Assembly (NCBI GenBank): GCA_030770425.1 | Contig: JASJFT010000002.1 | Span: 496,001-560,000, forward strand | Source: Darksidea phi | Lineage: Eukaryota; Ascomycota; Dothideomycetes; Pleosporales; Lentitheciaceae | Length of the DNA stretch: 64,000 bases | Direction: 5' to 3' | Part shown: one piece after another, positions 1 through 64,000 of the stretch | How positions within the stretch are numbered: position 1 is the first letter of the stretch | Layout: every line of letters begins with the position of its first letter | The notes under the pieces: model-generated | What the model was told of the DNA's origin: nothing | Seen by the model: the letters and a program-made list of their open reading frames with translations, nothing else | Databases searched by the model: none | Program-made: the position numbers and the translations under genes

Positions 1-1414
1 TCCGAATACACCTGAGTGCCTGGTAACTCAGCTAACGGTGGCGCAAGTGTTCGATATGCGCTTGACTCACGGGACCTTGAGCGTTCGCGGGGTGTATATG
101 TTGACGCTGGTAGATATGTTGTGGCTGGCAATGTAGCCGGTGTATATGTTGTTGGGGGGAGGTATGTAGTCGCTGGTAACGTGGCTAGGCTTTGTTGCTC
201 ATCGCCTGGCCTGGCTGTCGCGACGGTCGAGGATCGTGGGCGGTTCGACTCCGGAAACGCAGCAGGGCTTTCTGGCGATTGACGTTTAAAGCGGAAGGAA
301 TCGCTATGATTACAATCTTGCGAGTGGGTGTGCTTATGCTGAATTTTGCGTTGTTGAAACTGCGATGGGGGGGAAGGTAGAGGTTTGTCTAGGAAGTTGG
401 GCGGTGGAGATGAAATTGCAAGGTTGCTTTGCGAGGTAAGGGTCGAGGCTTGAGATAGACCGGGACTGTGCATGGGGCTTTGGTTGCTACTATTGTTTGA
501 GGAGATGCTTTGGTGGTATAGACGGTGTGGGGGTGACATGTGAGATGAACTCCCCGAGTGTCGTTCTTGTTGATTTTCTTGGTAGACGGGAGGCTGTTGG
601 TGCTGCTGGTTTTGAAATACTGAGACTTGCGTTTGCTCTTCCTGGCATCCCAAGTGCTGTGGATGCTGCGATGCTTCACCAAAATAATCGCTTTCCTGTC
701 CCGGCTGTGGATGTTCCACTGGCGTATACCCGGGCGGCGGCGCAATAAAGATACTCCCGTGCCCCATCCTCTCGCCTGGGGCCACCTCTTTCAGCATCTT
801 CAGTCTCGCATTTGCCGCTTCGCTCTCAAGTATATGCGCTTTCTCCACCAACCGATCTACTAGTTTCGCATGGCTCTCTTTGAACGTCTTCTTCACAAAA
901 CCCATCATCATGATGTTGCACTTCATACGCACATCTTCCCGGATATACAGCCCTTCTCGCGGCGCACCGATGCCTAGTTCCACCGGAACTTTTGGTTCGC
1001 CGGGGAGAGAGCCGCCAACGCTCCATTTCGCGCGAATGTCGAGGCCTAGGGGCGCGTAGACATGAGTTTGGAGGCCCTCGGGGAGGTCGTGGAAGCAGGC
1101 GTGGTAGGAGACGGAGCCGTTTGCTAGACCGCCAGGGAGGTAGGACACTTTGTCTACCTATCAATCAGTATACCGTAAAGGTCGAAAGGGTAATGAAGCC
1201 TCCAGAGGCAGACGTACACACCTTTGATAGTATACCACGTCGAATAGAACTCTTCCGCTGGCGCATAGTTTGGTGGCTTACACCGGAACCTCTCCACCAC
1301 CAACGGATTCAATTCAATCATCTCGGTATGATTGTGGTAAGTCTCTAGCACGCTCTGCCTAGTGATGCCCGCTGGTAGCGGGGTGATGCTCGTAAATACC
1401 GATGTCCTAGACAT
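1..1414 (-). CDS. DUF7053-type fungal protein, 3' end cut by window edge
   Basis: Two exons on the minus strand: 1414-1222 and 1153-1, with a 68-bp intron at 1154-1221 (donor GTGTGT, acceptor GTAG). The N-terminus opens with MSRTSVFTSITPLPAG and continues with a helix around ETYHNHTEMIELNP; after the splice come a YLPGG motif, FHDLPEGLQTHVYAP and WSVGGSLPGEP. This is the layout I know from the fungus-specific DUF7053 family, a compact domain of unknown function. After the domain (roughly residue 190) there is a Gln/Pro/Ser/Thr-rich disordered tail with QQHQQ runs. The frame stays open to base 1, so the true C-terminus lies outside the window. A 48-bp tandem repeat sits in the tail. Function is unknown. 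Confidence 0.75.
91..186 (-). repeat. Two-copy 48-bp tandem repeat in the tail of the DUF7053 gene
   Basis: Copies at 91-138 and 139-186. Each encodes a 16-residue Pro/Thr/Tyr unit (ATLPATTYLP followed by a TYTP end) in the reading frame of the enclosing gene. The length is a multiple of three, so it changes only the length of the disordered tail. Confidence 0.75.
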
Positions 1415-2582
1415 CTTTGGTGCTGAAAGCCAACACTAGCAACGAACAGTCCGCCACCTTAATCAATCGCGATCTCTAATCAAGTAGTGGCAGTTCAAGA
1501 GTGAGTTCAGTAGTACAATATGTTTCGCGACATGCGTGTGTGCAAGGCAATTGGTGTCGCAAAAAGCCGTTGAGCAGCGCGTAGAACGAGGTGAAGGAAA
1601 CGCAGGAAAGAGTGAACAGAAAGAGAAGGGCGTGGGTGCCCCGTGGTACTTGTTTCGCGCACGGAAGGATGCCCCAAGGCTACCCGTCTTCGAGCGGGCG
1701 CCGACGAAAGTCGCAAAAGCCACGATTCAAGCCCCTGCAGGAACCTCAAAACCTTAGTCTCAGCACCAAGATCCGTCCAGTAAAGGTGCCAATGTTTTCA
1801 CACTGCGGCTATACTACTCCGCCATGCGGGGTGCGAAGGAAAATCATTCTGCTGCGCATGGTGGAGGCTTTGCGATCCGGATCATCGCCCTTCCGCATCA
1901 AAGCGGACGAGGTGCAAATGCGGGCCGTCGAACGACAATAGTGTTAAATCGGCCTCAAAGCAGGTTGACTTGGCTGACAATAGCAGGGATGATTATTTAT
2001 GGTGCGGGCTTGGCTGGTGTTTGACTTGACATCTGCGGGGCAGAGTGGGTTAGCCTGGACCGATATCGTGCGGCTGCTGTTTCAGCTTATCGAGTTCCCA
2101 CTAGGCGGGTTTAAGATGAGGTGATGAGTGGGAGAATTCGGGGCTGAGACTGTTCAGCGAAAGAGAGGAACGGACAGTTTGATTCCTTGGACGTCATAAA
2201 GTTATCAAACTCACGCGCTTCGAGATAACGGTTTTGAGGAAGTCATCTATAGTGATCGCACTGATAATATCGCACCCCAAGACATATTAAACAATCAAAG
2301 TCTTTCCCCAGTTTCAGTTCCCTCACAATTGTACGGAGTATGGGACACACAAATAGCAGCGCGGGCAGAGGCATCATTGACCAAGATTGCTTAATGAAAA
2401 AACGCACAAGTCCCCGACTACACTCGTTCGACGTTGCGCCTCTATGAATATACTCTGAATAAACATCTTCCTCTTTGATCATCTTGAGCTCCAGTCTCAT
2501 GATCGTATGCCTTGCCTTGGTCCGCGATTCATTACAAGACATTAATCCTCTGCGTAGTCGTACGCATGCTCCTCCACTTCTC
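1415..2582. other. Intergenic, no gene seen
   Basis: Upstream region of the DUF7053 gene and downstream of the MARVEL-type gene. Open frames here lack recognisable motifs. I see no RNA gene or repeat. Confidence 0.5.
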
Positions 2583-3125
2583 TTAAACACCCTGGTGCAT
2601 TTCGACCTTTGGCTCCCCCTTCGCACTACCAATCGGCCCGTCCTTCTTGAAGAATAGTCTCACTGCACCCAACACAAGCGTGGCCATCCAAGCTACCCAG
2701 TTAAGCGCCGAGATAGCCGTGCCCGCCTTCGCAACACTGCACACAGTACCAAAACAAATGCGATCGTTCAAAAACACCGCCATGGCAACAAAGCCGCCGA
2801 ACCAATAGAGAGTCGTGATGAGTTCGAGGACCAGCAGTCCGACCTTTGGGCCTGTGGTGCGAACGACGTGAGGCATTTTCCAGGGGACAACCACGAGTGC
2901 GGCCAGAGCGAGGATGGACCACACGGGCGAGAAGATCATGAAGTTTACTTCTATGGGTGACATTTGGCGCCAGTGGGTCGTCCACCATGATGCGACTGTG
3001 TGGTGTTAAACTCTATCTGATTGTATATGCAGACGTGACTACTTACCATAAGCCATCAACCCAAGCACAACACATGACAGCGTCGCTTGCACACCGCGCA
3101 CCGGAAGGACCCAGTTGATAGCCAT
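2583..3125 (-). CDS. MARVEL-domain-like four-helix membrane protein
   Basis: Exon 1 is 3125-3047 and exon 2 is 2995-2583, joined across a 49-bp intron (donor GTAAGT, acceptor CACACAG). The product is about 163 residues with four hydrophobic segments: one near residues 10-27, one around FMIFSPVWSILALAALVVV, one around VGLLVLELITTLYWFGG and one around ISALNWVAWMATLVLG. A short loop containing two Cys (ICFGTVCS) lies before helix 4. Size and helix pattern fit the fungal MARVEL/Nce102-like group, which acts in plasma-membrane organisation. The ATG at 3125 is chosen because MAINWVLPVRG starts a hydrophobic helix typical of the family; the frame upstream is an Arg-rich run that looks untranslated. 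The family call rests on general pattern only. Confidence 0.7.
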
Positions 3126-4374
3126 CTCTATTTCTATTTGTTTATCCGTCAAGAACCTCGTTTGTCGATTGTCGCAAAGTATTCGTCGTCGTCCTCGTCG
3201 GCGTCGTCGCAAGTTCGTGCCTTTCTTGTTAAAGAGCGAACGCAGAACCTTTATGGAAAGATCCACCAATAGAATCGTAGTAAAAGAGCGGAATGAAAAA
3301 CAGTCAAGACTCAGAAACCCAGCTTGGTGCGGGATTGCAGGCAGATAATATGGCTTTGAGCATCCTTACCCACCTGGCTGCAACTCGCCCAGCGTTATGC
3401 GCCTAAAATAACAAGGCGATCAAGGTGACGCGCCATCATTCCAACCGGCTCGTAACTCCCCCTTACAAGTTCAATGCGCTCGATGCTTCATAGAAGCTAA
3501 GTGGTCGTTGTGTTGGTGCACCGTTTCAACCCGCGACACAAGCCGGCTGATACCCAGGTCGCGCATTAACGGTCGAGCTTTGGTGATTGGTTGCGCTGGT
3601 CATTCCGAGGCATCAATGTTGCAGCTATGGTACTGAAATTATCGCAATCACTTTTTGTTTGATGGGCTTAGAATTTGAGTGAGGTCCGTTGGCGGGTACG
3701 TGATGATTGCCTACGACGTGATGGAAGAGCGGGGCAGGTGGTGAGGTGTAGACTGCCAATGATCAGCCGGTTGGTGCGCGCCATCCATTGCCGTTTGCGG
3801 CTTCTATAATGCTAACGCTGTCTGCTCAAACTCCATTTTTTGACAGGACCGTAGACTGTAAAAAGAACGAAGGCTCTAGCGCTGTTGAACCATCGTTGGG
3901 AGATTCCTTAGAGAGTGTGTTGTAAGTTGGCTTGCAATCACCGCTCCTCCAACATCAAACACGGCCACGCTTCCAGCATGAGAAGTCGGCATATGTATGC
4001 CACTATGCAAAGGACCTCCTTGGAGTTTAAATATCTGTGAATACACCGTCCTGCCAGATCCTTATGCGTAATACAGAAAACTCTAAAGAAACAAGCTCTA
4101 GAACTTGTGGTTCATCGTAGCGTAACAACCTAGGTAACAGCTCCACTTAATGCGAATTGTCAATGAGGACACAGCAAGCGTCCTACTCAGACGTATTGCG
4201 AGACTGGTGTTTTCCTCTTCGATGGCAAAAGATCGCACGAGCAGCTATGTCAACCTGGATGCGACGCCTGCCGAGGTCCCCGTGATAGCGCAGCGGGCGC
4301 CCGCTCGCCTCCGCTCTGCCCCTCCCTTCAAACATACACATTGACCACGGATCCCCACCCATTGTCGGTTTATT
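3126..4374. other. Intergenic, divergent promoter region
   Basis: Lies between the starts of the MARVEL-type gene (minus) and the dehydrogenase gene (plus). No convincing coding frame, RNA gene or repeat was seen. Confidence 0.5.
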
Positions 4375-5501
4375 ATGCCCAACAATCAGAGCATCACAGG
4401 CCTTATTACGGCCCCCTTCGTTAGAGTCGCGCTTAACCCCTTCCTTGCCGCGTCACTCCTATGGGTCCTTACACGAGGACCGCCGAGCATCCGCGATCGC
4501 ATCCTCAATAACATGACCTCGCTCCGCAATCCGAAATTGCTTGCCCGTGTTGTCAAAGCTCTCAAGTGGCTGTTGGTCATTGGAGTGACCAGAACCGCCA
4601 ACCGCACACTCAATGAACTCGCGCTCAACTCATGGCAAGCGAAGAGTGAGAAGCCAAGATGGAGATGGAATGAGGAGGTCGCGGTAGTGACAGGCGGATG
4701 TAGCGGTCTAGGAGAGCTGTTGGTCAAGAGACTTGTAGACAAGGGCGTGAAAGTGGCGGTGCTGGACATCAAGCAGCTCCCATCTAGTCTCCAAGGCTAT
4801 CCGAGGGTCAACTTCTTCTCCTGCGATGTTACCGATGCAAGAGCAGTAAGTAGAACCGCAGAACACATCGTGGCGTCTATGGGATCGCCGTCCATTGTCG
4901 TCAACAATGCTGGAATCGCCCAACCGCATGCAATCCTCGACACAGCGCCCGATTATCTTCACAAAATCTTCGCGGTGAACTTGTTTAGCAATTGGTACAT
5001 GATGAAAGCGTTTCTTCCGAGCATGATTTCCAAAAACAAGGGCCATATCGTGACGGTGGCGAGCACTGCGTCGTTCGTTGGAGTATCTGGCATGGGAGAT
5101 TACTCCGCCACCAAGGCTGCTGTTTTGTCCTTCCACGAGGGTATACCTTTTACCGTCCAGTTAGATGGCGCTATCTCACTGACCAACTTGCAGCCTTGAC
5201 CCAAGAACTCCGGCAAAAGTACAAGGCACCCAACGTACTAACCTCTTCCATCCATCCCAACTGGGTCCGCACACCACTTCTCGGACCCTTCGAGGGAGCT
5301 CTGAAAGCAGCGGGGAGCCCGATCTTGGAGCCTCAGTACGTGGTTGATGCCATAGCCGAGCAAATCTTCAAGTGCAGAGGAGGCCAGGTGTTCTTGCCTT
5401 CGCACCTGAAGACAATCAGCGTTCTGAGAGGATGCCCCAACTGGGTACAGGAGTTGGTGAGAGAAGACATCGCCAAGACTGTCTTGCCGGCTGTACAGTA
5501 G
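4375..5501 (+). CDS. Membrane-anchored short-chain dehydrogenase/reductase (RDH10/17-beta-HSD11-like)
   Basis: Exons 4375-5140 and 5194-5501, intron 53 bp (GTATACC to TTGCAG), giving 357 residues. Residues 1-75 hold hydrophobic stretches that would anchor the protein in the ER or lipid-droplet membrane. The Rossmann fold follows: cofactor motif TGGCSGLGE from residue 106, an acidic residue after the second strand (VLDIK) that suggests NAD(H) preference, NNAG at 177-180, catalytic Ser230, Tyr243 and Lys247 in YSATK. The PNWVRTPLLGP stretch after the splice is the usual strand before the substrate loop. It should oxidise or reduce a lipophilic alcohol or ketone such as a retinoid-, steroid- or fatty-alcohol-like compound; the actual substrate cannot be read from sequence. 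No pathway partner is adjacent. Confidence 0.9.
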
Positions 5502-6327
5502 GGACATGGCAGCTATACCCATAGCTGCAATTGGAGAGGACGGGAACACAACTAGTGTCACATTGAGTTGCGAGCATCCATGGATTCAACTTTGAATGGT
5601 CCTGGGCACGTGTACCCGTACCTAATTGGACAAGCGCGTTCGTGTTCTCGAGTACTTGTCAGCGCTACGGCTCAAGCCAATTACCAAGTCGTGGGTGCGA
5701 TGTGCAGCCAGGTTCACGCCGTGCACCGTAAGCCTCTGTGAGTCCTTTGAGTCCTCTGAGTCCTTTGAGCGACATTTGTGAGCTGTCGTCGAACCCGCCT
5801 CGTGCCACTCTTGTACAATTGTGATTGCTGCGAAGGCGCACAAACGCCGGCCATCCAACACGACGTCGGAACATGGCAAAATACACGGGCTGGCGTTGGT
5901 AGCTTCGCCGCGCCTTGTCGACAAATGGCTGGTCTGCACAGTCTGGCCACCTGACAAGGAGCCAACATTTGAACGGCCTCGGACGCCACCACAGACATTA
6001 CGCCGCGACGCCGTACCAGGCCAAGCGTGACCCGGCACGGCCTGTTAGTTGTCGTTGACAGCGGACTGACGGCATCTCACCGAACGCCCCGTCGTGGCCT
6101 AAATGCGGAGCAAAATGGCGGAGAAATGAGAGCGCCGCTCAGCATCTCACCCGTTCTGTCCCCCGTTACTAACCCACGGATCCTCTTCAGCCTTCTTCTC
6201 GCTCCTTCGCCCTTCTCTCTGCCGCATTGCTCTGTGAAGATTTGTTGGGGCGACCATGGTTGATTGACATTAATTACGAAGCACACTATATCTACCTCGG
6301 CTGCCGCGAACATCACACACGACCGCA
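5502..6327. other. Intergenic
   Basis: Holds the presumed 3' end of the dehydrogenase gene and the promoter of the next gene. A short direct repeat of the type GAGTCCTCT/GAGTCCTTT occurs near 5740-5768. Nothing else stands out. Confidence 0.5.
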
Positions 6328-7744
6328 ATGAGTCCAACACGGCGAGAAACCTCGCCGAATGTCGCGGGACACGACCCTTTTCCGAGCGATCCTCACGCGC
6401 TCGCTGTCGAGGCTTGGGCCCAAGGGTATATGGTCGGATCATTGATTATAATGGCCTTTATCACCGTCGCGAACATGCGGAGAGGCGTAATCCTACACAA
6501 GGTGAGTGTCCGTTACGGAGGCGCATACAAAGACCACTGCTTACTTTGTTGACGGCAGTTGATTCTCATCGAGGTACTTGACCTATATGTGCTTACAAGC
6601 AAGCGTTACAACATCTAACGGGGAATCTAGCTCATCCTGGGCATATGGCAAGGTTTTTGGCTTTTTCCACCGGGACGCAGTGCAAGATGGTGGCTGTCTG
6701 TGGCTGCAATACCACTCAACTTGTCTTGGTGGCTTCATAACGTCATTGCGTGGATGAAGGTTAAACCTTTCCTCACCAGGTTCTGGAGCTTGGTCTTCTT
6801 GTATACTGTCATTCTCGCTTCCCCTTATTGGGTGCTGGAGATATATGCAAGTACGTTATACCCTATCCCGCTGTGCATGTAAATCTGATTGATTCCCCGC
6901 AGACTTTGCCTATTTCAACGGCCACAGCGATTTGTTCCTAAAAACGAGACCCCTAGAGCTACTATTCCGCGATCCGTGGTGGATCATCACGACTGTCTAT
7001 CTTTTCGTAGTCATCAAAACCCAGTACGAAATGACCCTTAAAGAAATCGTTCGCATCTCTCCTCGGTTCGGCGTTATGCTCGCTGCCATGCTTCTTAGCA
7101 TCACCTTTGTCGTTCTCGATGTGCTCTCGGTCACTGGCGCTTTGAGAATCGCTGGAGACACTGGCATCAATCCATTCTGGAAGTTATCCTTCGTTTTCAA
7201 ATGTCTGACCGACTCTGTCATATTGGACGACTTCAAAATGGCCCTGGACCGACTAAGGGCCTTTAAGATTAGCCGTCTAGGAAGCTTTTCTGGGGATTTG
7301 AGCGATCGTCGAACACAAAATGACGGTAATTTGGTTGAGACATGGGAACAGGCGGAGCGCGAGGCGCATAAAACCGAAACCAACACTTTTGCTGCAATCC
7401 CCAATCCCGAGGGTGACCATCTCAGATCCAACGATCTCCCCGGCTTCCAGACTGCACGAAAAATGGAGGGGGAGCAGAACGGTTCAATGGTGGCACCGGA
7501 CCAGCACCATCCTCGTTCGAGATCCATGAGTTTCGATCTTGAAGCCATTGTGCCCAGCGCAATCGGAGACGCACCACTACGGACAATGGAGGAGGTGCAT
7601 GGCTCAGTGAAAGGGAGGCAGGAGTGGGTAGGAGACGTCCATCATCCAGACGCAAAGAGCGATTACGCCGACGCCCTACGGGATATTAGTCCTCCATCAA
7701 GCCCCTCGAAGCCCGGTTTTTCACGATGGTCTCATCCGACTTGA
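6328..7744 (+). CDS. Multi-spanning fungal membrane protein with disordered C-terminal tail, function unknown
   Basis: Four exons: 6328-6501, 6559-6573 (a 15-nt microexon, LILIE), 6631-6850 and 6903-7744; introns are 57, 57 and 52 bp with good GTGAGT, GTACTT and GTACGT donors. The product has 416 residues. Hydrophobic segments occur around VGSLIIMAFITV, LILIELILGIWQGFW, WLSVAAIPLNLSWWL, FWSLVFLYTVILASPYW, WWIITTVYLFVVI and FGVMLAAMLLSITFVVLDVL, so six or seven transmembrane helices are likely. The conserved core includes FNGHSDLFLKTRPLE and the final KFISRLGS-like helix with DSVILDDFK. From about residue 235 the sequence is Ser/Glu-rich and probably cytosolic. I recognise it as a conserved ascomycete membrane protein without assigned function; a receptor-like role is possible but unsupported. 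Confidence 0.8.
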
Positions 7745-10188
7745 GCGCCCTCAACGTTTGCATCGTTACGATAATGCCCATATCACGCATCTCACACGGA
7801 TTCACAAGAGTCATCCGTCCGAACCGATAGCCCCACATGAGGCGACGGGCATCCATAATGCCTGACTCGGACGTGTCCGCGCCATATATTACACACCGCC
7901 GAATGGGATGCGAACCCTGCACCGACTAGTACAATGGCATCTACTGTAAGTAGAAATTAAACCACCTCTACATGTAATGGTAACTACAGGGAGGGTCACA
8001 AAGTCCCCTCGTGGTTGAAGCATCTTTGGAGAGTTACTGTAATGGATTACACAGATGTACTGTACGAATACTTGTGTCATTCATCCATATGCCCTTTCTC
8101 TTAACAATGCCTGACTGTGTTGTATACTTATCGATCAATGTCACGATCTCTATTGAACAGAGTGAGCTCCGCATACCCACCCAGTCGCTTCCATCAGTCC
8201 AACATCACGTCCCGATAAACCCAACACCAAAGCGAGAACCCGCGAAACGAACTCACGAGGGCTACCGGGAATACAGAGGAACAGTTTATGCAGGCGCGCA
8301 AACTAATGGTTTAGCTGTAGCACACCGGTTCTTCGAAACGGACTGTCGCCAGTCGAAAAAAAAAAACATCAATGTGTCGATAAGAGTAACGGGCTTGTCA
8401 ATCTACTTTAAGCGACCTCTTTCAAGCTTATGGGGGCCTACGAATTTATTCCAGTGAAAAGGACGGGCGGTTTGCGCGTTTCGCTGTAGGGGAACCTGCT
8501 TGTCAAGCGGCGAGATGAGGGTTAGGTACTATGTTCTCGAAGTGAGCCTCTTACTCCGAGAGGGGTGGAACCCATAGAGCACTCCCATGACCAGAGCAAG
8601 CTAGGGCTTTTGTTCTAGTTCCTAGATGCTAGATGCTAGTTCATGTCTACCCGTCCTGAATCTTTCAACAAGATAAAATATAAATAAAAACAGTGTATTA
8701 GGACGTTGATTGTTTTCTCCTGTGGGTTCTCCATTCACATATGAGCGCTCTTCTCGCTCCCTTCTACTTCCAAAGCCCCATCCCAACGTAGCCACGGCTA
8801 CTTTTTCCTGCGACTTAAGGCTGCATAGGTACTCGAGCTTAGCAGGAGCTGGACAAACGTGAACGCATTTATCATTCTCCTCGGTTTCTCATAAAGTTTC
8901 TAGTTTACATAGCTTTTGCGGTGGGGCGCAATATCTCCGAGCTTTCGACCGTTTGCTACCATGTTCAAAAGAAAGCATCAAGAATTCTATGGAGTAAAAC
9001 TTTAGTTCTGTTCTGCACAATAGATTCGTCGCCTGAAACGGCCATGCGTTCTTCTATGGGTCTCGATGGCGCCACATGATAGTACCAAGAATATAGTGGA
9101 AAGCCTGGTATAGGACTCTCGCCGCTTCTCCTTATTCGCCAGAGATACTGTAGATAGACATATGTTGTGCCTAGCTCCATCATCCCCACATTGACACGAT
9201 AATTCCACACGGACTAGCTGCATGACACTGGTGGAATAAAACCGAAAAATATTGATCTATTCTCTATATATCCGCGTGTCTTCCCATTCTAAGGCCATAT
9301 ACAATAACTGCCATGAAGGAGAGCAACAAGTGACGTCACCGCGATTAAGACGGAATACTCAGATTCTCACCACTACATCAACGTGTCATGAAGATGTTAG
9401 TCACCGTAGACTCGAACACTACCAACAAAGATGATGATGTTAACAATGATGGAGCGTGTTGTGGTTACAATGGTGTCGGAGTGTGAGAACATGTGACGTC
9501 GTCGCAGTTGGAAGACACAAGTAAACGCATGTCTCATCTGCGATAAAACGACGGATAGTCGCCGTCGTGCTTCGCGTTTCGCTTATTATGTCTTGGGCGA
9601 ATTGACCTGTACCAAAGCTTTCGGGTTGCCGATGTAATGTGAGATGTGGTGAGATGAGGCTGTTTACTGGGTAGTTTAGTTATAAGCTAGATGGTTATCT
9701 CGGAATTGTACACGTTCAATTACCCATTCGGCTAGCGCCTCGCGTATCGGACTTGTAAACAGCTGGAACTTGCCGCATTCGAAGATATTATCGAGGCAAA
9801 CAATCTAGACGCCTGGCGTCGAAGGATTTGGCGAATGCGGTATCTGTGTGTACTATATTTTGACAATTTATTCTATCAATAAATCTAAATACTGTATGCC
9901 CAATGGTATACGTACAACACACATTGGAGCGGTGTGTATGCGGCGCGGTAATCGACGGACCGCTATCGCGACCTGCAAGCTAACTCCCCTAAAATCATGA
10001 TGAGACGACTTCAACAGGGGAAGGTTTGATATCAGGCTGAATCCAAGGTTTCGCCGCGCATATACCCAAAGAAGCGAACATATTCGTCATCCTCCGTTAA
10101 CCTCCTACTCAATACCATAAGCGATAGGCAAGTAAGACGCCGATAAGCATCCGCCCGATAGTTGTCTAGGTGAGAAGCGCCTAACATC
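7745..10188. other. 2.4-kb gene-free stretch
   Basis: Fairly AT-rich with short tandem bits (TAGATGC repeated near 8625-8640) and a poly-A run near 8358-8367. Open frames are short and motif-free. No RNA gene or transposon end was recognised. It separates two convergent genes, so it is not needed as promoter for either. Confidence 0.5.
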
Positions 10189-11496
10189 TTATTTGCAATC
10201 CTGCAAGATCCTCAACGCGTTCCCATTGCTCAGTAGCGAAATCCGACTCGCCCGCGCCATACGGGCTGTGCGCGCCAGCACAGCCTTCTTTTCGAAGGAT
10301 GTGGTGTCGGCGTCGGCTGAGCAGTCATCGGAATCATCTTCGCCGTCTGAGTGGCTTGAATGAAGTGGCTCTTCCCATTCGTCGTCTGAGAGAGAGGAGC
10401 GCATGATGGATGGTGAGCGGTGCAGCTGGAACGAGTCCGTTTTCGGGGTAGCAAGTGGCGTGGGTGGGAGGCTTAGGACTGTTTTGGCGTGGATAGGAAG
10501 GATGAATGGCGATGTCGTAGTTGGAGGCGATTCTGGTGGTGGCGAAGGATGGAGGAGAGTGCTGTTCTTGCGGGGTGTGAGATCCGGACGGCGGGTTGCT
10601 TGCGCGGGTGCGGATGTTGGAGGCTGCGGTGATGGCTTGGGCATAGGTAATGAAAAGTTGAAGGGGAAGGCCATTGCTGTCGAGTGTGCCATCGTGGGTT
10701 CCACGTTAGGTGAGGAAGGATGGAGCAGCGAAGAGCCTAGCCGTATGGGAGATGGCCGCTGAGGCGGAGTCGTTGGTGGCGTGAAGTCAGCCAAAGTAAT
10801 AGCGTACACGTTCTCAGACTCTGCCATCGGTTCTAGAGGTGGCGACGACGGGTGAAGGAGCGTTGAACTCTTACGTTTTGGCTGTGGTCTGCGAAGAATA
10901 GGCGCGATGGAGCGTTCTGGGAGGGCGAGATCTTCAGGCGGGGAGTGGGAGCGCGACGTGACGTTGCTCTCGTCCTCGAACATGGTCAACGTAGAATCAA
11001 TGGAGTCATTGCGGTAAGAGATGTGTTCTGCACTCAGATCGCGCTTGAGATTCGGTCGCCAGCTGGGTCTGCGACTACCGAGTGATCGGGGGGTGCTGGA
11101 TGGACGCGGTTTTGGAGCTTCTCTCGATCTCTTTGCCGGGATCAGGGAGGCCGTGGGAGATAGCACAGATTCCTCGTTATCGCCCTCATCCTCCTCGTGG
11201 ATGACGTCGCTGTGATATCCAGAGTCGTAGGACTCGCTGAGATCATCTTTCTCCTCGCTCGCGTTGCTTGTGGTCGGACTTCCACTTCCACGCCCTGCTA
11301 TCCCGCCTCTTCGAGCAAAGTACCTAGGACCGCCGCAGTGAACGCAGAATTTTCTCGTCAGGATTGGCCGAGCGTGTTGTCGAACGCGAGAACATGACTT
11401 GAGGCCTTGAGCCGATCGAGCTGCGTTGATGCAATGTTGCCATATTGTAACTGTATGGGCGCATGGGATGTGATCGACAGGAAGTATGATACACAT
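10189..11496 (-). CDS. Conserved fungal protein with Cys/His-rich N-terminus and long disordered body
   Basis: Single exon, 435 residues. The first 65 residues hold His9, Cys12, His14, Cys22, Cys35 and the CVHCGG pair at 51-54 followed by PRYFARR. This is a likely small metal-binding head that I have seen at the start of many uncharacterised ascomycete proteins. The rest is Ser/Pro-rich and disordered, with acidic clusters (EEDEGDNEE near 101, DGEDDSDD near 390). A motif of the form S-T/S-LLHPS-x-P occurs three times (about residues 211, 255 and 312). The C-terminus returns to order with a basic helix (ARTARMARASRISLLSNGNALRILQ). Role unknown; a scaffold or regulatory adaptor is plausible from the repeated short motif. 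Confidence 0.75.
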   Translation of the reverse strand: MCIILPVDHIPCAHTVTIWQHCINAARSAQGLKSCSRVRQHARPILTRKFCVHCGGPRYFARRGGIAGRGSGSPTTSNASEEKDDLSESYDSGYHSDVIHEEDEGDNEESVLSPTASLIPAKRSREAPKPRPSSTPRSLGSRRPSWRPNLKRDLSAEHISYRNDSIDSTLTMFEDESNVTSRSHSPPEDLALPERSIAPILRRPQPKRKSSTLLHPSSPPLEPMAESENVYAITLADFTPPTTPPQRPSPIRLGSSLLHPSSPNVEPTMAHSTAMAFPFNFSLPMPKPSPQPPTSAPAQATRRPDLTPRKNSTLLHPSPPPESPPTTTSPFILPIHAKTVLSLPPTPLATPKTDSFQLHRSPSIMRSSLSDDEWEEPLHSSHSDGEDDSDDCSADADTTSFEKKAVLARTARMARASRISLLSNGNALRILQDCK

Positions 11497-12139
11497 TGAG
11501 CCGATGCCTTGGCCGATGTAGAATATATAGACTAAGAAGAGTAGGGGTGGCGTTAAGGTTTATCTGCGCTCCCGATATATGCACCCTTGTTGGTTAAGTG
11601 TTTGGCGGGGGTGTACCCGTGCGATAATAAGTGATGCAACCAGGCTCGGAACGTGATGAGCGAGGAGATGGGCTTGGTCGTGCCCTTTTGTGCGAATAGC
11701 GAGCAAACGAATATAGCGACGCCAAACTCCAAGACGAAGCGAATTAGACAAGGAAATATATATTGCTGAAGGAAAAAAGATGAGTGAGATGATACAAGCT
11801 GTGTAACTGCAGCATCAGCGGCCGCGAGGGGCCTGATTTAAGGGAATCGCCCTGCAGATGGCATGATTCCCGACCGCGAATATCATCTTCAGAGAAGCGA
11901 AGATCTGGGGTTAGCGTTGGGTGGTCAGAGCGTCGGAGATCCTGCCCGGCGACCAAAATTTGGGCCCGGAACCCGTCCAAGTTGCATAGTGCCCTCATGG
12001 TCAGCGACTTTGTTCCGAACGGTGCGGGCATCTGGTAGACCACTCACACATGGACAATAAACGCCGGGCTGTGATGTGGTTGTCGCTAATGGGTGGGAGG
12101 AGTAAAAGGCCGGTGAGGATGAACGTCATAGAGGCATAT
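11497..12139. other. Intergenic between two minus-strand genes
   Basis: Promoter side of the Cys/His-headed gene and 3' side of RNH201. No coding frame or RNA gene seen. Confidence 0.5.
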
Positions 12140-13215
12140 TCAGAAGATTTCCATCTCCTCCGTAACGCGCTTTCCAAACCAATCCACAAGCTCGTCTCCA
12201 CCAGGCTCGGTCTTTGAGGCGAAGAAGTCCGTCACGCGCATGTCGCCGTCCGCATCGTCTTCTACGGGCCAGTCCACCTTGACGTCTGCCGTCTTGCCTT
12301 CGAGTAGCTCCTTTGCGGGCCCCCAAGAGAAGCGGCACTCGTTGCCCCATCCAAAAATGGGATCCATGTTCTGCTTGAGCCACGTTGACGTAAGGACATC
12401 GGACGGGTATCCCGATCCCCATGTGACTTGTGTGCTGCGCTCCATACCCTCGGCTTCGTGGGCCGCAACTTGTTGGTAAGGTTCATAGCACGCATCGAGA
12501 GCCGCGTCGCGGGTGACTTTGGCACACACGGACGCGGCACTCACCACGGGATACAGGCTGTCAGCCTTCGTGGCGACGGTTATTCGGATGGTGGGCCATA
12601 TCCTTTCGAGCTTCTTCTGGTACACTTCGGGCCTGCCAATGGTGTCGATATAGATTTCTTTGACGTTGACCCCTTTGGCGAGGACCTCCTTGATCAAATC
12701 GATCGTCGCATCCATGGCCTGCGCGTTGAGATTGTACTGTGCCGGTTGCAACATATGTGCAGAGATGTCGCGTGCCGACAGCAGCCGTGTCGCCCAACCG
12801 GACGCTCGGTAGAGGTCTGAATCTTCTGTGCAGAGTTTGCGCATCAGGCGTGAGCGGACCTCAGGCTTGACCACCTTGGAGTCGTCGAAGTGGTGCGTGT
12901 CGGCGAGCAGCGACTGCTGCAGCTCAACCGGCAGGTAGTAGAGTGCATAGACCATCGGACCTTTTCTCATAAGCATTGCCCACGGGACGAGAGGATTCAT
13001 CTACCTAGCACGGGGCCTCTGCCGGCTTCGTCGACTCCCAAAACGCACTCCGTCGTCATATCGTCGGCGATGATGGCCGGAATGGGCGAGAAGTGCGAGT
13101 ACGACTTTCCCGCAAGGAGGTCGGCCTTGTGGACCGAGGGCGCCATGAAGTGGACCGAGGGCGCCATGAAGACGTCCGAAGGCGGCGTCTTGCGGTTCAT
13201 GTGCTGCGTTTCCAT
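12140..13215 (-). CDS. RNH201: Ribonuclease H2 catalytic subunit A (RNase HII family)
   Basis: Exons 13215-13005 and 12960-12140 with a 44-bp intron, 343 residues. RNase H2 removes single ribonucleotides and RNA primers from DNA in the nucleus, working as an A-B-C heterotrimer. Visible family signatures: VDEAGRGPVLG spanning the splice (Asp62 and Glu63 of the DEDD active site), the DDSKVV segment, IDTIGRPEVYQKKLE, ATKADSLYPVVSAASVCAKVTRD (third acidic residue and the stretch that contacts the 2'-OH) and GSGYPSD. The C-terminal VTDFFAS resembles a PIP-box-like motif for PCNA binding. The ATG at 13215 gives an N-terminal extension containing a 7-residue tandem duplication (FMAPSVH); a later start at the Met before TTECVLG would still keep the full domain. 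Divergently transcribed from TMA64. Confidence 0.95.
13129..13170 (-). repeat. 21-bp perfect tandem duplication inside RNH201 exon 1
   Basis: Copies at 13129-13149 and 13150-13170 are identical. In frame, they repeat the heptad FMAPSVH in the N-terminal extension ahead of the catalytic domain. Confidence 0.9.
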
Positions 13216-14210
13216 CTGGGGTTGATGTTGGGGAAGGGAGGGAGGAGGGGAGTGGAAATGGGAGAAGGCGCGTCGGACCCTGAATCGCGACGCGTCGGGT
13301 CCTTAGCGCGGAAACTCGAGTGTCGTTGCTCCTCGATGGACGCATCTTCTGCAAACTTCCACGACTACAGACAGCTTGATGAAACGCACTCGCGCTGCCC
13401 GGCATGCGCAAAGCGCTACGGATTTCCATTCTCCTCGAGCTAACGATCACTTCACACGGAAACGAAACAACGCTGACGGCGACCTCGCTTCTGCAATTAA
13501 GGTCGACGAACACACGGTCAAATCAGAAGCAAAGCTCAAAATCCTAGCCTGTGGGTAGACCCAAAGCTTAAGTGGACAGAGCAAATATACGTAGTTCTAC
13601 GGCCTTACGTCCTTCGAATAATTAGCTGTTTAGGACTAGCACCGGACTAAAATCTAGTGGCTGACGAACGGTCAGCGAAGGCCGAATTCAGCCAGGACCT
13701 TTAAGGTAATCTGGTCTGGTTCAACGCCTGTTAACTACACTATCGGTTTCTCGCTTTAATCATCTGTATCTCCACACTATGTACCGCTATTATCAAAGTG
13801 TCAAATGCGTATGGAAGCGCGTGTAAATTACTGTCCAGAAAAGTGACTTGAAACGCTCTACCCCTCCGAAATATACGGCGAAAGTCGTCACGTCCATTCT
13901 CGACTTGCGTTTAAGGCGCGTCCTCCTCCTCCCACTCCTTCTGGCTAGTATATACCCCCGTCTATTGTATACAACTCCTGCAGACTGCTTGGCCAAGCAG
14001 AAGCCGCAGAGGTAGAGTGTCCTCGGCTGCATAGTGTTGGCTGGGATGAGTAATTCAGACTCACAATGAGCCCCGCGCTAGGCCTGCGCGCCCCGCTGAG
14101 GTCATCGAGCAGGCAAACACCCGCGCCGCGGCTGCATAGGTAAAACAGTACTTAGGGCCGTCCCACATTAGAACTGGCCATCCATCCTGCACCGCTGCAT
14201 CCTCGCTCTC
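13216..14210. promoter_or_regulatory. Shared upstream region of RNH201 and TMA64
   Basis: About 1 kb between two divergent start codons. No coding frame with recognisable content; no TATA element in an obvious position. Confidence 0.4.
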
Positions 14211-16305
14211 ATGTTCAAGAAGAAGCCAAACGTAGCTTTACCACCACCGCCAGAACGAAGCATATACATGCTGATACGGAACAGATCAAGCCCCTTAGTC
14301 CCCTCAAGTCCTCGGACCGGCGCAGGACCGCCGACCACATCATCGCCGCCTTCGGTTTGGAGGTGCCAGTGGACCCAAACGCGCCCCACGAGGACAAGGC
14401 TGCTTCAACGGCAGGCCTTACGGCGCTGAGGAAGTCGCTGTTGCCAGAGAATGCCCTCTCGGCACGCTTCACCACAACTGCAGGGCCGGACCTGAAGCAG
14501 GTCTCGGGCACCGTCTACGTAGGTAGCCATGAGGGCACTGGCAACGAGCCGAGGATCCTGTGGGCCAAGGTTGGGGAGACCATGTATCCCACGGGTTAGC
14601 GATAGCATCCGATAGCTGCCAAAACTCTGCTAACACGCCCCAGTGTACACGCTCTGGCACAACCCCAACATCGTGCCCCTCCTCTACACTCCCTCATTCG
14701 TCGTCGAGAAGCTGCAAGGCGGCGCGGACCTCATGACACCTGGCCTGCAGCGCGGTCCCCCGTTCCCAAAGAAGGCCACCAAGGGCGCCGTCGTCGCAAT
14801 CGCGAGCCTCGAGACCCCCTCAGTCCCTATGGCGGTCGGCACATGCGCCATCGACGTGAGTTCACTGGAGAAGGTCCAAGGCATGAAGGGACACGCGGTG
14901 CAAACATTTCATTGGGCCGGGGACGAGCTCTGGTCATGGAGCTCTTCATCCAAGCCCGGCATGGATGCACCGGGATATCTTGAAGGGTGGGATGACGAGA
15001 AGCACGACGATGATGCGGCACTGCCTTCTCAGGTAGCCGCAGTTGATCTCGGAGACGCGGACGGTGGAGACATTGCGCTGAACCCAGACCCCACCGAACG
15101 ATCAGCCGCTGAGAAAGCGCAGGAAGTCGTGGGAGAAGATCCGCCTTCGCTCAAGGACTCTTTTGAGCTGGTAGATGACAAGGAACTGTCTCAGAAAGGT
15201 AGGGTTCGCGCCAGATATGCAACATTCCTGCTGACGAAGGGCAGAGATTGACGATGCGTTCCGTGATGCTTTTCTCTATGGGATACGTTACCATATGGAT
15301 CATAACAAAGACCACCCCTCATTTGGCCTCGATTTCCCTCTCTCGCAATCCAAAGTCATGTCTCTCCTCGTACAGCCTTTTCTTCCTACCTACACACCCG
15401 CCCGAACCGCCTTACTCCAGATCAAGAAGACGAGCTGGAAGAACATCAAGAGGTTCATGAAGTACATGGATAAACAGCAGGTTGTAAAGTGCAAAGACCG
15501 TGATGGCAACGAGGTGGTCATATTGGACATTGACTTCAAAGATCGCCATGTGCAGGATTTCGTCCCATACCGTCTGCCAAAAAAGGACGCACCTCTAGGG
15601 GCAAGCGCAAACGGGAAGCCTACCGCTCCGCTGTCAGCCGAATCCGCTGTTGGTCAGAAGCTCAAACTCGTCTCCCTGCTCCGGCCGAAGGAGAAACTTG
15701 CACCTATTCTTAATAGCGCAAAAGCCGACCCTCGTGGCCTCTATACGCCTGCGGAACTCAAGCAGATCCTCATGACATATATAGAGGCTGAAGACCTTGT
15801 GTCACCCAAGAATAAACGCCTCATCAACATCAACCCTCAAATTGCAGACTCCCTCCTTGGATCCTCAGCCGCAGACAATGCGGCGCTTGCGTCAGGAACA
15901 ATATCCCGCGATGCTCTCGCCGAACGTATGGTCGCTACCACCTCTCCCTTCCACTCCATCCTCCGTGACGACGCCGACGCCGCAGACTCGAAGCCGAAAG
16001 CTGGAGCACCGCCCAAGATCCAAATCGTACTGGAGACGCGTAGTGGCAACAAGACAGTCACCAAGGTCAGTGGTGTTGAGCCTTACTATATTGCACCTCA
16101 GCCGCTTGCGGATGAGCTAAGGAAGACCTGTGCAGGAAGTACGAGCGTGGACCGGTTGCAGGGTAGCAGCCCGAAGAATCCTGTCATGGAGGTTATGGTA
16201 CAAGGACCGCAAAAAGATGCAATTCTCAAGGCGTTGGAGAAAAGGGGTGTGCATAGAAATTGGGTGGAGGTTGTGGACAAGACGAAGGGCAAAAAGAAAG
16301 GTTAA
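14211..16305 (+). CDS. TMA64: eIF2D-like translation factor (TMA64/ligatin)
   Basis: Four exons: 14211-14231 (21 nt, MFKKKPN), 14285-14594, 14644-15198 and 15245-16305; introns 53, 49 and 46 bp. The product has 648 residues. Conserved order: N-terminal DUF1947-like part (IKPLSPLKSSDRRRTADHII), PUA domain with VSGTVYVGS, YPTVYTLW and QGGADLMTPGL, a winged-helix/SWIB-MDM2 middle (IDDAFRDAF, PAELKQILMTYIEAEDLV) and a C-terminal SUI1/eIF1-like domain (IQIVLETRSGNKTVTKVSG to AILKALEKRGVHRNWVEV). eIF2D ejects deacylated tRNA and mRNA from post-termination 40S subunits and can place initiator tRNA without GTP. Length fits the family. Every splice was set by restoring conserved sequence across it. 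Confidence 0.95.
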
Positions 16306-16431
16306 GTGATGGCTAAGGTTTGGATAGGCTATAAAAGGGTTGTAGGGGAGTATCACCAAATACTCCCCCGGGCACAGTTCTCGAGCAGACTTATGATGTG
16401 CATCAGCCTACTAGCAGGTCTCAGCATTGCC

Positions 16432-16464
16432 AAAAAAAAAAAAAAAAAAAAAAAGAAAAAAAAA
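16432..16464. repeat. 33-nt poly-A tract with one G
   Basis: Runs of 23 and 9 A residues separated by a G at 16455, between the converging 3' ends of TMA64 and the thioesterase-like gene. A simple homopolymer repeat. Confidence 0.9.
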
Positions 16465-16533
16465 TCTATAGGCCCACCTTTCTGAACGCAAGTCTAGGGT
16501 ATATATATCTCCAAAATCTCCCAGATCGTCAGA

Positions 16534-17646
16534 TCACCTCCACAATAGATCTGCATACTCGCCCAGCACACCCTCTTTCCCTCCATCAAACACGTCGTGC
16601 AAACCATCTAGCTCGGCGAAGGCTTCTGCAAACCTCAAACCCCTTCTCCTCTCCCTCTCAATAACGTCCCAGTTCCACTCCCCCTCACCATGCTTCTGCG
16701 GTAGCACCACATCGCCATTAGCGATACCATCTTCTCCACCCTCATCGCCGCTGTACACCCATCCTTCTGGCTTCATAGGCACCATTTCTGCTTCGAGGAG
16801 GACTTGCTCCGCCGGAATGGTAATGCGACCCTTCTTGACGACGTATTTAGCGATGGCAGTCGCGTAGATGGCGCCTTTGAGCTTTTCTGGCTTGATTTCT
16901 CCAGCCTTGGGTTTGCGCCATGGTTGTAAGGTAAATGCAGGCGGTTTGCCAACTCCCGGCTTGACAAGCCACGTAACGAGATAAAACCACTTCCGATCCC
17001 AACACAGCAGTCTTGTCCACATCTCATACTTGGAGTAGGGTATAATCTCGCGCTTGAAGTTGCAAGAGATACCGCCGACAGCGATCATGTGGGCACCTCC
17101 GGTGTTCCCGCTTGATGAGGGCAGAAGTTGTGCAGTCTTGCGGATAGCTTTTCGGATGATGGCGGAGAAGAGGTGGGTGCGTGACATATCCATGTCGCTG
17201 AAGTATGTGCTGTTGGATTTGTGCAAGTTGTAGTCCATCTCGAGGAGAGGGGAGCGGGTCGAGGTTATTATAGGGAGGAAGAGCGAGGTAGGCGGTATGG
17301 GCGTGGGTTGAAGGTAGATGTGGTAGATGTAGGCGCGGAAGAAGCGGAGCTGTAAAGGTCCTGTCAGTTTACAGATAAGAACAGCGTGGTGGGGGAGACG
17401 TGCATGCCACACAAACGGTAAGTTCTTGATATTCATCAACGCGAAAAGAATTGCAACAAGCCTCCACACCCCCCCGGGCGCACCAACACCGGACCATTTC
17501 GTCAAAAAGGCGCGTAAGGCCGGCCGGTTTGCCAGCGCAGAAAAGGAAGCACTTGCAGCCACGAGTTTCACGGCTCGATCCATGACAACCGGTATAGCAA
17601 GGGGGTAGACAAGCAGGGAATGACTGAGGACCTTAACGAGTGTCAA
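16534..17646 (-). CDS. THEM6-like thioesterase-superfamily membrane protein
   Basis: Open frame of 370 residues. An N-terminal hydrophobic region (around LVYPLAIPVV and RLVAILFALMNIKNLPFVWH) precedes a 4HBT-type hot-dog fold: MDYNLHKSNSTYFSDMDMSRTHL carries the typical tyrosine/asparagine/serine/aspartate start of the thioesterase-like group, followed by VGGISCNFKREI, YEMWTRLLCWDRKWFYLVTW and FAEAFAELDGLHDVF. THEM6-type proteins are ER-associated and catalytically unproven. Between LPFVWHA and RFFRAYIYHIYLQP lie about 15 poorly fitting residues. An in-frame intron can be drawn there: 39 nt from GTCTCC to CTGACAG, or 63 nt from GTGTGG to TTTACAG. The mature protein may therefore be 13-21 residues shorter. 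Confidence 0.75.
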   Translation of the reverse strand: MTLVKVLSHSLLVYPLAIPVVMDRAVKLVAASASFSALANRPALRAFLTKWSGVGAPGGVWRLVAILFALMNIKNLPFVWHARLPHHAVLICKLTGPLQLRFFRAYIYHIYLQPTPIPPTSLFLPIITSTRSPLLEMDYNLHKSNSTYFSDMDMSRTHLFSAIIRKAIRKTAQLLPSSSGNTGGAHMIAVGGISCNFKREIIPYSKYEMWTRLLCWDRKWFYLVTWLVKPGVGKPPAFTLQPWRKPKAGEIKPEKLKGAIYATAIAKYVVKKGRITIPAEQVLLEAEMVPMKPEGWVYSGDEGGEDGIANGDVVLPQKHGEGEWNWDVIERERRRGLRFAEAFAELDGLHDVFDGGKEGVLGEYADLLWR

Positions 17647-18788
17647 TGTACGTGTAAACAGAGCGACAAGGCCGTATACTTGTATAAGGTGTCAGCTTAT
17701 CCCCTTATCGTAATGCCGAGGCACGAGGAGCACGGAGGTGCGACTGGCCGATTCGCTCAAACGTTGTCACAGGGGTTGCACAGGTAAGTCGACGTTAACT
17801 GGTCGCTGTCGGCGGACTTTGGTAGGATTGTGGGTGGGTATAAAGAGTTAGCTTTTTGCCGCTTTTGAACATGTGTGCGCTCGGTATCTTGGCGGCGAGA
17901 GGTGTTCGGCTGCATGTGAGTCTGATCAGAGCAGATCTCGGGACGCGAAGGCTCCGGCGAGGAAGCCCCTTCGACGGCGATGCGTCTATCAAAGAAGCCA
18001 GAACCAAAACAGCACCTCCGCATTCTGGAGAGGAAGAGTATTTAGTACGTATAAGCCGGAGAAGCAGAGCCAACCTGCTGAGGACTGACAGGACTACTAC
18101 CTAGAAAAAGTCGAGACACAGACATGTACCCATCGCCAACTGACCACAACTGGCCACTTCCTCTTCCTATTCAACTGGAAACCCCGTCAAATAAACCGCT
18201 TCCAATCCTTGCTCACCGTCACACACGTCTCCATATCCATTTTCCCCAATGACCACCAACTGGTCCCTTCCCCCAAGCACCTATCACCCCCAACCTGGCA
18301 ATGCTGCGGCGGCCTAGGGTGAGACTAGCGTTCTTTCTGACGCCAGCATTGGCATTCCAAACCCGAACGTCCTGGCATGCAAAGGTATTAGGGCTTTGCT
18401 TCAATGTTTCGCTGTGGCAGTGAATAGCGGCAGACGGGCGTCCAACCGTGGTTGACTAGCGCGCATAGCCCTGGTCCGTGCAACCTTTACTTTCAGCGTC
18501 CGCAGCTCTACGCTTTCACCGGTCAGGATCCACTAGGCTGTACCACCGGTCTCACAGCCTGACCCGCGCACTTGCGCACCGTTGACGAACACGCATGACC
18601 GCGCTCCTTATGGTTCGCGCCCAGCAAATGACCCCTACTCACGGCAGCCTTATGACGCTCAATTTTCTTTTCACACTCCTATGAGAATGTATTGTTGCTC
18701 GGGGAGACTGGCATATCTGGGGCTCACGTAGCCTGACCACGGCATTCTCATTACCAGAACCATCACCATCCACCACTACTCCAGACCC
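17647..18788. other. Intergenic, divergent promoter region
   Basis: Between the thioesterase-like gene (minus) and the conserved fungal gene at 18789 (plus). No convincing feature. Confidence 0.5.
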
Positions 18789-20278
18789 ATGCCAACTACC
18801 ATGCGATCAAACCCTTCTGCGCCTCCCAAGATGGCCGCTTCCGGAACTACGGGCTCTGGTGAGCCAGACATGGTCCTCGTTGGCGAGCTACTAGAAGAGA
18901 TCCAACAACGTCCTCCAGCAATTGCGGCAAGCAAGCTCTTGGTGGAGCACTACATCTCCTGCGGATGGCTTGATGCTGCAAAAGACATCATCATAGAAAT
19001 GAGACGGCATGCGCCAAGGGATCCCGAAGTTACGAGTTTAGCAGCCATCGTCGAGAAGAAGCCAGAGCCTCCAGCGCCCGAAACGTCTCAGAGGAACTCG
19101 AGGATATCAAAGCCGTCCAATGCAAGCACGACAGAGCGTTTGAGAACGAAGGTCGCCCATCTACCTCCGCAGCTCAATGGTAACCTCGACTCCGCACGAA
19201 AAGATTTAACCGAAGGATATTCATCGCTACGATCCAAGGCCAAGTTCCTTCTAACAGATCTGCTGCATCTGCAATCGCTACAGAAGAAAAACGGATTTCC
19301 GCAATCAAAGAATACGGCTAGGATTCAGGCCATCGTTGATGGAAGGAAGGCGGACAAACCAGCCCGAGCGGGACCACCAGGCAGCGCTCGGGGGGTGGCG
19401 CGAACAGTTGCGGCCACCCCCGATAAGGCTACCGAGTTGTGCATCGTTGACCTCGAGGACACAATGCATTGGGTCCGCGAACCGCATGGAAACCCTTCAG
19501 ATGCTAATGATGATGCGATCCGAGATGCCCTTGTCAAGCGCATGCATACTCTAGAATCTGCCTTGCCAGAAGACCTCAAGATCCACTGCGAACTAGCACT
19601 GATGCATGTGGTCCACGAAAACCTAGAGAAAAACTACGCCAATGACGAAACGATGCTGGGGGACCTGGTTAAGGACATCCCAAGGAATAATTTCTATGTC
19701 ACGGAAGACAACTACGCTTGGGACATGGATGAACTTGTACAGGCCATTACTGCCAATGGCGGTGTGATGCGCAACCCGCTTAGTCGGCAGATGTTCACCC
19801 CGAAAGATGTGCGCGGTATTCTCGTGCATCCACAAGGCAAGTCACTGGCCGCATTGCAAGTGCAGCAGCACGAAATGTCAAAAGGTGTCCGCCCAGATAC
19901 GATAGAGCACATGGAGAAGCTAGCAAAGATCCTCCTTGAGGACCAAAGCAGTGACCAACTCACCAGTCGCCACGCCATCGATGAGTTCCTCGCCTATATC
20001 GCAACTCGTAAGTCTACCTCCATCGACATCATCCCTGCCCACTAACAGCCACAGTACCCGAGCTCGAACAAAAGGCAATAGATGGCCTCCGCTGTCCCGC
20101 CAAAGACTCGCACACTGGCCAGTCATACGATTTCTCCATTGGCGAGGCTGTGCGCGACGCTAAAGGAAATCGTGTCTGCTTCCATAAGACGGGCGATTTC
20201 ATCAAGCAGGCAGCCGTTCACTTACGCCAAAACCGCGGTGCGCCGCCTCCAGATGCAGACAAGTGTACAATGATGTGA
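18789..20278 (+). CDS. Conserved fungal protein of unknown function
   Basis: Exons 18789-20007 and 20055-20278, intron 47 bp (GTAAGT to CCACAG), 480 residues. The N-terminal quarter has a helical repeat-like segment (PPAIAASKLLVEHYISCGWLDAAKDIIIEMRRHAP) reminiscent of a TPR pair. A low-complexity linker follows. The well-conserved part runs from LPEDLKIHCELALMHVVHE through NYANDETMLGD, NNFYVTEDNYAWDMDELVQAI and GVMRNPLSRQMFTPKDVR to the post-intron block LRCPAKDSHTGQSYD and GNRVCFHKTGDFI. The MRNPLSRQMFTPKDV loop recalls the shape of a U-box (a promise of a target, then a helix), which would suggest a ubiquitin-ligase-like role, but I cannot confirm that. The splice restores the frame exactly. 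A second in-frame Met lies four codons after the first. Confidence 0.75.
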
Positions 20279-21266
20279 TGGCTCTAAATCACGGAGCAGC
20301 TTTTGCACTGGTTTTAGAAGGAAAAAAGCAGTCCGCGTTTTGCAGCTACGTTTGTATGGTTAGATACCACAAGCATCGTTCACCGCGATTTATTCAGATT
20401 ACAGCTAGCTTTTTCTTGTTTAGCTTACGGTTTCGATGGTGACTGAAGGGGCCATGTGGTTCCGGATCACCATGCGAGGCCGGAGGGGGACGATAACTAC
20501 ATTCCGTGCTGTTTCAGGAGAAGGGACAGGAGTGCAATTCTGCAGACCCATAAAGCGTCTAGTCAGTACTTTTTGGATGCCTAGAATACACACTATTCCG
20601 AGTTCCTGCTTGCCTCCGGCTGGCGACCTCGCGTAAAATGCTGAGCCACGAGGCTGCCTTTCGCCAGCACATCAAAGCATCTGCAGTCTCGCGACATGAA
20701 ACTCCGAGCCCATCGGCAAATTAGAAATTTCCCAATGGTCAGTCTATCTTTCGGTCATGAATGGCACAAAAATTGCTACCTAACTTGTTTTGAGTATCCG
20801 GTGAGGCTACGGAGCCTTGCACCGCCCGCTTGATGCCTGGTACGAGGCGTGCTTTGATTATCATCTGGAACCAAGTTTGCGGTGCACTAGTGCTCTTTAT
20901 CGATGTTCCGTGGGGGCTATAAGGATTTCTGATACATGGCTGAGCTGCGGAGTAAGCCGTACGTCTCTAGTGGGCAAACGCTGTTGTGTCGAAGCTCTCT
21001 TCGCTACCAGGTTTTGGTGTGTATTCCCATCGTCTTGTGGGTACCGGGCCATCTGAGACCTTTTAATTAGGTTTTCGGAACTTGCTCGATTGTTCTCATG
21101 GTAATTCGGTACGCGGATGTCGCTTCAACCTCATTGACGGATCGTTACCACCCAGCTCTATCACTCACAGCTCGAATACAGCACTCTCCACTTTCCTGAA
21201 GTCCGCGACCGTGGAGACACTCTCATAAGCTCTGGTAAGTCTCCTCAATGTTTTGAACAGAGCATC
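20279..21266. other. Intergenic
   Basis: 3' end of the preceding gene and promoter of the PARP-like gene. A GTAAGT and an AACAG occur 26 nt apart just before the ATG at 21267, too close together for a normal intron. Nothing else seen. Confidence 0.5.
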
Positions 21267-24200
21267 ATGTTGACACTCAAAGGTCAAGCAACACGTATCT
21301 GTACAATCGATGGTCCAAGCCCTTTTACTCCAAGTCCCTCAACGAAAATGAAAGCCTGGAGATCCGCGACAACAGAAGTTCACGAACGTGAACCGAAACT
21401 TCCCTCGTGGTCGAAAAAGTCCCTTTTTATCAAAACGAAGCCTAGCGAAGAATGGCATCAACAGATCGACTTCACAGCTGGCGTTAATCGACCTTCTGAA
21501 CAAAATTTCCAGTGGAATCTGGTCAAGCGACATACAGATCACTACATCAAGAAGAAAGGGAAGATCACCCAGGCTGAGATCGACTCAAAGCTCGCGTCGC
21601 TAATTGAGCAGCATGAAGCGCGAGATGTAGCAATCGCAGCTTGCGCGCATGCCATGTCGCCTAAGGCAGTCCGCGCTCTACTCAACGTCGAACTTAATGT
21701 TGCACCGACTACGTTCTGTGGATTGGAAATGTATTTGCAATCCCTCATCGCGGCGCATCACTGTAGCCCAACATCTATCACCCAACTTGAAGCACGATGG
21801 GCACGGCAAATGCTTCCTTACATTGTGCATGGCGCTGGTGCCGCGGGGAAATACCTGGAAGGCATCACGGTCATGCTTCGCACAACAAATACCCCAAGCA
21901 TGAACGTCCTTCCCGATTTTGCGATTCTCACTCTCCGAGCCTTCACGACCTTTGCGACACAACTAGAAGGAATGAAGCTTCGGTGTCAGTGGGTCGCAGC
22001 CTATGGGGCTGTGGCTTGGATGACTACCCTCGCACAAAGCACACCTGCCGCGACTCCATCTGGTAATCTTATGCCGGAACATCTGATGGACGTTGAGTTT
22101 CCAATATGGAGGATTTGGGCAAACTGGAAACCCAACATTTACCGGATTATGCAGTTTGGTAATCTCGATGCGGGGAAAAGGGGTGTGCTGGTTGATATAA
22201 TGGCACTCGAGGGCCCAGACTTTATCACCGGGACACAAAATACGTTGATGAATGGGATTGTGAAGCGGTATGCTCCCGGAAAACCGTTTGTGATGTTCAG
22301 AAGCTTGGTAATTGAGGTGGAGAAGTGCACTAGGGAAGAGTTGAAGGGGATGTTGGAAAAGACAGGAGCGTCATTGGAGAGGGCATTGAAGGGCGGTGAT
22401 GGGCCCTTCAAGCTCTTTGTCCATCTTGCTGTCAAAAGGCCGATCACCCAAGAAGGACTACAGTTGCTTGAAGCTGTTGGCAGGATCCAAGATACGCCGA
22501 AATTTCACGTTCATAACGCTACCATCGAGATCTACGCAGCACAACGCAGCATTGGGGGAAGGCATATAGTCATGCTCCAGCACCTGATATGCGCTCTTGA
22601 TGACGCACAGGGAGGTGAGCTGAGAAAGGTAATCTTACGGCCATGGCTCGTGCAAGGCATCGAAAAGTGCATTGAGGAATGTCGGGCTGCGCTTAGGGCA
22701 CACATCGACTGCGAACTCGCCTGGACACATCTCGTATTGGAGTTACATACATTCTGCACTATCCTCAAGGGCTCACATAGTTGCCTACCATTGTTGAATC
22801 ACGAGATTCAGAGAGAGCTGGATTTCCTACCGCCAGTCGACACGTTGAGGGCTCTGCTCGATATTTACGCAGCAACTGGAGCCAAGAAAGCCAATGGCAC
22901 CCATATCGGAGCGAACGTGTTGAAACATTCGATAACTGCATGGTGTATCGATCGGTTTGTGGAACGTGGTTCGCTCAGCCATGCTTCACAGAGAACAGTT
23001 GACGCAATCGTGCAGGTATGGAACGGCACAACGACTAGAAATGAGGCAGATACTAAGCGTCGGTCGCTCGCTCTGTTGGCCTCTACCAGTGCTAGTACGG
23101 ATTTCGTTCTTCGCGTCCGATGTCTGGACCAAATCATACAACTGCCGGACGACTTCGTCATGAGCCTCCTTGCTCTTCTGCAAGGCTTTGGAGCTAATCC
23201 AGAACTCAGCTGCATCAAGTTCACTAGGCTCCTCACCAACGCCGATGTTGATGTAACGCTCTGCTGGAAACAAATGCTCTACAATATGATTGACAGCCTA
23301 CAACCAACGAAAATTCTGGACTACATGTTCAAACACTTCAAAGCCCATCAGTTCTTCGAATTCATGCTCGATCTCAACAGTCTCTTCGCAGACGTCGCTG
23401 CGAACCCCAAGGCTTCGCCGCCATTTATCTTGCGGTCGCATTTGCACCTATGGGTGCAGCAACTTTCGAGTTTTCTACCAGAAATTACGAGACTGGAGTA
23501 TGCGTTGGGCAATCGCTCTCATGCTGTGAAGACCATATTAAGGGGTGGCGAGGGGTTGGGAGTTGAGCATCTTTTGAAGATTGTAGAGGCATTGAAAACG
23601 GCCTCTGAGCGACCAGTGGAAAAACTCATGCAAAACACTGTGGGGAGGTTATCGAAGGAGAACAAGAATGTATCTGAGATTGCTGATTTCGTGGGGAGGC
23701 TCCTGTGTGTGACGCCACAAGGGCTAGCGGCCTGCGAACGAATATGGGATGCAAAGCACGACGTCGTGCATGTACCCGGCGTCGAGGAACCACAATATTC
23801 GAAGCGCTCCGGCTTGACCAATTGGAAGCCCGCACTCGCTAATCAGAGCATCATTTCTACTTCAGTAACGGAAGTTATAATAGCGGGTTGGCTACAAGAC
23901 GATTATATGCTGGAAACAGACAAGACCGCCATCATCGCTCTCGCCTTCATCCTCAACCTCGAAGTCTACCTTGATAGTATTCCAAAAGGGAAGCTCTCCG
24001 AAGCGGCGACATACTTCGAAGAACAGGAAGCCAAGATGATCGAGGAAGCACAGCGTTTAGAGGGTTTGGCGAAGGCACTGAAGGCGAGAGATCCGCTTGG
24101 CACGAAACTTTTGCTAGAGCAATTGGGCATTGAGGATGTGAGCCCGCTAGATGAGGAACTTGAAGGATTGCCTGTTGTAGTTGCGGGTGCAGTAGAGAAG

Positions 24201-25460
24201 TTTAGCGACAACGGGGTGGAAGTCAGCTTTCCTCTGGCAGAGTGGACTAGTTTACAGCGGAGTGGGATGGGAATTGGCGAGGCGAAGACGTTGTTGGTCC
24301 GGCTGTACTTAGATCACTTCGGTGATATGCCGACGTCGTTTTGTGTACACCTTGACACGGATGCTCAAGAGGCTGGTGTGGAGCACACACCGTGGACGTG
24401 TCTAACAAACTCGAAGGCGCCTGAGCACGTCTACTGCTCGGGCAGAGCGACACCCCTTACGTGGCAGATGAGCCGGATTTTATATCGCCATCTGATGACT
24501 TCTGGATCCACTATCGCGGGCGTACATCAGTCTGTGAGGAACAGGTTGAGCGACCTAGCTCACTCCTGTACCATCTGCGGCCGCCCACACAATGCGCGCA
24601 ACACGCAGCTCCGCCGCTCGACACCCTGCAGTCTCAGCTCCTGTACACGAATATGGAACACCTTACCCCTCGACATCCTTGTTCCGGAGTTCCGCACCGA
24701 CATTTTCGCCGTTGATATGCTCCTCACAACCGTTTACGTAGCCGCCATGAGCGCCCGCCCCGAACTTCTCCCTAGCTGCCCCATAACGAATCCCCCCACC
24801 GTAATGGCGATTCTGAACGCCCTTCCTCCTCTCAAGTCACTGCAGCATGTTCCCGACATCTCCGCCTCCCTCCGTACCTACCATCAAGACGCCGAAAAGC
24901 TGCTCATCTGGGCGGTCACGCATTTCAGAGGCTTCATAGTCACCGCAACAGGTATCTGCAAAGTCCCCAGTATGCCGGCAGGAACGCACCAGTTCCTCCT
25001 GGCGAATGCCGCTCCTTCACTCGAAGCCTCCTTCGCTGCAAAGTTATCAAAGCATAACCCTAAGACGACGATATTATTCCACGGCACATCGCTCGATCGC
25101 CTCCCCTCAATCCTCACCCAAGGCCTTCGCATACACAGCGGTACGAGTCTGCAGCGCACCGGTGCCGCGCATGGAAAGGGCATATACATGGCTGAGGAGC
25201 CTGTCACGTCATTTTCTTACTCTCCGTCGGCGGTCAGCTGGCGGAATAGCGGGCTAAATGGTATGAGATTGTTGCTGGGCTGCGAGGTTGCGGGGGTTGG
25301 CAGGAGCGTGAGCCCAGGGATTCATGTGTTGCAGGACGAGAAGAGCGTGCTGGTGAGGTATGTTTTTCTATTGGGGAGCGGTTCTTATGCCCCAAGTGCT
25401 AATCATATCGTGCCTGCGATGGGAAGTGCGATTAGTGCGTTAAGGAGTGGGGCGGTGTAA
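21267..25460 (+). CDS. Large protein with C-terminal PARP6/8/16-type ADP-ribosyltransferase domain
   Basis: Uninterrupted frame of 1397 residues. The last 130 residues form a PARP catalytic fold: FHGTS with His1272, then LPSILTQGLRIHSGT, GAAHGKGIYMAEEP with Tyr1307, FSYS, and a final VLVRYVFLL strand. The canonical catalytic Glu is replaced by a hydrophobic/aromatic position, so it should be a mono-ADP-ribosyltransferase. Upstream is the helical linker typical of PARP6/8/16 (LLIWAVTHFRGFIV, PSMPAGTHQFLLANAAP). Before that is a four-Cys cluster beginning CTICG at residue 1101 and ending CSLSSC, as in PARP6/8. The remaining roughly 1000 residues are mostly helical and match nothing I know. Human PARP16 is an ER stress regulator; the fungal role is open. 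An in-frame start at MKAWRS (21348) is possible. Confidence 0.85.
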   Translation: MLTLKGQATRICTIDGPSPFTPSPSTKMKAWRSATTEVHEREPKLPSWSKKSLFIKTKPSEEWHQQIDFTAGVNRPSEQNFQWNLVKRHTDHYIKKKGKITQAEIDSKLASLIEQHEARDVAIAACAHAMSPKAVRALLNVELNVAPTTFCGLEMYLQSLIAAHHCSPTSITQLEARWARQMLPYIVHGAGAAGKYLEGITVMLRTTNTPSMNVLPDFAILTLRAFTTFATQLEGMKLRCQWVAAYGAVAWMTTLAQSTPAATPSGNLMPEHLMDVEFPIWRIWANWKPNIYRIMQFGNLDAGKRGVLVDIMALEGPDFITGTQNTLMNGIVKRYAPGKPFVMFRSLVIEVEKCTREELKGMLEKTGASLERALKGGDGPFKLFVHLAVKRPITQEGLQLLEAVGRIQDTPKFHVHNATIEIYAAQRSIGGRHIVMLQHLICALDDAQGGELRKVILRPWLVQGIEKCIEECRAALRAHIDCELAWTHLVLELHTFCTILKGSHSCLPLLNHEIQRELDFLPPVDTLRALLDIYAATGAKKANGTHIGANVLKHSITAWCIDRFVERGSLSHASQRTVDAIVQVWNGTTTRNEADTKRRSLALLASTSASTDFVLRVRCLDQIIQLPDDFVMSLLALLQGFGANPELSCIKFTRLLTNADVDVTLCWKQMLYNMIDSLQPTKILDYMFKHFKAHQFFEFMLDLNSLFADVAANPKASPPFILRSHLHLWVQQLSSFLPEITRLEYALGNRSHAVKTILRGGEGLGVEHLLKIVEALKTASERPVEKLMQNTVGRLSKENKNVSEIADFVGRLLCVTPQGLAACERIWDAKHDVVHVPGVEEPQYSKRSGLTNWKPALANQSIISTSVTEVIIAGWLQDDYMLETDKTAIIALAFILNLEVYLDSIPKGKLSEAATYFEEQEAKMIEEAQRLEGLAKALKARDPLGTKLLLEQLGIEDVSPLDEELEGLPVVVAGAVEKFSDNGVEVSFPLAEWTSLQRSGMGIGEAKTLLVRLYLDHFGDMPTSFCVHLDTDAQEAGVEHTPWTCLTNSKAPEHVYCSGRATPLTWQMSRILYRHLMTSGSTIAGVHQSVRNRLSDLAHSCTICGRPHNARNTQLRRSTPCSLSSCTRIWNTLPLDILVPEFRTDIFAVDMLLTTVYVAAMSARPELLPSCPITNPPTVMAILNALPPLKSLQHVPDISASLRTYHQDAEKLLIWAVTHFRGFIVTATGICKVPSMPAGTHQFLLANAAPSLEASFAAKLSKHNPKTTILFHGTSLDRLPSILTQGLRIHSGTSLQRTGAAHGKGIYMAEEPVTSFSYSPSAVSWRNSGLNGMRLLLGCEVAGVGRSVSPGIHVLQDEKSVLVRYVFLLGSGSYAPSANHIVPAMGSAISALRSGAV

Positions 25461-27230
25461 GGTGCCGGGGAACGGTGGAGATGAGGTGGAGGTAATGGCA
25501 GCGAGGCTAGGTTTGCTTGTTCTCCCGGATGTCTGTCCGTCTGTTTTGGGCGGTTTCTTTTTCCCCTTTATTTACATTAGGGGTGAACATGCTGGCATCT
25601 CGAAATGGAGCGACGGGTTCTTTCTCTCCGCAACTTCAGCTAGCATAACAAACCGTCCGGAGCGGTTGCATAAATGCTTTTCCGATGTTTGATCCACTAT
25701 GCGGAACTGCCACGGGCACCCCCTTCATATACAGATGATCATGCAGCTCAAGGACCGGTGGTCAGTGGGACCCGTTCATCTGCGGATGTGCCATAATTTA
25801 ATTGACCTGATACAGGTTCAGCTTTCAAGGTGGCAAGAGTTCGCGAGAAGAGACATCGACATTCTCACCAGCGTTCTTGCGCCTCGCGATAGTATATTTC
25901 GTCTTCGCCACGGATCAACACAGCAATTCACTAGCATTTTTCAGATCTTTTCGACCTAATCTCACAGTTAACAGTTAACAACACTTCGCTTAGGTCTTGA
26001 AAAAATTTCAAGCTCTGGTGTTATTCCTTTTTTCCTCCTCAGTTCCTATCATTTTCTCAACTCAGCACAGTTTACGGATACAAGCGTCCAAATTCTCTCA
26101 AGCTTTGAGCTACTACCCTACTTCATCGTCCCCCCAGACGAGCTCGAACGCACACCCGCGTCATCAGCCTCCAATATAACTACTGTGCGAACGAAGCTGC
26201 GTTGAAGAACATGCCCATGATTCTCCCGAAGCCAGAGAACCCCATCTCCAAACCCTCTCGCGCCGAGCTTGGACTCAATAACCACTCCAAGTTGAGTCGT
26301 AGCTTTTCATGTATGCACCTCACGAGCCCTCTACCGGAATTCCACGCCGACACGCTTGCCGTGATGCAGCACATGATCAATAGAACAGATGTCGTAATCT
26401 TTTGCCATTTGGATAGCTAGTTATCTTCGGAGCCATGACGGAAGGTAGAGATGCCGCTACCATCAGCATTTCCGGGGCTAGACTTCAACCTGATCGTCGA
26501 CAAGACGGTTGTAGCGATCGCTTCGACTGCTTCTGCAGCGGGAGAGTTTTTTTTTGTGTGCGTGCGGCTCAAGCGCATCATGATCCGTTGATGACTTTAG
26601 CTCGCTACCAAGCTTGACAATGACTCTTTCTCAACCATACTTCGGAGTATGGCTGGTAGCGAAACTTTGTAAGACGGTTGTGGGTACGGATATGAAAGCT
26701 AGTTTGTTGTCGCGGCGGCTACGTCTAGGTTGGGGTAGAATGGGGATGAGCGGAATCTTACCAGGTGGGGAATGCATCGTAGCGTTGCTGGCGTTGCTGG
26801 CGTTGCTTAGCTTTAGACACGCTTGGGATGGAATATTCTCTACTGGATCAATAGATAGTAGAATTCTCAAATACATATCAAGATTTATGTAAAGAAATGT
26901 CCTCGTGCAAAGCCTATTATGCATACGACAAAATCTCTCCTCAACTCGAACACCTACGTCAACACACCACAGATATCCTTAAGGCCACTGGCTCATTCAA
27001 TACTCTATAGCACAAAGGCTATCAGGATGCACGTAACGCAACACCTCTCCCGTAAGTAAGCTTCAAAGCATGCGGGATCTTCTAACCCAGAGATACACAA
27101 AGCGCCCTCGGTCAAAACTAACGGCCCATTGTGCACCTCCCTAACCTCTTCTTAGCTGTCTTAGAGCAACCATTTAATTCAAGGCTCTACCCATTGAAGT
27201 CAAACAGGCTGCTCTATCCAGACGTTTCCC
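25461..27230. other. 1.8-kb convergent intergenic stretch
   Basis: Lies between the 3' ends of the PARP-like gene and hppD. Short frames at 26180-26420 on both strands show no family features. A GTTGCTGGC-type short triplication occurs near 26783-26803. Confidence 0.5.
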
Positions 27231-28653
<1,423 letters not shown>

Positions 28654-29531
28654 TATGCTTGATGAAGTATTATAGGCAGTAATGCTATGCTCTGGTGATT
28701 ATCCCGCAGAGAACGCGTTGGGGAGATGTTGTGGTATGTTTGGGGCGTTGGTTGCGGCGACGCAATCCCATCTTTAACCTACCCATCGTTTCCTTCAAAA
28801 ACCGAGTGACAACTCTATTGAGGCTAGCACCAACCACACATGATAAGATGGCCAGCGTCATATTACTTGTTGGTCTTATGCCGAGCTCAAGGTCCTGAAA
28901 AGGCCGCGCGCTGCTTTTTTCACTCACTCCGTAAATAGCCGGGAATCCTGAGAATCAAGAGACAGCAAGTCGGCTCTGATCATCAAGCTCTCGGCGTAGT
29001 CGATTCGGCTGGCCCTCAAACCGTTGACGCGCGCTGCACAAATGAGTTTGATGGGGTTTGACGAGTTGCATGTGTGCTCGGCATTCTGTGAGCTAATCGG
29101 CTGTTGAAGGGACATGCGCTTTACGAAGTGTTGTCTACGGCTAGACGCATTGCTTCACCCTGGATGCTTCGTGCTAAGGACGTAGATCGACTCTTGAGAG
29201 TTTAGTCTAAGCTTCACTTTTTGATATAGCTCTATGCGATGCGAAAGGAGACGAGCGCTGAATAGTGAAGACGTCACAGGTCTGACATGAGTGGTCCTTA
29301 TTCGGCAGTTGGCTAACTGCAACCATGTTAGCTTGAATGAGAACAAAGCTACCCCAACACCCGCTTTGAGCCGTCAACTGATAAGCCGAAGTCACGGGAC
29401 AGTGAACGTCAACCATATTCCAAGCGTATTATGAATAGGTCTCCAAAGTACTCGAGTCTATAGCCTCTAAAACTTTCCCTTCTCTCCTCCACCCGCTGTC
29501 ATTCCAGCCAGTTCAACCTCTCCATAGACAA
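28654..29531. promoter_or_regulatory. Shared hppD/hmgX upstream region
   Basis: 878 bp between two divergent start codons. It is the likely place for HmgR binding and tyrosine induction, inferred from the Aspergillus cluster; I could not pick out a convincing CGG-type inverted repeat by eye. Confidence 0.5.
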
Positions 29532-30242
29532 ATGGCTAAAAATATTCCCGATATCTCGCTTACCGAGAGCGATAAAAGGATCCTAGATGCATTATTTGAT
29601 CCCGAGACTCTTCCTTCTTCGGTAGCTCGTTCAAAAGACGCATCGACCATCAACAGCTCGTTACCAGCACACCCCACAATACCTTCGTCGCAACTTGCAG
29701 TGCTGGAAACACAGCAAAAAGACCTCGTCAAACAAATCAGCTCAAATTCCTCAGTACCCGAAATTGAGGATGCGATACGAAGAGAAGATGCAACTACAAA
29801 AGAATGGCCAGAATACCCGAGCGCGTACATAAACCGCGCGATGCTGTATCGGATGAAAATCGAAGCCTTGTTAACGAAGGACCAAACGATCTTTTCGGCA
29901 GCGCAAAAAGACATTGAGCGTCTCTTCGATGACCTCTCTCTGGCTATCCAAATGTCCCGGCCCACGTGTCCAGCATCCCAAGTCTCACCGTATCAAGCGC
30001 GCGTCCTCCGAACAGCTTTTTCTCACCGCGCGTACCTGTACCTTAAAGCCTCTGAAAGAGCTGTTGGTTGGGATGGAAAGAGTAAGAGTGAACTGGAAGA
30101 GCAAGCAAGTGCAGACTTTGCGGCTGCGGCACGATACGGAGATGAAATTGCGCGGGAGATGAGTGTTAGGACGAATCCTTATGCAAAGATGTGTGGAGCC
30201 ATTGTTAAGAATGCGCTCAAGGACGAGAGAAAATTATCATAG
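29532..30242 (+). CDS. hmgX: HmgX/TTC36-family TPR protein of tyrosine degradation
   Basis: Single exon, 236 residues. The N-terminus (LTESDKRILDALFDPET) matches the start of the TTC36 family, in which a short helix ends in the ALFDPE motif. TPR helices follow (AYINRAMLYRMK, IERLFDDLSLAIQM, RTAFSHRAYLYLKA, ASADFAAAARYGDEIAREM), and the family's C-terminal signature NPYAKMC is present. In A. fumigatus, hmgX lies beside hppD and is needed for homogentisate formation. In mammals TTC36 protects HPD, the orthologue of HppD, from degradation. Its position head to head with hppD fits a dedicated accessory factor for that enzyme. The symbol is assigned from family and context. An Asp/Ser-rich linker sits between helix 1 and the first TPR. 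Confidence 0.8.
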   Translation: MAKNIPDISLTESDKRILDALFDPETLPSSVARSKDASTINSSLPAHPTIPSSQLAVLETQQKDLVKQISSNSSVPEIEDAIRREDATTKEWPEYPSAYINRAMLYRMKIEALLTKDQTIFSAAQKDIERLFDDLSLAIQMSRPTCPASQVSPYQARVLRTAFSHRAYLYLKASERAVGWDGKSKSELEEQASADFAAAARYGDEIAREMSVRTNPYAKMCGAIVKNALKDERKLS

Positions 30243-30600
30243 ATGCTTTTGGTGCAGTTCTTGTAATTCGGTCAGAAAACTCTAGCTCTGACCATCGAGA
30301 TTCCACATCCGACGAAACCCCTTGGAGTATTGCCCCCGAAAGGTAGTCAGGTTCTGTGATCCATTGAGTATCATGACCGGGGAGGAGCTGAGTTACCGTG
30401 CGAGTAACGATTCTGACCAACCGTCATGTTGTACGTTGAGATATATGATGGTACATAACACTCGCACAGTTATCCCGCCCTGTCCGAACGCGTCGTTGTA
30501 TGGATTAGGGAACCTGGCTATTCTCGGCAGGCAACGCTTTCTTGAGAAGCAGTCATTCTAGATGTCGGTACGGAAGTTCTGTATTCTAGTCCTGGTCCTT
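30243..30600. other. Convergent spacer between hmgX and the hmgR-like gene
   Basis: 358 bp with no recognisable content beyond presumed 3' untranslated ends. Confidence 0.5.
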
Positions 30601-33566
30601 TTACATGGGGAGATTCCATATAAAATCCAGTGTCCCATCATCGAAGCCTTGAAAGCTCTGAGCCGAGTCAAGACCGAACGGCGCCATTGCTGGGTCGAAT
30701 GGTAATGCTAGCCAATCGTCATCGGGCATGAGCCCGTTGACGTCCTCGGCCAATGCAGCTATACCAGAGGCTCCTGCATTGTGATTGTTCAAAAAGTCCA
30801 TCCCGGTCGTAGCGCCTTTTTCAAGCGACGCGCCACGAGAGGGAATACGGGGCGGCCTTGATGAGACAACAAAGCTTTCTCGTAGTCGAGCAACATGCAA
30901 GTCAAGCAGGGTGGCGTACCGAGAAGCGAGATGCATATCATCAAGGGTGCTGGATCGCATAGCGCGGATAGCCGCATCTAAAATATCGAGAGAGGACTGT
31001 AGCTTTTGGTTGCGAGAACCCAAGCTGAGACCTTTTATAAGGTAGATGGATGACGTGGTGATGCGGAGGAAGATGCGGACAGGCGAGTAGCGCAGTGCTC
31101 CAGATTCCGAGAGCTGAACGACTTTCTGCAGGATCTGGCAGCTCCCGTCGACGACCTCTTGGATGAAATCGTAATCTCTAGGCTCCAGATTCAAGGGCAA
31201 AATTTCCTCCTGAGGTCCATCAGGATCAGTTTCTGCAAGTGTGCGCTCGACAACGGCTTGCATGCCAAGCGAGTTTGTGTAGATTCGAACGTATTGATAC
31301 TCGATTGACAGCATATCATGTAGCCCAACCTTCAGTTCTGTGGAGACATTAATTCACCTTGAGCTACTTGCCGGATCAGAAAGGTAGGACTTACTACAAG
31401 GGTCAAGGTACTTTTTCCGCCACGTTGTCAAAAGAGGTTGGAAGTGCTCAAGAAGCCCAATGTACCTGCCCGTACGTAGCAAGCTACGTGTAGTCGCTGC
31501 GGAAGGATACACGGTGTCGGATACAGACCGAGCCAATTTCGTAAGCTCAACCCATGCGCTCATGAAGGACTGCCACTGCTCTATGGCTCCAGTGGCGGTG
31601 TCGACGGGTATCTTCTCCATCAAAGCGTGGTTAAGACTTTGTGGAATCATCGATGTGCAACCTAGCCTCCACGATAGCTGCTCGATGAAGACATATAACA
31701 ACTTCCTAACTCGGATTCGCCGCATTGCAAGGAAATCGTCTGTAAACTTTGGATACGATATCTGGTCTCTTTCAATGTTTCCATTGTCCTCAAACAAACC
31801 AAGCTCTTGGGCAAGCGACAGAGCGCAACCCATCAGCATCCAGGACATCCGGTCGGATCGTTTGGCAGGTTCGATCACATCTTCGAGCCATCGACTCGAC
31901 GTGGTATCGCCTTCCAATATCTTTACACCCTCCGCTGTGGTATTGTCTGCTCCGACCATAAGCTCACAATCCCAACCGTCGGCCGCGGTAGGAAAGTGGA
32001 GCGCACGCGGATGCCACCTAAAGATCTCGATAAGACGTCAGCAAAGCTTATCTAGGGTGAACTGCGTTGGTTTGCAAAACACGACGCAGTTGGGGCACCA
32101 ATCTGTACTGGGGGTGGTACGCACTCGGAGAGAAGCAAGAGCGCTTCGATCGATCCGATGGTCCTGGACTGTGCCTTGGAAGGCTTCACCTGGCCCAACA
32201 TTATCTTCATGATGAAGCGTTGGCACTGTTCCCATAAGCGATCGTGGACAAAGTAGCCTCTGGAGGCGCCTCCAACGCCTGGTAGCACGTTGTAGCGTGA
32301 AGAGATCATCAGGATAGTGACGCATAAGAAGGGATCCAGTGCTATAAGTGACCAATGATTTTCGTGGTAAGAATAGATGTCGGAGAGGATAGGCGACAAG
32401 GGCGAGCAGTTCTTGAAGAACAGATCGACATAGGTGACGGCTTCATGAGCCGAAAACCATCCCATTTGCACATATCGACAGGATGTCCAGATCTTGAGTG
32501 TCTCCGGGGAAGGCTGTGACATCTGTACTGGTTGCGCTTTGAATGTGAAAGGAGAAGATGGCATGCCATCGCGGCCTAGTATGAAGTTGTCAGTCACGGT
32601 GGATTTAGCTAGAGTAAGTGCTTGGGGTGGCGCATGTTCGCGGTGTGGGTCGTACTATGCAACTCCATGGTACAAATTACGCCGCAAATTGCGGTATGGC
32701 ATGATCTTAGCTTGAGACAACAGCCACTGACACCCCTCTACAGAGCTTTGCAATTTGTACCGCGGCGCCCAGATATGCTGATGTTCGAATCCAAAGAAGT
32801 GAGAGGACTTACCAAGTCCGTACGAGGTGCCAGACCCAGGTGTCCCGTAGGCCTGGGAGCCACCTTGCTCTTGATTTTCCATCGCATCTCTGTGATTAGC
32901 GGCCTCGAACAACAAGTTCAGAGCGTCACTTCCACTTGAGACTACCGTTCGCATGACTGAGTGGGATAGATTTGGTTGAGATATCGACACTCTTCGCGGC
33001 GCAGATGGAGGCGACATAATATCAGAGCGACGGCCATGTGAAGTATCATTTCTACAGTCGGAGGTGAACAGTCAGTAATGCTCATTCAGGGGGTGTGAGT
33101 ACCTAATGCCGCAAGCTTGGTGACGGAATTGACACTGCACAACCGGGTTACAGGCGTTCTACTGCAAGCACGCAAGTTTTAGCGAAGTTACGTACGGACT
33201 GGTAGCATGGCCCGCAATAGACGGCGTGCGCTGATGGATAGGTGATTGTTGAGCGATAGGACCACCCCCGCCGGCAGTAGGAAGTTTCCCATCAGTCTCT
33301 TCTCTTGCCTCGCCCGGTTTCCGTCTCTTCACCCATGATCGCTCTGGCCGAAACACACATTCTCTCATCTCCCTCTTGCATCGTTGACAAGGGGGCTTCA
33401 GTTCGCCGCCAGGGGTAGGGTCCAGAATGCATTTTGCCTTCCGTTGCCGACAGTTGATGCAGGCCTTGTAGGCACGCTTGAAGTCTTCCGGGTGGGTCCG
33501 CTTCCTCGCGCCCGAGGCATCCTCGGATGGCAGCTCACTGGACACGGGATCACTGTTTATGGGCAT
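30601..33566 (-). CDS. hmgR: Zn(II)2Cys6 transcription factor, HmgR/Aro80-like
   Basis: Five exons: 33566-33196, 33051-32813, 32575-32125, 32017-31395 and 31337-30601; introns 144, 237, 107 and 57 bp; 806 residues. The binuclear cluster reads C-X2-C-X6-C-X13-C-X2-C-X6-C (CINCRQRKAKC ... CQRC ... C) preceded by FKRAYKA, a form typical of Aro80-type aromatic amino acid regulators. The middle homology region follows after the third exon: SWMLMGCALSLAQELGLF, RRIRVRKLLYVFIEQLSWRLG and LSIEYQYVRIYTNSLGMQ. The C-terminus is acidic and aromatic (PDDDWLALPFDP, FDDGTLDFIWNLP), a likely activation tail. It probably activates hppD and hmgX when tyrosine or phenylalanine is used. The ATG at 33566 is preferred; an in-frame ATG at 33725 would add 53 low-quality residues. 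The symbol is inferred from context. Confidence 0.75.
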
Positions 33567-35783
33567 GACGTGACACGGTATGGAGTGGCAGGATATCGCA
33601 GGCGATGTGTTTGTGAGTCGCACGGATTGAGAACGGCGCTTGTTGGCGGGGCTTAGCGGCAAACCGGAAAGCCGCGGCTTGCCGGTGCATTGCGCCCTGA
33701 CGCCATAGCTACCAGCCACAGCCACCAGCCACAGTTTCTAAAATTCTGCACCAAATGGTGATCTCCATGTATGACCTTCGGTGCTCATAACTCTCGCATG
33801 GTGGACAGCCATCTTCAGAAGGATTGTACTTTGCTTATTTAGTGAAGCACTACCCATTGAAGGCTATCAGAATGGGCCATGCACACAGGAATCTTTGCTC
33901 TATCGGACACGCACACGGACAATGGCACTGTATCAAGCTAACCATCGCGCTGCTCCATGTTGGAAACAATCTTGAACTACCGAAGTGTATTCGTCGCCAT
34001 ATGATCAACAGCAGTGGAAACATCTGTTGCGTATGCAGCTTGAATGATGCCTGGCTGTAGGCGTGGATGCGGTGAGCATGCAGGCGCGGAGCGGACATCT
34101 TCTACTCAGCGTCTACGCAATAGGATATCTAGGCCAACACTCTTGCTGCCGGAAAGGGCATAGTTATTCTGAACCGGTTGACGGAGGTCCATGTGACGGT
34201 TGCAGTCGGTTGTACCATAGTAAAATCGAAGGGGAATACTAGGGGTCTTAAACCCTAGGGAGACAGTTACAATAAACCCGACGACCTTCTCCACCCCGCC
34301 TCCATCTCGACCTCAAACACTAAGCGTCAGAGCGGACTCGCGACGCCGTGACGCCGTTTCAAAACTGAGGCTCGCACAAGGGCTTGGCAAGTTACAGTCA
34401 CACGCCGTCATACGTAATCAACATGTCCTTCATTGGCTATTACGGAGGTTTGCGCATTGCGTAAGTTTTATGGCCACCTTACAACACTTCTTGCATCAGG
34501 TCAAGATATTGCCCAGAACCTCCCAAACTGCACCCAAAACGTCTCTACGTGTCCACACTCAAAGATTCCTAGCTTTATTGGGCGCACTCGACAGCGCTCT
34601 CCCTCCAAAGTGCAAATGCCGGCTTGGCAGACAAATTCTCACACGGCTTGCCCCAGCCAAGTGCTTCCCGCATAGTCCAGCAGCTCCCCCAACATCATGC
34701 CTACTCCCGGCAATCCACCTTCCGCCAACACACTCGCTCCAGTTGACACCCGACGAGGGAACTGCCGTAGACGGTCGCGGATGATCCTCCAACCCGTGGC
34801 TACACACCCATTCGCGTTCGCCCCACTACCTCTAATATAAAAGGGGGGTCAAGGGAGCGCAGACAAAGAGTGCACAGGAAGACTATCACTCCTCTGCTCT
34901 TCTGTAGATGTGGCGAAGCTCTGGCGAATTTCTGCCATTTTGCCCAGTGCGAACCTCTGATCCCATCTTTTTTCAGCTTCCAAGCGAACCTCTGATTCGA
35001 CATCTTATCCGGCTCCTTGTGGCGAACCTCTGCAAGATCGATCTGCGGCGCCGGTGTCTGCGAATCTATACGAAATCACTGCGAATGCTCGAAGTTGGCG
35101 TTCGTGGTATTTGGGATTCAACAACCGCTGTGCGAATCGATCCGCAAAAGTTCTCACGGCTGTTGAGAGATGTAAAATGGAGGCTCTGCTACACCACCTA
35201 CAGCAACAGAGGGCCTTCGTCAGCGTGCACTTTACGCTTGGCGACCACCGAAATAGTGCAGCACTATCAATTTGGAGTTGCCAATTTAGCTGCAACGCTA
35301 TTTCTAAGATTTGAATTGCTTGCGCCTTCCAGAAGCATTGGTAGCCGGTCTATAGACAGATCTAATTCGTGCATAGCGTGATAGGCAACGGATACTCCAT
35401 GGCATTAACCTCGCTAACCATTAAAAGAAAGAATGGTTGCCCCTGTTTTAGAAGATTCTTTCTTGACATAAAAAAAAAAAAGCAAACAAATTGTGACAAA
35501 TGTATACCAAAACCACTCCGTAATGTACAATATCCGTGTAACGTAACCACTACCCAGGACACAAGATAATGCGGGTAGGACGCTCTCGAGGTTCCATTAT
35601 GTCCGACACCACGACAAATGGGAGCAAAAAAAAGGAAAAGCCCAGCAAACACGAGACACGTTGGGTGAACGAAGTCTCGGCATTTCCGGGTAGTACGAGG
35701 TTCATGAGCATAGGTCGTGAGGTGCAATGAGTGGATTGGTATCATTGCAAGGGATGTGTAAATCAAGTCAAGAGCGCACCTCT
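33567..35783. other. 2.2-kb intergenic stretch
   Basis: Between the start of the hmgR-like gene and the end of the ZIP gene. Contains a TATAAAA at 34836-34842, a CT-rich stretch and the GCGAA-type degenerate array listed separately. A 157-codon frame opens at 34908 just after these, but it has no family features and the repeat runs through it in several frames. Confidence 0.45.
34913..35141 (+). repeat. Degenerate GCGAA(C/T)CTCTG repeat array
   Basis: The core GCGAACCTCTG occurs exactly at 34949, 34984 and 35022 (spacing 35-38 bp). Decayed copies occur at 34913, 34924, 35060, 35081 and 35132. The sequence between copies is not conserved. Confidence 0.5.
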
Positions 35784-37147
35784 CTACGCAAACGCTCCTA
35801 CAATGGACATGCCGGCGGCGCCCATCAGAACGTAGCAGAAAGCTTGTGTCTTGTCTTTCTTAGTCATTGTGTGATTCGCCTCCTCGGACAAGAAGTCCTC
35901 GGCAAGCAAGTCGACGAGTGCGGCGTATATCAAAAGTCCTGACGAGATGGCGTTGAAAACGCCAACCAGGATAAGACCAAAGGCGCTGTTGGGATCGTAG
36001 GAACCGCGAGTGAAGAGGCCGAGAGCCTGGCCGAAAGGAGCGGTAGTGCCGAAAGCCACGACGAGAGCCCACGGTTTCCAGCTGTTCTTTGGGTAGGGGA
36101 CCGCGGCGATGCGGGAGCCTAGACCAAGACCCTCGAACATTTGATGGAAAACGATGGCAATGAGCAGGATGATGAAGCCGTCGGCAGTGATGGAGATGGT
36201 CATTCCCACGAAGACGGAGTGGAATAGGATGCCACCCTCAATAAGGGTGATCTGCAGGGACTGCTTCTTCAATAGCATAGGGTCGACGGTCTGATTCTCA
36301 ACGTCGTCCTCAAAGTACGACTGCTGTTGGTTGCGGCTCTCTGTCTGTACTGCGGGCTGGTGGTGGTGCTGGGAGATGGCGGGCATCACGCGGTTCAGTT
36401 GAGCCACCATTTCGTCACGTTGGCGAACATACTGCTCGTAGAAAACGATGAACCACGGCGGCATTTCCGACTTGACCTCAAGATCTTCGTGCTTCGGAAA
36501 AGGGAAGTTGTCGCCCGGGTACGTGTTCTCGACCCAGCCTCTCTTCTCTGATTGGTACGCCACGGTGGTCTGTGAGTCGTAGCTCTGCACGCGTCTAATG
36601 GGATTGTTGAAGGCGTCCTGGATGCCCGGTGGTGTTGGTCCCCCTGCGAATTCTTGACCAGTTGCGCTGCCGTGGCTATGTCCACCGGTCACTGAGTTGA
36701 GCCACATTTCCACCACGAAGAGAGCAAAGAGCGCGCCCATCATGATAACACCGGGCATGGCAGGGTACTTGTCAGTGAAAAGTTCCGGGAGACATGGGTC
36801 GTTGAGCGATGCGAAGGCGGTGGGAAGAAGCTGACGCGGTTAGATGATGAGCACAAACGCTGCAAGGGAAAAGCTTACATGCACAAAAGCTGTAGCAATC
36901 AGGACACCAGTACCAAAGTGTTTGCAAAAGAAGAAAATCGGCGGCGGGATCTTCATCCATTTGACCTTTTTCGCTACGACAGGGAAACCCGCACCACCAA
37001 TGCTAGCGGCAAAGACAATAACTAAGACTATTAGCGCGAGTGGGCTGGCCTGGAGAAGGTGCACTCACACACTGCAGCTACGTGCAGAGGGAAATCATAT
37101 GCGGCCCCGTCGGCATCACTGCCGCAAACGGGCTTTTCGTCGGCCAT
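35784..37147 (-). CDS. ZIP-family zinc/iron transporter (ZRT-like)
   Basis: Exons 37147-37069, 37027-36879 and 36830-35784; introns 41 and 48 bp; 424 residues. ZIP proteins import Zn2+ (or Fe2+) into the cytosol across the plasma membrane. Visible features: eight hydrophobic helices, the helix 2 to 3 stretch CKHFGTGVLIATAFVHLLPTAF, and a long cytosolic loop containing HSHGS and a HHHQ cluster. The metal-site helices are HSVFVGMTISI (helix 4) and FHQMFEGLGLGSRIA (helix 5), with the His/Glu pattern of the binuclear site. The C-terminus ends outside after a last helix. The 41-bp first intron is set by the GTGAGT donor and restores HVAAVFLVIVF. Divergent from the CDF transporter at 38548. Confidence 0.95.
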
Positions 37148-38547
37148 TTTGAGCGAAGGTGATTAAGAGAAAACGTCTGGGAAGAAGGAGAGAATGGAAG
37201 GAAAAGTCTGCCTCGAGACTAGCCAACAGTCCTGTCGCCGGCGACGATTGACGGAAGAAAGGAAAGAAGGAAAGGCGAACAAAAGGCTCTTCCAGAGAGT
37301 GCACGAAAAGAACACAACCGCGGATGAGAACTCAAGGCTGGGCAGCACGGGGGCTATGGGTCCTACTTTAAGGCTTTCATGCCATGGGGGGCGCTAACCG
37401 TGCCTGACTGATCGGCCGTGTGCAGAACGTCTACGGTGGGGAACATAGCGTGGGCCATGCCTCAGTCTGGCGTCTTAGAGGAGGTTTGACACAAGAGGGC
37501 GGAGGATCAAACGGGCCAGGTACGGCTGCTGGCAGAGGCGATACATGGGGCATCGGACCACAGCAGCACAGAAGCAACGCTTGAGGCACCAAGGCCGAAG
37601 TGACGGCTAGTCAGATTGGGGGGTTGGCGCGGGGGGGCGACAGCGATGCGGCTCAAGGGCGTTTCCCGGGCCGCTAGCGACGAGGGCAACGTGCAAGTCA
37701 TGGGTTGATGCGTGCGATGTCTGCGGTGGGCTCTGCTGTTGCAGTTGCGGTTCGAGGACGAGGCTACACAAATCGGGGGGGCCAATGGGAGGGGACGTCG
37801 AGTGTCTGAGGTTGGAGCGCCAAGCCGGCATCGAAGCGGCCGACACAGCACTGGGGTGTGGCATAGGAGCACGGCGGCTTGGCTGAGGCTGGAAGGGGGG
37901 GCACTCGGGAATGGATGTCATGGCGATCTCGACGATCTCCCCGAGATGTCTGGGTGCATCTGCAGCCCGGAATCTGTATAGGGCGGCAAGGGCAGGGGGT
38001 GCGGGCCTCGCTTATTCTCCGCGCCTGCTGCTGTCAACATTAGCCACGACGCTCCTGCCCTGAGTGGCCGAGGCAGGTGCAACCGCGGACTACCACAACC
38101 ACGCCGTTCCACGCCGTTCCACTCCTTATCCCTCCGCGACAACCTCACCCTCACCCTCACCCTCACTCTTGCATTCACTTTTACCTTCACCCTCTCCACG
38201 CTCAACTCTCCGCTCGCGTTCACTTTCTGCCACCTGCAGTCTGCTGGCGGCCCTCGATGTACGCCCGCAGGCTCGCCACGCAGTTTCAGAGGCTTGTCCT
38301 GCCGCCCAGAGTGCTTAGTGCGTTTGATCCCCCGCGCTGTGCTCCGCACTATCCCTGCAGCGTGTGCTTGTCTTTCGCATGCCACCACTCGGCATGCAGC
38401 GAAGCTTCCTAGCGATGCCCTATTGGCGTTGGTACTTTTCGCCGCCCTGGTGGTTTAATACGTTGCGTGCCCTATACTCGGGATTCCTCATGCCTTTTCC
38501 ATCACAGGCGTCGACTCCTCAGATCCACCCCAGACCAGGCGGAAAAC
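37148..38547. promoter_or_regulatory. Shared upstream region of ZIP and CDF genes
   Basis: 1.4 kb between divergent start codons. Low-complexity content: G-rich runs near 37620-37640, a 10-bp tandem at 38101-38120, and four perfect CCTCAC hexamers at 38143-38166 on the CDF side. No gene seen. Confidence 0.5.
38143..38166 (+). repeat. (CCTCAC)4 hexamer tandem
   Basis: Four perfect hexamers within a CT-rich stretch about 380 bp ahead of the CDF start codon. Confidence 0.85.
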
Positions 38548-40187
38548 ATGTCTCCCGGATCTCGTCGTAAGTCTCAGGTGTCCGCCAGTGTCCAGTCCGC
38601 CCGTTTGTTCTGACGCACTATCTTTAGCTACATCACCCCAAGGCCAAGGCCAAGATGCCACGCAGACAGCGGCTCCGATCGAGGCTGGTCCTGCTTGGCC
38701 AAATGGCTCGTCAAACCGCTCCACCCTCACTGCCCATGAGCGCCTTGATGCCATCCATCCGCTGTCGCCCCAGGCCGCCCCCGCCAGTGGTGACGCCAAC
38801 CCCCAAGCCGTCGAGGTTACCGCTGCACATGCGGATCCGCTGGATCTGAAGCGGCATATGCGATCAGATGTTAGCAAGAGGCAGATGAAAGCCGATCATC
38901 CCGCTGCCAACAAGAAGCACATGAAGAAGTTCTACACGAGGCAAAACGCCCTGATTGACCAGTTCCTCCAGAGTGGGGACGAAGAACGCTTAGCAGCCAT
39001 CGACACCTTGGAGAACGGGCCCAAGGTCAGGTTCGCCGTGAATGCCTCCTTCCTGGTCAACTTCTTCCTCTTCATCATTCAGATGTATGCCGCCATCTCC
39101 ACCGGCTCGCTCTCACTCTTCGCGACAGCTGCAGATGCCTTCATGGACCTGGTGTCGTCCGTGGTCATGCTTGTAACCTCGCGTATGGCAGCCAGGCCAA
39201 GCGTATACAAGTACCCTGTGGGACGGACCCGTATTGAGACAATCGGCATCATCATGTTTTGCTGTCTCATGACTACGGTGGCTATCCAGCTGATCGCAAG
39301 TACAGTTCTTGGCCGCACCTGTCACAGCTGCTAACAACTGTCAGATCGAGTCTGGGCGTACCTTGGGAGGGGGCGAGAAAGGCTCAGAAGAGCTCCACAT
39401 TATTCCTATCATCTTTGTTGGTGTCGCCAGTAAGCTACCGCGTGTTTGACGCTCCGCTGCCTACGGCTTCGCTCACACTATCCAGTCTTCTCCAAAGGCG
39501 CACTATGTATCTATTGTTTTATTCTCCGCCGCTACCCTTCAGTGCACGTCTTCTTTGTCGACCACCGCAATGACATCATCGTGAATGCCTTTGGTCTGAC
39601 CATGTCTATCGTCGGGAGCCGCATTGTTTGGTATGTCGACCCGATCGGCGCTATCCTCATCGGTCTCTTGATCCTTTGCTCTTGGGGCGCCAATGCCTTT
39701 GAGCATGTGTGGCTCTTGGTGGGCAAATCGGCACCCAAAGAATTCATCTCAAAGGTCGTCTATCTTGTGGTTACGCACGACACACGTATTAGGAAGGTTG
39801 ACACAGTACGTGTTTCGACAAGCGGTCGACAAAAATAGCAACCGCTAACCTGCTACAGGCTCGGGCCTACCATGCTGGGCAGAATTATTATGTTGAGGTC
39901 GATATTGTCATGGACGAGGACATGCCTCTCAAGGTCACGCACGATGTCAGCCAATCGCTGCAACGCAAGCTTGAAGGTAAGCAAATGTCCACCAGTCGTG
40001 GGCTTCATGGACCCCGCTCATCCACATAGGTCTTGCCGATGTGGAGAGGGCGTATGTGCACGTCGATTACGAGAATTATCACAACATCAACGAGGAGCAC
40101 AAGCCGCTTTATGACGTCACGTCGAAACGATCCATCAAGCAGCGCGTCAAGGAGCTACTATCCCGCTCCAAGAAAGACGAGGCATGA
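38548..40187 (+). CDS. Cation diffusion facilitator (probable Mn/Fe-type CDF/MTP)
   Basis: Six exons: 38548-38566, 38628-39295, 39345-39429, 39486-39805, 39859-39976 and 40030-40187; introns 61, 49, 56, 53 and 53 bp; 455 residues. The 49-bp second intron uses a GC donor (GCAAGT) and CAG acceptor; no GT donor keeps the frame. CDF proteins export divalent metals from the cytosol in exchange for protons. Helices 1 and 2 are FAVNASFLVNFFLFIIQMY and SLFATAADAFMDLVSSVVML; the latter carries DxxxD rather than the zinc-type HxxxD, pointing to Mn or Fe. YPVGRTRIE is the conserved loop, VDPIGAILIG is helix 5, and the C-terminal cytosolic domain includes HAGQNYYVEVDIVMDEDMPLKVTHDVS. The first exon is only 19 nt and is placed by splice signals, so it is the least certain part. 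Confidence 0.92.
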
Positions 40188-40741
40188 TCTTCAGCATCAT
40201 CCCACCTCGAGGCCGCACCCGCTTGTTGACGCCGGTCGCTCCGCACGCCCCACTCTACCCGATTGCTGGTTCTCGTCTATACAAAGTAATGTCTCGCCAT
40301 CACTTCTCGCGTCATATACGATACTACGGATATCGCTTGTTTATACTATTTGTGTCATTCAAAAGTTTGCTATTATTAGTTGATACCTCGGTGCCTGGAA
40401 CCATTTGTTCGGCACCACTGAAGCATGTATATGATAGCTTCAAACTTGTATTTCTGGTCCGTCCTTACAACGAATGACATTAGCATTGCCTTCATCAACG
40501 TTCTATATCACTTTCCTTGGCCTGAGGAAGGTCATGCTGCCGGCTCGATGCTAATGCCCGTTAGGTTTTTGAATCGAATGCCGATGCACCGATAACTATG
40601 ATAGAGATCTCCAGAAGCCGAAAGGCGTCGATAAAGTCCGGTTAGTCTATTGTTCGATGCCGTCGTCCCTTGCTCACACTCTTTATGCCCTCCCTGTACC
40701 GAATGGTATTGTCGTCGAACGGCATGCTAACAGGGATACAC
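40188..40741. other. Convergent intergenic
   Basis: 554 bp between two 3' ends. No gene or repeat seen. Confidence 0.5.
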
Positions 40742-42022
40742 TCAGCTGGCGCCTTCAGAGATAGTAGGATGGAGATTTTTTATCTCTTCAACATGCTCCA
40801 TGGTATCATAGAACTTGTCTTCATCGTCATTTTCTTGCGCTTTCGTCTTCCGTCGTTTGACCTTCAGCCTCTTCACAACTTGTGATGTATCAGCAAGTTT
40901 GACTGTGGTATCCGAGCTTCTACAGTGCTCCTTCTCCGATGAAGGACACTCAGTCTCTTCTGTTGTAGGTGCTTCTAGCCGAAATGTGGGCTGACGTGTC
41001 AATGCCATCTTGAGCTCACGTTGCGCTCTATCTTCGATAGCTATCTCCTCTAGCGCCTCAATGAGAGCAGAGCCGTCGAGCGCTGTGGAAAGAGGATCAG
41101 CTACCGGATTGGATGCTGGCGGGTCCCACACCGCCGTCTTTACGCTACCTAAGCTCTCGTCGCTCCCACTACGCACCAGATGTCTTCTTGATGTCCATGG
41201 CTCCCTACTCTCAGGCATCTTGTTCTCCTTCATCCAGGGCTTTTTCTTCTTGGTTTTCGCTTTCTCCACGTGCTCAATCTTCTCCACTCTCTTTGGCGCA
41301 CTACCTTCACTTTTAGCATTCACCCTTTCACTGACCGCAGTCACAATGGCCTTCTGAACCTGAGCAAATTCCGGAAATTTGTTCTCAAGGCTGCGGAAGA
41401 AATCGCATCGGTCCCGCGCTGCAAGGTACCAATACCTGATTGCAGAGAACTCGCTGTGCGTGTAACCAAAATTAATATGAGACCGGACGAAATTGAGCCC
41501 CATTTCCAATACAAGCGGTGAGCTCGTTGGGAATGTAGACCAGAGAGCTTTAATCTCTCCCAGGTTGACCGGATCACCAAGCATGAGCTTCGCATGGAGG
41601 TGCGCGTGCAATCCTTGTATGCCCGGGAGTGGGAGCTCGAGCGCCATCCAGGCTTTGTAGATTGATACTGAAGTTTGAATGCTGGGCTGCGTTAGGAATA
41701 CTTCGTTGTCGACCGGCATGCCCGCGACTTGAAGCATGCGAGCCACAATCCATGCCAGTCCGACAATGTCGAGATTGGCGAAGATGTTGATGCCGACATA
41801 TGGTTTGTGGAGGGCGAGCTGTGTAGCGGTGGTGGAGAGCTCCGACTCCGGAAGAATATACTGACGTAGTTTTGGCGCGAGGTGCAAAACAAGAGCGAGA
41901 GGGATTCTAGGCGGGAGGTCGAGGAAGCAGTCCACATCATGTATGCCGAAGAGGACATAAGGTGGGGAGCGGGCAGCGGCGGGAAGAGGTGAGTGGAGTG
42001 GGAACTGGAGCATGTAAGACAT
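40742..42022 (-). CDS. Conserved fungal helical-domain protein A of a divergent pair
   Basis: Single exon, 426 residues. The first 230 residues form an ordered domain: VDCFLDLPPRIPLALVLHLAPKLRQYILP, KPYVGINIFANLDIVGLAWIVARML, IYKAWMALELPLPGIQGLHAHLHAKLMLG, IKALWSTFPTSSPLVLEMGLNFVRSHINF and SAIRYWYLAARDRCDFFRSLENKFPEF. The remainder is a Lys/Glu-rich charged tail with nuclear-localisation-like clusters (KKKKPW, KRLKVKRRK). I know similar sequences as uncharacterised ascomycete proteins, some with BTB/POZ-like fronts, but cannot name a function. The segments KPYVGINIF, LWSTF and CDFFRSLENKF line up in order with KPFAMHMH, IWDTF and RYFFDMLKARVENF of the neighbour at 42471, suggesting ancient duplication. 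Confidence 0.7.
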   Translation of the reverse strand: MSYMLQFPLHSPLPAAARSPPYVLFGIHDVDCFLDLPPRIPLALVLHLAPKLRQYILPESELSTTATQLALHKPYVGINIFANLDIVGLAWIVARMLQVAGMPVDNEVFLTQPSIQTSVSIYKAWMALELPLPGIQGLHAHLHAKLMLGDPVNLGEIKALWSTFPTSSPLVLEMGLNFVRSHINFGYTHSEFSAIRYWYLAARDRCDFFRSLENKFPEFAQVQKAIVTAVSERVNAKSEGSAPKRVEKIEHVEKAKTKKKKPWMKENKMPESREPWTSRRHLVRSGSDESLGSVKTAVWDPPASNPVADPLSTALDGSALIEALEEIAIEDRAQRELKMALTRQPTFRLEAPTTEETECPSSEKEHCRSSDTTVKLADTSQVVKRLKVKRRKTKAQENDDEDKFYDTMEHVEEIKNLHPTISEGAS

Positions 42023-42470
42023 TGCTTTGTTGAAGGAAAGAGTATACTAAGCTCCAGTGCACACACAATGAGAGGGGCGCGGGTTGTGGTATGGTAGAGA
42101 CGATATGAAGGTGAGGTGGTTCAGTTTGCGTATAGTTCGTAACTCGAGTGAGATAATAAACAAACGTTTGGGGGATACTGACGTCAGTTAGTGAAGGGTC
42201 TGATTTGTGCGATCGTAGCGTAAAGGACATACTACCGCTGTCTAGTAACAAAAAGGCTAGCCTGTGCGTAATAAGGTCACCGTTGTGTTGTCTACATTGT
42301 AGACTAACGTTGACCATGTTAAATCGCTATAGGGACAGGTATGCTCATTCATCCTAATACACTCTGTACTTTATAAGGACCCACTGGAAGGGCCTTATTG
42401 CATACAACATAGCGACGCGCTCGCACTTTTCAGATTGGTTTTGCGAAAGATCAACTATACCTTTTGAGCA
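42023..42470. promoter_or_regulatory. Divergent promoter between proteins A and B
   Basis: 448 bp between start codons. A TTTATAAGG element at 42371 lies about 100 bp ahead of the protein B ATG. Confidence 0.45.
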
Positions 42471-44498
42471 ATGTCGAAGCAATCAAAGAAGACGCTTGAA
42501 AATGTTCTGACACCTACAACTGAGGATGCAACAGCAGAAAAGGCAGAAGCTACGAAAAAGCGAGCGACGGAGGAAAGCAAAAATGGCTCCCTCTTCACCT
42601 TCCGCGCCAATGCCGTCAACGCATCCTGGAATCACGATATATCTGACCAGTACAAGTACATCCAGATCGCTATCGAGCAGTCAGGCAATCCAAATGGCAC
42701 AATGATCTGCGACCAGGTCTCGCCCCCTCTCCTCTTCTCACTAGCACCATCGCTGCAAAATGAGCTCTTTGGTAACCAAATCGTCCTCCCCTCTTCGGCT
42801 GCTCTCGACGACGACGCCGTGAATGACGTCGTCAATGCCATCCTCGACTGCGCAAAAGAAGGCAAACCTTTTGCCATGCACATGCACCGCGACCCAATCC
42901 GCATGATAAAGATACACGCTGTACTCGTGCGTTTTGAGATGCATGACGAAGCGGATATGCTGTTGCAAGCGCTTTGGGGACAGATGGGGAGCAGGGAGTT
43001 GAAGTTGGGGGATGTCAGCTGGATTTGGGATACTTTTGCTGACCCCATTGGAAAGCGTTGGAGCAGAAATGATTATATCGCGCCTGCTGCTAAGGAGTAT
43101 GTGCAGATGATGGCGTGGCAAATTGTGAACATGGACTCAGAGGGGAAGCTGAATGAGGAGATCAAGAAGGCCATCGAGATGGAAAAAGAGCCAAGGTATT
43201 TCTTTGATATGTTGAAGGCGAGGGTAGAAAATTTTGGGCTTGGGAGGGAACTTTTGTCGTCGGCGAATGAGCCGGCTCAGCAGGAGGTTCGCAGCGAACA
43301 GGGTCGTGAGACTAATGGCACAGAAGCGAAATCGAACGCTACCTGTATCTCTCGAGCCCCTACACCTGCCCACGCTGCTCTTGAGAAATCGATTACCGAA
43401 GAGCAGTTCCCTGTGTATCGAAAGTCCACACCTTCATTACCAACCCATATTTCGTCTACAAAAGCTCCGGGGCTCAGCCAAGACGACACCTCACCCAGTC
43501 CAAACCGCAACTCTGTCAGTAAGTTAAGTGTCATTCTCCAAAATGCGCCCAAGTTCACATCCGCAGGCTTCATGAAATTCATCGAACCCCCAAAAACCAG
43601 CGCATTGCGATCTTTACCCCCCGCGTTTGGGCAGCCGGAGCAGAAAACCAATTTTTGGGGACGTAAGTCGCCTAAGACCGCTTTTGAGAAGTGGTATGGT
43701 GCTAATGCTTCAACAGACACCGGAATCTTTGGCTCTAGGCCACCACCGAACAGCGATGGTAAAGGCATGCTCTTCGGCTGCCTTAGAAAGTTTTGAAGAC
43801 ACTGATACTCGATAGATATGTGGGAAAGCGGCGCTGGTGCCCTTGAAACAACCACGCTGGCCGCAACTACTCTCGAATCAAGCAGCGTCAGCTGCGGCAT
43901 CGGCGTGCCTGGACTTCTGCAAACCGGCCCATCACCATCTGCTGATACAGATAGAATGCACGATACGGGCCAGTGCTTTGGAATGGTCAGGCCTCCACAA
44001 AACAATATAGTACACTCCTCTACGTCATCTTCGTTCAGCTTCGGCGGCTCGACTTCAATCCTTCGAATCAAAACGACTCCATCGATGCGGTCCCCATTCC
44101 ATCCCACACCACTTTCTCGACCTGCACCATCTGGCTTCGATTTCAGTCAAAACGCGTTCCAAACGCCAACTCCAAGCTCGCCATCATATTCTACGCCTTC
44201 GACTAACTTTCAATTTGGCGGCGGGGCATTCCAAGCCCATCCCTCCAATGACTCATACCCGTCTACGATGCAAAAATCAACCGCCTCCTTGGGCGGTTAC
44301 ACCACACCTACCAGCTCGTATAGCGCCAATCATGCTGGCGATGTGAGTGCGAGTCCATTTGGCGACTCCCCGTTCGGTAATGCAGCCAATAATGCCGGGC
44401 CCAATAATATATTTGCGATGCAGAGGCCACGGAATAGCGGAGGGATGGTGCGGAAGTTTGCTACGGCGAAAGGTGCAAGGGGCAGTAGAAGGCGATGA
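42471..44498 (+). CDS. Protein B of the divergent pair, with FG-rich nucleoporin-like tail
   Basis: Proposed exons 42471-43662, 43717-43758 and 43816-44498, 638 residues. The 54-bp first intron has a GTAAGT donor, TGCTAAT branch site and CAACAG acceptor; it is a multiple of three, so the frame also reads through it. The second (57 bp, GTAAAG to GATAG) is required because the frame otherwise stops at 43796. The first 260 residues are a helical domain related to protein A (AILDCAKEGKPFAMHMHRD, DVSWIWDTFADP, YFFDMLKARVENFGLG). Exon 3 is Ser/Pro/Gly-rich with FG-type spacing (SFSFGGS, FQFGGGAFQ, SPFGDSPFGN) and a basic end (KGARGSRRR), as in nucleoporins or condensate-forming proteins. That exon 3 belongs to the same transcript is inference. 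Confidence 0.6.
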
Positions 44499-45025
44499 GA
44501 TGGAGTCTGATAGTTGACGTGGCTCGAGGAAGTCGAGACTGGATAGGATCGTCATAAGAGTCAGGGAGAGATCCGTATTTTGTTCGCAGGAGAGGCGAGA
44601 AGAAACTCAGAGAACTGATGACTTTCGGTTAGGAGAATTTGACGTACTTATTGAGTCGTCGAATACCAGGAGCGGTTTTGATTTACTACCGCCGTGTCGC
44701 TCTACACCGAATTTGGCATTCTCTTCACTTGAAAAGGCCATTCTCATTGCCCTCATAGTCTGTAAACTTATGTAACGAGCAATTTTGGACTGTGTCGGAG
44801 GGCGCCGGTGCGGCATGTGACGGTAGGATAGCGACTTTAAGGGAAAGTTCAATAGACCTCATGACGATGTAGTTTTTATAAAGTAAAAAAGGGTCGCAAA
44901 AATTACGCCGAACTATTCAACGCTGACTTCCAGACCGGCGCGATTGCCGGCCGCTTTTCATGTAGTCTCAAACAAATAGCGAAATCTTCATCCTGGTCTA
45001 TCTTTATCCCTACGCGGTCTGCCTG
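44499..45025. other. Intergenic
   Basis: 527 bp between the protein B gene and the arrestin-like remnant. No feature seen. Confidence 0.45.
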
Positions 45026-45603
45026 CTACAAACTCTTAGCAACTAATGTAAGCATCAATGAGCGAGCCGAATGTGCCGATCGGCACAACATCCTCTTCAG
45101 GTGGTGGAGGCGGCAATACCTCGTCCTGACCTCGACCGCCCTTATCACACTCTCAACCCCACCACCCAAACCCTGTGCCAGAACGTGGAAGACTTTCCTA
45201 GGTATGAGTCCCAACTCAAATCTGGTTAGAGGTTGCTGCTGTATCCCCATGACATACGGGAATTGAAACTTAAACGGAAACTCCACCTTGTCATCTTTCA
45301 TAATGACATCTTCCATAATGTTATCTTTTACAATGTCATCTTCGCAATGTCATAGCTTGCGCCTCGCGTTGCCGACTAGAAGAGTTCGAGCTCGTGAGCG
45401 AAGTACTTGGGCTTTTCTTTGTATGTAATGTGGCTGTTGCCGTTTCTACGCGCGATACTGCATTTTTCGCGGCCTTCGAATGTGATGCTCACGCGCTGAG
45501 GTCGTTTCGAGGGGGTCGGCCCTTGTCCGCGAACAGGATCTCCGTTGGTGTAGATGTGGTTAGGGCCAAGAGAGAGGTCAACGTATATGAAATTTTTAGG
45601 CAT
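45026..45603 (-). pseudogene. Arrestin-like N-terminal fragment, probably broken
   Basis: Two pieces in different frames. 45603-45376 opens with MPKNFIYVDLSLGPNHIYTNGDPVRGQ, followed by VSITFEGREKCSI and KPKYFAHELELF, then a stop. This matches the first strands of the arrestin N-domain (the N/T-x-YTxGDxVxG pattern and the SITFEG strand). 45316-45026 continues with VEFPFKFQFPYVMGIQQQPLTRFELG, like the next arrestin strands, then turns into low-quality sequence. Between them lies a 15-bp repeat array and a frame change that I cannot bridge with standard splice signals. Alpha-arrestins are adaptors for ubiquitin-driven endocytosis. An intact small gene with an unusual intron is the alternative. 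Confidence 0.5.
45284..45343 (-). repeat. Four-copy 15-bp repeat in the arrestin-like fragment
   Basis: Units at 45284, 45299, 45314 and 45329, with a partial fifth to 45353. On the minus strand each encodes a pentapeptide of the form (E/K)D-x-(I/K)-(M/V): EDDIV, KDNIM, EDVIM, KDDKV. Confidence 0.75.
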
Positions 45604-45826
45604 TGTTCATGTGTCTGTTCATGGTGTTTGCGCTACGAATGACGGATACATTCTGGAGCGCAAAAGTATATTGATGTGGTGTGGAGGATCCATGGCAAGG
45701 CTGACTATAACGTCATGAGTGGCTGTGTTGAGTGGCTGCGAATTGTGCGTGCACGTGCACCCCGCGTTCAATGTTAACAAGCACGACGCGACCCGCACCA
45801 GCACGGTGCAGCATTTCAAGTCCGCA
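45604..45826. promoter_or_regulatory. Upstream region of HUS1
   Basis: 223 bp between the arrestin-like fragment and the HUS1 start codon; divergent arrangement. GTGCACGTGCAC palindrome around 45748-45759. Confidence 0.4.
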
Positions 45827-47012
45827 ATGCGCTTCAAGGCGTCGATACACAACATCACGACCTTTACGAGCAAGTACATAGTCTACATCAAGTGAATCGA
45901 AACTGACCTCCAGCTCTCCAGAGCTCACAGCCTCGCTCAGTTCGCTCGGCCCACTTGCGTGGGTCAAGCTCAGCGACGACCGCGTGTGCTTCACCATCAT
46001 CCCCGAGCAGGGCACGCAGGTGTGGGCGTGAGTGGCTGCATTGCATCCGGGACAGGGCCTCCCACTGACCTCGCACAGTGTTCTCTCCATTGTAAGCCCG
46101 CCACCGCCATGTGAGTCCCCCGCAGCCACAGGCAGGGCCTGACGCGCACAGGACACCATTTTTGAGACGTATACGATCCAGTCGGCGGCCAGAAATGTCA
46201 TCAACCTCGAGGTTCCGCTCGGCGTGCTCAACCGCGCCCTCAAGTCGGCCCTCAACGCGACGTCGGCCCAGATCCGCCTGACCAAGAAGGACAACATGCC
46301 ACTCCTGGCACTCACCATTGTGACCACCTCATCCTCGCATACGCACGCTGCATTCCCCACGGGCGCCAGCAACGACGAAGCCTTCGATGCACCCTTCGAG
46401 GGCTCCTTCGCCGGCGGTAATCGCGAGACCATCGTCACCCAAGAAGTGCCCGTCCGCGTGCTGGGCCCGGATACCGTGTCTGGGCTGCACGAGCCACAGT
46501 GTCGGGAGCCGGATGTGCACATCATTCTGCCACCGCTGCTGCAGTTGAAGAGCATTAGTGATAGGTTCACAAAGCTTGCCTTTGCGGGGGCTCGGTCAGG
46601 TGCGGGGAGCTCAGCGGCGCGCACGAGGCTCGAGATGGCAGCGAACATGCATGGGTGCCTTAAGATGAGCATCAAGACGGACGCTATGAGCATCTCGTCC
46701 GTCTGGACCGACCTGAGCAATCCTGAACTAGATCCCAGTCAGATGACGGGAGGTACGATAGGTGTTGCTGAGCACCCTAGTACGCGTATGAAGCTGCTGG
46801 GAAGTGCCGATGGCCGCAGTGATGAAGGCTGGGCATCTGTGAGAATCGATGGAAAGGACTGGGGCAAGGTCATGAGCGTGGGCAGGTTGGGCGGCAGGGT
46901 CATTGCATGCTTCTGCCATGACCATGCCTTGATCCTATACGTGTACTTGCCCAGCGATAACGGCGAAGACGAGTCGGTTCTGACCTACTATGTCAGCTCA
47001 TACAGCGCTTGA
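45827..47012 (+). CDS. HUS1: Checkpoint clamp subunit HUS1
   Basis: Four exons: 45827-45869, 45922-46027, 46079-46091 (13-nt microexon) and 46152-47012; introns 52, 51 and 60 bp; 340 residues. HUS1 forms the 9-1-1 (Rad9-Rad1-Hus1) clamp loaded at damaged DNA to activate the ATR checkpoint. The joined N-terminus reads MRFKASIHNITTFTKLTASL, followed by WVKLSDDRVCFTIIPEQGTQVWA, VLSIDTIFETYTIQS and LNRALKSALNATSAQIRLTKKD, all classic Hus1 sequence; ISDRFTKLA and KMSIKTD mark the second half. The first intron has a GC donor (GCAAGT): only this and the CCAG acceptor produce the conserved FTKLTASL. The C-terminal DNGEDESVLTYYVSSYSA is the usual family end. Confidence 0.95.
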
Positions 47013-48927
47013 GCAACGCCTGGCGTGAATCTAGATGCCCGTCTCCCTCGAGATATGTACAGTTACCTTTTACATAAAGCCACCGCCTGGTTGCATGACA
47101 AACCCACCGTTGTATGACAAATCCGCCAAGGCATACTTCCATGTCCATCCACTCGGCCCCCAAATATGCAACCTTCTAGAAAGCCCGACGAATACACATT
47201 AGTCCCCGAAGAGGCCTAGCCGCGGTAGGAAACGCCTTTTCTGTTCGTGCCATCAAAGCCTTTGCAATTTGCGTCAGCAACGAGTCAACGGTGTAAAGTG
47301 GGGTGCTTCTGGGGTTGCTTGCGTAAGGCGTTCTTATTGTCTCGCAATATCGAGCCGTTATGGGATAGAGTTACGCCCCGCTACTTTCTATACGTGGGCT
47401 TTCGCTTTTCTCGCGTTTCTTGTGCTAAGGAGGAAAGGCCGGGATGGAGTAACTTGCATTCGTCCGACCATGAAGTCGGCCGTCGCAACCCTCGAAGTGG
47501 ATGTGCCTGTGCAATCGAATTACCTTAGCCAACCAATCATGATCCATAGTTGCGGTTCCCCCTCGCGTAACCCAGAACGGAAATCTTCGAGAAGAAACAT
47601 ACAGTATGCTGACATGCATGAGCAGGGGAAAGCAAATCCGAGCCCGCAATCTTACCCACAGCACAAACCTAGCCAATAAATGCCCCGTCCACGGGAAATG
47701 GGCCGAGAAAAGGGGGGGCGCGTGCGGCCACGTTTTTGGCACGGCTACGCAAAGGGAGTGGCTTTGGGGCTAGGCAACTAATTAGATTGTGAGGGATTGG
47801 ACGCCGCATGGCAGACTCGAAAGGGCGAGTATAGTGTATACGTGGAGGGCCGCGTGGAAGGACGCGATTTCGCTAACTAGATTTGCGAGAGGGTCTGGCA
47901 TACAATCTCGAAACGTCCAGAAGCACCCCGTATACTTCGAGATTGCGCGAGTGCATGCGTCAGATACGACAGACGCCCATGGCTTTGGGAGATTGCGACC
48001 CAACGGAGCGGCCCCCGGAACCCGAACCAGAGCTTTGTTCTTGGGGGCCGTGGCTTACTGCATCCCCGTCCGGTTGAACGGTCCGGTGTCGTGGAGGCGT
48101 GCGAGCAGAATATGTTTCGAGTTGAGTTCTAGCGTTTCTGTTGCCTTGGGGCAAGGTGGGCCATAATGGCACCATCTGGGGGCTAAGGCCAGCACTGCCT
48201 GCCTACGCCCTCCTCTTCTTTCCCACGTGTGTTCGCCAAGAGCGTTTAAAGTGTAAGAAGTAGTAAGACAATAACGTCACGTCCACGCCTGCAACGGTGC
48301 GCTAGAATCGGGCTTGCATGAACGCCCAAGCACGTGCTGAGCGTACTGTGGTTGTAAGCAAAGTAATTCACACCCCGCACCGAACCACATGAGAGCGTAT
48401 GACATATAAATAGGTGTTTTAGCTAAAATACTACGTATGCCAATCACTTAGGCTCTATAGCCCAAGGTCTACAGGAGGGGTGTGAATATCTCTCCTTACA
48501 GCCAAAGTATATGTCGACTCAAGTACTTGCATTGCACCAGATTGGGCACGGTAAGCCGTTTATTCGCAACTTTGCGGCCGGAGTCAGGCGGGATGGGCTT
48601 TCGAGGCCATTTCGCTTGCAACGGCCGGCGCTTGTTTGTCAGCCTGGGATGGCGTGAGCCTCGAAGAGTGGGGTGTTGTAAAATGAACTAAGCACCCGGT
48701 GGAATGAGTAACCAGCTACGGGTATTGAGCGGATGGGAACGGACGGAACGGGCCGCTGTGGTGATGTGAGGTCCTATCCGAAACGACGGATTGCGTCTTT
48801 GACCAGGCAGAGAGAGGTGAGCAAGAAGTTTGTAATGCGCAACGAGACTGAGCCGGTGAATCCCCCGAGTCGCATGGGGAATCCTACGATGCTGGTTCTG
48901 CTACACAACAAATTGTTCTGATTGCAG

Positions 48928-48960
48928 CCCCGCCCCAACCCCCACCCCCACCCCCTCCCC
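48928..48960 (+). repeat. C-rich low-complexity tract
   Basis: Runs of 4-6 C separated by G, AA, A and T. The opposite strand has G-runs of the type that can form G-quadruplexes. Confidence 0.7.
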
Positions 48961-51900
48961 ATGGAGCGCTGCGGCCACCACGCAATACACAAGGCAGACC
49001 CCGACGGGGAGGCACTGATGTCATGTCTCGGTATTTTCACGACAGGATCAAGGGGCTTGTACGCTAAGACGGGGATGTTTGTGGGCCGGGGCGGGCACTA
49101 CTGTGACGGCAGTGGTAGCCGAGGATTTGATCGTCTGTCGGCCATACTAATCAATACAATGAGAAAAGGCCCTGGAGTTGCTGAAGTTAGGTCAATGCAT
49201 GCATGTACCAGGTTTCCTTCCACAAACATGAACATACTGCTCGAGGCTTCATCTTGCGTGCCTAAGGCGCCACCGCAGTGTATCATCGCGCCACTGCCCA
49301 GGCACCTTTTAAGGCCTGATGGCTTCCAATCGCTGTTGACGGGCCATCGACGTCGGCGACATGATGTCTCAAGACTGGCTGTCATTGACTGGCCTACAGG
49401 CAATGGTTGGGCGTTCCATTCCATCTCCTTTAGCAACCTCGCACCAACGATCCTCGCATGGGAAAGGACTTGCAGCATATCATAACAGAGCTCGGACTCA
49501 CCGAGCCGCGGGTCTTCCATCTCTATTATATTCTCTCACTGACAAATGCCAGACGTGGCGGTGGCTGCTAGAGAAGACATGCTATTTCCCCAAGGAGTGT
49601 TTCCACTGTCGATCACGGCGCCACGGACGATCACTCTCAGCCTTACGAGAGCCGCGCTGCGCAAGGCTGACGAACGGATACACCGGATCGGCATTCCTTG
49701 TATACGGTTGGGTATTTCCGCGAGAGGCTTTGTAACGGAAAGCTACGGGAAGTGGGAGAAGGCGCGTGATACGTAGTGACTCAAACGTGTGTAAAACGCC
49801 TCGCTCAATGCGCGAGCGCAGCAGTGACTCAGAGAAAGCATGCTAAAAGTCGTGTACGACGTACCACGACACCTCGCATTCTCGGAGCGAGGCATTTCGT
49901 GGTGTGAGCCATGTGCTAGTGACCGTAAATTTGGCATCGGAGGCGGAGGGGCGGGGATGTGCAACCGAAGGAAGCAAGGAGCCGATGGAACCGAACACCT
50001 GTTCGGTATCCACAGCGGCCGCCTCCTCCGACTGACTCCGCTCTGCGTTATGTTACCGCAGAGGCACGATATGGAGATCAGAGGGTTTGCGGAACCAGGA
50101 GGGCGCACCCAAGGCATAACGCTCCCGCCAACACTCACCACACAATGGCAGCGTTATCAATCGAAAGGACACTGGGGCCGGATACCGACTACTACAAATG
50201 GGCAGTCCCCATGCGGGATGGCTACGCGCCGAGACCGTGTCGGGCATTCAATGATTTCAAAGCTTTCTTCTCTAAAGGGCTCCAAAATGCCCCAAAATAG
50301 CCCCCTTGTCGACCTTTTTCGCCCGTAAACCGACCTAATAGAACTCCCTTGAGCCTGGGGATTTGCTGACTTTGCGTAGAGACCGTCTGACTATTCATCT
50401 CCCTGCCAATGATGGCTGTCAGCTGGCCACAACCACGCCAGTACGCACTGTTCCGCATCAGGAAAATGGCTGACAAGCCGCAGCATTATCTCAGCCCTAC
50501 AGTCCCTGTTAAGCCGCGGCTATCGCGCCTAGTGGGTACCAGGAAAGGCTATTTTTGGGACAAATGTTTGGGGGGACGAGCTGAGTGTGTGCGTGTTAGT
50601 GGATCCCTAATGTGTTCCTGCATCTGCTGGCCTCTTGTCGGGACAGCTTTGTGAGAGGATGATGCGCCAGCGGAGCGGTGCGATGAAGTAGCTGGACGTC
50701 TGGTGAACGCGAGGTTTGTGCCTGGTCGGCGAGCCCTGCGTTTCGGAATCATGCCCGTAACACCTCAACTGACGTGGCCATTTGCGCAATCTCGTTCCAT
50801 GCGCGAAATCGATACCGAGACAATACACCACGGCCTCCATCACGATAATTGCAATGTCACCTTTGGGATTCGTTTGCTCAACGGAGCAGCATCCTCATGC
50901 CTCGTGCTCGTGTTGTCCAACCCCGGTCGAGCAAAGCTGTCCCAAAGATAGCCAAATGCTCAGGGGCTCGCGTGGTAGTGCCTTTCTAATCGATAGGCTC
51001 CCCAATCCACCGGGAGGCCATGACGCAGGTGCATATGGCCCTCGTGGCATGTGGTAGCACGAACGAGGCTCAACCCCGAAGGGCGGCGGCGGCAGACTCT
51101 ATGAACAAAACGTAATGCTCCTAGTCAGTGATGTGATGTAAGAAGCAGGCCAGGCCCCTCGCACTGCGGTAGGGAAGAACTTCTGTGTGGAGGGGGGATG
51201 ACCCTCATACCCTGGTCCCGGCGTCCTTTAAGCGCCCGGCCTGCTGGAGGAACGTTTGTAAGGAGCCTGATCCAGATACTGGAAGCTCGAGACCGATGGT
51301 CATCCAACAAGGATGGAGACATCGAGTTGCGAAGCGTTGTTGCCGGTGGCAGGAAGCATGAGTCCGTGCACTCGCGTGCGGATGTATGGTGAATATCGCC
51401 TTTTAGTGCCCAAGATGGGTCTTCAGTTTGCCTCGACCGGTGAAGTGCAATACATAGCATACCGTTGAGCAGACACACGGTCCGGAAGGCTTGCGCTGCG
51501 CACTGGCGCGCTCCGAGACCCAGCACCCGTTCATGACAGCTGAAGGCTCCTCACTAGCAGCGTCGCTGGCTGAAGCAGCAGCAGCACCGACACGTAGAAA
51601 GCCGCAAAGTTCCTGCATACGCGATGCTACTGGTCCAATACTACGCTGTCCCAGTACTCGGGCACAACGGCCGGCTGCGTTTCCGCCGTCGGTGCGTTGT
51701 AGTGCTGGGCCGTCTAGTCGAAGGAGAAGGCTCGTGCGGTACGGAGGCGTGCTGGCTCCGCCATGCGCTGTATTCCCAATTATCCAAAGTTATCTTGAAT
51801 GCAAAGGATCATGAGTGCTTTGCGATGGATTGCAAATTGCAACAGGGCGGAATCGCGACTCAGGACGACAGCCATCCGTCGCACATCGCGCCGCCAAATA

Positions 51901-52577
51901 GGTTCCACAGCGATAATTGGATTCCCAAACGATGCGTGCCAGATCCAGAAAACATGGCCGCCGACGATCAACGGCGCGCCCGGCGCCATGGCCAATTCCA
52001 TCCGATCAACACTGAGGTGGAACGGCGGGATGGCTGAACGCCGCACATCTCAGTGTTCCCCATTCGCGGGTCCTACGGGCGCTGATGATGCTGTATGACT
52101 GTACTGCACATATCCGCCTCCTACCAATGAGAATGGCGGGAGCGCTTAACGCACCCCACGCTTTTGGACCCGTTTTCTCTGGCGCAATGGGCAGAATGAG
52201 CATATCGAGTAAAGGGCATACGTTGGCGTAAAGGGTGCGAGTCGTGTGCCGTGCGCCGTGTGCCGTTGCGATGCACGAGAGCTGAGAGTGTCCCACTTCA
52301 TGGCTGCCTGCGGCACGAAACAGTGCTCCGACGCGCACTCCAATACCAAAACAAACCGTCCCATACTCGGTCCAATGAAAGCCCTTGGGTCCCAGCCGTC
52401 ATCACAGGACTCATCAGCACCGCACCACGCCTAGGGCGTCTGTGCGCTACATTGCGGCTCCCAACACCCCTGCCACGCACACTGCCACGCCGAATCCCAG
52501 CTTCCCACGCGCAGCCAGGAATAGTCATACCGATGCGAATGCAACCGTAAAGCAGCCAAGCCTCTTCCCCCGAGTGC

Positions 52578-52607
52578 CCCTACCCTACCCTACCCTACCC
52601 TGCCCTG
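52578..52607 (+). repeat. (CCCTA)4(CCCTG)2 pentamer tandem
   Basis: Four perfect CCCTA units followed by two CCCTG units, about 130 bp ahead of the TATA element of the short-peptide locus. The pentamer differs from the fungal telomere hexamer CCCTAA. Confidence 0.85.
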
Positions 52608-52732
52608 GCCATACGGCGCCCTCGACGGCAGGGTCCAGGGTAAAGGGTCCATGATGACTAGATGCCTGATCTGAGCGTTCGCCGAACGAACCACTACCCG
52701 TTCTCTGTGTGCGGTATCGAAGGGGAGGCGGA

Positions 52733-52738
52733 TATAAA
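52733..52738 (+). promoter_or_regulatory. TATA element upstream of the short-peptide locus
   Basis: TATAAA in GCGGATATAAAGAT. The only ATG between here and 53028 starts at 52740, 2 nt after the box, so it would lie upstream of a start site placed about 30 bp downstream. Confidence 0.5.
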
Positions 52739-52818
52739 GATGCCTGGCAGGGCTCCACGGCTTAGGCAGTCAACATCAAGTCATTCGGCCTACGCCTCTT
52801 CTACCTAATACTGTTTCA

Positions 52819-52824
52819 TATAAA
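52819..52824 (+). promoter_or_regulatory. Second TATA element of the short-peptide locus
   Basis: TATAAA in TTCATATAAATCT, followed by a CT/CA-rich leader with no ATG until 53028. Either TATA element would give a transcript whose first ATG is that of short ORF 1. Confidence 0.45.
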
Positions 52825-53027
52825 TCTTTGAGTCAGTCGTTCCGTCAGCCATCCATCCACTTCGCCACCTTTCGATCCCTTTCGACTCTACAACCACTAC
52901 ATATCGTTGCTCGCTTGATAACATCGCCACATATCCCAACTCAAAAGACCTATAACCTACGCATCCTTGACCACGATCCACCACGATCCGAATCGTCGTC
53001 GCCATACTCGCCATCAACACCGTATCA

Positions 53028-53051
53028 ATGGGCCGCGGCGGATACAACTAA
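53028..53051 (+). CDS. Short ORF 1, heptapeptide MGRGGYN
   Basis: Eight codons including TAA. First ATG of the presumed transcript after an ATG-free, CA/CT-rich leader of over 200 nt. It encodes exactly the same peptide as short ORF 2, 138 bp downstream (end to start), using different codons: Gly2 GGC here and GGA there, Arg3 CGC and CGA, Gly4 GGC and GGA, Gly5 GGA and GGC. Tyr, Asn and the TAA stop are the same. The start context is moderate (T at -3, G at +4), which would let some ribosomes scan on. I do not recognise the peptide. It may be a free signalling or regulatory peptide, or an upstream ORF that stalls ribosomes; at seven residues it cannot be an independently folded protein. Confidence 0.6.
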   Translation: MGRGGYN

Positions 53052-53189
53052 GCGTTCGACCATTTACACAACAACAAACCAAATTCTTACCGTCCGAAAC
53101 ACCCCTCGTGGATCACCACACACTCCTCTTCGACGTACAAGGTCAAAACACATCTTACCAACCATATACCCTCGACCAAATCACACACG

Positions 53190-53213
53190 ATGGGACGAGG
53201 AGGCTACAACTAA
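53190..53213 (+). CDS. Short ORF 2, heptapeptide MGRGGYN
   Basis: Second ATG of the presumed transcript; no other ATG lies between short ORF 1 and this one. Same peptide and same TAA stop as short ORF 1, with four third-position differences and no amino-acid change. The start context is better (A at -3, G at +4). Sequence around the two ORFs is otherwise dissimilar, so this is not a recent duplication: only the coding 24-mer has been kept. Confidence 0.6.
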   Translation: MGRGGYN

Positions 53214-53267
53214 GGCGCCTGCGGAATCCACTGCCGCTCGCAACGACATCCAAGCCTACAATCCATT

Positions 53268-53357
53268 ATGGAACCACGAACACGCCATCAAACAACCATG
53301 CGCCCTCACCATCCCACGAAAACGCTTCGCAAGAAGCGCGTCGAACGATGGCGCTAG
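53268..53357 (+). CDS. Short ORF 3, basic 29-residue peptide
   Basis: Third ATG of the presumed transcript (A at -3, G at +4), 54 bp after short ORF 2. The peptide starts MEPRTRHQTTM, has an internal Met11, and ends KTLRKKRVERWR. It is rich in Arg/Lys/His and Thr with a single Trp near the C-terminus, and could bind nucleic acid or membranes. It might be the main product of the locus with the two heptapeptides acting as upstream ORFs, or a third cistron. Not recognised. Confidence 0.45.
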   Translation: MEPRTRHQTTMRPHHPTKTLRKKRVERWR

Positions 53358-53939
53358 CAGTACAACCACCCTCAGCACACTACATCATATCTCTTTAGAT
53401 CTCTCTGGGCCTTGGCCATGTACAGTATTTCCTTGTTTCCTTGTACTTGTAGCATAGCGTTGCATCTGTCGGGTTCTGTGTGTCATTACTGGTTTTCGTT
53501 GATAGCATTTGAGCGAAGGAGTCTCGGGACATCGGGTAACGGTAACGGAAACGGAAACGGTTTACGGGCTATGGGTTATGGGTTCACGGGTTACGGAAGG
53601 GATATCCAGGGTCATGGCATGGTACGGCGTTCTCATAGATCGGATCTTGCTCCGCGCTGAGCGTGGGCGGATTTCCTGTGTGCTTTAGCGTTTATGGCGT
53701 TCTTCTTAGGCTTCTGAATCTAGCTCTTTTTCCTGCTCCATGTTATGGCGCTTCACCTCTTTTCCCCAGCTCAGTCCACTGGCCATATAACCGGTTTGAA
53801 TTCGTTGCGCTGGCAGTGTCACTCCACACTCCCTGTTTTCTAGCTGTACCTGGCGGTGTTTCCACGCAATCATATGACACCAACGAATTCAAAGTCGGGG
53901 CGTTTTTGCAATGGCTTTCACTCGGTAGATCTCACTGAT
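53358..53939. other. Presumed 3' untranslated region and convergent spacer
   Basis: Downstream of short ORF 3 and converging on MSS1. Contains a GGTAAC/GGAAAC hexamer tandem and an 82-codon frame with a Gly-Asn run that arises from that tandem. No recognised gene. Confidence 0.45.
53535..53558 (+). repeat. (GGTAAC)2(GGAAAC)2 hexamer tandem
   Basis: Four hexamers in a row followed by looser GGTTTACGG and GGGTTATGG copies to about 53596. Confidence 0.8.
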
Positions 53940-55779
53940 CTACTTTCCCACGCAGAACCTAAGATGCAATCAAAGTCAGCGTCATCCCCGCGAGTTGCGA
54001 ATACCACCATTAAAGTAGGTCGAGATTCTCTCAACGAGATGCGAGGTGCAAAGTTGGAATCGAATGACCCATCTGACTGAGACACTCCTGCAGCGCCTCA
54101 GATTAGGCGTCGTCCAATATAGCGGCGCAGTCGGGCGACCACCTGGCAAAAACGTGCAGAATCAAAGGACTGAAGGAAACGTACTTTTCAAACACAACTC
54201 CTAGCACCTCCTCCACGTCACCGCTTTCTCCGCGTCCGGTAATCCTGGCAAGTGTTTCTGCGGCCAGGCGGAGGGACTCAGCGGCTACAACAACGTCAAC
54301 CTCATTCGAGTCTTCAATGACGCCAAAGGTATCATCAACTTGACGAGAGGGGCTTCGGGTGGCTCCCAAAAACGCATCAAGATGCGAGAGACACTCTGAG
54401 AGCAGCACACGCTGTCGTTCAGTTGCGCCCAATGATTCTTGCCAGATTGATGGGTCCGGTTCAGAGTCCGGTACCAGGGCAGTGGTCATGTCTCTGAAGG
54501 TTTGGAGGAGGCCGTCGAGGAAGGTCTTGATATTGCTATCTTTGCATGAGATGAAGAATATGCGCTCGGCAGGAATCGCTAGAACAGACTGCATCTTCTC
54601 CTTCCAGCTGTTCAGTGATGGGGTGGCACTGAGAACTTGATCGATCTTGTTGATAGCGACAACGACGTTGATGCCTAACTGTACACATTGCTGTGCTGTT
54701 TCTGTGACTTCGGGATCCATCTCGGTTGTGACGTCCTGGACTAGGATGAGGACGTCTGACTCGAGGGCGCGTTGTTTTGCGCGCTTGATGCCTTCTTGCT
54801 CGACAGCGCCGACGACATCGGCGCCGACAATGCCAGCCTTACGCAAGCCAGCCATGTCTCCAATCTTGACAAGCCATCCTCCCAGATCCAAGCCGACTTC
54901 GACAACGTCTCTGGTGGTGCCCGCTTCCTGCGAAACGATGGCGGCGTCACGGCCGACGATGCGATTGAGGAGGCTGCTTTTCCCGGCATTAGGTGCACCA
55001 AGGAGTGCTACACTAATGCCGCTCCGCAGAAGCTCGCCTCGGACTGCGTTGGCCATATGGGCGTCGATGTGAGAGCGTAGGTTCGCGACTTGGTCGGCGA
55101 CAGATGCGCAAAGAACTGCCGGGGGCTGATCGAAGTGCTGGTCCTCGGAGAAGTCAATCAGGGCTTCCAGCTCGCCACGAGCTTGCAGCAGGAGGTGGCG
55201 CCAGTGCTCATATCGTACAGCGAGCGAGGACGTTGTACCGCGCACGGAAAGTCTGCGCTGTTGCTCAGTGGTGGCAGCAAGCGTCTCGCCCAACGACTCG
55301 ATCTGTGGCAGGTCCATCCGATTATTCGCAAAGGCGCGGCGGGTGAACTCGCCAGGCTCTGCGTATCGGAGCACGCCACACTGGGGGATGGCAGCCAGCA
55401 CGGCGCGGACGATAGCTGGTCCACCGTGGACGTGGAGCTCCAGCACATCTTCACCCGTCACCGTGTTGGGAGCGGGGAAGTGCAGGACGAGGGCACCTGA
55501 ATCGAGCAGCGTCGCGGGGGTCGGGCGGACATGCGGCGCATACAGCTTGCGGAGGGCAGCGTAGCGGGGCTTTGGGAAGGCCGCGGCAGGACACAGGCCG
55601 TGGTAGACCTGTCGACACGCGGGGCCCGAGACGCGGATGACGGCGATGGCACCTTTGCCAGCAGCCGTGGAGAGGGCGTAGATGGTAGGCACATCTGCGT
55701 GCGGGAACGACGCATGGTGGACACGGCGATGACAGACAAGGGATGCAGATGATCGCAGCGATGCGATGGTTGCTCTCAT
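53940..55779 (-). CDS. MSS1: Mitochondrial tRNA modification GTPase MSS1 (MnmE/TrmE)
   Basis: Exons 55779-54185 and 53958-53940, with a 226-bp intron (GTACGT to ATCTTAG), 537 residues. MSS1 with MTO1 installs the carboxymethylaminomethyl group on wobble uridine of mitochondrial tRNAs. The N-terminus is basic and Ser-rich, as for mitochondrial import. The TrmE N-domain follows (IYALSTAAGKGAIAVIRVSG, HGGPAIVRAVL, GEFTRRAFANNRMDL), then the G-domain: GAPNAGKSS (G1), GTTRD (G2), DMAG (G3, usually DTAG) and NKID (G4). The essential C-terminal Cys motif FCVGK lies entirely in the 19-nt last exon. Reading through the intron instead gives 27 unrelated residues and loses that Cys. Head to head with MAK16. 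Confidence 0.93.
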
Positions 55780-55948
55780 TCCGGAGCGGTGAGAGATGGG
55801 AGCGAGTCAATCCATCACATCAAATTGATCGGTTGCATGTAATCTCTGCGCTAGTCTTCCTTCGTTATAGAATAGCTTGGCGTGCCAAGAGTTCGACTTG
55901 TTGGAATTTTTGGTCTCTTGCACACTACCGCCCCACACCACAACCACC
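55780..55948. promoter_or_regulatory. 169-bp divergent promoter MSS1/MAK16
   Basis: Shortest intergenic gap of the window; both genes serve RNA maturation or translation, so shared control is plausible. Confidence 0.5.
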
Positions 55949-57020
55949 ATGGCCAGCGACGACCTTGTCTGGAGCGTCATCGGCACCGATTTTTGCAGCT
56001 TCAAGTTAAAGACAACAAAGGACCAGACCTTCTGCCGCAACGAGCACAACGTCTCCGGCTTCTGCTCGAAACAGTCATGCCCCCTCGCAAACTCCCGATA
56101 TGCGACCATCCGCTCAGACCCCGCCACCGGCACCCTCTACCTATACATCAAGGCCATCGAGCGCGCGCACCTGCCGTCCAAGTGGTGGGAAAAGATTCGG
56201 TTGCCCAAGAACTATGCCCAGGCGCTGGAGCTCGTCGACACCCACCTGCGGTACTTTCCCAAGTTCCTGCTACACAAAAACAAGCAGCGCCTCACACGAC
56301 TCACCCAGGTGAATCTGCGCATCAAGAAGCTGGCAAAGGAGGAAGAGCGCATAGGCGAGAAACTAGTGCCACGACTAGCGCCCAAGGTGCGGCGGAGGGA
56401 AGAGGGCCGAGAGCGAAAGGCACTCGCTGCGGCAAAGGTCGAGCGATCCATCGAGCGCGTCTTGATTGACCGCCTCCGCTCTGGAGTACGTTCTGCAATG
56501 CACTGGTACCGCACTTGAATGCTGACCGAATCAGGCTTATGGCGACCGGCCACTGAACGTCGAGCACAATGTCTGGAAGCGCGTCATGCGCGGACTGGAA
56601 AAGGAAGGACAAGCACAGCGTGACGAGGATCTGGATGACGGCATCGAAGATGAAGACGACGAGGTTGAGAACGAATACGAGCTGGACACTGGGGCAGCCC
56701 ATGTCGAGTATGTCAGCGACATTGAAGGCGAATCCGATCATGACATGGAAGACTTTGAAGACTGGGTCGGAGGCCAGAGTCCGGATGAAGGGGACGAAGA
56801 CAGCGAGAGTGCCAGTGGAAGCGACGAGGAAGACGACGACTCGCAAGACGACGACGCCGAGGCGCTCAAACACACACTTGCGAACCTCAAGCGGAAGCGA
56901 CCTGCCGGCCCACCGCCAAAGCCGAAAAAGAAATCTGCCAAGGCTGGGAAGGGTCCGCGTCGGGAAATTGAGTACGAAATCGAACGGGAGCCTGCTGCAA
57001 GAGAGTTACTGCGCGCATAG
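55949..57020 (+). CDS. MAK16: Ribosome biogenesis protein MAK16
   Basis: Exons 55949-56485 and 56535-57020, intron 49 bp (GTACGT to ATCAG), 340 residues. MAK16 is a nucleolar factor of early 60S (pre-27S) assembly working with RPF1. The N-terminus holds the conserved Cys-containing fold (DDLVWSVIGTDFCSFK, TFCRNEHNVSGFCSKQSCPLANSRYATI) and GTLYLYIKAIERAHLPSKWWEKIRL. Then come HKNKQRLTRLTQ, the basic RREEGRERKAL helix and, across the splice, RLRSGAYGDRPLNV. The C-terminal third is a long acidic run followed by a Lys-rich end (KPKKKSAKAGKGPRREIEYE), as in other MAK16 proteins. The start at MASDDL is fixed by the conserved first residues. Confidence 0.96.
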
Positions 57021-57394
57021 TTTCTTTGGGCCAGCTTGAAAGCGCATGGCACCGGCGTTCTGGTACTAGGATGACACTCACGGCAATATACCAGTCGACT
57101 GCTCAAAATTGTGCCATTTTGCTTTTTCTTCGAATCTTATATATCAGATCTTACGATGCTTGCAGCAGGACGGCCTTGGCTACTCGGTATGCATGAGTGG
57201 CAACTTTGCATTGTCCATTATTCAATCTTTCGCAGGCTTCACGAAGTCACGCAGAATTGTTCCCGTTTCAACATTGTTCGAAAATACGTATGATCCATGT
57301 GCTACACGTCTTCCACTAACACTATACTATATCTTCTACTCAAGATTCTCAGGCTTCTAGATCACAGCTAAAGGAACGTGCGAAAGCTGACGTG
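57021..57394. other. Intergenic
   Basis: Downstream of MAK16. No feature seen. Confidence 0.45.
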
Positions 57395-58063
57395 ATGAGC
57401 GAAGCAGATGTTGCCAGGCAGGAATGGAATACCCGCTGCGAGGTCGATCCCGCGATGCTTACCGGACCAGCAGAAGAACAAAACCTACTCAAATCTTGCA
57501 GATGCCGCCTCCTCCTTATCCATCGCAACGACTGATGAAGGCCACGAGGTCTTCGGCAACTTCGAATCAGTATTCATCACTGCTGTTGCTGCCGTGCTGA
57601 ATTCTACTGATCCTTCCAGAGAACATGTCTTCTTCCATCCCACTGCCCGCGTATCTCATACCCTCTTGGGTCTGATTTAGACTTCGACGCGCTGTCACGT
57701 TATTATCCCAATTACTCCAGCCCTTTCCACTGGCGCTACCTTAACCAATGGCGTAGGCCTCATTCCTTCCATCCAACAACGCCCTAATGCTTCCACCCGC
57801 CTCGCTCGCGTCTTTGGCAACCCCCCCTTCGCATGATAATACAGGATGTGGAACGCAAGGCGAACGATACCATGAATGAGTTTAGAAAGGAGGTACGAAG
57901 GAGGAGCGCGCGGATATCTCGGAGAAGGAAGCAGAAAGGCCGTGACAGAATCTCCAGCTGAGGGAAGCGCGGAAGAACTAGGCAAGAAGAAGATAGGTGT
58001 AGATGGCCTAGATGGCATTGTTAAACCAATGGGAGGCGCGCCTGTACCGCTGCAGGACGGCTA
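57395..58063 (+). pseudogene. Frameshifted remnant of an unrecognised fungal gene
   Basis: Protein-like stretches succeed one another in changing frames without splice signals: MSEADVARQEWNTRCEVDPA, then LADAASSLSIATTDEGHEVFG and FITAVAAVLNSTDPSREHVFF, then DLDFDALSRYYP, then ALSTGATLTNGVGLIPSIQQ and RPNASTRLARVFGNPP, then QDVERKANDTMNEFRKEV, and finally GSAEELGKKKIGVDGLDGIV to a stop at 58063. At least four frame changes are needed. The pieces have good composition and order, so this looks like a decayed gene of about 200 codons. I do not recognise the family. Confidence 0.45.
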
Positions 58064-59286
58064 GATATAGGAGATGGTGACCAAAGAGCGGTGGGTGGGG
58101 AGAGGGTGAGGCGTTCCTGTGGCGACCCTTGAGACGTCTTGCGTAGGCTTTCATGAGCAGTCTAAAAGCAGTATGGGACCTTTCGTATGTTTAGATATTT
58201 TCAGAACTCAAAGCAATGCTGTGAACTGTTTATTCATGGCTGATATTTAGCTGTGCTACTAGACTAAAAGCGATGCGCTGCGACCTCCATCATCTTTCTC
58301 ACGAAGCAAAAATAACAACTGTGGATACTATCTCGAAAACACCATTAGGAGCCAGAACTAGTTTCTTGGACGAAAGTGCTTTGCCTTTGATGCGGCCAAA
58401 GATGCCTAGCTACATGCCAGATCTTTATAACAAATTTCAAGAGCTGTGCAGCAAACTCATTAAGCAGGACTGTTTCTTTTGATGTCGACAGTCTACCATT
58501 AATTATTCATAACTATTCCTAGAAACGCTCCAGGGAAAGATGAGACGGTACGGTTACAAAGCAAACATCGAATATTGATGAGAAGCAGTAACCTCTAAGT
58601 AAAATAATTGAGACTTTCGTAATCATGATTGACGTTAACTATAACAAAAAACTAGGACCCTATACTCAACTCCTCTTAGTCTATCCAAAGACTTCACCTT
58701 CCAGAATGAAGCATATAACTGAGAAACGGTCCTACGAAGATGAGTGCGGGGAGTTCCTTGAACATTTCGTGGTGTTGGCTTGTGTGCTGAATAGTCTGGT
58801 AGTAGAACCAAGGTCGGGTAATGTGGCCGCAAAGGGGGTTGAAAGGTTACTAAAGTCAATGTTACCGCCTGGATAGAAGATGCATATATTAAGAATGAAG
58901 CGAAGGATGCTGACAAGGCGAGAAGAGAAGCTACGAATTGACGAATTGTATGTTGGCAATCGGTTAAAACCAGTGAAGTAGACGCATTCAAGCATGGACA
59001 GGCTGAAGGTCTGGCATCTCTTGTACAGGGCTTACATCATGTTCTACGGCCAACGCGTGCAGAGTGTATTCGCTATCAGGTTTGATACATTTTCCAAGTT
59101 TCTACGCATTCAGAGGTTTCGAATGGGGGGCCGAAAATGAAAGCATAAGCTTTGTGGCTTAAATCACGACATTGATCAGCGATGTTTCTATGGCCAAACC
59201 AGAGAAAGCAATATCATTCAGTATTCATTGGAAATAATGTAATGTAATTCATTACCCTATGGAATGTTCGGCCTGTTGACGGACAT
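58064..59286. other. Intergenic
   Basis: AT-rich; an 83-codon frame at 58625-58876 has no family features. Nothing else seen. Confidence 0.45.
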
Positions 59287-60720
59287 TTACTCAAGCCCAA
59301 CGCTGATCGCAGTCAATGCCCAGTCCATAAAGCCCGCATTCGTGTCTAGAATATTTTGATTAAACTCGGAGAGGGTGGGATAGAAATTTGTCGAATACCC
59401 AAATTCCATGGTAAACCCATAAACCTTGTTCACTCCGCTCTTTGCCCAATACCTACTATACGCGTAGTCATCACTGGCGCCAGAGGTGGGATACAATCCC
59501 ACGGCCTGGATAGAAGTGTAAGAGCGGCCGCCCACAGCCTTCATAGCGGCCACAGCGGCGGCAGCGACTTTCCTGACAGCAGTCAGGTCAGCAGAGGGGA
59601 TGTACTCTTTGTAAGCGGAGTCGCCGACGGGGCCGCGTTTACCATCGTAGGCGGAATTGAGAAAGTTCATAGTGGTAGTGGTGGATTGGTCGTCATCATC
59701 ACCCCAGCTGTAGAGCATGTCGCCCGCGGCAGAGTGAATGTCCATAAACCAGCGGATCTTAGGAAAAGAATCGTAAACGGAAACATGATTTTTAGTCTCG
59801 GCTTCAGAGGCCGCCGCGGTTCCAGAAAAGGCCTCTGAGCTGGGCGACGTGGACGCTGGAGCCTCGGAGGGATCGAAATACTTCTTGAAGTTCCAGAGGA
59901 AGTCGAAGTTGCGGTTGATGTCTACGCCAATGGAGTTGCCGCTAGAACCGGACTTGGTGTTGCGATTTTTGCGCCAGAGGGAGCCAGAAGATTGGTCGTA
60001 GGTCACGCCGTCAGGGTTCACGAGAGGGAAGAAGACAATGCCAGCGCTGAGTACGTCCTTAACTTGGGCATTGGTATATGTTTTCTTGCCGTAGGTAAGT
60101 CCAGTGCCAGATTTGTTTGCGGCTAGAAGATCGGAGATCCAGTAGAGGAGGTTGTCCGGACCGCCTCGTTCTCGTGCATGCATGCCAGCGCTGAGATAGA
60201 GGTGGTATTTCGACCTGTCGGTTCCGGCGCCAACATAAGCGGCGGTTTGGGTTGCGCCGTTGAATGTCTTATATGGCAGTGCAACCGTAGAAACACCGTA
60301 GGCGCTACCGAGAGCCTTGATAGCAGAGCCGATCTCAGCAACGTTCAGAATGCTGCTGATGGTTGTGCCGGAAGCTTGCGTCCCCAGTCCAACGGGCGCA
60401 ACAGTGCCAGACTTGAATCGGTCCCCAGTCCCAATAGGAGCATTAGCCGCTCTCTTCACCATATCTCGGTAAATTGAGATCTCGAGCGTGAACTCGTACT
60501 CTTTGCTAATGTGGGCTATCTGCGCCTCGGTGAGTAGCGCATGGAGTCTGAATTGCCCATCTTCGGTGGGGTGAGCAATCGGTCTGCAGCCGAAATCATA
60601 GGTATCATTGCGCACAATGTCTGCGAAGTGCGCAGGTGTCGGTGCCTTGAAGTGGACAGGGAGAAGGTCGGCAAGGACAATGCTCTGGAAGATCAGAGCT
60701 GTGGCGAGAGAAGACTTCAT
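59287..60720 (-). CDS. Secreted M14 zinc carboxypeptidase
   Basis: Single exon, 477 residues from the ATG at 60720, which opens a clean signal peptide (MKSSLATALIFQSIVLADLLP); an ATG five codons earlier is possible. A propeptide-like segment precedes the catalytic domain. Zn ligands: His181 and Glu184 in GMHARERGGPDN, and the later His in MDIHSAAG. Substrate residues VDINRNFDF and the catalytic Glu in FTMEFGYS are present. The order and spacing fit subfamily M14A (carboxypeptidase A/B type), which removes C-terminal residues from peptides outside the cell. An acidic run (DDDDQS) lies after the SWG motif. All key residues are intact, unlike the decayed genes on either side. Confidence 0.93.
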   Translation of the reverse strand: MKSSLATALIFQSIVLADLLPVHFKAPTPAHFADIVRNDTYDFGCRPIAHPTEDGQFRLHALLTEAQIAHISKEYEFTLEISIYRDMVKRAANAPIGTGDRFKSGTVAPVGLGTQASGTTISSILNVAEIGSAIKALGSAYGVSTVALPYKTFNGATQTAAYVGAGTDRSKYHLYLSAGMHARERGGPDNLLYWISDLLAANKSGTGLTYGKKTYTNAQVKDVLSAGIVFFPLVNPDGVTYDQSSGSLWRKNRNTKSGSSGNSIGVDINRNFDFLWNFKKYFDPSEAPASTSPSSEAFSGTAAASEAETKNHVSVYDSFPKIRWFMDIHSAAGDMLYSWGDDDDQSTTTTMNFLNSAYDGKRGPVGDSAYKEYIPSADLTAVRKVAAAAVAAMKAVGGRSYTSIQAVGLYPTSGASDDYAYSRYWAKSGVNKVYGFTMEFGYSTNFYPTLSEFNQNILDTNAGFMDWALTAISVGLE

Positions 60721-61956
60721 GATGCCGCAAAGCAATGGAACGTGTCGTCCTGGAAAAATGGGCGGGGGGCATGGCCCTTTTTACATGAAGGCACCCCAGG
60801 CGCATTGCGATCATGCTCGTTTGGGTTGATTAGGGCCCGATGCATCTCCGTCCACGCAGCCAGTGGCAGATCAGATGTTGCTTGCACGGAGCTATCGCCA
60901 GCCAATGAGAGGCTAGGGTCGTCGGCAATGCTCCCATCCCACCTGCCCGAAGCGGAATAAAGCTAGTCCGCCGTTGGCAGGCGCGGGCCATTGGTCTATC
61001 CGAGGCAACCTCCTTCTGTTGCGCCGTCTCCCCCGAGGCCTATCTACATTATAATATGCTATCGCCGGAAACTCAATTTGCCACTTGCTGGACCTGGCCT
61101 GTTTTGGGCGCATGCCCCTGAATTTGTAGAATGATATGGAAGACGCCCACCCAAGCTTGTTGAGGCAGCTGCACCGAATCCTCAACTTGCACTTTGAAGA
61201 GCCCTTTCTCACATCAGAAGCATCATGGGCGTGCACTATTAGCCTCCTTGACAGCTAACCCGTTAAAAAATGAAGTAATTGACTATAGAAGGGCCTATTT
61301 ATTTATGAGTATATACATTACAGGAGGATCTTTTACACAGTAGAGACGCTAAAGCCGCACGTTATCCACACTAAAAATTGCATTGTATATATCCGTGGGC
61401 CAAAATCTCGACCGATGCCGATGAGTATGCTGTTGGACCCTCGCCGTAATTCGTCTCACGATGCAGCTCAACCTGAGCGATAAGTGAGATGTTGCATGCA
61501 CATAGTAACATCGATTCGGCATCTCTCTCCTCTTGAAGCCTTGTCTTGTTGATTCTTTCTGAGGCACGAATCTAAGTTCTTGGCCTTGCGTGGGATCCAA
61601 TATTACCCGGGCATGTTCGGAAGGGTTTCTCCACTAAGAGGGCAGCCGTCGAATTGGTGATGAGTCGCGCTGTCTTACTTCCGTTTTCTAGCGCATGGAT
61701 TGAAGGACGGAAGCATGGCATAAAATGCTATCTATAATACGGTCTAGTCATGCAAGCATGAGGCGTACCAAGTGAGTGGATTTGGCCCCGCCTTGAGTGG
61801 TACCTGCCCCATTGCTTACCAGTGCTATACCGCTACTACCTTAACGTAGGGCTTAATTGAATCCTACGCTTATCTCGACAGCCTTCGCCATTCTCATATT
61901 TAAGACAATTTCAAGTTGGCAACCGTCTACATACTCTCATTCACTATAATTCCGAT
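60721..61956. other. Intergenic
   Basis: Promoter of the carboxypeptidase gene and 5' side of the fragment at 61957. No other feature seen. Confidence 0.45.
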
Positions 61957-62157
61957 ATGGCGTCGATGTCTGCAGACGAAGCTGAAGCACTGGTGCAGAA
62001 GCTCGAGCAGCTGAGCGAGAACCCGCCTACAGCGATCGAGGAAAACGATGACCTTCGTAGATTCCGTGAAGCTGCATATGGCGCGAGTATGGCGGTTCAA
62101 TGGCCCAACGACAGTGAACATCTTATCCCTACCTTTCTAGCAATCCTTAGCTTTTAG
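61957..62157 (+). pseudogene. Isolated N-terminal fragment, methyltransferase-like
   Basis: 66 codons. MSADEAEALVQKLEQLSENPPTAI and DDLRRFREAAYGASMAVQWPND resemble the first helices of fungal O-methyltransferases, where a variable N-terminus ends in a helix before the winged-helix dimerisation domain. The frame then stops and no continuation was found in the next kilobase. It could be a real small protein or a truncated gene start; the family resemblance is weak. Confidence 0.35.
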
Positions 62158-63192
62158 TAACTAAAGTTTCCAGAAGCAGCGGCAGTATGCCACTCAACTA
62201 CTCTTCCAATCTTCATGCATTCTCTGAACCGCTCCATCGGTTGGCCTTACCACAGGTAGAGTCGCCTTGTTGGGTAGTAGATTGCATTGGACTTGATGGC
62301 TCGAAATCAAAAGCGTCGAAAATCAGTTTTGATTGGACAATTAAGCACTGATTTACCTTTCCATCAGTTTCCTCAATACCCGGCTCTCGAGCACTTTCCC
62401 GTGTGAATGGACTTTGTGATTTTACTCCGCCATCTTATCATTGCAGATGCGTTTGCGCATCCTTTGGTCAGGATCAAATTTCAGCTTGCAATCACGTTGC
62501 GTGAATGTAAATGAGCAGGTGCATACAAGCAAGGGAGAGAACACATAGCATGGCGACAACGAGCATGATGCATTGTGACCCATTCCAAGTTCATCGAAAT
62601 GTAGTAGACAGAGAATAAGCTAGAATTTTACCTTTCGGTAGTGGTGATCCACTTCGTGCAACTTCTGACGCGGAACAGGGAGTGCGTGGTGTAATCGGGG
62701 GTGGTTGGTGGATGACCCTACTCTTTAATCCTGACGTTAACTCGTTGTTGACATGTACAGCGTGCATTGAGTCTTTTCAAAGGACTTCGACGAGATGCGA
62801 GGGTTGTCGGTAAAGGAACGTTTTATTGAATTACGGTAGATATAGAGGGCCACGGGGTATCATGTATGCGAAGTGCATAGATTGGTACACAGGAGCCGCA
62901 GATCTTTTGCCTCGGAGTGTGCTTGCAGTCCGTCTGTTTAACACGTCAGTAGTTTTGGTATTTAACGGTTATAGCATTCCCGTCGAGGTTGCGTCCTCCT
63001 CCAGACTTTTTCCCGCGCTCGTCTCCACACATACTCCGATCACACAATGTGAGTTAGCCTCATTTGGCCGTTTTGGACGTTATCGGCGTCTGTTCCCCTC
63101 ATGATGTGTTAAGCTTTTCATTTAAGCTATCACAAGGTGTCAACCGTCATCTAGTCATCCTCGTAGCATATCCTGCTGCCATTCAACACATC
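62158..63192. other. Intergenic
   Basis: About 1 kb with no coding frame linking the fragment at 61957 to the aldo-keto reductase remnant. No repeat or RNA gene recognised. Confidence 0.45.
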
Positions 63193-64000
63193 ATGGCAAA
63201 CTCGACGCCTAACTGCCTCATCCTCGGTCTCATGATCATTGGCCCGGACACGCAACTCGGAGCTCGCATCACCTCTCTCGACACATACAGGCAATGCCTC
63301 GATTATCTCTCGCAAAATGGCTATTATGAGCTCGACATCGCAGGCTCGCACGTCAGCGGCCAACAAGAGGCGTGCGCATGAGATGCTGGATGCCGCGAGC
63401 GTGACTTCCAGATCGCTTCAAAGGTTTACCCCGTCCAGCCAGGTGACCACGAACCTGAAAAGCTGCGCGCAAAATGGCTTCAAAGCCTTGAGAAACTCGG
63501 CGTCGACTCCACGGACATCATGTATCTCCATGCGCCTGACCGCGCCACTCCTTTCGAGAAGACGCTTGAATGCGTCAACCAATTGTACCAGGAAGCCCGG
63601 TTCAAGGCTAGGCCTGAGCAACTTTGCGGCTTGGGAGTCGCAGAAGTCGATGGTATCTGTGAGCGGACGTCAAGCCGTCCATTTACCAAGACATGTACAA
63701 CGTTATTACCCGCACGATGGAAACAGAGCTGCTCCCTTGTCTGCGCAAGTTCAATATTGACCTTGTGATCTACAACCCTCTCGCGGCAGGTCTGTTCTCT
63801 GGGAGTACTCGACACTGGATAAGGAGGCTGCGCCTGCCCAGGGACGCTTTTCTGACAAGCAGAACTACGGCAAGATGTACCGGGAGAGGTATTCAAAGAT
63901 TCGGTGGTGGATGCGCTGGCTTTGGTTGAGCCCGTTGCACAATATTCCGTTGAGTGAGGTTGCGCTAAGGTGGTGTGTTCACCACAGTAAGCTTAAGATG
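63193..64000 (+). pseudogene. Aldo-keto reductase (AKR7-like) pseudogene, runs off the right edge
   Basis: Begins MANSTPNCLILGLMIIGPD, with ITSLDTYRQCLDYLSQNGYYELD and SGQQE, as in AKR7 (aldehyde reductase) proteins. The Asp of the catalytic tetrad is kept but the expected Tyr position reads SHVSG instead of a Y-containing motif. An in-frame TGA lies at 63379-63381. The frame then resumes (FQIASKVYPVQPGDHEPEKL, STDIMYLHAPDRATPFEKT). Later, LGLSNFAAWE, VAEVDGICER, YNVITRTMETELLPCLRKFN and GRFSDKQNYGKMYRERY each occupy a different frame, so several small indels are present. The end (EVALRWCVHH) reaches the window edge. An NADPH-dependent reductase originally, now non-functional unless the assembly is faulty. 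Confidence 0.8.

Follow-up and report, generated by a model that had tools for sequence, protein, structure and literature searches.

Two seven-codon open reading frames for one heptapeptide in Darksidea phi: a possible fungal counterpart of tal/pri

Two tiny open reading frames (sORFs) with the same predicted product lie beside the 3' end of the MSS1/MnmE gene of Darksidea phi (54103-55779, minus strand), in a stretch without a recognized gene. They were found in a window of 64,000 nucleotides, by which we mean the whole stretch of DNA analysed, taken from 496001-560000 of a 721,593-base contig, and MAK16, on the plus strand, comes next after MSS1. Among the best 120 of 7994 matches to the MSS1 protein, the nearest is a metagenome protein (83%), and the best named ones include proteins of Lentithecium fluviatile (81%) and of Byssothecium circinans (76%), both members of the Pleosporales. 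Searches of the same genome for another copy of the locus, with the MSS1 protein and with 801 bp of DNA as queries, matched the window alone. The features at the locus are collected in Table 1.

Table 1. Positions, within the window, of the twin sORFs and of the features around them
Feature	Position	Strand	Description
TATAAA	52733-52738	+	Candidate core promoter element, some 27 nt before position 52760; hexamer at chance frequency in the window
G-poor, C/A-rich block	52760-53340	+	G 15%, GC skew -0.40; contains both sORFs; putatively transcribed and leader-like
sORF1	53028-53051	+	MGRGGYN-stop; sequence ATGGGCCGCGGCGGATACAACTAA
sORF2	53190-53213	+	MGRGGYN-stop; sequence ATGGGACGAGGAGGCTACAACTAA; four synonymous differences from sORF1
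Possible sORF3	53268-53357	+	Putative; 29 residues, Arg/Lys/His-rich (MEPRTRHQTTMRPHHPTKTLRKKRVERWR); next ATG after sORF2
T/G-richer stretch	53400-53750	+	Follows the G-poor block; putative 3' untranslated region

Two other genes of the window deserve mention. An ORF at 15295-16305 (plus strand), about 37 kb from the sORFs, encodes an eIF2D-like protein with SUI1 and eIF2D winged-helix domains, which we take to be a translation factor of the reinitiation or recycling kind; its presence near the sORFs is probably a coincidence. A 1397-aa ORF at 21267-25460 (plus strand) matches the PARP catalytic domain in its C-terminal part, at residues 1256-1335.

The two sORFs agree in every amino acid and differ only at silent sites. 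A preliminary description of this DNA had claimed that the same heptapeptide, MGRGGYN followed by a stop, is encoded twice, that the two 24-mers differ at four nucleotides, each a synonymous third position, and that the flanking DNA is dissimilar. All of this was confirmed. The mismatches fall at positions 6, 9, 12 and 15 (C/A, C/A, C/A and A/C), all in fourfold-degenerate codons, giving four synonymous and zero nonsynonymous differences between two copies within one genome, while neither the stop nor any twofold site has changed and the final 10 nt (TACAACTAAG) are common to both. The changes are not silent in the overlapping +1 frame, which reads WAAADTTK in one copy and WDEEATTK in the other, as had also been stated. 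The +2 frame, passed over in the preliminary description, reads GPRRIQL versus GTRRLQL; it keeps five of seven residues, so that two of these four changes are silent there as well. The common block is 25 nt long and 84% identical, and it runs from the ATG to one base beyond the stop. Outside it, similarity is at background level, with identities upstream and downstream of 2/10 and 3/10, 8/20 and 7/20, and 13/30 and 11/30 over successively longer flanks. The sORFs lie on one strand with their starts 162 nt apart, leaving 138 nt between the stop of sORF1 and the AUG of sORF2. All eight fourfold sites are A or C, and A+C makes up 64% of the block; drift under local composition can thus account for the codon choice.

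The surroundings of the sORFs are leader-like in composition. Compared with 5228 overlapping oriented windows, the G-poor block has a skew matched or undercut in 0.19% of cases and a G content matched or undercut in 3.8%. At the 400-nt scale and a skew threshold of -0.38, 30 such blocks were counted in 264 kb, the sORF block included; thus, the block is uncommon and not unique. Whether the sORFs are, as claimed, the opening pair of ATGs in a TATA-led transcript depends on where transcription starts. The interval 52760-53028 is indeed without ATG, as it is in 13% of shuffles (probability 0.13), but an ATG at 52740, directly after the TATAAA, would come first and open a 22-residue ORF if transcription began upstream. 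The window contains 15 copies of the hexamer, with 14.1 expected by chance, and the fuller TATAWAWR pattern, with 10 matches against 5.7 expected, has none at the sORF locus. Because TATAAA is at chance frequency and an ATG-free leader arises in 13% of shuffles, both lend the transcript weak support. The start codon of sORF1 sits in a weak context (U at -3), and that of sORF2 has A at -3 and G at +4; the possible third sORF is in the same frame as both heptapeptides. A simple intron scan of 52700-54100, of a kind that introns with other signals would escape, gave five candidates, none of them spanning an sORF. Simple repeats occur on the plus strand on either side: a CCCTA unit repeated four times at 52578-52597, upstream of the putative promoter, and four GGTAAC/GGAAAC units at 53535-53558, followed by GGGTTA-like words to about 53596, in the putative 3' region.

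Neither an ordinary protein-coding gene nor a known structured RNA was recognized at the locus in the following searches. No Pfam domain was detected in the 209-aa or the 143-aa frame. A search of 5.8 billion proteins gave no homologue at E up to 10, either among the 105 candidates for the 209-aa frame or among the 5 for the heptapeptide frame; with so few candidates, both are weak negatives. Codon adaptation was ambiguous. The three frames over 52828-53457 have codon log-odds of -0.21, -0.24 and -0.20, all negative, and codon adaptation of 0.76, 0.76 and 0.79; the yardsticks are a wrong-frame median of 0.74, a median of 0.78 (range 0.72-0.87) for 52 training ORFs and 0.83 for MAK16 in frame. 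The codon measures single out no coding frame over this interval. Within 53028-53354 the heptapeptide frame scores best, with 0.81 against 0.76 and 0.76; it also reaches 0.80 between the sORFs, and local C/A-richness may therefore explain its good adaptation. Between 52000 and 54100 no covariance model of Rfam 15 matched with an E-value of 1 or less, and the RNA folding z-score at the locus is -0.72.

Viral and prokaryote collections were additionally scanned for stray fungal relatives, scans that have no bearing on conservation among fungi. One of them returned no match, and none of the 60 stretches that fitted a pattern in these collections encodes an MSS1 relative. The single prokaryote match to the heptapeptide pattern was discarded, for it ends in TGG, which the pattern admits as TRR and which is not a stop. 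In the viral collection, a pattern loose enough to accept serine as the third residue had three matches, each of them single.

The heptapeptide is rare in the genome, and by simulation a pair of this kind is seldom expected. In the 51.35-Mb assembly (477 contigs), an ATG-started MGRGGYN pattern without the stop has two matches, both at the locus, and a looser version that accepts Arg or Ser as residue three, Phe or Tyr as residue six and anything as residue seven yields the same two and no others. Allowing two mismatches adds one further match, which starts with GTG; in these searches, some common words were skipped and the best candidates alone were scored. We further surveyed real DNA for pairs of identical-peptide sORFs within about 500 nt, using 20 segments of 10 kb from the genome plus the window (264 kb, both strands, or 528 kb of strand). 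This gave 116, 9 and 1 pairs of one, two and three residues, none of four to six, and one of seven, which is the sORF1/sORF2 pair. Dinucleotide shuffles of 52760-53420 produced a pair longer than three residues in 0 of 20000 cases. When 2.09 billion bases were simulated with the local dinucleotide composition, 91, 5 and 1 pairs of four, five and six residues arose. Extrapolated from lengths one to five, with a fall to about 1/18 per residue and with duplications outside the model, about 0.001 pairs of seven residues within 500 nt are expected per genome. Among all 860706 four-substitution variants, 943 (starting from sORF1) or 1057 (from sORF2) keep the peptide and its stop, i.e., 0.11-0.12%. 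Both figures make chance and recent duplication poor explanations.

Of the readings considered, constraint on the heptapeptide fits the sequence best, as judged from two copies in one genome. The proposal of selection on the peptide gains from the synonymous-only differences, from block edges that coincide with start and stop, and from the rarity of the pattern in the genome; the TATA and ATG-free-leader arguments advanced alongside it add little. We consider the observation true and statistically striking, and its interpretation plausible. A transcript made of small ORFs alone (7, 7 and perhaps 29 residues) and selected for the peptide MGRGGYN is, in our judgement, just short of an even prospect. 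The narrower proposal, that of a fungal gene whose product is free MGRGGYN and whose single mRNA holds two ORFs for it, each with its own start and stop, is tentative, a possibility that we hold with some doubt.

Such a gene might work as follows. The transcript would start near 52760, end between about 53400 and 53900 and carry small ORFs alone. Ribosomes would scan the G-poor leader and translate the first seven-codon ORF; some may pass its weak AUG by leaky scanning and reach that of sORF2, or a 40S subunit retained after so short an ORF may reinitiate 138 nt downstream at sORF2. Reinitiation after short uORFs is established in fungi (PMC5972666). Both ORFs would yield the same free heptapeptide, presumably acting in trans, with its amino acids held by selection while the fourfold sites drifted. 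There is a likeness between its GRGG core and arginine-methylated RGG motifs, which we take as no more than a resemblance.

The main rival to a tal/pri-like peptide gene is that the twins act in cis as tandem, peptide-dependent uORFs. Nascent MGRGGYN, or termination on UAAG, would slow ribosomes and so tune a downstream ORF, be it the 29-residue one or an unrecognized spliced one. There is precedent in conserved-peptide uORFs, of which the fungal arginine attenuator is an established case (PMC11550727), and both sORFs stand in a G-poor, leader-like stretch ahead of a third in-frame ATG. On the sORF strand, however, unspliced ORFs starting with ATG do not exceed 80 aa from the block to 54820, whether before MSS1 or running into it on the strand opposite to that gene, and the longest, of 80 aa, is poorly codon-adapted (CAI 0.67, under the minimum of 0.72 for the 52 training ORFs). 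Nor do the cases considered from PMC11550727 include two identical uORF peptides. Overall, we regard cis-acting uORFs as unlikely and yet a serious alternative.

A coincidence that came to notice through the reading of many windows is improbable. The per-genome expectation rises with the number of genomes read, the single simulated six-residue pair already exceeds the extrapolated rate for its length, and neither the TATA element nor the ATG-free leader is better than random. These points are outweighed in our view by the local shuffles, none of which gave a pair longer than three residues, and by the real DNA, in which the counts fall away by three residues, are nil from four to six, and then include a pair of seven.

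Slightly less credible still is a DNA or RNA element bound by a protein, for example a triplet-reading multi-finger zinc protein, with the ORFs incidental. The 25-nt block does occur twice on one strand at a spacing of 162 nt, is rare in the genome and ends in 10 identical nucleotides. Against a binding site stand differences confined to fourfold codon sites and edges at the ATG and one base past the stop, and the locus has neither an RNA family match nor an unusual fold.

An old local duplication whose fourfold sites changed by luck and which has no present function, or constraint exerted through the +2 frame (open for 143 aa), is very improbable. The +2 frame has in its favour the two differences that are silent in it; yet it lacks a Pfam domain and its codon scores are no better than those of other frames. 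Two findings speak against duplication with free drift: only about 0.1% of four-substitution variants would keep the peptide in an unconstrained copy, and the flanks are unrelated, without any trace of a shared origin.

One longer product from 53028 to 53357, made by readthrough of two UAA stops with an MGRGGYN module beside each, is barely credible: the heptapeptide stops are the sole interruptions of that frame and its codon adaptation of 0.81 is within the range of the training ORFs, but all three frames are stop-poor across 53028-53357 and no homologue was found among the five candidates. UAA followed by G is not a leaky stop context known to us.

If the peptide-gene reading is true, the locus would be the first known fungal counterpart of tal/pri, alike by design and not by descent; we know of no earlier one. 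MGRGGYN would then rank with the shortest gene-encoded peptides whose sequence is under selection. Among the open-licence PubMed Central papers searched, none mentions MGRGGYN, and the titles and abstract openings screened name no fungal gene of tiny repeated peptide ORFs. The shortest product given in a survey of fungal sORFs has 11 residues (PMC7394265). Should the pair prove conserved and translated, fungal annotation would be missing peptide genes far under the usual search lengths, and the locus would offer a simple model of one eukaryotic mRNA that makes a tiny peptide more than once.

Known systems resemble the locus to different degrees. Polycistronic mRNAs have been described in Agaricomycetes (PMC4503453) and as Glarea operons with an IGG spacer (PMC10352335), and the 2015 survey reported none in the ascomycete Neurospora crassa (PMC4503453). 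The likeness is more than one ORF per mRNA, a single mRNA being a prediction for MGRGGYN. Those fungal transcripts join genes of ordinary size. The GCN4 and cpc-1 leaders are long and contain several very short ORFs (PMC5972666; PMC5487733). There, unlike anything recognized at the present locus, a transcription factor ORF comes after the uORFs. The peptide sequences of those uORFs are generally not the selected feature. Closer in this respect are conserved-peptide uORFs, in which the amino-acid sequence matters; among them are the arg-2/CPA1 uORF for the arginine attenuator peptide and the PS-stop uORF of HOL1 (PMC11550727), and the MAGDIS uORF, of only six residues (PMC7394265). They share with the twins short ORFs and an apparent constraint on peptide sequence. 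However, they govern a known main ORF in cis, of a kind not found at the MGRGGYN locus, and two identical copies are not a feature of the known cases compared.

The insect gene tal/pri/mlpt (tarsal-less, polished rice, mille-pattes) is the system to which the preliminary description likened the locus. Its transcript was once thought non-coding and encodes several tiny peptides that share a motif; the four Drosophila peptides, of 11 to 32 aa, carry LDPTGQY (PMC8435736; PMC3334604). The resemblance proposed earlier does not extend to the motif, since LDPTG(Q)Y is absent from MGRGGYN, and there is no sign of homology: the locus is not a member of that family, and it belongs to another kingdom with another peptide, in two copies of seven residues known here from DNA alone. 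What holds is the layout. Like tal/pri, the locus has a common peptide or motif in several sORFs on one strand, here MGRGGYN twice at a distance of 162 nt, and it is for this layout that we put forward "a fungal tal/pri" as a hypothesis.
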